Shown here piece by piece: positions 1-35,052 of a DNA stretch of 35,052 nt. Each line of letters opens with the position of its first letter. Within the stretch, counting starts at the first letter, position 1. The stretch spans positions 1 through 35,052 of the forward strand of contig CAIJPN010000203.1 in NCBI GenBank assembly GCA_903822545.1. Direction: 5' to 3'. The position numbers were made by a program, and so were the translations under genes. This DNA comes from an uncultured Anaerolineae bacterium. GTDB lineage: Bacteria; Chloroflexota; Anaerolineae; Anaerolineales; Villigracilaceae. Below the pieces are notes generated by a model. That model was given only the letters and a program-made list of their open reading frames with translations. It was not told the DNA's origin and made no database searches.

Positions 1-364
1 GCGCACCGAATCCCAACCGGACTGGGTCAACAAGGTTGGCTCCCAGCCGGATGTCGTGGCTGCTGCCGCCCCGGTCACCCCACCCGCGCCGCAGACTCCG
101 CCGCCCGCTGCTGCCCCCGCGCGCAAAGCCGCCGCGGACGATGATGCTCCCGTTGGCGAACTCTCCGCGTTGATCTCTGGCCCTGGCACCAGCTCCAACG
201 AGCAGGATGATGCCATGAAGTGGCTGGAAATGCTGGCGATGAAGCAGGGCGCGAAAGCCGAAGAACTGATCACCCGGCCCGAAGAGCGCACCGAATCCCA
301 ACCGGACTGGGTCAACAAGGTTGGCTCCCAGCCGGATGTTGTGGCTGCCGCCGCCCCGGTTACC
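1..364 (+). repeat. Direct repeat of ~79 bp inside the first gene (1-79 and 286-364)
   Basis: Bases 1-79 recur at 286-364, an offset of 285 bp or 95 codons, so the repeat is in frame. I count three differences. All are at third codon positions and synonymous (GTC/GTT, GCT/GCC, GTC/GTT). It encodes a unit beginning RTESQPDWVNKVGSQPDVV. The array probably continues upstream of the window. Confidence 0.85.
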
Positions 365-1528
365 GGGCAGGATCTGCCTGGATGGTTGGACAGCCTTGAG
401 CCATCCCAGCCGGTTGCCCCGGCAGAACCTCCCGCCCTGGAATTGCCCTGGGAGCAGGAACCTGCACCAGTTATGCCTCCCACTGCTGAGGCCTTGCCCG
501 ATTGGTTGACTGCCTCGGACGATGAACTGGAAGCCCCTGTCCAGCCAGTTGCAACAGTTTGGGAACCGGAAATCGTTGAAGAAGCTCCGGCGCAACCGCC
601 CGCTGCCCCGGTCGAAAACGTCGAAGCCTGGTTGCACCAGCTCGACCAGGAAGATGCCAAACCTGCTGTCGATGATGAACGGCCATCCCCGGTGGAAGCT
701 GAGCAGATTGTCGCCCAGCCAGACGAGACACCCGATTGGGTCAAGGCCATGCAGGCTCCCGCCGTCGAACCAGTTGAGCATGAAGGCCTGCCTGATTGGT
801 TGAAGGAACAGTCCGCGCCCCCGGCGGCCCCGGTTGCGGATGAGTGGATCCCGCCTGTGGAAGCATCCGCCCCGGCTGCGCCTGCCGTTGCATCAGACTG
901 GTTCGCGGCTGAAGAAAAACCTGTTGCCTCGGATGAACCTGCCGCCCCAGCGTGGTTTGCCGCCGAAGAAACACCCGCCCCGGCTGCGCCTGCCGTTGCA
1001 TCAGACTGGTTCGCGGCTGAAGAAAAACCCGCTGCTCCGGCTGAACCTGCCGCCCCAGATTGGTTCGCTGCCGAAGAAAAACCCGATACCCCCGCTGTGC
1101 CAGACTGGTTCGATGCCCCGGATGCGTTGGCTGAGACAAAACCACATCCAACGGTACAAAAGCCCGAGCCTGTCTCATTTGGCCTGGATGTGGAATCTGC
1201 CCCTGAGCCGGTAAAAACTCCACAGGCCGAACAGGCCCCCAGGTCGGTCATCCGCCAGACCAGCATGCTGGTAGAACGCGATGCCGCCACGCAAAACGCC
1301 CAATCCTTGCTTGAAAAAGGCGATTTGCAGAAGGCTATGGCGGAGTATCTGCGCATCATCAAACGAGGACGCAATCTCGAGAGCGTTATCGCCCAGTTGC
1401 AAGAAGCCACCTATAAACACCCGGTGGATGTGGCTGTCTGGCAAACCCTTGGCGATGCGTTCATGCACGCCAACCGCCTGCAAGAAGCGCTGGACGCTTA
1501 CACAAAAGCTGAAACCCTGTTGCGCTAA
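2..1528 (+). CDS. Pro/Ala-rich repeat protein with C-terminal TPR-like domain (5' partial)
   Basis: The reading frame is open from base 2, so the true start lies upstream of the window; the GTG at 56 is internal. The first ~390 residues are low-complexity Pro/Ala/Glu sequence. They are punctuated by short tryptophan motifs of the form [DAGE]-W-[LVIF]: PDWV, PGWL, PDWL, EAWL, EWI, and several DWF. One stretch (WLEMLAMKQGAKAEELI) looks helical and is followed by a segment that also occurs at the window start. The last ~95 residues contain a TPR-like helical repeat (LLEKGDLQKAMAEYLRIIKR and WQTLGDAFMHANRLQEALDA). TPR proteins usually mediate protein-protein contacts; the Trp motifs could be docking peptides. 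That is inference, and no specific function is recognised. A strong hairpin terminator follows at 1572. Confidence 0.75.
   Translation, partial: RTESQPDWVNKVGSQPDVVAAAAPVTPPAPQTPPPAAAPARKAAADDDAPVGELSALISGPGTSSNEQDDAMKWLEMLAMKQGAKAEELITRPEERTESQPDWVNKVGSQPDVVAAAAPVTGQDLPGWLDSLEPSQPVAPAEPPALELPWEQEPAPVMPPTAEALPDWLTASDDELEAPVQPVATVWEPEIVEEAPAQPPAAPVENVEAWLHQLDQEDAKPAVDDERPSPVEAEQIVAQPDETPDWVKAMQAPAVEPVEHEGLPDWLKEQSAPPAAPVADEWIPPVEASAPAAPAVASDWFAAEEKPVASDEPAAPAWFAAEETPAPAAPAVASDWFAAEEKPAAPAEPAAPDWFAAEEKPDTPAVPDWFDAPDALAETKPHPTVQKPEPVSFGLDVESAPEPVKTPQAEQAPRSVIRQTSMLVERDAATQNAQSLLEKGDLQKAMAEYLRIIKRGRNLESVIAQLQEATYKHPVDVAVWQTLGDAFMHANRLQEALDAYTKAETLLR
867..1115 (+). repeat. Tandem 18-residue WFAAEEKP repeats
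   Basis: The protein repeats a unit of about 18 residues starting WFAAEE[KT]P and ending in D or A before the next W. There are four fuller units and a truncated last one (WFDAPD). At DNA level 867-921 and 975-1029 are identical (55 bp, offset 108 bp = two units), which points to recent duplication or gene conversion within the array. Confidence 0.85.
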
Positions 1529-1571
1529 CCCGCATCGAAAGTTTGTCTTGGAGCAAAGCGTTCTTACGTCA

Positions 1572-1610
1572 GGATGGGCCAGCAGTTCAACGGCTGGCCC
1601 ATCCTTTCTG
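1572..1610 (+). terminator. Rho-independent terminator after the repeat protein
   Basis: Perfect 12-bp arms at 1572-1583 (GGATGGGCCAGC) and 1593-1604 with a 9-nt loop, followed by TTTCTGTT. It lies between the repeat protein and ndk, inside an N-terminal extension of the longest ndk frame. It is therefore also evidence that the extension is not translated. Confidence 0.8.
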
Positions 1611-1613
1611 TTA

Positions 1614-1622
1614 TGGTAAAAT
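1614..1622 (+). promoter_or_regulatory. Extended -10 promoter for ndk
   Basis: TGGTAAAAT is an extended -10 (TGn plus TAAAAT) just after the upstream terminator and about 33 bp before the GTG start of ndk. No good -35 was seen, as is usual for extended -10 promoters. Confidence 0.45.
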
Positions 1623-1654
1623 CGCGCGGTATTTCAAAATTCCTGGAGGAAAAA

Positions 1655-2107
1655 GTGGAACATTCTCTCGTACTCGTAAAGCCAGATGGTGTGCAGCGCG
1701 GCCTGGTGGGTGAGGTTATTGCCCGGCTGGAGCGTCGTGGTCTGCGCCTTGTCGCGGCCAAATTCCTGGCGGTCAGCAAAGAACTGGCCGAAGAACATTA
1801 TGCGATCCATAAGGGGAAACCCTTTTACGATGGCCTGATTGCCTACATTACATCTGCGCCGGTGATGGCGATGGTTTGGGAAGGCCCTAACGCAATTGCC
1901 GCCATCCGCCAGACGATGGGTGCCACCCGTCCCTGGGAAGCCGCGCCGGGTACCATCCGACATGATTTTGCCCTGGAAGTGGGCCGCAACATCACTCACG
2001 CTTCTGATAGCGCCGAAAACGGTGAAAAGGAAGCCGCGCTGTGGTTCAGGAAAGATGAGATTGTCTCCTGGAGCCGCGACGTGGATAAGTGGATTTTTGA
2101 GAAGTAA
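1655..2107 (+). CDS. ndk: Nucleoside diphosphate kinase
   Basis: Transfers the gamma-phosphate of ATP to nucleoside diphosphates through a phosphohistidine, balancing NTP and dNTP pools in the cytoplasm. The protein is 150 residues, typical for the family. It begins (V/M)EHSLVLVKPDGVQRG, the usual N-terminal strand and KPDGV motif. The active-site histidine sits in NITHASDSAE, and LWF plus a C-terminal WIFE are conserved. The start is GTG at 1655 because GGAGGA lies 4 nt upstream and family alignment begins there; a longer open frame from 1574 crosses a terminator. The gene appears monocistronic, with its own promoter and dyads downstream. Confidence 0.95.
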   Translation: MEHSLVLVKPDGVQRGLVGEVIARLERRGLRLVAAKFLAVSKELAEEHYAIHKGKPFYDGLIAYITSAPVMAMVWEGPNAIAAIRQTMGATRPWEAAPGTIRHDFALEVGRNITHASDSAENGEKEAALWFRKDEIVSWSRDVDKWIFEK

Positions 2108-2110
2108 AAT

Positions 2111-2145
2111 AGCCTGAATGCCCGGTCGGGAACGGCTGTTTTTTT
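2111..2145 (+). terminator. Possible terminator of ndk
   Basis: An imperfect stem (AGCC...GGCT enclosing CCCG...CGGG) is followed by seven T residues just after the ndk stop. The stem is weak; the T-tract is the best part of the evidence. Confidence 0.4.
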
Positions 2146-2234
2146 CACTGAATAGATGCACATAGTCGAAGCATTGATCGATAAAAGTCCATTGGTCGCC
2201 GTTCGATGCTGAAAATGTTCATTTCTATTGTTCG

Positions 2235-2283
2235 CATGAGAATAAAAAATCCCTGCCAATAGCAGGGATTTTTTATTCTCATG
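2235..2283. terminator. Bidirectional terminator between ndk and rsfS
   Basis: Perfect 22-bp inverted repeat with arms 2235-2256 and 2262-2283 and a 5-nt loop. The GC core (CCCTGC/GCAGGG) is flanked by A-tracts and T-tracts on both sides, so it can end transcription from either strand. It sits between the convergent genes ndk and rsfS. Confidence 0.9.
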
Positions 2284-2291
2284 TGAACAGT

Positions 2292-2621
2292 TTACTGCAA
2301 GCGCAGCAAAACCTTGCCTTCTTTCCACAGTTCTTCCAGGTTGTAATACTTGCGTTGCTCTGGCGCAAACAGGTGCACGATCACTGAGCCAAAGTCCACC
2401 ACCAGCCAGCCAGCAGATGCTTCGCCTTCACTGCGTCCGCGCATGTTGTAAACTTCGCGAGCCTTTTCCAGCACGCCCTTCGCGAGCGCATCCAGCATCC
2501 GATCACTGGTGCCGTTGCAGATAACAAAATAATCGGTAAAAGACGCCACTTTTTGCAGGTCGAGCAGCAAGATATTTTCGCCCTTTTTATCTTCCAGGGC
2601 GTCGATAATCGTATGAGCCAA
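2292..2621 (-). CDS. rsfS: Ribosome silencing factor RsfS (Iojap family)
   Basis: RsfS binds ribosomal protein uL14 on the 50S subunit and blocks joining with 30S, reducing translation when nutrients are short. The sequence has the family hallmarks DALEDKKGENILLLDL, DYFVICNGTSDRM, GWLVVDFGSVIVHLF and a C-terminal YYNLEELW. The coordinate given uses a TTG codon at 2621 with no ribosome-binding site at proper distance. An in-frame CTG at 2636 would add LNALE, is preceded by GAAGAGGTG, and fits the family N-terminus better, so the real start may be there. It is last in a minus-strand operon, directly after thpR. Confidence 0.92.
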   Translation of the reverse strand: MAHTIIDALEDKKGENILLLDLQKVASFTDYFVICNGTSDRMLDALAKGVLEKAREVYNMRGRSEGEASAGWLVVDFGSVIVHLFAPEQRKYYNLEELWKEGKVLLRLQ

Positions 2622-2647
2622 TTCTAAAGCGTTCAGGGTACACCTCT

Positions 2648-3232
2648 TCAGGGGATGGTTGTCAGCGGGGCGCTGTGCAGGCTGGTATAAATTGCTCCGC
2701 TGGGTTGTAAATCACTTTTAAATAAATGGACAGTTTCCACGCGCATCGCACCGAGTTCACCCACACGGGTTGTTTCTAAGACTGTGCGGATAGCCTGCGA
2801 TTCGCTGGTCGAAACCTGCTCACGGATACGGCCAATCGTCAGGTGTGGCGAAAACGGCCGCTCTTCTGCCGGATAGCCAAGCCTGGCACAGGCGCTCTCG
2901 ATGGCATGCTGGATTCGATTCAGGGTGGCTGGAGCCTGGATTCCGACCCAAATCACACGCGCATGCCGGGCATTGGGAAAAGCCCCCAGCCCGCTGACAC
3001 TCAAATCAAAAACAGGATGCTGGCTGGCCTCGGCTTGTAAACTTTGCTTGAGCATTTCCACGTTCGAGGGGGCCACATCGCCCAGGAATTTCAACGTCAG
3101 GTGGATATTACTGGCTGGAACCCAGCGCACACAACCCTTCAGGCGGGCCTGCATGACCGCGCTTTGGGTCGAAATGGCCTGCCGGATGTCTGCCGAAAGC
3201 TCAATGGCGATAAAAGCCCGCAAAAGACTCAT
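2648..3232 (-). CDS. thpR: RNA 2',3'-cyclic phosphodiesterase (2'-5' RNA ligase family)
   Basis: Member of the 2H phosphoesterase superfamily, which opens 2',3'-cyclic phosphates on RNA and can join tRNA halves in vitro. Two HxTx motifs are visible, HLTL at residues 44-47 and HLTI at 130-133; they supply the paired catalytic histidines. Length (194 residues) is normal. FIAIELS near the N-terminus and FSPHLTIGRI are typical. The ATG overlaps the stop of the response regulator gene by 4 bp (ATGA), and rsfS follows closely, so all three are probably co-transcribed. The physiological substrate in bacteria is not settled. Confidence 0.93.
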   Translation of the reverse strand: MSLLRAFIAIELSADIRQAISTQSAVMQARLKGCVRWVPASNIHLTLKFLGDVAPSNVEMLKQSLQAEASQHPVFDLSVSGLGAFPNARHARVIWVGIQAPATLNRIQHAIESACARLGYPAEERPFSPHLTIGRIREQVSTSESQAIRTVLETTRVGELGAMRVETVHLFKSDLQPSGAIYTSLHSAPLTTIP

Positions 3233-3624
3233 GGTCGGATGGGCTGTTTCCCCCCGATTGCCTTTTCCACAGCCTGTTTCAGGTCGAGAAAACCAACTGG
3301 CTTGGTCAGGTACACCGAAGCCCCGGCATCCAACCCCACCTTAATATCGGCGGGCATACTCTTCGCCGAAACCACAATCACCGGGATTTTCGCCAGCCGC
3401 GGGTCATTGCGGATGTAGCGCAGCACGTCCAGCCCCGAAATATCGGGCATCATCACATCCAAAATGACCAGGTCGGGCATCTCTTCGGTGATAATCGAAA
3501 TCGCCGGGCCGCTCGAATAAGATTTCACCACACGAAATCCACTGACCCGCATCATTTCGCCGAACATCTCGGCCGCATCGATTTCATCTTCCACAACGAC
3601 AACGGTTTTGGGGGCTTCAGTCAT
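3229..3624 (-). CDS. Single-domain response regulator (CheY-like receiver)
   Basis: A 131-residue stand-alone receiver domain with no output domain. The phosphoacceptor is D56 in LVILDVMMPD, the acidic pocket is E12/D13 in VVEDE, the switch Ser is S86 in VVSAKS, and the conserved Lys is K108 in LTKPVG. It is probably phosphorylated by a histidine kinase encoded elsewhere and acts through protein contacts. It heads the operon with thpR and rsfS (4-bp overlap with thpR), and its promoter is visible upstream. No kinase is nearby, so the signal is unknown. Confidence 0.92.
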   Translation of the reverse strand: MTEAPKTVVVVEDEIDAAEMFGEMMRVSGFRVVKSYSSGPAISIITEEMPDLVILDVMMPDISGLDVLRYIRNDPRLAKIPVIVVSAKSMPADIKVGLDAGASVYLTKPVGFLDLKQAVEKAIGGKQPIRP

Positions 3625-3654
3625 GAAATGGGTTTCTCCAGAAAAACCTGGCTA

Positions 3655-3683
3655 AAAATAGCATAATCCGCTGGAAATGGCAA
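3655..3683 (-). promoter_or_regulatory. Sigma70-type promoter of the response regulator-thpR-rsfS operon
   Basis: On the minus strand TTGCCA (3683-3678) and TATTTT (3660-3655) are separated by 17 bp. The -10 lies about 30 bp before the ATG at 3624. Confidence 0.55.
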
Positions 3684-3687
3684 GGAT

Positions 3688-4659
3688 TTATGGAAGCAAA
3701 TGTGCCTGGTATTTTTCGGCGAACAGCGCAGGCTGGCCACCGGTATTCCAGAACAGCACCGTCTCATCTTTTTTGAAAAAGCCCTTGCGGATGAGATCGA
3801 TCATCCCGCCCGCGGCGCGTCCCGTATAAACCGGGTCGAGCAGCACACCCTCGAATTTTGCGAACAACTTTACCGCCTCGCGCTCGTTTTCCGTTAAGAC
3901 GCCATATCCGGCCTGACAGTAAGCCTCGCTCGCCAGCACATCCTGCGGCCCAAACTGGATTCTTGCCCCCAGCTTCTCCGATGCCTCTGATGCCAGTTCC
4001 GATACCCGCGCCTTAAGCCACTCTTCCGATTCATCGATGCTAATGCCTAAAACCTGACCCTTGTAACCAAAAACCCGCTGCCCCAATACCAGCCCGGCAT
4101 GTGTCCCGCCGCTGGATGTGCCAAACACCATCCAATCGGCATCCACACCCTGATTCATGAACTCTTCCACCGCAAAGGCATACCCCATCGCCCCGGTCGG
4201 GCTGGAGCCGCCATACGGCACAAAGTAGGGTTTGCGGCCCTGCGCCTTCAACTGCTCAAAAGTTTCCATCTGCACGCGCTCACGGTCAGCGCGCTCGGCC
4301 ACCCACACGATCTGTGCCCCAAAGAGCGTATCCAGCAGCAGGTTAGCCGAAAGCTGCGCAGGCGGCTGGCCGTTCAGCACCAGGGTACAATCCAGCCCGT
4401 TTTTGGCCGCCGCAGCCGCAGTCTGGCGGCAGTGATTGGATTGGGCCGCCCCGGCGGTGATGAGCGTATCTGCACCCTCTTCGATCGCTTCCGCCACCAG
4501 GAATTCCAACTTGCGGGTTTTATTGCCGCCCAGTGCCAGCCCGGTCTGGTCATCGCGCTTAATCAGCAGCCTTGGACCGCCCAGGTGAGCAGAAAGGCGT
4601 GGCAGCGCCTCGATCGGGGTTGGCAGGTGGGCAAAACGAATGCGGGGAACAGCGTTCAT
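3688..4659 (-). CDS. dcyD: D-cysteine desulfhydrase / ACC-deaminase family PLP enzyme
   Basis: PLP-dependent fold type II enzyme. Family members convert D-cysteine to pyruvate, H2S and ammonia, or open 1-aminocyclopropane-1-carboxylate. The N-terminus has the family motif LLIKRDDQTGLALGGNKTRK, in which the Lys of GGNK is expected to bind PLP. Other hallmarks are AAQSNHCRQTAAAAA, a phosphate-binding GTSSGGTHAG, and FWNTGGQPALF near the end. The start chosen is ATG at 4659 (323 residues) because GGAG precedes it; a TTG 12 bp upstream overlaps that site. Whether it is a D-cysteine desulfhydrase, an ACC deaminase or a related desulfhydrase cannot be decided from motifs alone. Confidence 0.88.
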   Translation of the reverse strand: MNAVPRIRFAHLPTPIEALPRLSAHLGGPRLLIKRDDQTGLALGGNKTRKLEFLVAEAIEEGADTLITAGAAQSNHCRQTAAAAAKNGLDCTLVLNGQPPAQLSANLLLDTLFGAQIVWVAERADRERVQMETFEQLKAQGRKPYFVPYGGSSPTGAMGYAFAVEEFMNQGVDADWMVFGTSSGGTHAGLVLGQRVFGYKGQVLGISIDESEEWLKARVSELASEASEKLGARIQFGPQDVLASEAYCQAGYGVLTENEREAVKLFAKFEGVLLDPVYTGRAAGGMIDLIRKGFFKKDETVLFWNTGGQPALFAEKYQAHLLP

Positions 4660-4879
4660 GATTTTCTCCAAAGAATTGGCAAAATATTTCTTTCAGTTTG
4701 CCACGTTTACCCAAATTAATCAACCGGGCAAATTTTTCTTAAAGTTATTGCAACTGCCCAGGTTGGATATTTCCAATCCAGTTTGGCAGGCTGGAAGCTC
4801 CTCCTCAGTGCATAAAAACTATTGGGCTGTCAGTGTTCCGAATTCGACAACCCGGGCTGATCCTGCTTGCTGGATCAAT

Positions 4880-4907
4880 AAAAAAAGAGCAGATTGCTCT
4901 GCTCTTT
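4880..4907 (-). terminator. Rho-independent terminator of the tRNA operon
   Basis: A 10-bp stem (AAAGAGCAGA / TCTGCTCTTT) with a TTGC loop is followed on the minus strand by a run of T. It lies 5 nt past the 3' end of tRNA-Cys. Confidence 0.88.
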
Positions 4908-4911
4908 TGTG

Positions 4912-4982
4912 AGGCGACGATGGGATTTGAACCCATGATGAGGGTTTTGCAGACCCTTGCCTTGCCACTTGGCGACGTCGCC
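4912..4982 (-). tRNA. tRNA-Cys (GCA)
   Basis: The minus strand folds as a 71-nt cloverleaf. The acceptor stem pairs GGCGACG with CGTCGCC, the T-loop is GGTTCAAATCC, and the anticodon loop CTGCAAA (anticodon GCA) sits in a 5-bp AGGGT/ACCCT stem. The 3' CCA is not encoded. Last gene of the Phe-Gly-Cys tRNA operon. Confidence 0.96.
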
Positions 4983-4992
4983 ATATAAAACG

Positions 4993-5054
4993 ATTTGCTG
5001 ATTGTGGATTGCTGATTGAGCCTGCGTCCAATCTTCAATCCACAATCAGCAAAT
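4993..5054. repeat. Perfect 19-bp inverted repeat between tRNA-Cys and tRNA-Gly
   Basis: Arms 4993-5011 (ATTTGCTGATTGTGGATTG) and 5036-5054 are exact reverse complements around a 24-nt spacer. The arms are built from the short word GATTGCTGATTG and variants. In the tRNA transcript this would form a long hairpin between the two tRNAs and might affect processing; alternatively it is a small palindromic repeat. Confidence 0.8.
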
Positions 5055-5059
5055 TACAG

Positions 5060-5131
5060 AGCGGGCGATGGGATTCGAACCCACGACCTTCTCCTTGGCA
5101 AGGAGACGTACTACCGCTGTACTACGCCCGC
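5060..5131 (-). tRNA. tRNA-Gly (GCC)
   Basis: 72-nt cloverleaf on the minus strand. The acceptor stem pairs GCGGGCG with CGCCCGC, the anticodon loop TTGCCAA (GCC) is closed by TCTCC/GGAGA, and the T-loop is GGTTCGAATCC. CCA is not encoded. Middle gene of the operon. Confidence 0.96.
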
Positions 5132-5161
5132 GTATCGGCCATACTAACTTTTAGCCGAGAG

Positions 5162-5234
5162 TGCCGAGAGACAGAATCGAACTGACGACACCGCGATTTT
5201 CAGTCGCGTGCTCTACCAACTGAGCTATCTCGGC
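5162..5234 (-). tRNA. tRNA-Phe (GAA)
   Basis: 73-nt cloverleaf on the minus strand. The acceptor stem pairs GCCGAGA with TCTCGGC, the D-arm is GCTCAGTTGGTAGAGC, the anticodon loop CTGAAAA (GAA) is closed by CGCGA/TCGCG, and the T-loop is AGTTCGATTCT. CCA is not encoded. First tRNA after the promoter at 5264-5292. Confidence 0.96.
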
Positions 5235-5263
5235 GGTAGATGTTTTCTTGTTAAGCGTGCGTG

Positions 5264-5292
5264 ATTTTACTAGCAGTGTTGGAGATTGTCAA
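5264..5292 (-). promoter_or_regulatory. Sigma70-type promoter of the tRNA-Phe/Gly/Cys operon
   Basis: On the minus strand a consensus TTGACA (5292-5287) and TAAAAT (5269-5264) are separated by exactly 17 bp, about 30 bp before the tRNA-Phe 5' end. This is the best-matching promoter in the window. Confidence 0.85.
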
Positions 5293-5326
5293 GCAAGATT
5301 TTGCACCCAATATCCAAAGTTCTTGC

Positions 5327-5379
5327 GAATTGGTGGATGATGTGGAAAATACGTGATTTCCCGCGCCATCCACCAATTC
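5327..5379. repeat. 13-bp inverted repeat after the decarboxylase beta gene
   Basis: Perfect arms 5327-5339 (GAATTGGTGGATG) and 5367-5379 flank a 27-nt spacer, between the end of the oadB-like gene and the tRNA promoter. It has no good T-tract. It could be a weak terminator or one of the small palindromes found elsewhere in this window. Confidence 0.6.
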
Positions 5380-5395
5380 TGTATCCTGTTTTTTC

Positions 5396-6532
5396 TTAAC
5401 CTATACCCAGGATCTTACTCACCACCGAAAGCAGCACCCCGCCTGCGATAACACTGCCCAACTGACCGGCAGTGTTTGCTCCCATGGCGTGCATCAGGAT
5501 AAAGTTATCGGGGTCTTCCTCGTTTGCCGTCTTGGCGGCCAGCCGTCCGGCCATTGGGAAAGCCGAAATGCCCGAAGCGCCGATCAGCGGGTTGATCTTG
5601 CCGCCGCTGACAAACGACATCAGCTTGCCGAACAGCAGCCCGGCCACTGTATCCAGCACAAAAGCCAGCAGGCCTAGCATCATAATCTTGCCAGTGTCCC
5701 AGTTTAAGAAGGATGCCGCGCTCATGGTCGAGCCGATGGCCAGCCCCAGGAACAGCGTCGAGATGTTGATAATCTCATTTTGGGCGGCCTTGCTCAGGCG
5801 GTCTACCACCCCGCTGACTTTGAGCAGGTTGCCCAGCATCAGCATAGAAATCAGCGGCGTTGCCTCAGGCACGAGTAGCCCCACCACCACGATCAGCGCC
5901 ACCGGGAAGAAAATCAGCGCCTTTTGCGAGATCGGGCGCGGCGCGTATTCCATGCGGATCAGCCGCTCTTTTTTTGTGGTCAGCAGCTTCATCAGCGGCG
6001 GCTGGATGATTGGAATCAGGCTCATGTACGAGTAAGCTGCCACCGCAATCGGGGCCAGCAGCTCGGGGGCCAGTTTGGTCGCCACAAAAATGGATGTCGG
6101 GCCGTCAATCGCGCCGATCACGCCAATCGAAGCGGCCTGGTTGAGCGGGAAACCCAGCGCAATCGCCAGCATCAGCGTGCCGAAGATGCCAAACTGCCCG
6201 GCAGCGCCCAACAGCGCCATCTGCGGCTGCGCCAGCAGCGGGCTGAAATCGATCATCGCGCCCACGCCCACAAAAATCAGCAGCGGGAAAAGCTCGGTCT
6301 CGATGCCAGCCTTATACAGCACGCCCATCATGCCCTCAGCGGCAGTCATGCCTGAAAGTGGGATATTCGCCAGCAGGCAGCCGAAGCCAATCGGCAGCAG
6401 CAGCACTGGTTCGATTTCCTTAAAAACTGCCAGGTAAATCAACACCAGCGCCGCGGCAATCATTACGCCATTGCCCAGGGTGAAGTGCGTAAATCCTTTT
6501 AATAGTTCGGGGAGCAGTTCTGCCAGGTTCAT
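5396..6532 (-). CDS. mmdB: Na+-translocating acyl-CoA decarboxylase, beta subunit
   Basis: Integral membrane subunit that couples decarboxylation of carboxybiotin to Na+ export. The protein (378 residues) is highly hydrophobic with many membrane segments. It carries the family motifs: an Asp-containing GVIGAIDGPTSIF (D143), FVGVGAMIDFSPLL, IGSTMSAASFLN near residue 270, and ISAFPMAGRLA followed by GANTAGQLGSVIAGG near the C-terminus. In studied homologues the conserved Asp of the IDGPT motif is needed for Na+ transport. It is the last gene of the operon and overlaps the biotin carrier gene by 4 bp. Beta subunits of oxaloacetate, methylmalonyl-CoA and glutaconyl-CoA decarboxylases are alike; the name follows the mmdA neighbour. 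Confidence 0.92.
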   Translation of the reverse strand: MNLAELLPELLKGFTHFTLGNGVMIAAALVLIYLAVFKEIEPVLLLPIGFGCLLANIPLSGMTAAEGMMGVLYKAGIETELFPLLIFVGVGAMIDFSPLLAQPQMALLGAAGQFGIFGTLMLAIALGFPLNQAASIGVIGAIDGPTSIFVATKLAPELLAPIAVAAYSYMSLIPIIQPPLMKLLTTKKERLIRMEYAPRPISQKALIFFPVALIVVVGLLVPEATPLISMLMLGNLLKVSGVVDRLSKAAQNEIINISTLFLGLAIGSTMSAASFLNWDTGKIMMLGLLAFVLDTVAGLLFGKLMSFVSGGKINPLIGASGISAFPMAGRLAAKTANEEDPDNFILMHAMGANTAGQLGSVIAGGVLLSVVSKILGIG

Positions 6533-6969
6533 GGCACATCCTTGAACGTAATCAGTACCTGTTTGTGTGCCACCGTCTGCCCGGCAGAAACTAGCACCTG
6601 GTCGATCAGGCCGCCGCGCGTGGCGCGAATGCTGTTTTTCATCTTCATCGCTTCAATTACCAGCACCACGTTCCCGGCGTCGATCAGTTCTCCAGGTTTG
6701 ACGAAAACTTCGGTAACGGTGCCGGGCAGCGGGGCGGTCAGGGGTTGGGTGGATGATGCCAGGTTGACGGGGTGTGAGGTGGCCGGGAGTTTTCCTGTTG
6801 TTGGGGCAATTTCCAACCCCGGGCTGACTGTTCCGCCCTGCGGCTGGATACCGCTCATTGGGCTGACTTCGAACGCCTCGCCATCCACCCGCGCGATCAC
6901 CGGGCGCGCGTTGATATCTTCTATTTCCACTTCAAAGATTTTTTCATCGATTTTGACTGTGTATTTCAT
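6529..6969 (-). CDS. mmdC: Biotin carboxyl carrier subunit of the decarboxylase
   Basis: Carries the biotin that shuttles CO2 from the carboxyltransferase to the membrane beta subunit. The last ~75 residues form a biotinyl domain with the biotinylation motif EAMKM, Lys at residue 109, preceded by a Pro/Ser/Thr-rich linker (residues ~35-75). The N-terminus (MKYTVKIDEKIFEVEIEDI) is the small beta domain common to these carriers. The start is ATG at 6969, with AAAGGA upstream; a longer frame reaching 7005 runs into a repeat. A 237-bp repeat-bearing gap separates it from the OadG-like gene, while its 3' end overlaps the beta subunit gene. Confidence 0.92.
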   Translation of the reverse strand: MKYTVKIDEKIFEVEIEDINARPVIARVDGEAFEVSPMSGIQPQGGTVSPGLEIAPTTGKLPATSHPVNLASSTQPLTAPLPGTVTEVFVKPGELIDAGNVVLVIEAMKMKNSIRATRGGLIDQVLVSAGQTVAHKQVLITFKDVP

Positions 6970-6992
6970 ATTCAAATCCTTTTTCGTATGGC

Positions 6993-7049
6993 AAGGGCGA
7001 CCCATCCTGCCATAACAAGTAGCTTTTTCGCGCAGGGCGGGTCGCCCTT
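6993..7049. repeat. Inverted repeat (AAGGGCGACCC type) within the decarboxylase operon
   Basis: Arms 6993-7010 (AAGGGCGACCCATCCTGC) and 7032-7049 match at 16 of 18 positions around a 21-nt spacer. It lies in the gap between the OadG-like gene and the biotin carrier gene. It is a small palindromic repeat unlike the CCCTCACC family. Confidence 0.65.
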
Positions 7050-7084
7050 ACGTTCTACTTTCCATCATGCTCTGCCCGGCAGTG

Positions 7085-7203
7085 CGTCGCACCCTCGCCC
7101 GGAACTCTCCATCCTCCCCAGCTTTTCTCCCAAAGGGAGAAGGGAGTCAGGGTCTCCTATCCTTTGGAGGACTTGTGCCCGCCAGGGTAGGGCGGAGGGT
7201 GAT
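7085..7203. repeat. Degenerate copy of the CCCTCACC...GGTGAGGG palindromic repeat
   Basis: Outer arms CACCCTC and GAGGGTG enclose two inner hairpins. One is TTCTCCCAAAGGGAGAA, identical in its core to the copies in cofE and at 34963. The copy is degraded and longer than the others. It abuts the 3' end of the OadG-like gene. Confidence 0.5.
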
Positions 7204-7206
7204 GGC

Positions 7207-7524
7207 CTACCTGCCGCCTTTCTCGTACATCTGGCGGGTGCGCATACCCAACTGCCAGGCCGAGACGATGGATGTGGGTGGTTCGGGCAGAGGGTGGATG
7301 TTGGAGCTGCCCTGTTCGGCCAGGGCCAGGGCAACAGCTACAGCCGCGGCGCGCATTTTCAGCGCCGAATCTGCATCGGCAGCGGGGGCAGGCTCAGGCT
7401 CGAGTGGTGTTTGTGCTTTTTCGGCGGTTAAGGCTGTCAGTGCGGCCATCATCCACCAGAGCAGGATAATTGCCCCAAAGACCAGCCCCATTCCAAGGAT
7501 TGTGATTTGTGCAGCGATCCACAT
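7207..7524 (-). CDS. mmdD: OadG-like small membrane subunit of the decarboxylase
   Basis: 105 residues with one N-terminal membrane helix (ITILGMGLVFGAIILLWWMM) followed by an Ala/Pro-rich linker and a short soluble tail. This is the architecture of OadG/MmdD, which anchors and assembles the carboxyltransferase with the beta subunit. Sequence conservation in this family is weak, so the call rests on the membrane helix with its GMGLVF motif and the position 9 bp after mmdA. Confidence 0.8.
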   Translation of the reverse strand: MWIAAQITILGMGLVFGAIILLWWMMAALTALTAEKAQTPLEPEPAPAADADSALKMRAAAVAVALALAEQGSSNIHPLPEPPTSIVSAWQLGMRTRQMYEKGGR

Positions 7525-7533
7525 GGCTGGCTC

Positions 7534-9087
7534 CTATACCGGGATGTTGCCGTGTTTGCGCGGCGGGGCGGGCGCGAATTTGTCACGTAGGGCTGAAAGT
7601 GCGGCAATGATTTTGGGGCGCGTTTCTTTTGGCTCGATGATGTCATCCACGTACCCGCCCGATGCAGCGTAGTAGGGGTTGTTAAATTTGGCGCGGTATT
7701 CTTCGGCCAGCTTTTTGCGCTCGGCCGCAGGGTCGGATGCGGCTTCGATCTGGCGTTTGAACAGGATGTTGGCTGCGCCTTCTGCGCCCAGCACGGCAAT
7801 TTCGGCGCTTGGCCAGGCGTAGGTGACATCGGTGCCCAGGTATTTGCTCGACATAACCACATATGCGCCGCCGTAGGCCTTGCGTGTGATGATGCAGACT
7901 TTGGGCACTGTCGCCTCGGAATAGGCGTAGAGCAGTTTTGCGCCGTGGCGGATGATGCCGCTGTGTTCCTGGGCGATGCCGGGCAAGAAGCCGGGCGAAT
8001 CGACGAAGGTGACAATGGGGATGTTGAAGCAGTCGCACATGCGCACGAAACGGGTCATTTTGTCGCTGGCGTCGATGTCGATCACTCCGGCCATGGCGGC
8101 AGGTTCCTGCCCGACGATGCCCACGCTGTGCCCGCCAATGCGCGCCAGGCCGATAATGGCGTTACGCGCCCAGTTGGGCTGGAGTTCGAGGAAGGTACCC
8201 TGGTCGACAATGCGCTCGATCACCTGGTGCATGATGTAGGGGGATGTCGGGTCGAGCGGGATGATGTGGTTGAGTTCTTCATCCATGCGCGTTGCTGGGT
8301 CGGCAGTTTTTGCGTAAGGTGGGTTTTCCACGTTGTTAGATGGCAGGTATGACAAGAAATAGCGCGCCATCGCAAGGGCTTCTTGTTCGCTGTGCATGGC
8401 CAGGTGGGCCACGCCGCTGACTCCGGTGTGGATGTCGGTGCCGCCCAGTGATTCGGCATCGATCACTTCTCCAGTGACAGCTTTGATGACTTCTGGGCCA
8501 GTCAGGAACATGAAGGATTGCTTTTCAACCATGATGATCAGATCGGTGAGTGCTGGGGAGTAGGCTGCGCCGCCCGCGCATGGGCCGAGCATCACGCTGA
8601 TTTGTGGTACCACGCCCGAGTATTGGGCGTTGCGCCGGAAAATCTCGGCGTAACCACCCAGCGAGCGCACGCCTTCCTGAATGCGCGCCCCGCCCGAGTC
8701 GATCAGGCTGATGAAGGGTGCGCCGTTGCGCACTGCCAGATCCATCACGCGGCAGATTTTATGGCTTTGCATCTCTGAGAGTGTGCCGCCATAGATGGTG
8801 AAATCCTGTGAGTAAACGTACACCGTGCGGCCATCGATCTGCCCGTAGCCGGTGATAACGCCATCGCCCAGGTAGGTTTCGGTGAGCAGGTGCATTTCAT
8901 CGCCCTGGTGGGTGATGAAGGGTTCTAGTTCGTTAAATGTGCCTGGGTCGAGCAACTTCTCTACGCGCTCGCGCGAGGTCATTTTTCCTTTGGCTTTTTG
9001 CCGGGCAGTCCGCTCTGCGCCACCGCCTTCGATTGCTCTGGCGCGCATTTTGCGTAGTTCTAAAATTCGGGGGTCTTCTTCTATCAT
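7534..9087 (-). CDS. mmdA: Methylmalonyl-CoA decarboxylase alpha subunit (carboxyltransferase)
   Basis: Acyl-CoA carboxyltransferase of the crotonase-like carboxylase superfamily, 517 residues. In the decarboxylase complex it moves the carboxyl group of (S)-methylmalonyl-CoA to biotin, giving propionyl-CoA. Visible motifs are the N-terminal KGKMTSRERVEKLLDPGTF, GPCAGGAAYSPALTD and GGTDIHTGVSGVAH in the N-terminal half, and FVDSPGFLPGIAQE plus KAYGGAYVVMSSK in the C-terminal half. The start is ATG at 9087 with AAAGGAT upstream. The gene order mmdA, OadG-like, biotin carrier, beta matches Na+-pumping methylmalonyl-CoA decarboxylases of Veillonella and Propionigenium. Glutaconyl-CoA is an alternative substrate. 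Biotin carboxylase is absent here, which favours decarboxylase over ATP-dependent carboxylase. Confidence 0.92.
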   Translation of the reverse strand: MIEEDPRILELRKMRARAIEGGGAERTARQKAKGKMTSRERVEKLLDPGTFNELEPFITHQGDEMHLLTETYLGDGVITGYGQIDGRTVYVYSQDFTIYGGTLSEMQSHKICRVMDLAVRNGAPFISLIDSGGARIQEGVRSLGGYAEIFRRNAQYSGVVPQISVMLGPCAGGAAYSPALTDLIIMVEKQSFMFLTGPEVIKAVTGEVIDAESLGGTDIHTGVSGVAHLAMHSEQEALAMARYFLSYLPSNNVENPPYAKTADPATRMDEELNHIIPLDPTSPYIMHQVIERIVDQGTFLELQPNWARNAIIGLARIGGHSVGIVGQEPAAMAGVIDIDASDKMTRFVRMCDCFNIPIVTFVDSPGFLPGIAQEHSGIIRHGAKLLYAYSEATVPKVCIITRKAYGGAYVVMSSKYLGTDVTYAWPSAEIAVLGAEGAANILFKRQIEAASDPAAERKKLAEEYRAKFNNPYYAASGGYVDDIIEPKETRPKIIAALSALRDKFAPAPPRKHGNIPV

Positions 9088-9120
9088 GGGTGATCCTTTG
9101 TGTAAAATGGAATTCAATTT

Positions 9121-9138
9121 TTGTGAATTATTTCACAA
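9121..9138. promoter_or_regulatory. Candidate Rex (NADH-sensing repressor) operator
   Basis: TTGTGAATTATTTCACAA is a perfect match to the published Rex consensus TTGTGAAnnnnTTCACAA, and the symmetry extends to 10 bp on each side. It lies just downstream of the mmdA -10 box and upstream of its start, overlapping the likely transcription start. That position suits repression. Assignment to Rex is by motif only. Confidence 0.7.
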
Positions 9139-9143
9139 AAAAT

Positions 9144-9149
9144 AGTATA
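9144..9149 (-). promoter_or_regulatory. -10 box of the mmdA operon
   Basis: TATACT on the minus strand, 57 bp before the mmdA ATG and immediately before the Rex-like palindrome. No convincing -35 was found. Confidence 0.45.
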
Positions 9150-9250
9150 GCACGCCTGGCAGAATAAAATAGTGATACGCGTCATGACTGGGGGCGTGTC
9201 ATTTGCCATGTTTTCAGACGCACGCCCCAAAGTTTCTGGAAATCTGGTCA

Positions 9251-9259
9251 TGGTATAAT
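9251..9259 (+). promoter_or_regulatory. Extended -10 promoter of the mreB operon
   Basis: TGGTATAAT, a perfect extended -10 element, ends 45 bp before the mreB TTG start. The -35 is poor, as expected for this promoter class. Confidence 0.65.
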
Positions 9260-9304
9260 GATTCCGATTCTCACCTCATTTACGAAGGTTTCAGGAGTCT
9301 TCCC

Positions 9305-10372
9305 TTGGCGTTCAATCCAATCAACTGGTTGCTTGGACTGTTTTCCCTCGATATCGGCATCGATCTTGGCACTGCCAACACGCTGGTGTACGTTAAGGGA
9401 CGCGGTATTGTTATTAATGAGCCTTCGTGGGTCACGATTGAGAAACGCACCCGTGAACCGTTGGCGGTTGGCCTGCGTGCGAAAGAAATGATGGGGCGCA
9501 CGGCTGGGAATATCCTGGCGATCCGCCCGGTACGCGATGGTGTGATCTCAGAGTTTGATGTTACCCAGGTGATGCTGACGTACTTCATCGGGCAGGTACA
9601 TGAGCAGAGTGTGGTTCCGCTGCCGCGCCCGCGTGTGGTCATCGGCATCCCGGCTGGGGTGACGGAAGTGGAGAAGCGCGCGGTTTACGACGCGGCTATG
9701 TCTGCCGGGGCGCGCGAAGCTTTCCTGGTGGAAGAACCTGTGGCGGCGGCGCTGGGGGCTGGTCTCCCGGTACACGAAGTCAAAGGGTCGATGGTGGTTG
9801 ATATTGGCGGCGGTACGACCGAGGTGGCGGTCATGTCGATGGGTGGGGTGGTCGTCTCCCGCTCGTTGCGGGTGGCAGGTGATGAGCTGGATCAGGATAT
9901 CGTGCAGTACATCCGCAACAAATATAATTTGTTGATTGGCGAAGGTGTGGCAGAGCAGACCAAGATGAAAATTGGTTCGGCCTACCCGCTGCCGCAGGAA
10001 AAAACGATGGATGTGCGCGGACGCAACCTGATCACCGGGCTGCCTGAGTCGATTGAAGTCTCGTCAATTGAAATGCGCGATGCGCTCTCTGGCTCGGTAC
10101 AGGTGATTGTGGATACCATCCGCGATGCGCTGGATGAAGTGCCCCCGGAAGTGATCGCTGACCTGATGGATACTGGCATCTGCCTGGCGGGCGGCGGCGC
10201 GTTGATCCAGGGCCTGGCCGACCGGCTGGCTGATGAGTTGAACCTGCGCGTCTGGCAGGCCGAAGACCCGCTGACCTGTGTGGTGCGCGGCACCGGTGCC
10301 ATCCTGGATAATTTTGAGCATATGCGCCATTACCTGGTCAGCCTGGAACGTGGCAGCACCCGCCATAAATAA
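9305..10372 (+). CDS. mreB: Rod shape-determining protein MreB (actin homologue)
   Basis: Bacterial actin that forms membrane-bound filaments guiding lateral wall synthesis. Nucleotide-binding motifs are visible: phosphate-1 loop LDIGIDLGTANT near residues 15-25, VVDIGGGTTEVAV (phosphate-2) in the middle, and CLAGGGALIQGLADRL near the end. The start is TTG at 9305, preceded by AGGAG with 7-nt spacing. It gives 355 residues, close to the family length; the longer frame adds 34 unrelated residues and includes the promoter. The N-terminal FNPINWLLGLF may act as a membrane-binding helix. First gene of an elongasome-Min block. Confidence 0.96.
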   Translation: MAFNPINWLLGLFSLDIGIDLGTANTLVYVKGRGIVINEPSWVTIEKRTREPLAVGLRAKEMMGRTAGNILAIRPVRDGVISEFDVTQVMLTYFIGQVHEQSVVPLPRPRVVIGIPAGVTEVEKRAVYDAAMSAGAREAFLVEEPVAAALGAGLPVHEVKGSMVVDIGGGTTEVAVMSMGGVVVSRSLRVAGDELDQDIVQYIRNKYNLLIGEGVAEQTKMKIGSAYPLPQEKTMDVRGRNLITGLPESIEVSSIEMRDALSGSVQVIVDTIRDALDEVPPEVIADLMDTGICLAGGGALIQGLADRLADELNLRVWQAEDPLTCVVRGTGAILDNFEHMRHYLVSLERGSTRHK

Positions 10373-10414
10373 TTCGTTCCGCCGCAAGGTGGCACGCTGG
10401 TAGTTTAATAAAAG

Positions 10415-11254
10415 ATGAAAGATTTTTTCTCCCGCTCTGCGCAAACAACCGTGCTTTTTTTGGTGGTTGCCGGGATCTTAGCTTTGGCGCTGAGTGGTTC
10501 GCTTGGTTTCGCTTCTCAAGGGTTTAACAGCATCCTGGTCAGCACCCAAACCTGGATTTCCAGTCGTTTTGGCGCTATCCAGGATTTTTTGACTGTGCCT
10601 CGTGATGTGCTGGCGTTGCAACAGCGCAACATCCAGCTTGAAGCGGATGTTGCGCGTCTGCAAGCGCAGGTTATCCAACTCCAGCAACAAGTGGCTGAAA
10701 CCGATGCCCTGGCGGCGCTGGTAAAATTTTCGCGCAGCAACCCGCAGAGTTCATACACAGCGGCTTCTGTTATTGGCCGCGACCCCAGCCCCTTCCTTCA
10801 CTACATCATCATCGATAAAGGTTCCAACCAGGGCGTGCTGCGCGGGATGCCAGTTGTGACCGAAAAAGGCCTGGTGGGCCGCGTAGATGCTGTTGTCAGC
10901 GATGCATCGCGTGTGCAGCTTATCACCGACCCCAATTCGGCTGTGAATGTGCGGCTGGAAAGTGCCAAACGTGAGGCCATTCTGGTCGGTTCGGTATCGG
11001 GCGATCTTTTCCTGGATTTCCTGCCCCCAAACTTTACGGTTGAACCCGGTGATGTTTTGCTGACATCCGGTTTGGGTGGCGGTTTTCCTCCAGACCTGAT
11101 CATCGGCCAGGTGATCAACATTCGAAAACGCGATAGTGACCTGTTCCAGCAGGCCAGCGTACAAGCGGTGGTTGATTTTACGCAGTTGAAAATTGTGCTT
11201 ATCATCACCGATTTCCAGCCGGTCGATATTACCCCCCTCGTTCCTAATCCCTGA
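10415..11254 (+). CDS. mreC: Rod shape-determining protein MreC
   Basis: Single-pass membrane protein that connects MreB to the wall-synthesis enzymes. The 279 residues hold an N-terminal membrane helix (~10-32), a coiled coil (~60-105, LALQQRNIQLEADVARLQAQ and following) and the beta-barrel domain with ASVIGRDPSPFLHYIIIDKG, GMPVVTEKGLVGRV and DPNSAVNVRLE. These are classical MreC features. It lies 42 bp after mreB and one base before mreD. Confidence 0.95.
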   Translation: MKDFFSRSAQTTVLFLVVAGILALALSGSLGFASQGFNSILVSTQTWISSRFGAIQDFLTVPRDVLALQQRNIQLEADVARLQAQVIQLQQQVAETDALAALVKFSRSNPQSSYTAASVIGRDPSPFLHYIIIDKGSNQGVLRGMPVVTEKGLVGRVDAVVSDASRVQLITDPNSAVNVRLESAKREAILVGSVSGDLFLDFLPPNFTVEPGDVLLTSGLGGGFPPDLIIGQVINIRKRDSDLFQQASVQAVVDFTQLKIVLIITDFQPVDITPLVPNP

Positions 11255-11255
11255 T

Positions 11256-11756
11256 ATGAAAAACCTGGTTGCTTTTCCGCTGCTGACGCTGGTGGTCATT
11301 ATCCAGATGGCAATCGTCAGCCGGATTTCACTCATTTCCGGCACGGCTGATCTGATGCTGCTGTTTTTGATTGCCTGGGCGCTGCAAACCCAGGTGCAGA
11401 CGGCCTGGCATTGGGCATTGCTGGGTGGGGTGCTGGTGGCTTTTGCCAGTGGGCAGCCTTTTTACGTGCCGCTGATCGGTTATCTGGGCGCGGTGGCGCT
11501 GGCGCGCTTTGTGCAGGGGCTGATCTGGCAGACGCCGGTACTGGCACTGTTAAGCGTTACCTTTTTTGCAACGATGCTTATGCAATTATTCACCTTTTTT
11601 GTGTTATGGTTTAATGGTGTCCCCCTGGTATTGGAAGAAGCCCTGACTTACATCATTTTGCCGAGCATTTTCTTGAACCTGCTGCTGGCACTTCCGGTAC
11701 ATGCTTTTATCCGTGATCTGGCTTTATGGGTAAACCCTGTTGAGGAGATGGTATGA
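11256..11756 (+). CDS. mreD: Rod shape-determining protein MreD
   Basis: Small polytopic membrane protein of the elongasome, 166 residues with about five membrane helices. Primary sequence is poorly conserved in the family. The call rests on hydrophobicity, length and position between mreC and the PBP2 gene. The start is ATG at 11256 (MKNLVAFPLLTLVVIIQ); a longer frame from 11193 would overlap mreC by 62 bp. The stop overlaps the next ATG (ATGA). Confidence 0.88.
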   Translation: MKNLVAFPLLTLVVIIQMAIVSRISLISGTADLMLLFLIAWALQTQVQTAWHWALLGGVLVAFASGQPFYVPLIGYLGAVALARFVQGLIWQTPVLALLSVTFFATMLMQLFTFFVLWFNGVPLVLEEALTYIILPSIFLNLLLALPVHAFIRDLALWVNPVEEMV

Positions 11757-13963
11757 GTTCCACAACGTTGCCAAAAGCGAATTTTGAACCCTGGCGGGCG
11801 CTGGTCATTTACGTGACACTCCTGCTGGTAACGCTTGTCATTACCTGGAAATTGTTCAGCCTGCAAATCCTGGAATATAAAAACTGGAAAGACCAGGCGG
11901 ACGAAAACCGCACCCGCCAGATCAGCGTCCAGACCCGGCGCGGCATCATTTACGACCGCAATGGCTACATCCTGGCGCGGAATATTGCTTCTTATAACGT
12001 GGTTGTCACTCCTGCATCCCTGCCCGATGACCAATCTGACATCCAGCGTATTTATCGCGAACTCTCGGTGTTGATCGATGTGCCTGTTAGCTTCAGGGAT
12101 GTTGAATATGCCAAAAACTTTTCGGCCTGTGTGCCTGGCCCGGGTATTGCTCAACTGGTGGAACTGGGTGATTCTCTCGCTCCATACAGCCCGGTGCGTA
12201 TCAAATGCAATGTAACGGATGAAATTGCCCGGGTGGTGCGCGAAAAAGAGATGGACTGGCCCGGTGTCAGCGTGGAAATTGAACCGGTGCGCGATTATCC
12301 CACCGGGATACTCACATCCGATGTGATCGGTTTCCTGGGACCAATTCCTGCTGCCGACCAGGCGGAGTATGAAAGCCTGGGATTTGTGGCCAACCGAGAC
12401 AAAGTCGGCTATTCGGGCGTGGAAGCCTTTTTTAACGATGTTTTAGCTGGACGCAACGGTACGCGTGTTATCGAGGTGGATGTGGCTGGACAGGAACTGC
12501 GCAACCTGCTGCCGCCTGTAGCGCCCATCCCTGGCAACAACCTGGTACTGACGATTGATACGCGCCTGCAAAAAGCAGCGGATGCCATCCTTACCAGCGA
12601 AATTAATTATTGGAACAACTACTTCTTTCCTGGCACGGGCGGTGTGCGCATCTCCAGCGGCGTCATCATTGCCATGAACCCCAAAACTGGCGAAATCCTG
12701 GCGATGTCGTCTTACCCGTCTTATGAAAATAATCGACTGGCGCGCATCATCCCGGCTTATTACTATCGACAGTTGGAGCAGGATCCACGCAAACCGATGC
12801 TTAATCACGCTGTTTCAGATGAATACCCCCCCGGCTCAGTTTTCAAGCTATCCACTGCCATTGGCGCCCTGAACGAGGGCGTGATTGACCTGAACCAGAT
12901 CATTGAAACACCCGGTGTGTTGACCCTGACCGAGTCTTTTTCACCCAACGACCCGGGGCGCGAACAGCAATTTGTAGACTGGACTTATAAAGATGGCGCC
13001 AACCCCGCTGGTTTTGGCTCGCTCGATTTCTTCCATTGCATCGCCTACTCCAGCAACGTATGTTTCTACAAACTGGGCGGCGGTTACAAGGATGAAATCA
13101 AAAATGGCCTGGGGATCGAGCGCCTGGGAGAATATGCGCGCGCCCTGGGATATGGCGCCTTATCTGGAATTGAGCTTGATGGCGAAGCCGATGGGCTGAT
13201 CCCCACCCCGCGCTGGAAACGCATCAATCGTGGTGAAAACTGGTCTACTGGTGATACGTATATTGCCAGCGTAGGCCAGGGCTATGTGGTGGTCACTCCT
13301 TTACAGGTGTTGATGTCTGCCGCTACCATCGCAAATGATGGGGTGCAGATGAAGCCAACGATCATCCACGAGATCACCGACAGTTCTGGCCAGGTCTTAA
13401 CCATGTACCTGAACGAGGACGGCAGCATCACCCCGATTCCGTCCAGCGCTACAAGCCGCCGCATCTCTCCCTTCACCCCCACCCAAAGATGGGATGTGAC
13501 CAAAGACAAAATCATCACCAACTACACCTGCGATTCTGGTTACTGCGAGGAAGTTGGCGATAAAAAAGTGATCCAGGATTGGGTCATCCAGCGTGTGCAA
13601 GAAGGGATGCGCCTGGCGATCACGGATGATAAAGGTACGCTACACAAAATCTTTGGCGGCCTGAGCCCGCCACAGTTCACGAAACCCTTCCCGATTGCAG
13701 TTGCGGGTAAGACTGGCACCGCCGAATACTGCGACAATGTGGCCCAGGCTGCCAACCAGTGCAAATCTGGCAACTGGCCGCAGCATTCGTGGACATTATC
13801 CTACGCACCTTACGATGATCCCGAAATCGCGGTGGTCGCTTTTGCCTATCATGGCGGTGAAGGCGCCAGTGTGGCCGGGCCGATGGTGCGATTGATGATG
13901 GAAGCCTACTTCTGCCTGAAATCGCTGGACGCCAACCCCGGCAGCGTTGCGGGGTGCGAGTGA
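11753..13963 (+). CDS. mrdA: Penicillin-binding protein 2 (class B transpeptidase)
   Basis: Cross-links peptidoglycan during elongation, working with RodA. It has an N-terminal membrane helix (~15-38), a pedestal domain with RRGIIYDRNGYILA, and the transpeptidase domain with the three active-site motifs: S362-x-x-K365 in YPPGSVFK, S433-S-N in YSSNVCF, and K653-T-G in AGKTGTAEY. At 736 residues it is longer than E. coli PBP2, with an extra loop around residues 560-610 (rich in Cys and polar residues) between the SxN and KTG motifs. It overlaps mreD by 4 bp and is preceded by GAGGAG. Confidence 0.95.
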   Translation: MSSTTLPKANFEPWRALVIYVTLLLVTLVITWKLFSLQILEYKNWKDQADENRTRQISVQTRRGIIYDRNGYILARNIASYNVVVTPASLPDDQSDIQRIYRELSVLIDVPVSFRDVEYAKNFSACVPGPGIAQLVELGDSLAPYSPVRIKCNVTDEIARVVREKEMDWPGVSVEIEPVRDYPTGILTSDVIGFLGPIPAADQAEYESLGFVANRDKVGYSGVEAFFNDVLAGRNGTRVIEVDVAGQELRNLLPPVAPIPGNNLVLTIDTRLQKAADAILTSEINYWNNYFFPGTGGVRISSGVIIAMNPKTGEILAMSSYPSYENNRLARIIPAYYYRQLEQDPRKPMLNHAVSDEYPPGSVFKLSTAIGALNEGVIDLNQIIETPGVLTLTESFSPNDPGREQQFVDWTYKDGANPAGFGSLDFFHCIAYSSNVCFYKLGGGYKDEIKNGLGIERLGEYARALGYGALSGIELDGEADGLIPTPRWKRINRGENWSTGDTYIASVGQGYVVVTPLQVLMSAATIANDGVQMKPTIIHEITDSSGQVLTMYLNEDGSITPIPSSATSRRISPFTPTQRWDVTKDKIITNYTCDSGYCEEVGDKKVIQDWVIQRVQEGMRLAITDDKGTLHKIFGGLSPPQFTKPFPIAVAGKTGTAEYCDNVAQAANQCKSGNWPQHSWTLSYAPYDDPEIAVVAFAYHGGEGASVAGPMVRLMMEAYFCLKSLDANPGSVAGCE

Positions 13964-13969
13964 TTTCGC

Positions 13970-13978
13970 TGATATAAT
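13970..13978 (+). promoter_or_regulatory. Internal extended -10 promoter before minC
   Basis: TGATATAAT is a perfect extended -10, 27 bp before the minC ATG and just after the mrdA stop. It may allow minCDE-rodA to be transcribed apart from the mre genes. Confidence 0.6.
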
Positions 13979-14004
13979 CTGCAAACTACCCAAACAACCA
14001 ACTT

Positions 14005-14676
14005 ATGAGCAATTCGGGCCTCCTCCAAATTAAAGGTATCCGCGATGGGTTAATGGTCACGCTGGCCGATGCTGCCTGGCCGGTTGTGCGTACAGCCTTG
14101 CTGAATCGTATCGAAGAACAGCCGGGGTTTTTCCAGGGTGCGCGACTGGCCCTGGATGTGGGCAACCAGGTTTTGCATGTGGCCGAACTCTCAGAGCTGC
14201 GTGACAAACTCTCTGAAAACGGTATCACGCTGTGGGCTGTGATCAGCAATTCTCCCACCACAGAGACAACTTCCCAGAACCTGGGATTAGCCACTCGCCT
14301 GCACAAACCCCGTCCACAAGAAATGCAAACCGCGCGTGGCATCGATGATGAAGCTGCCATGTGGGTTAGCAAAACCTTGCGCTCCGGCACACGCATCGAG
14401 TTTGCCGGGCACATTGTCATTTTTGGAGATGTCAACCCTGGCGCGGAAGTGATTGCCGGGGGCAGCGTGATCGTTTGGGGCAGGCTGCGCGGGGTAGTCC
14501 ACGCTGGGGCGCAGGGAAACGCCGATGCAGTGGTCTGTGCCCTTGATCTTTCCCCCACCCAACTGCGTATCGCGGGTGAAATTGCTGTTGCCCCGCGCCG
14601 CGAGGGAAAGCCTCAGCCCGAAATTGCTCGCATGAAAAACGGCCGCTTACACGCCGAAGCATGGACGCCTGGATAA
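14005..14676 (+). CDS. minC: Septum site-determining protein MinC
   Basis: Inhibits FtsZ polymerisation near the poles together with MinD. The C-terminal half is the beta-helix MinC domain with THE family sequence GHIVIFGDVNPGAEVIAGGS, followed by VWGRLRGVVHAGAQGN and LRIAGEIAV. The N-terminal ~90 residues are the FtsZ-binding domain, beginning with KGIRDGL. 223 residues is normal. It stands 41 bp after mrdA and 13 bp before minD. Confidence 0.95.
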   Translation: MSNSGLLQIKGIRDGLMVTLADAAWPVVRTALLNRIEEQPGFFQGARLALDVGNQVLHVAELSELRDKLSENGITLWAVISNSPTTETTSQNLGLATRLHKPRPQEMQTARGIDDEAAMWVSKTLRSGTRIEFAGHIVIFGDVNPGAEVIAGGSVIVWGRLRGVVHAGAQGNADAVVCALDLSPTQLRIAGEIAVAPRREGKPQPEIARMKNGRLHAEAWTPG

Positions 14677-14689
14677 CGTGGAGAGACCA

Positions 14690-15484
14690 ATGACAGGAAA
14701 AGTAGTTACAATTACATCTGGAAAAGGCGGTGTGGGGAAAACCACTACCGTGGCCAATATCGCTGTCGCGCTGGCAGCGGATGGGAAAAAAGTGGTTTGC
14801 ATCGATGGCGACATCGGCCTGCGTAACCTGGATGTGATCATGGGCCTTGAAAATCGTATTGTCTACGATATTGTGGATGTGGTGGAAGGCCGCTGCCGTA
14901 CCCGCCAGGCCATGATCCGCGATAAGCGTATGCCCGAACTGTTCCTTATCCCGGCCGCGCAAACTCGCGATAAAAATGCCGTCTCTCCCTCAGACATGAT
15001 TCGCTTATGCGATGAATTGCGCCAGGAAATGGATTGGATTTTGATCGATTCTCCGGCTGGCATTGAGCGTGGATTCCGCAATTCGATTGCCGCGGCAGAT
15101 AAAGTTTTGATCGTCACCAACCCTGAGATGTCTGCGGTGCGTGACGCTGACCGGGTAATTGGGCTGCTCGAAGCTGAAGAAAAAGCCGCACCCTCGCTGA
15201 TCGTTAATCGCCTGAACCCAACCATGGTCAAGCGCGGCGATATGCTTGGGGTGGATGATGTCTATGACCTGTTGCGGATCGAAGTGATCGGCATTGTTCC
15301 TGAAGATGAAAATGTTATCGTGGCATCTAACCGGGGTGCGCCCCTGGCAATAGAAGCAAAAAGCCGGGCCGGGCAAGCCTTCCGCAATATCGCTCGTCGC
15401 CTGAACGGCGAACAGGTACCCTTCCTTGACCTTGAAGCACATTCACTATGGGATCGCATCGCGCGCCTGGCTGGGAGAAAGTAG
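14690..15484 (+). CDS. minD: Septum site-determining ATPase MinD
   Basis: Membrane-associated ATPase that recruits MinC. It has a deviant Walker A motif (SGKGGVGKTTT, K12 and K17), a switch IDGDIGLRNLD and Walker B in WILIDSPAGIE. The last residues (LWDRIARLAGRK) form a short amphipathic helix suited to membrane targeting. The start chosen is ATG at 14690, with GGAGAG 4 nt upstream; the GTG at 14678 overlaps that site. minE starts one base after the stop. Confidence 0.96.
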   Translation: MTGKVVTITSGKGGVGKTTTVANIAVALAADGKKVVCIDGDIGLRNLDVIMGLENRIVYDIVDVVEGRCRTRQAMIRDKRMPELFLIPAAQTRDKNAVSPSDMIRLCDELRQEMDWILIDSPAGIERGFRNSIAAADKVLIVTNPEMSAVRDADRVIGLLEAEEKAAPSLIVNRLNPTMVKRGDMLGVDDVYDLLRIEVIGIVPEDENVIVASNRGAPLAIEAKSRAGQAFRNIARRLNGEQVPFLDLEAHSLWDRIARLAGRK

Positions 15485-15485
15485 C

Positions 15486-15749
15486 ATGGACTTTTTTGAT
15501 CGTCTCGTTGGCAAAAAGAAAAGCGCAAAAAGCGCCAAAGAGCGCCTCCAACTGGTGCTGATCCATGATCGCACCGATCTGACCCCGGCAGTGCTGGAAG
15601 CCATGAAAGACGACATTATTGCAGCCATCTCGAAACACATCGATATCGACCCCGATAAAGTGAATATCGATGTGGAGCACGATGGCCGTGCCCAGCGTCT
15701 GGTAGCCGATATTCCCTTGCGAGTGGCAACTCGCAGGCGCGCCAGTTGA
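15486..15749 (+). CDS. minE: Cell division topological specificity factor MinE
   Basis: Stimulates the MinD ATPase and drives pole-to-pole oscillation. The 87 residues start MDFFDRLVGKKKSAKSAKER, an N-terminal membrane-targeting helix followed by the segment that contacts MinD. The C-terminal dimer domain includes LVLIHDRTDLTP, MKDDIIAAISKHIDID and VNIDVEHDG. The start is ATG at 15486. A complete MinCDE set suggests oscillation, unlike Gram-positive bacteria that use DivIVA. Confidence 0.95.
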   Translation: MDFFDRLVGKKKSAKSAKERLQLVLIHDRTDLTPAVLEAMKDDIIAAISKHIDIDPDKVNIDVEHDGRAQRLVADIPLRVATRRRAS

Positions 15750-15802
15750 GCCTGCTGAGTGCAGCCCAACTGGCAGGAATAAAGTTGTAAATTACACACT
15801 CT

Positions 15803-16927
15803 ATGCGTGGAGGTTTCTGGCGTCATTTTGACTTCTGGTTACTCGGGGCGGTCATCATCCTGGTCATTATTGGCATTACAATGATTCGTTCTGCCATTGC
15901 TGGTAATTTTGAATTAACCACCACCACTCCGCTCGTCAATCGCCAGATCATATTTGCCGTTATCGGTTTGGTTGTCTTGCTGGTAACTGCCAGCATCGAT
16001 TACCGCACCTGGGCATCTACCAGCCGCCTGTTGTATATCGGTATCATCACAGCCCTGGTGGCCCTGAATATTATCGGTGGAGCCCTGTTCGGCTCGGCGC
16101 GCTGGTTCCAGACCGCCCTGGTCAACATCCAGCCTTCTGAATTTGCCAAAATTGTCATGATCCTGGTAATGAGCAACTATTTTGCCAATCACCTGCATGA
16201 GATGGATAACCCGCGCTATACCATCCAGAGCTTTTTGATGATGATGGGGATCACCGTCTGGGTGTTGCTACAGCCTAACCTGAGCACATCCATTGTGCTG
16301 GTCATGCTTTGGGCCGTTCTGCTGTGGATGGCCGGACTGCCGCTGAAACACCTCGCCGTTTACGGGGTGAGCGGCATCCTGGCAATTGCCATCACCTTCC
16401 CAACGCTGGTGGAACTGAAAATCATCCAGGATTACCAGCTCAAGCGTATCTTGAACTTTGTCGCCCCCGATGAAAATGCCCGCTATGGTGAAATTTACAA
16501 TATCCAGCAGGCACTCATCTCCATCGGCTCTGGTGGGCTGTTCGGCGAGGGCTATGGACATGGCTCCCAGGTGCAGTTGCGCTTCCTGAAAGTGCGTTGG
16601 TCCGACTTTATCTTCTCCACCACGGCCCACGAACTTGGGTTTATCGGCGCGGTGATCATTATCCTGCTGGTGGCCTTTGTAGTCTTCCGCTGCCTGTGGG
16701 CCGCCCGGAATGCGCGTGATGCCTACGGCTCACTGGTCTGCTATGGCGTCGCCACACTTATTGCCTTCCAGGCCTTCGTCAATATTGGCGTCAACCTCAA
16801 GCTGATGCCCGCCACTGGTCTCACCTTGCCATTTGTCAGCTACGGTGGCAGTTCACTCGTCGCCAACCTGATCGCCATTGGCCTGGTTGAAAGCGTTGTG
16901 ATGCGCCATAAGGCACTTGAGTTGTAA
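15803..16927 (+). CDS. rodA: Peptidoglycan polymerase RodA (SEDS family)
   Basis: Membrane glycosyltransferase that polymerises lipid II and partners with PBP2. The 374 residues carry about ten membrane helices. Hallmarks are GSARWFQ, NIQPSEFAKI, the catalytic-Asp region RWSDFIFSTTAHELGFIGA, and the C-terminal MPATGLTLPFVSYGGSS. RodA is preferred over FtsW because of the mreBCD-mrdA context. No clear ribosome-binding site precedes the ATG at 15803, and a 53-bp gap follows minE. Confidence 0.92.
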   Translation: MRGGFWRHFDFWLLGAVIILVIIGITMIRSAIAGNFELTTTTPLVNRQIIFAVIGLVVLLVTASIDYRTWASTSRLLYIGIITALVALNIIGGALFGSARWFQTALVNIQPSEFAKIVMILVMSNYFANHLHEMDNPRYTIQSFLMMMGITVWVLLQPNLSTSIVLVMLWAVLLWMAGLPLKHLAVYGVSGILAIAITFPTLVELKIIQDYQLKRILNFVAPDENARYGEIYNIQQALISIGSGGLFGEGYGHGSQVQLRFLKVRWSDFIFSTTAHELGFIGAVIIILLVAFVVFRCLWAARNARDAYGSLVCYGVATLIAFQAFVNIGVNLKLMPATGLTLPFVSYGGSSLVANLIAIGLVESVVMRHKALEL

Positions 16928-17000
16928 GTGGAAAGCGATGGGTGGTAAGAACAGCCACCATCCCCAATACTTTCCACTTTCCACTTTTCACTTACCACTG
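16926..17000. repeat. Short-word inverted repeat between rodA and gltX
   Basis: Perfect arms AAGTGGAAAG (16926-16935) and CTTTCCACTT (16970-16979) enclose a smaller GGTGG/CCACC dyad. They are followed by further TTTCCAC and TTTTCAC words to about 17000. The first arm overlaps the last codon of rodA. In character it resembles the GATTGCTGATTG dyad at 4993-5054. Confidence 0.6.
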
Positions 17001-17015
17001 TTTTTGGAGGCTTCT

Positions 17016-18500
17016 TTGTCTGATCTTCCCCCCGTCCGCGTCCGCTTTGCCCCATCTCCCACCGGGCGTATGCATCTCGGCTCAGCCCGCACCGCCCTCT
17101 ACTGCTACCTGCTCGCCCGTCGCACTGCTGGGACTTTCATCCTGCGCATCGAAGATACCGACCGCAAGCGTTACGTGGAAGGCGCGGAGCAGGAACTCAT
17201 CGACGGCCTGCACTGGCTCGGCCTGAACTACGATGAAGGCCCCGATATCGGCGGCCCCTCCGGCCCCTACCGCCAGACCGAGCGCCGCGCCATCTACCAG
17301 AAATGGGCTGATAAGCTCGTTGAAGACGGGCACGCCTTCCATTGCTTTTGCACCGCCGAGCGGCTCGAACAGGTGCGCCAGGAGCAGCAAAAGAACAAAC
17401 AAAACCCGCGCTACGATGGCACCTGCCGCAGCATCCCACTCTCAGAAGCCAAGAAGCGCGTCGCTGCCGGGGAAAAGCACGTCATCCGCTTCAAAATGCC
17501 CACCGAAGGCGAAACCCGCGCCGTAGATGTCATGCGCGGCGAAATTACCTGGCAGAACAAAGACCTCGATGACACCGTCCTGCTCAAATCGGACGGCCTG
17601 CCCACCTATCACCTGGCCGCCATGACCGATGACTACGAAATGCGCATCACCCACGTCATCCGTGGCTCCGAGTGGCTCTCCACCTTCCCGGTGCATGTCA
17701 ATGTTATCCGCGCCCTGGGCTGGCCCGAACCCACCTGGATGCATCTTTCGGTATTCCTCAAACCCAGCGGCAAAGGCAAAATGTCCAAGCGCGAAGCCGC
17801 CGACGCCATAAAAGATGGCCACTCCATCTTCGTCATGGACTTAAAAGACCTCGGCTACACCCCCGAAGGCGTTCTCAACTGGATCGTGCTGATGGGCTGG
17901 GGCGTGGCCGAAGACGATGTGATGACCCTCGACCAGATGGTCGAACGCTTCAGCATTAACAACCTTAACCCCTCGCCAGCTGCCATCAACTTTACCAAGC
18001 TTGACCACTTTAACGGTACCCACATCCGCCTGATGAGCACAGAAGAACTGGCGGGGCGCATCAAGCCCTTTTTCGAAAGGGCCGGTTACAGCGTAGACGA
18101 AGGGATTCTTCTCAAGCTGACGCCTTTAATCCGCGAGCGGCTCGTCACGCTGGATGACAGCATCCCCTTTGGCGGATTTTTCTTCCAGCCGACAGTTTCC
18201 CCCGCCGCCGCTGACCTGATTGCCAAAGACCTGACGCCCGCCCAATCTGCCGAAGTTGCCCGCCGCAGCCTCGATATTCTCTCCAAACTCCCCGATCTAT
18301 CCCATGCCTCGGCAGAGCCGCCCATGCGCCAGTATGTGGAAGAATCGGGGTTGCAGCCCAACCAGGTTTTTGGAATCCTGCGCGTGGCGGTGACGGGTCA
18401 AAAGGTCAGTCCACCGCTTTTCGAGAGTATGGAAATCATCGGGCGCGAAAAAGTTCTGGAGCGTGTCCAAAACGCCATCAAACTGCTCGAATCACTCTAA
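17016..18500 (+). CDS. gltX: Glutamate-tRNA ligase
   Basis: Charges tRNA-Glu with glutamate. It has the class I signatures: PSPTGRMHLGSARTALY (HIGH-type motif, H20 to S23) and GKMSKREAA (KMSKR, 255-259). Length is 494 residues, typical for bacterial GltX. The start is TTG at 17016, preceded by GGAGG with 5-nt spacing; the longer frame reads through the repeat after rodA. Because glnS is present nearby, this enzyme need not mischarge tRNA-Gln, but its specificity cannot be read from the sequence. Confidence 0.95.
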   Translation: MSDLPPVRVRFAPSPTGRMHLGSARTALYCYLLARRTAGTFILRIEDTDRKRYVEGAEQELIDGLHWLGLNYDEGPDIGGPSGPYRQTERRAIYQKWADKLVEDGHAFHCFCTAERLEQVRQEQQKNKQNPRYDGTCRSIPLSEAKKRVAAGEKHVIRFKMPTEGETRAVDVMRGEITWQNKDLDDTVLLKSDGLPTYHLAAMTDDYEMRITHVIRGSEWLSTFPVHVNVIRALGWPEPTWMHLSVFLKPSGKGKMSKREAADAIKDGHSIFVMDLKDLGYTPEGVLNWIVLMGWGVAEDDVMTLDQMVERFSINNLNPSPAAINFTKLDHFNGTHIRLMSTEELAGRIKPFFERAGYSVDEGILLKLTPLIRERLVTLDDSIPFGGFFFQPTVSPAAADLIAKDLTPAQSAEVARRSLDILSKLPDLSHASAEPPMRQYVEESGLQPNQVFGILRVAVTGQKVSPPLFESMEIIGREKVLERVQNAIKLLESL

Positions 18501-18523
18501 ACCGGCCAAGGGAGCGGCCAAAA

Positions 18524-19534
18524 ATGAGCGTGAAAAAACTGGCAGAACATCAACTCGATACGCAGGATGTGCGGATTTTTTGCGGTCAGTCTCACCCCGT
18601 CCTGGCGCAAAGCATCGCCGACGATCTGGGTGTGCCTCTGGAAAAAACCCATTTCAGACGCTTTGGCAATGATTGCCTCGAAGTTCAGTTAGGGGCCAGC
18701 GTGCGCTCTCGAACGGTCTACATTGTGCAAACGGTCAGCAAACCAGTTGACCAGCACCTGATGGAACTGTTGGTGATGCTTGATATTGCCCGCAGCGCCG
18801 GGGCGGTCAATATTCACGCCATCATCCCCTATTTTGCCTACGCCCGCTCTGACAAAAAAGATGCTCCCCGCATCTCCATCACCGCCCGCCTGGTGGCCGA
18901 CCTGTTGAAGACTGCTGGCGCGACCCATATTATGACGATGACCCTGCACTCGCCGCAAGTCCACGGCTTTTTCAGCGTTCCCACTGATGTATTGACTGCC
19001 CGCAAAGATATTGCCCGCTATTTCCAAAACAATGACAAATATGATTTGTCCCAAACCGTTGTAGTTTCCCCCGATGTTGGCCATGCTAAATCGGCCACCC
19101 GCTTTGCTGAAATGCTCAACTTGCCGGTGTTGGCAGCCAGCAAAGAGCGCATTTCAGACACTGAAGTGAAAGTAGGGGGGTTGCCGGATGAAGCTGTGCG
19201 CAAGTACCAGCGTGCGCTGGTGTACGACGATGAAATCTCAACCGGTGGCTCAATTTTTGCAGTTTCGCAGGAACTTGCCAGGCTGGGTATCAAAGAGATC
19301 ATTCCTATTTGCACACATGGCGCTTTTTCGAGCGAAACCTTCGAGCGGCTGGGGCAGCTTCCTGAAATTGTTGAAATCGTTGCCACCGACACCCTGCCCA
19401 TGCCAAAGAATCCCCCTCCACACCTGACCATTCGACCCGTGGCGCATATCTTTGGCGAAGCCATCTGGCGGAATGCTACCCGCCAGTCGATTGGCGAGCT
19501 GTTTACAGGTTGGAAAGACCTGGATGATATTTAA
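18524..19534 (+). CDS. prs: Ribose-phosphate pyrophosphokinase (PRPP synthetase), divergent
   Basis: Makes PRPP from ribose 5-phosphate and ATP for nucleotide, His and Trp synthesis. Both phosphoribosyltransferase-like domains are present: the N-terminal IPYFAYARSDKKDAPRISIT with TMTLHSPQVHGFF, and the PRPP loop VYDDEISTGGS (usually VDDxxDTGGT). The flexible catalytic loop, often DKRR, is replaced by SKERISD, and SPDVGHAKSATRFAE replaces SPDxGGxxRAR. It is therefore a divergent member, and allosteric control may differ. 336 residues is slightly longer than usual. It lies 23 bp after gltX and ends at a strong terminator. Confidence 0.88.
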   Translation: MSVKKLAEHQLDTQDVRIFCGQSHPVLAQSIADDLGVPLEKTHFRRFGNDCLEVQLGASVRSRTVYIVQTVSKPVDQHLMELLVMLDIARSAGAVNIHAIIPYFAYARSDKKDAPRISITARLVADLLKTAGATHIMTMTLHSPQVHGFFSVPTDVLTARKDIARYFQNNDKYDLSQTVVVSPDVGHAKSATRFAEMLNLPVLAASKERISDTEVKVGGLPDEAVRKYQRALVYDDEISTGGSIFAVSQELARLGIKEIIPICTHGAFSSETFERLGQLPEIVEIVATDTLPMPKNPPPHLTIRPVAHIFGEAIWRNATRQSIGELFTGWKDLDDI

Positions 19535-19561
19535 CCCGGCTGGCCGCCTGGCGTACTTTGC

Positions 19562-19613
19562 AAACAAAAAAGGTGACAGTCACCCGCTAAAGTGACTGCC
19601 ACCTTTTTTGTTT
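19562..19613. terminator. Bidirectional terminator between prs and glnS
   Basis: 22-bp arms 19562-19583 and 19592-19613 with one mismatch. The core GGTGACAGTCAC is flanked by A6 and T6 tracts, so it works in both directions between convergent prs and glnS. The mismatch becomes a G-U pair on the minus-strand RNA. Confidence 0.9.
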
Positions 19614-19618
19614 AGTTC

Positions 19619-21328
19619 TTACTGATTGTTGATCTTTGCCCAGGTGTCTCTTAGCCCCACTGTGCGGTTGAAGACAGGTTTGCCGGGCTGCGAGTCCAGA
19701 TCGGTACAGAAATAGCCGGTGCGCTCAAACTGGATTTTCTCACCAGCTTTGACATTATCCAGCGCTGGTTCGACAAAAGCATCCGTCACCACTTCCAGTG
19801 AAGCCGGGTTGATGATGCTCTGCAGGTCATCGCCCACATCCGGGTTTTCGACAGTAAACAACCGGTCGTACAACCGCACTTCGGCTTTTATGGCATGCTG
19901 CGCCGAAACCCAGTGGATCGTTGATTTGACTTTGCGCCCGTCTGGGGCGTCGCCGCCCTTTGTAGCCGGGTCATATGTGGCGTGGACTTCAACCACATTC
20001 CCGGCCTCGTCCTTCACCACGCTGGTGCAGCGCACCAGGTAGGCATAGCGCAGGCGCACTTCATTGCCCGGGAACAGGCGGAAATACTTGGGCGGCGGCA
20101 CTTCGCGGAAATCATCCTGTTCGATGTAAACCACCCTCGAGAACGGCACCTTGCGCGTCCCGGCGGAGGGGTCTTCCGGGTTGTTGACCGCGTCCATTTC
20201 CTCGACCAAATCATCCGGGTAATTATCGATCACCAGCTTGAGCGGTTTCAGCACCGCCATGCGTCGCAGGGCGATTTTGTTGAGCGTATCGCGGATGATG
20301 GCATCAAACTGCGCCATTTCGACCCAGCTATCATTCTTGGTTTCGCCGGTGCCGGTCACAAAGTCGATGATGGCCTCGGCGGGCACACCGCGCCGCCGCA
20401 GGCCGCGCAGCGTTGTCAGGCGCGGGTCATCCCAGCCGCTGACAATGCCCGTTTCGACGAGTTTGCGCACCTTGCGCTTGCTCATCATGGCGTAAGTCAG
20501 GTTCAGGCGCGAAAACTCGATCTGGCGGCTGGGAAAAGCCTCCAGCTTTTGCAAAAACCACTCATACAGCGGGCGGTGGATGATGTATTCGTTGGAGCAC
20601 AGCGAATGGGTCACCCCTTCCATCGAGTCGTTCTGCCCGTGCGACCAGTCGTACATCGGGTAAATGTGCCACTTATCGCCGGTGCGGTGATGGTGAACGT
20701 GCATGATGCGGTACATGACCGGGTCGCGCAGCAAGATGTTCGGGTTGGCCATGTCGATTTTGGCGCGCAGCACACGGCTGCCCTCGGCGAACTCGCCGTT
20801 TTTCATCCGTTCCAGCAGGTCGAGACTTTCTTCCACGGGGCGATTCCGGTATGGAGAATCGGTGCCCGGCTTCAGGGCAGATTCCGTTTCACTCCACTTT
20901 GTACCCTTGGGCAGCGTCCCGCGGCTGGCGCTCATCTCTTCCTGGGTCTGATCGTCAACGTAGGCCAGCCCCATTTTAACGAGACGCACCGCCCAGTCGT
21001 AGAGCAGGTCAAAGTAATCAGAAGCGAAAGTCACCTTGGCCCACTTAATCCCCAGCCACGAAGCGTCATCTTCGATGGCTTCCACATACTCGGTGCCTTC
21101 TTTGGATGGGTTTGTGTCGTCAAAACGGAGATACAGCTCGCCACCGAACTCTTTGGCGGTGAAATAATCGATCAGGAAGGCCTTGACGTGCCCGATGTGC
21201 AGGTAGCCGTTCGGCTCGGGTGGCAGTCGGGTGCGGACATAGGTGTAGCGGCCATTTTTCAAATCTTCGGCCACGGCCTCGCGGATGAAAGCGGGCAGGC
21301 GGGAAGTGGGAGTTTCAGTGGGTTCCAT
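19619..21328 (-). CDS. glnS: Glutamine-tRNA ligase
   Basis: Charges tRNA-Gln directly with glutamine. Class I signatures are [16 protein letters not shown] (HIGH at 44-47) and [12 protein letters not shown]. The C-terminal beta-barrel anticodon-binding region is present ([18 protein letters not shown]). The start is ATG at 21328 (569 residues), with AAAGGA upstream; a longer frame to 21460 adds an unlikely N-terminus and runs into the divergent gene. GlnRS in bacteria is thought to derive from eukaryotes by transfer, and many bacteria instead use GatCAB. A tRNA-Gln(CUG) gene lies about 480 bp away on the other strand. Confidence 0.96.
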
Positions 21329-21429
21329 AGTGACGTCCTTTTCACGTATAATTTCAAAATAATGGATTGCTGGCGCAAGCGCAGCGCAAGAAATAACCTG
21401 TTTATTATAACAAACCGAACCGAGGCAAA

Positions 21430-21750
21430 ATGACTGAACCAACCCCCAATCGCAGCACATTTTATGGAACTTATTTCGACCGCGACTCTGTCCTGCGGCT
21501 GGAAAAGTGGTCGCGCATCCTGGCCTGGGCCATCCTGGCGATGTATTTGCTCCAGGCTGCTTATGATGGCGGCAACTCCATCTATAACGCCATTGCCAGC
21601 AATTCCTGGCTGGATATGTATTTTGTTTTTAACACATTTTCCCGGCCGTTACAGGGTGCATTGCTTTTCGTAGTGTTGCAAATGGTTGGCAAAGGCCTGC
21701 TCATCCTGATGGACATCGAAGAAAACACCCGCCGCGCCATCCGAAAATAA
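21430..21750 (+). CDS. Small membrane protein of unknown function
   Basis: 106 residues, divergent from glnS with a 101-bp gap. It has a charged N-terminus ([19 protein letters not shown]), two predicted membrane segments ([16 protein letters not shown] and [19 protein letters not shown]) and a short basic tail (ENTRRAIRK). No family is recognised. The coding character and spacing look genuine, but no strong ribosome-binding site is visible. Confidence 0.65.
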
Positions 21751-21762
21751 AAAACTCGGCCC

Positions 21763-21791
21763 TTGCCTTATCCTGTCGGGCATGTTAAAAT
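21763..21791 (+). promoter_or_regulatory. Promoter of tRNA-Gln
   Basis: TTGCCT (21763-21768) and TAAAAT (21786-21791) are separated by 17 bp, about 20 bp before the tRNA 5' end. Confidence 0.6.
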
Positions 21792-21811
21792 ACCGCCCGC
21801 TCGAATATTAT

Positions 21812-21882
21812 TGGGGGCTCGTCTAACGGCAGGACGATTGACTCTGGATCAATTAGTAGTGGTTCGAATCCATTGCCCCCAG
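21812..21882 (+). tRNA. tRNA-Gln (CUG)
   Basis: 71-nt cloverleaf with acceptor stem TGGGGGC/GCCCCCA and a U1-A72 pair typical of tRNA-Gln. The anticodon loop CTCTGGA (CUG) is closed by ATTGA/TCAAT. The T-loop is GGTTCGAATCC and the discriminator is G. CCA is not encoded. Confidence 0.95.
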
Positions 21883-21896
21883 CTGCCGAAACACCT

Positions 21897-21940
21897 TCGC
21901 GCCCGCATAGCCAATCACTGGCGCGGGCGCGAGTGATTTT
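21897..21940 (+). terminator. Terminator-like hairpin after tRNA-Gln
   Basis: Perfect 10-bp arms TCGCGCCCGC (21897-21906) and GCGGGCGCGA (21923-21932) are followed by GTGATTTTTAT. It separates tRNA-Gln from cofE, whose ATG is 16 bp further on. Confidence 0.65.
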
Positions 21941-21955
21941 TATGGACTGGAACTT

Positions 21956-22792
21956 ATGCCGCCACTCATACTCACCCCCCTCCCCAATATTCCCCTTATC
22001 CGCCCGGGCGACAACCTGGCGGATATTCTTCTTAACGCTCTCGCTGTTGAAAAAATCCAGTTGCAGGATGGCGATATCCTGGTGCTGGCGCAAAAAATCG
22101 TCAGCAAGGCCGAAAACCGGCTGGTAAACCTCGCCACCGTCGCGCCCTCCCCCGCCGCCCTGGAGCTGGCTGCCCAAACCGGGAAAGACCCCCGTCTGAC
22201 AGAGCTGCTGTTGCGCGAGAGCAACGAAGTGCTGCGTGCCCGCATCGGCAGCGCCATCGTCGAACATCGCCTGGGCTTCGTCTGCGCCAACGCTGGCATC
22301 GACCACTCCAACGTTGAACCGGCCCCTCACCCTCCGCCCTCCCCCAAAGGGGGAGGGGACTTTCTCCCCTCTCCCTTTGGGAGAGGGGTCGGGGGTGAGG
22401 GCGAAGACTGGGTGCTGCTGCTCCCCGAAAATCCCGACCAATCTGCCGCCGAAATCCGCGCCAACCTCGAAGCCGCCTCCGGCGCAAAACTGGGCGTGAT
22501 GATCATAGATTCGCACGGGCGCGCCTGGCGGCTGGGCACAGTCGGCGTGGCGATTGGCCTGAGCGGCCTGCCCGGCCTGATCGACGAACGTGGCTGGCAG
22601 GATTTATTCGGGTACACCCTTCAAATCACAATCGTGGGCGTGGCCGATGAGCTGGCCGCCGCTGCCAGCCTGGTAATGGGCCAGGCTGCTGAGGGCACCC
22701 CCGCCATCCACGTGCGCGGATTCCCCTACCCGCTGCGCGAAGGCTCACTCAAAGAACTTCTCCGGCCAAAAGACCAGGATATGTTCAGGTGA
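21956..22792 (+). CDS. cofE: Coenzyme F420-0:L-glutamate ligase with in-frame repeat insertion
   Basis: Adds gamma-linked glutamates to F420-0 using GTP. Recognisable motifs are the N-terminal PLIRPGDNLADIL, DILVLAQKIVSKAE near residue 40, GFVCANAGIDHSNV near 115, VMIIDSHGRAWRLGTVGVAIG and VADELAAAASLVMGQA. Residues 123-149 (Pro/Gly-rich, PSPKGGGDFLPSPFGRGVGG in the middle) have no counterpart in the family. They are exactly encoded by a palindromic repeat at 22322-22402. Removing them would join NAGIDHSNVEP to EDWVLLLPENP, which is the family sequence. The frame stays open, so the enzyme may tolerate the insert in a loop. No fused FbiB-type nitroreductase domain is present; that activity is encoded separately two genes on. 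No clear ribosome-binding site is visible. Confidence 0.93.
   Translation: MPPLILTPLPNIPLIRPGDNLADILLNALAVEKIQLQDGDILVLAQKIVSKAENRLVNLATVAPSPAALELAAQTGKDPRLTELLLRESNEVLRARIGSAIVEHRLGFVCANAGIDHSNVEPAPHPPPSPKGGGDFLPSPFGRGVGGEGEDWVLLLPENPDQSAAEIRANLEAASGAKLGVMIIDSHGRAWRLGTVGVAIGLSGLPGLIDERGWQDLFGYTLQITIVGVADELAAAASLVMGQAAEGTPAIHVRGFPYPLREGSLKELLRPKDQDMFR
22322..22402. repeat. Palindromic repeat (CCCTCACC...GGTGAGGGC) inside cofE
   Basis: 81 bp (27 codons) with outer arms GCCCCTCACCC and GGGTGAGGGC and two inner hairpins of the CCCTCCCCC-AAA-GGGGGAGGG and CTCTCCC-TTT-GGGAGAG type. Related copies are at 7085, 24739 and 34963. It is read in the frame GCC CCT CAC. Confidence 0.9.
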
Positions 22793-22870
22793 ACCCTGGC
22801 CCAAACTAACGCGAATCTCATGCTTGTTTGGTAAATTTAATCCCATGTTCACCCAAAAACGGAGTTAACC

Positions 22871-23263
22871 ATGAAAAACTTCCCTGAGAAATTTGCCGAC
22901 TTGCTCAAACCCGAAACCAAAGCCTTTGTTTTCATTGCCACCACCATGGCTGACGGCTCACCGCAGGTCACCCCCGTCTGGTTTGACGCTGACGATGAGC
23001 ATATCATTATCAATACCGCCGTTGGGCGTATCAAGGATCGCAACCTGCAAGCCCGCCCCAAAGTGGCCCTTGCCATCGTCGATCCCGCTGATCCCTACCG
23101 CTACATCCAGGTGCGCGGCCAGGTGGTCGAGCGCATCACTGACGGCGCCGATAAGCAAATGGATACGCTCTCCATCAAATACACCGGCAAACCCTGGGAT
23201 CTGCCCGCCGGTCAACAGCGCGTTATCTTCAAAATCAAAGCCACCCGATTCGATGAGCATTAA
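22871..23263 (+). CDS. PPOX-class F420-dependent oxidoreductase (split-barrel flavoprotein)
   Basis: 130-residue pyridoxamine-phosphate-oxidase-like fold protein. It begins MKNFPEKFADLLKPETKAFV and has the typical TTMADGSPQVTPVWFDADDE, VGRIKDRNLQARPKVALAI and YIQVRGQVVERITDGAD. Relatives such as mycobacterial Rv1155 and Rv2074 bind F420 and reduce small molecules such as biliverdin. FMN binding is an alternative. The setting within an F420 biosynthesis cluster supports F420. It has GGAG upstream of the ATG, 78 bp after cofE. Confidence 0.88.
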   Translation: MKNFPEKFADLLKPETKAFVFIATTMADGSPQVTPVWFDADDEHIIINTAVGRIKDRNLQARPKVALAIVDPADPYRYIQVRGQVVERITDGADKQMDTLSIKYTGKPWDLPAGQQRVIFKIKATRFDEH

Positions 23264-23289
23264 GCAAAATAGGGATATTTTGCATTCCA

Positions 23290-23907
23290 ATGGAAAAGCT
23301 GGATTCAGCCGCCCTGCATCAATTCATCCGCACCCGGCGCTCGGTGCGGCGCTTCGATTCTCGCCCGGTGGAAAAATCCACCCTGCTGCGCATCCTGCAA
23401 ACGAGCATCTCTGCCCCGTCAGCGCACAACCGGCAGCCCTGGCGCTTCGTGGTGCTTGAAAATCCCGAAACGCGCGCCAAACTGGCCGCCGCCATGGGAC
23501 ACGAATTCCGCCACGACCTGACCCGCGATGGCTTCTCGCCCGAAGAAGTGGAAACGCGCGTCAAACGCTCCTACCAGCGCATCACCGATGCCCCGGTCGC
23601 CATCATCCTGTGCGCCGACCTGGCCGAAGGCGACCAGTACGACGACAACGACCGCGCCATGGCAGATTACACCATGCTGGTGCAAGATGTGACCCTGGCA
23701 GGCGGAACCCTGTTGCTGGCCGCCCACGCCGAAGGGCTGGCGGGCGTCTGGGTGTGCGCGCCGTTGTTCGCCCAGGCTACCGTGCGCCACGAACTGGGCC
23801 TGCCCGACCACTGGGAGCCGCTGGCAATGATCCAGCTTGGCTACCCGGCCAAAATCCCCGAGTCCCCCGCGCGCAAGGGGTTAGAAGCGGTGGTGAAATA
23901 CGTCTGA
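23290..23907 (+). CDS. Nitroreductase-family flavoprotein, probable stand-alone dehydro-F420 reductase
   Basis: 205 residues of the FMN-dependent nitroreductase fold. RTRRSVRRFDSRPVE and SAPSAHNRQPWRFVV at the N-terminus form the FMN phosphate site; AEGLAGVWVCAPLFA and MIQLGYPAKIPE are at the end. This matches the C-terminal domain of mycobacterial FbiB, which reduces dehydro-F420 made from phosphoenolpyruvate. Stand-alone nitroreductases with that role are known in Thermomicrobia. Its place between cofE and cofD makes this the likeliest function, though other nitroreductase activities cannot be excluded. It follows the PPOX gene by 26 bp. Confidence 0.85.
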   Translation: MEKLDSAALHQFIRTRRSVRRFDSRPVEKSTLLRILQTSISAPSAHNRQPWRFVVLENPETRAKLAAAMGHEFRHDLTRDGFSPEEVETRVKRSYQRITDAPVAIILCADLAEGDQYDDNDRAMADYTMLVQDVTLAGGTLLLAAHAEGLAGVWVCAPLFAQATVRHELGLPDHWEPLAMIQLGYPAKIPESPARKGLEAVVKYV

Positions 23908-24069
23908 AGGTAGACAATATAAACACATCCTGAACAAAACCGTTTTCTTGGCCTGGCAATCTGCTCACGCATAGAGGCTGTTGCCCGTCAACGCATCATC
24001 TTCAAGCATTACGTAACTCGCTTAAAGACGAACATCGCTTTCGAGAAGAATCTGCATCCTACTCCACAG

Positions 24070-25104
24070 ATGACCCCAACTAACCTGCCACCGTCCACTG
24101 TCCACCGTCCACCATCCGTCGTTGCCCTCGCGGGTGGGGTGGGTGGGGCCAAGCTCGCCGATGGGCTGGCCCGCCTGCTGCCGCCTGAAAACCTGACCAT
24201 CATCGTCAACACTGGCGATGATTTTGTGCATTGGGGGCTGAATATTTCGCCCGATCTGGATACTGTCTGCTACACCCTGGCCGGGCTCGCCAACGCCGAA
24301 ACCGGCTGGGGCCGCAAAGATGAAAGCTGGAATGTTTTCGAGAATGTGAAAAATCTCGGCGGCGAGGATTGGTTCCGCATGGGCGACCGCGACCTGGCGA
24401 CTCACCTGGAGCGCACCCGCCGCCTGAAGACCGGCGAGCCGCTCTCGGCCATCACCCGCGATTTTTGTTTACGCTGGGGCATCCGACCCACAGTTTTGCC
24501 GATGACAGACGACCCGGTGCCGACGATTGTGGACACCATCGAGATGGGTGAACTGGCATTCCAGGAGTATTTTGTCCACCAGAGATGCCAGCCGACGGTG
24601 AAAGGCTTCAGGTTTGACGGGGTCGAGAGGGCACAACCCGCTCCGGGGGTGGTGGAAGCTATCAGATCGGCAGATGTGATTGTTTTTTGTCCGAGTAACC
24701 CGTGGGTGAGTATTGACCCGATTCTGACGGTAATACGCGCCCTCACCCCTAACCCCTCTCCCGCAGGGAGAGGGGGACAAGACTCCCCTCCCCCGCAGGG
24801 GGAGGGGACGGGGGTGAGGGCAGCCGTTGCCGTCAGCCCGATTATTGGCGGGGAGACGGTGAAAGGCCCGGCGGCGAAGATGTTCAGGGAGCTTGGGATA
24901 GTACCAAGTTCACTGGCGGTGGCCAGGCATTACGGGCGGGAAATCTTAACGGGATTTGTGCTCGACTCGGTCGATGCCGAATGGTCAGGCGAAATTTGCC
25001 AGCTTGGCATCCAGCCTTTTTCCACCGACACGCTGATGAAAACGCCAGAAGACCGGTTGCGGCTGGCGAAAGATGTGCTACACTTTGTTGAGAGCCTTTT
25101 ATGA
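24070..25104 (+). CDS. cofD: 2-phospho-L-lactate transferase (or PEP-type LPPG:FO transferase) with in-frame repeat insertion
   Basis: Joins the activated phospholactate or phosphoenolpyruvate moiety to FO, giving F420-0 or dehydro-F420-0. Motifs are [20 protein letters not shown] at residues ~17-36, [48 protein letters not shown] and [18 protein letters not shown]. Between the last two, residues 224-251 ([13 protein letters not shown] and onward) are encoded by a palindromic repeat and replace or extend the short loop normally found there. The first 16 residues come from a GTCCACC micro-repeat; no other canonical start precedes the GGVGG motif. The stop overlaps cofC by 4 bp. A 162-bp gap without a recognisable gene precedes it. 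Confidence 0.92.
24088..24120 (+). repeat. GTCCACC micro-repeat at the cofD 5' end
   Basis: Several tandem copies of a GTCCACC-like 7-mer (CCACCGTCCACTGTCCACCG and onward) form the codons for residues ~7-17 of cofD. This resembles the short-word repeats near the tRNA genes and gltX. Confidence 0.65.
24739..24821. repeat. Palindromic repeat (CCCTCACC...GGTGAGGGC) inside cofD
   Basis: 83 bp with outer arms GCCCTCACCCC and GGGGTGAGGGC and inner hairpins CCTCTCCC-GCA-GGGAGAGG and CCCTCCCCC-GCA-GGGGGAGGG. It is read GCC CTC ACC, one base out of register with the cofE copy, yet without a stop. Confidence 0.9.
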
Positions 25105-25718
25105 CGATTTGGGCGATTGTCCCTGTGAAACCCCTGCGCTTGGGCAAATCACGCCTGGCTGGAGTGTTGAGTGACCAGGAACGCGCGATTTTAAACCGGC
25201 TATTCCTGGAAAATACGCTGGATATTTTGCGTCGCATCCCCGAAATTGGTCAAACGCTGGTGGTGAGCCGTGACCCGGCGGCGCTGGCGGTGGCCCGCGA
25301 GTTTGATGCTCGCACGGTGCTGGAAGATGGCAGCCCCGACCTGAACGGGGCGCTGACCCGGGCGACGATCCTGGCGCGGAATTTTGCCCGGCGCGGGGTG
25401 CTGGTCATCCCGGCGGATATTCCACTGCTCAGCCCGGATGATCTGCGCGGGATGTTCTGCTGTATGGATCGCAGCCCATGCGTGGTGATTTCACCAGACC
25501 GGCACAAGGATGGCACCAATGCGTTGATGCTTTCGCCCGGTGGGATTATCCCGTATAAATACGGACCGGGATCGTTCCAGCGGCACTGTGACCTGGCCCG
25601 CAAGGCCAACGCCAACCTGGAGATTGTTTACAACCACAACCTGGCGCTGGATTTGGACACCCCGGCTGACCTGAACCTTTTACAATCTTTTGAGCGGTTT
25701 AAGATGCTGACTTCATAA
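25101..25718 (+). CDS. cofC: 2-phospho-L-lactate / phosphoenolpyruvate guanylyltransferase
   Basis: Nucleotidyltransferase that activates the three-carbon acid with GTP for CofD. It begins [20 protein letters not shown], the family nucleotide-binding loop. It also has LVVSRDPAALAVAREF, VLVIPADIPLLSPDDL, SPDRHKDGTNALML and a C-terminal LALDLDTPADLNLL. In bacteria with a dehydro-F420 reductase the substrate is thought to be phosphoenolpyruvate (FbiD type); that is inferred here from the nitroreductase neighbour. The ATG overlaps the cofD stop, indicating translational coupling. Confidence 0.92.
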   Translation: MTIWAIVPVKPLRLGKSRLAGVLSDQERAILNRLFLENTLDILRRIPEIGQTLVVSRDPAALAVAREFDARTVLEDGSPDLNGALTRATILARNFARRGVLVIPADIPLLSPDDLRGMFCCMDRSPCVVISPDRHKDGTNALMLSPGGIIPYKYGPGSFQRHCDLARKANANLEIVYNHNLALDLDTPADLNLLQSFERFKMLTS

Positions 25719-25724
25719 TCTTGT

Positions 25725-25748
25725 AAAGCAAATCTATAGGTTTGCTTT
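25725..25748. promoter_or_regulatory. Hairpin between cofC and the LLM gene
   Basis: Perfect 8-bp arms AAAGCAAA and TTTGCTTT flank TCTATAGG; a TATACT -10-like box overlaps the right arm (25748-25753). It could be a weak terminator of cofC or an operator of the downstream gene. Confidence 0.4.
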
Positions 25749-25787
25749 ATACTCCACGCTGCAATATTTTTTTCAAAGGAGAAAATT

Positions 25788-26779
<992 letters not shown>

Positions 26780-26783
<4 letters not shown>

Positions 26784-27418
26784 TCCGCAAAGCCCGGCGC
26801 GATTTCTCCGAACTTTCAGCGCCAGCCGCAATTGGGCTGGCGCTGCTTCTATCTGTAATGGTAAGTGGTGCGCTGGCCTTGTTCAGCATCCTCGACCCGG
26901 TCAACAATACCACCATCGCGCTGTTTTACCTGCTGCCGGTGGGCGTCAGTGCTTCACTGTGGGGGCTTCAGGCGGGGATTGCCTCGGCAGTGGCATCGTT
27001 CCTCGGCTTTAATTTCCTATTTATTTCTCCGACATACAGCTTTTACGTAAAAGACCTCCAGGATTTGGTGGTGCTGCTGGCCGTCCTGGCGGGAATCACC
27101 TACTGGCTGACCATTCGCGGGCGCTGGGAATCGGCCCAGGTGGCTTTTGCCCTGCTGGGAGTCTTCCTGATGCTGACCATCGTCATGTTCGTCGGGCTGG
27201 TGCTTGCCCAGACCCGGAATGTGACTCTCGAACACGCTGTCGAAACCGTGACACAACCGGCCAGTATTGGGGAGGCGCTTGCCCAAGCCTGCTCCTCAAC
27301 TGGGTGGTGCACCCAACGAGACGAAAAAGGGATAAAATCTAATCGTCTTCTGTTTGGGCAGAGGACGATTTTTTTTCTTGACACTTTCTTGATATGCTCG
27401 CATATGCTTCTTCTGTAA
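26780..27418 (+). CDS. DUF4118 (KdpD-like) membrane protein, chimeric and probably frameshifted
   Basis: The first ~104 residues are a DUF4118 membrane domain as in KdpD sensor kinases ([40 protein letters not shown]). No kinase domain follows. Residues 105-148 instead match the APC permease encoded at 28827 (its residues 166-209) at 22 of 44 positions, including TIRGR-x-ESAQV. The last ~40 residues look non-native: a strong terminator at 27341-27376 lies inside the open frame. The +1 frame encodes [17 protein letters not shown] and stops at 27333-27335, resembling the permease C-terminus (EKPEPRVGGAPKES). A fusion of a DUF4118 gene with a decayed permease copy, plus a frameshift near 27281, explains this. 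Start overlaps the LLM stop (ATGA). Function is unknown. Confidence 0.65.
27341..27376 (+). terminator. Rho-independent terminator inside the 3' part of the DUF4118 frame
   Basis: 12-bp stem with one G-U pair (27341-27352 with 27359-27370), loop TTTGGG and an eight-T tract. It sits 5 nt after the alternative-frame stop at 27333-27335 and ends the F420-DUF4118 transcript. Confidence 0.85.
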
Positions 27419-27542
27419 AATTGTTTTCCTTGCCGTGAGAAAGCAGGGTTTTTCCTGAAGTTGTAGCGCGTGTCAGCCCTGCGCAAAATACCTTTTCTTA
27501 GAAAGCCCTGTCGCCGTGCGTAAGAGCATGGCCGGGATGATA

Positions 27543-27548
27543 TATAAT
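27543..27548 (+). promoter_or_regulatory. -10 box for the 364-residue protein gene
   Basis: TATAAT within GATATATAAT, 85 bp before the proposed ATG. The -35 is poor. It supports a downstream start for the gene and a new transcription unit for the transport genes. Confidence 0.45.
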
Positions 27549-27632
27549 TACTTCAACAACCCAACACCAATTCCTGATGTGAGCGGAACGACAGACCTCC
27601 GCCCAGCGGAAATAACAACAAGGATGGTCACC

Positions 27633-28727
27633 ATGACCGAAACCAGTTCACCTACCAGTCACCTGCGCATCGAATTCCAGGAAAAACAGGCAGTTTTCAA
27701 CGCCCAGACAGCCATCGTCCAGCGTTTTATTGAAGCCCAGGCGCGCAATATTGCCGATGCGCTGATCGAACACCGACCCCAGGCCAGGTTTACCCTGCCC
27801 GACCGGATTGTGTCAGAAATCCCGAAGATCGACCAGCCTGCCTCGATGACGGTTCCGCCCGAATCGCGTGAGCAAACAGTGGGCGGAATGCGCAATCGTT
27901 TTTCGCGCAAGGATGTGAAGGACGATATCCGCCACCGCCTGAACGAGTTGGAGCAATCACCCGACCGCGCTATTTCTACCAGTGGCGGGCTGTTGCGCTA
28001 TACAGCGGCCATGCACATGGTTCACAATATGCTGCCGGCTGGGCGTACTGTCACCTACCGGGCAGATGAAGATGAGGATGTGCCCACCATCCCGGTTGCA
28101 GATATGGAACCGGAATCGGCCATCACCCAGGCCAGCGATGCCATTGCTGAAGAAGGCAAGGCAGATGAAGGGCGTGGGACACTTCAGGTGCCATTTGTCC
28201 CGGCTGCGCGGCGATTTTACCTGCCGCAATGGGTGGCTTTTGATGATAAAGGCAAACTGCTGGTTGGCAGCATCAAAGAAGCCGAGGCGCACCTGGCTTC
28301 GATGCAGAGGTATGTCGAAATCTTGCATGCGGCTTCCTCCTTGGCTCCTTACATGATCGCAGATGATGAATACCAGCAAAAACGCTATGGGATTCTCGGA
28401 CAGCTGATTAACCAGGGCCGGGCGCTGGCGCGCTACAAGACCCAGGAAATCATCAAAACCATCAACGAGCGCGCCCGGGCGGGCTCACTCAATCGCGGGC
28501 TGACGTTGACCCTGCCTTATTATGACGACCAGGCGCTGCACATGGAAGAAACCAATTTCGAGGTAATTCCTGCCGGACGTATCATGTTCGTTCCGGCTTT
28601 TGTGGTGCGGGCCGCTCGTGAAGAGGCCGCCAAACGCCTGCAAGATACCCGTTTCAACACATCCACACGCAAACATTTGTTGGCCGAGCTGAAAATGCTC
28701 GAGGATGCTTTTTACCAGCCTTCATAA
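27633..28727 (+). CDS. Conserved-looking 364-residue protein of unknown function
   Basis: No family recognised. The start is ATG at 27633 (MTETSSPTSHLRIEFQEKQA) because AAGGA precedes it; the longer frame to 27516 crosses the promoter. The protein is soluble, without signal peptide or membrane helix. An N-terminal helical stretch (~20-45, AQTAIVQRFIEAQARNIADA) is followed by a polar middle with an acidic segment (ADEDEDVPTIPVADMEPES). A C-terminal region of helices (~225-300) follows, with a likely beta segment (RGLTLTLPYYDDQALHMEET). The permease gene follows after 99 bp on the same strand, so a role with the transporter is possible but unproven. Confidence 0.75.
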   Translation: MTETSSPTSHLRIEFQEKQAVFNAQTAIVQRFIEAQARNIADALIEHRPQARFTLPDRIVSEIPKIDQPASMTVPPESREQTVGGMRNRFSRKDVKDDIRHRLNELEQSPDRAISTSGGLLRYTAAMHMVHNMLPAGRTVTYRADEDEDVPTIPVADMEPESAITQASDAIAEEGKADEGRGTLQVPFVPAARRFYLPQWVAFDDKGKLLVGSIKEAEAHLASMQRYVEILHAASSLAPYMIADDEYQQKRYGILGQLINQGRALARYKTQEIIKTINERARAGSLNRGLTLTLPYYDDQALHMEETNFEVIPAGRIMFVPAFVVRAAREEAAKRLQDTRFNTSTRKHLLAELKMLEDAFYQPS

Positions 28728-28731
28728 AAAG

Positions 28732-28792
28732 TATCATTGCGGTCTGCATAACGGAATGATTCAGTATTCCGGGCTGGCAGGCCGCAATGGTA
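28732..28792 (+). promoter_or_regulatory. Two-tier RNA hairpin before the APC permease gene
   Basis: A 16-bp stem (28732-28747 with 28777-28792, two G-U pairs) encloses a 6-bp CGGAAT/ATTCCG hairpin, 34 bp before the permease ATG. It is not followed by a strong T-tract (TTTAACTTTT). It may be an attenuator, a structured leader or a weak terminator of the upstream gene. Confidence 0.55.
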
Positions 28793-28826
28793 TTTAACTT
28801 TTAAGAAAATTCCGAGCAGGTACCCC

Positions 28827-30662
28827 ATGATTTTATTCCCTATCTTGATCCTGGCCGTTATCGTCTATGTTTCCTGGCGCATTGCCCCGCGTGAAAACCA
28901 GGAAGATGCGCATGTGCATGGTGCGGGCCAGGTGGGCCTGTTGGCTGCCCTGGCGCTCTTTGGCGTGGATTATTACACATCTTACTTTTACGCCACTGGC
29001 GAGATGATGGAAGCTCTGCACCCCTATGGCCTGGAGCACCTGGCCTATTATGCCGTGGCTGTAATTGGGATTGCCAACCTGGTTTTTGGCGCTTTGTATA
29101 TGTACTCGTTGGGAATTTTCAACGAGGGCGGCGGTTCATTTACTGCGGCCATGCGCTACCTTGGCCCATCACTAAGCCTGATCGTGGCCGTGGTTTTGCT
29201 GCAAGATTATATTTTTACCATCGTGGTTTCCACGCTCTCCGGTGTAGACCAGTTGCTCTCGCTCCAACAGGCGGGCGACATTGAGTGGTACTGGCATTTC
29301 CTGATCGGCGCGGCGATGGTTGGCGTCACCTGGTATATCACCATTCGCGGGCGAGGTGAATCGGCCCAGGTGGTCTTCACCGGCCTGAGTATCTTCGGGC
29401 TGTTGACCGTCGCCATGATGATTGGCCTGTTCATTGCCAAAGCAACCGGTGTTGACCCGCTGCCATCCGAAAAACTTGGCGGGCCGGCACCATCCATCTG
29501 GCAGGCCCTGTTCCACATGCTGGCAGCTTCTATGAAGGGGTTGGTGGCGCTTACCGGCCTGGAAGCCATGTCCAATGGCATCCAATTCGTTATCGACCAT
29601 GATGCGCCCATCGTCACCTGGGGCCGCAAACGCTTCCCGCAGCTTGAGAAAATCTGGCATTTTTATAGCGGGAAATCGGGCGTAGGCCGTTTTGTGCAGA
29701 CTTCCTTCCTCCTTTACGGCGCTGTCACCACGTTGATGCTGACCTATTTCGCCATCTACTTCCAGGCTTTCGACGGTGTCGAAGGCCGCAGCCTGGTGGG
29801 CAACCTGGCCTTCATCGGCTTTGGGGTCATTCCCTACGGAACAATCCTGTTCTGGGCTTACCAGATTTTGGCTGTAGGGTTGCTGACCGCTGCATCGATG
29901 ACCGCTTTCCAGGATTTGCAAGCCATTACCTGGCGCAACGTTGCCATTGGGGAACTGCCCGAAGTGGTGGTATACCGCAACCCCAAAGGCACCTTCACCC
30001 GCCCTGTCACGGCTGCGGCCATCGTCTCAATCTTGATTCAATTCCTGGTGCGTGGCAATACCAGCGCTGCGGTTCCCTACTATGGTGTGGGCGTGTTCAT
30101 GCCCATCGCCGTGATGGGGCTGGCCTTGCGCGAACACGTAAAAAAGACCCTTACTGGTCGGGAACGCACCATCGGCTTGTTTGGAACGACTTTCGCCACA
30201 GCCCTTTCTACCTTTATTTTTGTCGGGCAGATCGTTACCAAATGGGACGAAGGCGGCTGGGTGGTGCTGATCGTTTTTACCACCCTGATCTTGCTGGCGC
30301 ACGCCATCCTGCTTTCCCCGGCGGGCTACCGCGATCCCGAAGATATCCACCGTGTCATCCGCGAGAAATCGCGCATCCAGGGTGCGATGGGCAACATCGT
30401 GGAATGGCAATCGCTGCGCATGCAGGAATATCGCTATAGCCTGGTAATCCTGATTGCGCGCTTCTTTGGCATCTTTGGTATTTTCAAACCAACCCGTTTT
30501 GAAGAACAGGCTGTTCCCATCCCGGCTGGACAATTTGAAGCCGCACTGGCACACAGTGAGGAAGAAACCTTCCTGGATCAATACCTCGAAAAGCCCGAAC
30601 CGCGTGTGGGCGGTGCGCCCAAAGAATCTGCGCCTGGTGAAAACAACCAGGAACAGGAGTAA
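28827..30662 (+). CDS. APC-superfamily permease, KUP/KimA-like, candidate K+ transporter
   Basis: 611 residues: an N-terminal membrane helix (1-18), about twelve further membrane segments and a ~110-residue cytoplasmic C-terminal tail ending in an acidic stretch. Family signatures are FGVDYYTSYFYATGEM (helix 1 break), FNEGGGSFTAAMRYLGPSLS and LLQDYIFTIVVSTLSGVDQL. The last two are close in pattern to KimA/KUP potassium transporters (GGGxYxxA and DYxLTVAVSxxxG). Amino acid transport is an alternative. The adjacent cation ATPase and two RCK proteins favour a K+ role, by inference. Confidence 0.78.
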   Translation: MILFPILILAVIVYVSWRIAPRENQEDAHVHGAGQVGLLAALALFGVDYYTSYFYATGEMMEALHPYGLEHLAYYAVAVIGIANLVFGALYMYSLGIFNEGGGSFTAAMRYLGPSLSLIVAVVLLQDYIFTIVVSTLSGVDQLLSLQQAGDIEWYWHFLIGAAMVGVTWYITIRGRGESAQVVFTGLSIFGLLTVAMMIGLFIAKATGVDPLPSEKLGGPAPSIWQALFHMLAASMKGLVALTGLEAMSNGIQFVIDHDAPIVTWGRKRFPQLEKIWHFYSGKSGVGRFVQTSFLLYGAVTTLMLTYFAIYFQAFDGVEGRSLVGNLAFIGFGVIPYGTILFWAYQILAVGLLTAASMTAFQDLQAITWRNVAIGELPEVVVYRNPKGTFTRPVTAAAIVSILIQFLVRGNTSAAVPYYGVGVFMPIAVMGLALREHVKKTLTGRERTIGLFGTTFATALSTFIFVGQIVTKWDEGGWVVLIVFTTLILLAHAILLSPAGYRDPEDIHRVIREKSRIQGAMGNIVEWQSLRMQEYRYSLVILIARFFGIFGIFKPTRFEEQAVPIPAGQFEAALAHSEEETFLDQYLEKPEPRVGGAPKESAPGENNQEQE

Positions 30663-30668
30663 AATCAC

Positions 30669-30695
30669 AGCGGGAGACCAGACAAGTCTCCCGCT
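30669..30695 (+). promoter_or_regulatory. Intercistronic hairpin between permease and ATPase genes
   Basis: Perfect 10-bp arms AGCGGGAGAC (30669-30678) and GTCTCCCGCT (30686-30695) with a 7-nt loop are followed by TTTGCCCT. It ends 8 nt before the ATPase ATG, which lacks a ribosome-binding site. It might terminate or attenuate, or control ATPase translation. Confidence 0.6.
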
Positions 30696-30703
30696 TTTGC
30701 CCT

Positions 30704-33517
30704 ATGCCCACTGAACCGATCTTCAGCCTGCGACCGCAGGATGTTCTCAAAGCGCTTGAAACCACCCCCGATGGTCTGGACACAGCCGAAGCTGAGTCAA
30801 GGCTGTCACTGTATGGGTTGAACCTGCTCTCGGAGCAGCAAAAAGCGCCGTTTTGGGAAAAATTCATCGAACCGCTTATGCACCCCCAGGCCGGGATCCT
30901 GCTCCTGGGCGCGATACTGGCTTTTATTGGCCAAGATTCGGTGCTGGGCGGCGTTATCTTGATATTGACTCTCTCCAACGCTTTTTTCTCCTTCTGGCGC
31001 GAACACCGCGCTGAACAGGCTGTTGAAAAACTCCAGCAAGTGCTGCCTGCTTATGCCCACATCATGCGCAATGGCGAAGAAGAGCACATCCCCGCCCGCG
31101 AGGTTGTCCCTGGTGACGTGCTGATCCTGGCCGAAGGCGATAATATCCCTGCCGATGCGCGCGTGATCGAAGAATATGGCCTGCGCACAAACAACTCCAC
31201 ATTAACCGGTGAATCTGTTGCCGCTCGCAAAGTGGCCGACGCATCATACCAGACCGGTATCAGCGAACTGGAACAACCCAACCTGATATTTGCCGGAACA
31301 TCCGTCGCCGGAGGGACAGGCCGCGCGGTGGTGTATGCCACTGGCATGCTCACCCAGTTTGGCCGTATCGCCCGCCTGACCCAATCGATCGAAGATGAGC
31401 CCAGCCCCTTCCAAACCGAACTGCGCCAGGTGACGCGCTTCATCACCTTCATCGCAGTTGGGCTGGGGGCGGTTGTCATTGCTGTCGGGCTGACCTCTGG
31501 CCTGGATACTGGAACCGGAACCGATCTGTATCTCTTCGCCCTGGGTGTGATGATCGCGGCCATCCCCGAAGGGTTGCCTGCCACCCTCACCCTTTCGCTG
31601 GCTGCGGCGGTTCAACGCCTGGCACAAAAGGGCGTGCTTGCCAAAAAACTCAACATTGTCGAGACGCTTGGCAACGTGTCGGTCATTTGCACCGATAAAA
31701 GTGGTACGCTCACCCAAAACCAAATGACTGTGCGCGAAATCTGGGTGGCGCGCCAGCGTATCAAAGTTACTGGTGTGGGTTACGAAACCAAAGGCGACTT
31801 CATCCCCAACCCGGTCAACCAACCCTATGAAGAAGACCTGATGGCCCTGATGGATGCCGCCTGCTGCTGCAACAACGCCCGCCTGAACCCGCCCACCCCC
31901 GAACACCCCACCTGGAGCAGCCTGGGCGACCAGACCGAAGCTGCGCTGAAGGTAACCGCCCTCAAGGCCGACCGGAAAATCGAAGTCGCGGCCAATATGA
32001 TTTACCCGCGCGTGCATGAAATCCCCTTCGATGCCCGGCGTAAACGTATGACCACCATCCACCGCGACAGGGAACGCGAATTTGCCTTTGTCAAGGGCGC
32101 ACCCCGCGAAGTATTACAACTTTGTACCCACATCCAAATGGAACAGACCATCGTTCCCCTCGAAAACAGCCTGCGCGCCGAAATCCTGGCCGCCAATGAT
32201 GATTACGCCCGGAGCGCCCTGCGCGTCCTGGCATTGGCCCGCCGCGAACTGGAACCCCAGCCTGGGGCCGCCTACACCGCCGAAAAAGTAGAACGCAACC
32301 TGGTTTTCCTTGGCCTGATGGCGATGATGGATCCGCCCCGCCCCGAAGTCGAAGCCGCCATCAAAACCTGCCGCGAAGCCGGCATCCGCATCGTCATGAT
32401 CACTGGTGACTATGGCCTGACCGCCGAATCGCTGGCGCGGCGCGTGGGCATGCTCACCGGCCCAAACCCGCGCATCATCACCGGCGCAGATGTGGACGAA
32501 ATGAGCGACCACGATCTGCAAAAAGCCCTCAGCGGCGAAGTCTTGTTTGCGCGCATGGCCCCAGAACACAAAATGCGCCTGGTTTCCACCTTCCAGGCCC
32601 TTGGCGAGGTTGTAGCTGTCACCGGAGATGGCGTCAACGATGCCCCGGCCTTGCGTAAAGCCGATGTTGGGGTGGCGATGGGGGTTGTTGGTACCGACGT
32701 TGCCAAGGAAGCCGCCGACATCATCCTGACCAACGACAACTTTGGGGCCATCGTTTCAGCCATCGAAGAAGGTCGTGCCATCTACGATAACATCCGCAAA
32801 TTCATCACCTACATCTTCTCCAGCAACGTGCCAGAGATCATGCCTTTCATCATCAACGCCAGCTTTCCCACCATCCCGCTGGCACTCAACGTCCGGCAAA
32901 TCCTGGCAATCGACCTCGGCACCGACATCTTTCCAGCCCTTGCCCTGGGCATGGAAAAACCCGAACCCGAAGTGATGAAACGCCCGCCACGCAAACGCGG
33001 CACCAAACTCATCGATAACGGCCTGCTGGCGCGCTCCCTGCTCTGGCTGGGGATGATTGAAGCTGCACTGTGTTTCCTGGGATTTTTCAGCGTTTTTGCG
33101 CTTTCTGGCAACTGGGAATTGCTCAAACTGCCCTTCGCCCCGCCGCCTTTCCCACTGATCCCCGAACTTCTACTCGACAGCAAAGTCGTTACTGCAATGG
33201 CGATCACCATCTACCATGCCGGGGTCGTTATGGCGCAAATGGGCAACGCCTTTGCCAGCCGCACCGAAAAAGCCCATAACACTACCCTGGGCTGGTTCAA
33301 CAACCACTACCTGCTTTTTGGCATCCTGGTAGAATTCCTGGGCATCTGGGCCATCACCAACTTTGGGTTTCTCTCAACCCAATTTGGACACGTTCAACTA
33401 CCCTGGCTGTATTGGGGCGGATTAGCATTCTACCCGCTCATTCTGTATAATCTGGAAAGCATCCGCAAAGCCTTCGCGCGCCGCAGCGATGCACGCGCCA
33501 ACCGGTCTCAAGCCTGA
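30704..33517 (+). CDS. P2-type cation ATPase with Na+/K+-ATPase-like features
   Basis: 937-residue P-type ATPase. It has an actuator TGES (168-171), phosphorylation motif DKSGTLT with D331, an M4 motif IPEGLPA with E289, and hinge GDGVNDAP at 641-648. About ten membrane segments are expected. The M5-M6 region reads SSNVPEIMPF and, further on, AIDLGTDIFPALALGMEKPE. The two Asp residues (D737 and D741) in IDLGTD match the Na+/K+-ATPase (P2C) arrangement, where SERCA Ca2+ pumps have Asn at the first site. VMKRPPRK following it is also P2C-like. DKSGTLT in place of DKTGTLT is a minor variant. The likely role is Na+ (or H+)/K+ exchange; Ca2+ transport is the alternative. It sits between the permease and RCK genes. 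Confidence 0.88.
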   Translation: MPTEPIFSLRPQDVLKALETTPDGLDTAEAESRLSLYGLNLLSEQQKAPFWEKFIEPLMHPQAGILLLGAILAFIGQDSVLGGVILILTLSNAFFSFWREHRAEQAVEKLQQVLPAYAHIMRNGEEEHIPAREVVPGDVLILAEGDNIPADARVIEEYGLRTNNSTLTGESVAARKVADASYQTGISELEQPNLIFAGTSVAGGTGRAVVYATGMLTQFGRIARLTQSIEDEPSPFQTELRQVTRFITFIAVGLGAVVIAVGLTSGLDTGTGTDLYLFALGVMIAAIPEGLPATLTLSLAAAVQRLAQKGVLAKKLNIVETLGNVSVICTDKSGTLTQNQMTVREIWVARQRIKVTGVGYETKGDFIPNPVNQPYEEDLMALMDAACCCNNARLNPPTPEHPTWSSLGDQTEAALKVTALKADRKIEVAANMIYPRVHEIPFDARRKRMTTIHRDREREFAFVKGAPREVLQLCTHIQMEQTIVPLENSLRAEILAANDDYARSALRVLALARRELEPQPGAAYTAEKVERNLVFLGLMAMMDPPRPEVEAAIKTCREAGIRIVMITGDYGLTAESLARRVGMLTGPNPRIITGADVDEMSDHDLQKALSGEVLFARMAPEHKMRLVSTFQALGEVVAVTGDGVNDAPALRKADVGVAMGVVGTDVAKEAADIILTNDNFGAIVSAIEEGRAIYDNIRKFITYIFSSNVPEIMPFIINASFPTIPLALNVRQILAIDLGTDIFPALALGMEKPEPEVMKRPPRKRGTKLIDNGLLARSLLWLGMIEAALCFLGFFSVFALSGNWELLKLPFAPPPFPLIPELLLDSKVVTAMAITIYHAGVVMAQMGNAFASRTEKAHNTTLGWFNNHYLLFGILVEFLGIWAITNFGFLSTQFGHVQLPWLYWGGLAFYPLILYNLESIRKAFARRSDARANRSQA

Positions 33518-33529
33518 AAGGAGAAATAG

Positions 33530-34192
33530 ATGAAAGTTATTGTTATGGGTTGTGGCAGGGTCGGTTCGCAAGTCAGCGTACTCCTGAGCAATCACGATCA
33601 CAATGTGACCGTGATCGACCATCGCGATGTTGATGGTCATATGCGCCTTGGCCCTACCTTCAAAGGCCAGGTTATCAGTGGGTTGGGCTTTGACCAGGGT
33701 GTGCTGCTTGAAGCCGGCATCAAAAATGCTGATGCTTTCATCGCTGCCAGTTCATCTGATAATGCCAATGTAGTGGCAGCGCGTATCGCTCGCAACATCT
33801 TCCATGTGCCACGTGTCATCGCCCGCATGTATGATCCACGCCGCGCCGAAATCTACCAGCGCCTGGGCCTTATGACCATCTCCAGCACCGATCTGGGCGT
33901 CCGGCAGATCTACGAAATGGTCACGCACACCGACCTGGATGTGCTGCACAAATTTGGGCGTGGTGAAGTCTCCATGCTGGCGGTGGAAGTCGATTACAAC
34001 CTTGCGCGCCGCACTGTGCGCGACCTGGCCATCCCAGGCGAAGTCACCGTCATCTCCGTAACGCGTAACGACCGGGCCTTCATCCCATCTGGCGGCACTG
34101 AATTCCACGAGGGCGACATCCTGCACCTGGCAGTTCTGTCAACTTCAATGACCCGCCTGGAAGATATGCTCGGCATGGAAAAGAGGGGTTAA
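33530..34192 (+). CDS. trkA: TrkA/KtrA-type K+ channel regulatory RCK protein 1
   Basis: Cytoplasmic regulatory subunit of K+ uptake systems, 220 residues. The N-terminal Rossmann (TrkA_N) domain has MGCGRVGSQVS and the acidic D30 after VTVI, which usually binds NAD(H) or ATP ribose. A C-terminal TrkA_C domain follows (from about residue 145, SMLAVEVDYNLARRT; EFHEGDILHLAVL). A strong AAGGAG site precedes the ATG. It follows the ATPase gene by 12 bp and is 3 bp before the second RCK gene. Confidence 0.92.
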   Translation: MKVIVMGCGRVGSQVSVLLSNHDHNVTVIDHRDVDGHMRLGPTFKGQVISGLGFDQGVLLEAGIKNADAFIAASSSDNANVVAARIARNIFHVPRVIARMYDPRRAEIYQRLGLMTISSTDLGVRQIYEMVTHTDLDVLHKFGRGEVSMLAVEVDYNLARRTVRDLAIPGEVTVISVTRNDRAFIPSGGTEFHEGDILHLAVLSTSMTRLEDMLGMEKRG

Positions 34193-34195
34193 CCT

Positions 34196-34876
34196 ATGCA
34201 CGTTATTATCGTTGGCGGTGGGAACACTGGTTCCTACCTGGCAAAAATGCTCGTAGAAAACAGACACACGGTACGTGTCATCGAAGAACGCCCGGCCCTG
34301 TTACAAAAACTATTCGCCGAAATCCCTTCAGAATGTATCATTTCAGGAGATGGCAGCGCCCCATCCATCCTGGAACAGGCCGGTATCACCAAAGCTCACG
34401 TACTGGCCGCCGTCACCGGCAGTGACGAAACCAACCTGGTGATCACCTCGCTGGCTCGTTTTGAGTTCAACGTCCCACGTGTGATCGCCCGCATCAACAA
34501 CCCCAAAAATGCCTGGCTCTTTACTAAAGAAATGGGTGTGGATGTAGCCCTCAACCAGGCAGACATCCTGGCGCATCTCGTTGCCGAAGAGATGTCGCTG
34601 GGCGATATGATGACCCTGCTCAAGTTGCGGCGCGGCAAATACTCCCTTATCGAAGAGAAAGTCCACCCTTCATCTTTGGCCTGCCGCAAAAAGCTGCGCG
34701 ACCTGTCCTTGCCCACCGAATGCACCATCGTGGCGCTCATCCGCAATAGCGAATTGATCATCCCGCATGGCGATACCGTCTTCGAGCCTGCTGATGAAGT
34801 CCTGGCGCTTGTCCACCAGCCGCACCTGTATGAATTCGCCGCGCTGCTGGCCCCGCAAGGCCCGATTGCGCGCTAA
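34196..34876 (+). CDS. trkA: TrkA/KtrA-type K+ channel regulatory RCK protein 2
   Basis: 226 residues, homologous to the preceding protein. The Rossmann motif is VGGGNTGSYLA with E30 after VRVI. The TrkA_C domain is marked by YSLIEEKVHPSSLACRKKLR and FEPADEVLALV. Tandem RCK subunits commonly assemble as heteromeric rings under TrkH or KtrB pores. No such pore gene is in the window, so the membrane partner may be further downstream or the APC permease. It ends 86 bp before a palindromic repeat. Confidence 0.92.
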   Translation: MHVIIVGGGNTGSYLAKMLVENRHTVRVIEERPALLQKLFAEIPSECIISGDGSAPSILEQAGITKAHVLAAVTGSDETNLVITSLARFEFNVPRVIARINNPKNAWLFTKEMGVDVALNQADILAHLVAEEMSLGDMMTLLKLRRGKYSLIEEKVHPSSLACRKKLRDLSLPTECTIVALIRNSELIIPHGDTVFEPADEVLALVHQPHLYEFAALLAPQGPIAR

Positions 34877-34962
34877 GATAACGCTATTAGCTCATCTGGA
34901 ACTTAACCTAAATAACCCAAGTTGCTACCTTGATATGTCAAACTGCCTTTTTGCAAGGAGTT

Positions 34963-35040
34963 CCCTCACCCCGGCCCTCTCCCAAAGGGAGAGGGGGGTA
35001 ATTCCCTTCCCCCGCCGGGGGAAGGGCCAGGGATGAGGGC
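34963..35040. repeat. Palindromic repeat (CCCTCACC...GATGAGGGC), intergenic copy
   Basis: 78 bp with outer arms CCCTCACC and GGATGAGGGC and inner hairpins CCTCTCCC-AAA-GGGAGAGG and CCCTTCCCCC-GCC-GGGGGAAGGG. It is the same family as the copies in cofE and cofD. The remaining 34877-34962 shows no gene. Confidence 0.88.
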
Positions 35041-35052
35041 GATTGCGCCAAA

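Follow-up and report, generated by a model that had tools for sequence, protein, structure and literature searches.

The mmdADCB genes of Veillonella and Propionigenium encode a Na+-translocating methylmalonyl-CoA decarboxylase. Sludge, sediment and groundwater commonly harbour Anaerolineales, which are mostly uncultured. RBG-9 is a Chloroflexi genome that we take to belong to the class Anaerolineae. Propionate fermentation with a Na+-coupled methylmalonyl-CoA decarboxylase has been proposed for it (PMC3971608). In Staphylococcus aureus the operator of the redox-sensing repressor Rex is given as TTGTGAAW4TTCACAA (PMC2883068). Rex sites have been predicted at Rnf and fermentation genes of Caproicibacterium lactatifermentans (PMC9600882), and in Caldicellulosiruptor bescii a gene also annotated as an oxaloacetate decarboxylase was assayed by gel shift as a Rex target, its control by Rex being judged doubtful by the authors in view of a high Kd (PMC6391272). 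Among the titles and abstract openings surveyed, none ties Rex to methylmalonyl-CoA decarboxylase, the Rex-regulon comparison of Ravcheev et al. 2012 lying outside the scope of this survey.

The locus described here lies in a window of 35,052 nucleotides, by which the whole stretch of DNA analysed is meant, and its features are collected in the table. At 9121-9138 the window carries TTGTGAATTATTTCACAA, an 18-bp palindrome of the form TTGTGAANNNNTTCACAA that defines a Rex-regulon operator, with no mismatch to TTGTGAAW4TTCACAA; the exact consensus match claimed by an earlier sequence-only reading of this DNA was therefore confirmed, position included. The palindrome is the sole match in the window, even when up to three mismatches are allowed, and in 100 shuffled versions of the window such matches averaged 0.15, with at least one in 14 of the 100. 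A perfect Rex operator occurs once in the 5.53 Mb genome, at this place, against about 0.009 expected, whereas five places are found at up to one mismatch (0.41 expected) and 33 at up to two (9.0 expected, and 7 for the motif read backwards); the expected counts derive from base composition under a single-base model, with the G+C of the window applied to the whole genome.

Table. Features of the mmdA locus, in positions of the window
Feature	Position	Strand	Basis or remark
Beta subunit, Na+-translocating carboxybiotin decarboxylase, 378 aa	5396..6532	-	PF03977, 8.6e-148
Biotin carrier subunit, 158 aa, EAMKM biotinylation motif	6529..7005	-	PF00364, 2.4e-15
Gamma (membrane anchor) subunit, 105 aa	7207..7524	-	PF04277, 29.7 bits, cut-off 27
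mmdA, carboxyltransferase (alpha) subunit, 517 aa	7534..9087	-	Carboxyl_trans, 9.9e-188
Rex operator (predicted), perfect palindrome TTGTGAATTATTTCACAA	9121..9138	.	Consensus match and retention upstream of mmdA in many relatives
Extended -10 TGCTATACT of the mmdA promoter (predicted)	9144..9152	-	+1 predicted inside the operator
Conserved ATCACT box, -35 region	9171..9176	-	Upstream regions of relatives; placed in the window by eye
mreB, divergent neighbour, outside the regulated unit	9305..10372	+	Family match; upstream in 1 of 73 loci

The operator ends 33 nt before the start codon of mmdA, an ATG at 9087 on the minus strand. On the same strand the hexamer TATACT (9144-9149), preceded by TGC, is separated from the operator by 5 nt (9139-9143), and with the -10 element at this distance the +1 of mmdA should fall within the operator. 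A protein bound there would then occlude RNA polymerase, so that the placement, as far as it can be read from the letters, is that of a promoter-blocking Rex site, and the overlap of the operator with the predicted transcription start, likewise claimed by the sequence-only reading, is upheld as a prediction. A consensus promoter scan of the window did not report the mmdA promoter, the -35 of which is poor. In 24 of the 45 relatives that carry the site, the best TATACT-like hexamer has its end 5 nt ahead of the operator (with 6/6 identity in 22 and 5/6 in 2); in the remainder the distance is 1-11 nt.

Two further elements were observed in these upstream regions. In 31 of the 45 site-bearing relatives a box containing TCACT, often as ATCACTGG, has its end 21-22 nt upstream of the -10, and a TCACT/TCATT box is also present in 17 of 46 operator-less loci; it may represent a -35 of unusual form or be bound by a second regulator. 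Between this box and the -10, several relatives (L080, L086, L081, L076, L093 and others) share a short palindrome-like motif, TTGTCTGACA(A), which is absent from the window.

A rex gene in the genome, and additional sites at fermentation and respiration genes, were proposed as checks on the sequence-only reading, and both have been found. The genome encodes one Rex (204 aa; PF06971, 72 bits; NCBIfam Rex, 269.9 bits, cut-off 126), which aligns over its full length with the Thermotoga maritima protein, including QIRKDLS and the GxGxxG stretch, and which has both the DNA-binding and the NAD(H)-binding domains. The sites with at most one mismatch lie at redox or fermentation genes in five cases out of five, the window included. 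The other four are found at NuoE-like/FDH-like genes (with NuoF-like and molybdopterin-type genes further on, and one plus-strand ORF called between), at a [NiFe]-hydrogenase operon, at an Hdr-like operon and at focA, and the two-mismatch sites include ones at nrfHA, at a NuoEF-like fusion accompanied by molybdopterin-type genes and at GAPDH-PGK. The surroundings were read for 20 of the 33 sites at up to two mismatches, namely the window and 19 others, with Pfam applied to a neighbour for 15 of the 19 and L024, L029, L033 and L036 left unannotated; several of these 20 look like chance matches. Since about nine of the 33 sites are expected by chance, a site at this level is insufficient to call a target. 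Accordingly, no such claim is made for the sites near glycosyltransferase-GAF (L022), histidine kinase (L026), UDP-glucose dehydrogenase (L030), ROK (L034), YceD-like (L035) and Na+/Pi cotransporter (L025) genes, nor for those of L023 and L028, whose neighbours gave no Pfam match at 1e-8.

Two further arrangements in the same genome may be mentioned. Adjacent Rex-like sites of 11/14 and 13/14 precede the NuoE-like gene of the FDH-like cluster (L018:5581-5618, C17), and the rex ATG taken here is preceded, at a distance of 49 nt, by an 11/14 site (L017:5280-5297, C135), a position that hints at autoregulation.

Conservation was assessed on 110 loci, consisting of the best 80 of 151 and the best 30 matches from a set of 81 genomes, 76 of which matched MmdA, many only through a paralogue of about 56% identity; start codons were extrapolated where the match began after residue 1. 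Removal of 16 rows with a duplicate upstream stretch, of L085 (39 nt upstream) and of L066 (truncated gene) left 92 distinct loci. Sites scoring 11/14 or better, no more than 100 nt upstream of mmdA, were found in 46 of the 92, the window included, and not in the other 46; 30 of the 92 have a site of at least 12/14 there. Such stronger sites are almost confined to this position, with 30 of the 31 detected in 833 kb of loci lying upstream of mmdA and one elsewhere, while sites of at least 11/14 occur at 23 places elsewhere in the same 833 kb. Among 150 permuted half-sites, the mean at this lower threshold was 0.8 loci and the highest counts were 20 (ATGTGAT, CRP-like) and 19 (TAGTGAT), both of these being close in letters to the real half-site; at 12/14 the permuted half-sites reached at most 2 loci, against 30 for the Rex half. 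In the 45 sites of the relatives the left half is best kept and the right half is often imperfect (T at position 12 in 20, A at position 17 in 20 and A at position 18 in 26), frequently reading ATCACC, with C at position 17 in 23.

Conservation upstream of mmdA in relatives, proposed as a check on the sequence-only reading, gave a mixed result: the palindrome is present in 36 of the 50 loci with at least 82% MmdA identity, the window included, and absent from other close relatives that have the operon. By identity class, the site is found in 18 of 25 loci at 85% or above, 18 of 25 at 82-85%, 4 of 10 at 79-82%, 5 of 14 at 77.5-79% and 1 of 18 below. A quick MmdA tree places it in 45 of the 64 rows of the clade of the window (support 93) and in 1 of the 28 rows outside, requiring 14 changes, against 31 with shuffled labels, or at least 8 if only starred branches are trusted; as this tree has a midpoint root, gains and losses are not told apart. 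At least eight relatives with 83-87% identity (L090, L068, L076, L077, L093, L097, L105 and L046) were seen by eye to keep the promoter, with the start codon shortly after the -10 and no operator, and rex is present in G017, G030 and G043, the operator-less promoter-keepers among the G genomes. The site is therefore conserved upstream of orthologues without being universal, and its absence from half of the loci makes the switch a lineage trait rather than a fixed property of the operon, seemingly lost several times. Over the 81 genomes, 127 sites with no more than one mismatch were counted (21 for the motif read backwards), with at least one in 47 genomes and none in 34. No rex profile match was obtained in G013, G031 (65% complete), G039 (60%) and G058 (93%) of the 81; G013, which has a perfect operator, was rejected as a rex-less genome, the last 45 residues of rex being found there and running to the end of the stretch, so that the gene looks cut by the contig end.

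As regards the regulated unit, the alpha, gamma, biotin carrier and beta subunits are all present and the operon contains no biotin carboxylase gene, which is the composition of a Na+-pumping acyl-CoA decarboxylase and agrees with the Na+-pumping decarboxylase operon announced by the earlier reading. The order of carrier and then beta is kept downstream in 63 of the 64 loci with at least 3 kb of downstream sequence. The beta subunit exceeds the TIGR01109 cut-off (446.1 bits) and aligns with the OadB chain 6iva (1.2e-102); by eye, D203, Y229, N373, G377, S382 and R389 of OadB, residues of the ion path that are essential for ion coupling, are identical in 6/6 cases. The two small subunits resemble their models less closely, with 31.7 bits for gamma against TIGR01195 (cut-off 36.05) and a weak match of the carrier to the MmdC model (50.8 bits, cut-off 200). 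Downstream, at 3688-4671, a PLP enzyme is encoded that is near the D-cysteate sulfo-lyase and D-cysteine desulfhydrase families and does not reach the cut-off of any of the 14 NCBIfam families listed.

The substrate is a more delicate matter. Against TIGR01117 (mmdA) the alpha subunit reaches 744.5 bits, below the NCBIfam cut-off of 998.8, and methylmalonyl-CoA decarboxylase is for that reason the likeliest name and not a proven one; the subunit is called MmdA-like here, in the sense that it would work like the methylmalonyl-CoA decarboxylase, membership of the family not being claimed. The genome holds two genes of the methylmalonyl-CoA mutase type, one for an epimerase and one for a flavoprotein of the SDH/FRD type, a set that fits a succinate-propionate route, and methylmalonyl-CoA is in our estimate quite probably the substrate of the pump. 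Compatible with the same regulation, and differing in substrate, is the possibility that Rex represses a pump acting on malonyl-CoA or another acyl-CoA, with no propionate fermentation. The low mmdA score would be accounted for in this way, and so would a Val that alpha carries at a candidate acyl-CoA specificity position; the aligned PccB chain also has Val there. We take this position to set the preference for propionyl- or acetyl-CoA, and the aligned chain to be an engineered variant, wild-type PccB presumably having the specificity Asp. The same possibility gains from the result that no Rex-like site of at least 11/14 was found in the stretches around either mutase. None was found either around the acyl-CoA carboxylase paralogue, a second carboxyltransferase (56% identical) encoded elsewhere in the genome beside a biotin carboxylase and a carrier, so that, judged by sites of this strength, Rex would control the pump step and leave those genes alone. 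The existence of this separate paralogue, free of such a site, speaks against another substrate, as do the complete set of four pump subunits without biotin carboxylase, the mutase, epimerase and SDH/FRD-type genes, and the methylmalonyl-CoA reading published for Chloroflexi RBG-9 (PMC3971608). A different substrate is on balance unlikely, though it has to be reckoned with. The sequence-only chain from methylmalonyl-CoA decarboxylation to propionate formation and Na+ export is thus in keeping with the anatomy of the operon and the accompanying genes and not with the alpha score or the Val, and would hold as a plausible reading.

A Crp/Fnr-family protein could bind the palindrome instead of Rex, given that the core motif of this family, TGTGA-N6-TCACA, overlaps the Rex motif and is common to both, that the genome has genes of the family (12 matches, of which 9 exceed the cut-off), and that the CRP-like ATGTGAT was the best of the permuted controls (20 of the 92 loci at 11/14 or better). 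The two types are distinguished by the T before and the A after TGTGA, the Crp-type consensus half-site being ATGTGAT, and the half-site at this locus is not of that type and reads TTGTGAA. In the sites of the relatives, positions 1, 2 and 7 are T, T and A in 43, 42 and 34 of 45, counts that lean towards the Rex type since the sites had been selected by their resemblance to that motif. At 12/14 or better the Rex half is found in 30 loci and the CRP-like half in 1; furthermore, a site at the likely +1 would occupy the place of a repressor, and the other four one-mismatch sites lie at typical Rex targets. From the flanking bases and the 12/14 count, a Crp/Fnr operator is considered very unlikely. 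A chance match, or an operator of the divergent mreB promoter, can be rejected as extremely unlikely: the palindrome does lie in the mmdA-mreB intergenic region, but about 4e-7 perfect sites are expected in 250 bp, the window shuffles and genome counts also argue against chance, the likely -10 of mreB is by eye some 115 bp downstream of the palindrome, the site is kept at mmdA in relatives without an mreB neighbour, and mreB is the upstream neighbour only in the window itself among the 73 loci that have 1.5 kb or more of upstream sequence, so that the site travels with mmdA.

With Rex as the preferred regulator, the site, its promoter geometry, the rex gene, the operon, the conservation and the other sites lead to the following proposal, in which Rex binding, the NADH response, the substrate, the direction of flux and the use of the Na+ gradient are all presumed. 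The palindrome, directly downstream of the mmdA -10, would be the operator for the single Rex of the genome, which in its NAD+-bound form would block RNA polymerase at the mmdA promoter; upon a rise in NADH/NAD+ Rex would leave, and the mmdA-gamma-biotin carrier-beta operon would be transcribed. The product would be a membrane Na+-pumping biotin decarboxylase, with methylmalonyl-CoA as its most likely substrate, closing a route from succinate to propionate. Rex would in this manner couple an excess of reductant to a decarboxylation that conserves energy, along with genes for formate, hydrogen and other electron sinks. That a Rex operator controls this pump operon, which is the core of the proposal, is given a probability of roughly 85%. 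A site on the promoter of the pump, kept in many relatives, suggests that the pump is switched on when reducing power builds up.

How the gradient would be spent is suggested by two observations. A search of the genome for the family covering NqrB (NQR2), RnfD and RnfE gave no match, and the c subunit of the ATP synthase (GIAFAEAVAIY) is without the set of Gln and Ser/Thr that serve as ligands in Na+-type c rings, so that the ATP synthase looks H+-type. Together these would make the use of the Na+ gradient indirect, more likely by antiport or symport. In L151 (C164 of the same genome), a Na+/H+ exchanger gene (PF00999) adjoins a methylmalonyl-CoA mutase gene and is divergent from it. The link between redox state and sodium gradient drawn by the sequence-only reading accordingly stands in part: a predicted Na+ pump lies under a Rex site, while the missing NQR2/RnfD/RnfE match and the H+-like c subunit leave its downstream side less direct. 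A wider reading, which we hold tentatively and at somewhat less than even odds, is that Rex acts, in much of the Anaerolineales, as the direct gate of a primary Na+ pump driven by decarboxylation, NADH/NAD+ setting the amount of sodium-motive force made; with an apparently H+-coupled ATP synthase, the pump would feed Na+/H+ antiport or Na+ symport rather than drive ATP synthesis directly, and the gate would apparently descend within one large clade, with several losses in which the promoter stayed. The conserved switch would provide a testable rule for when Anaerolineales make propionate and a sodium gradient.

Among known systems, mmdADCB is matched by this operon in its four subunit types, namely carboxyltransferase, small membrane anchor, biotin carrier and membrane beta pump, and differs in that the alpha subunit here is under the curated mmdA cut-off, the carrier matches MmdC weakly and a predicted Rex site lies on the promoter. 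The operator is identical to that of S. aureus-type Rex regulons (PMC2883068), the protein has the same DNA-binding and Rossmann regions, and electron-sink and fermentation genes are targets in both, whereas at this locus an operon for a Na+-pumping decarboxylase would be the target, in an Anaerolineales-like genome. The C. bescii gene was named a pyruvate carboxyltransferase and is not a membrane pump operon such as the present one (PMC6391272). For RBG-9 the same enzyme and pathway were proposed in a Chloroflexi genome, in an account that, in its available part, is silent on regulation of the decarboxylase, whereas a Rex site is seen here (PMC3971608). C. lactatifermentans shares with this locus predicted Rex sites at a membrane energy-conserving complex, but its operator is of the clostridial type TTGTTAA-N4-TTAACAA and its target is Rnf rather than a decarboxylase pump, the word 'decarboxylase' having 0 occurrences in that text (PMC9600882). 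The mmdA operon, with its site kept in a large clade, is thus a probable new target of Rex, a regulator already known; the physiology implied is plausible and testable, and the finding extends known biology sensibly rather than describing a new kind of system: to an Rnf pump already predicted elsewhere (PMC9600882), the targets of Rex would add an ion pump driven by decarboxylation.
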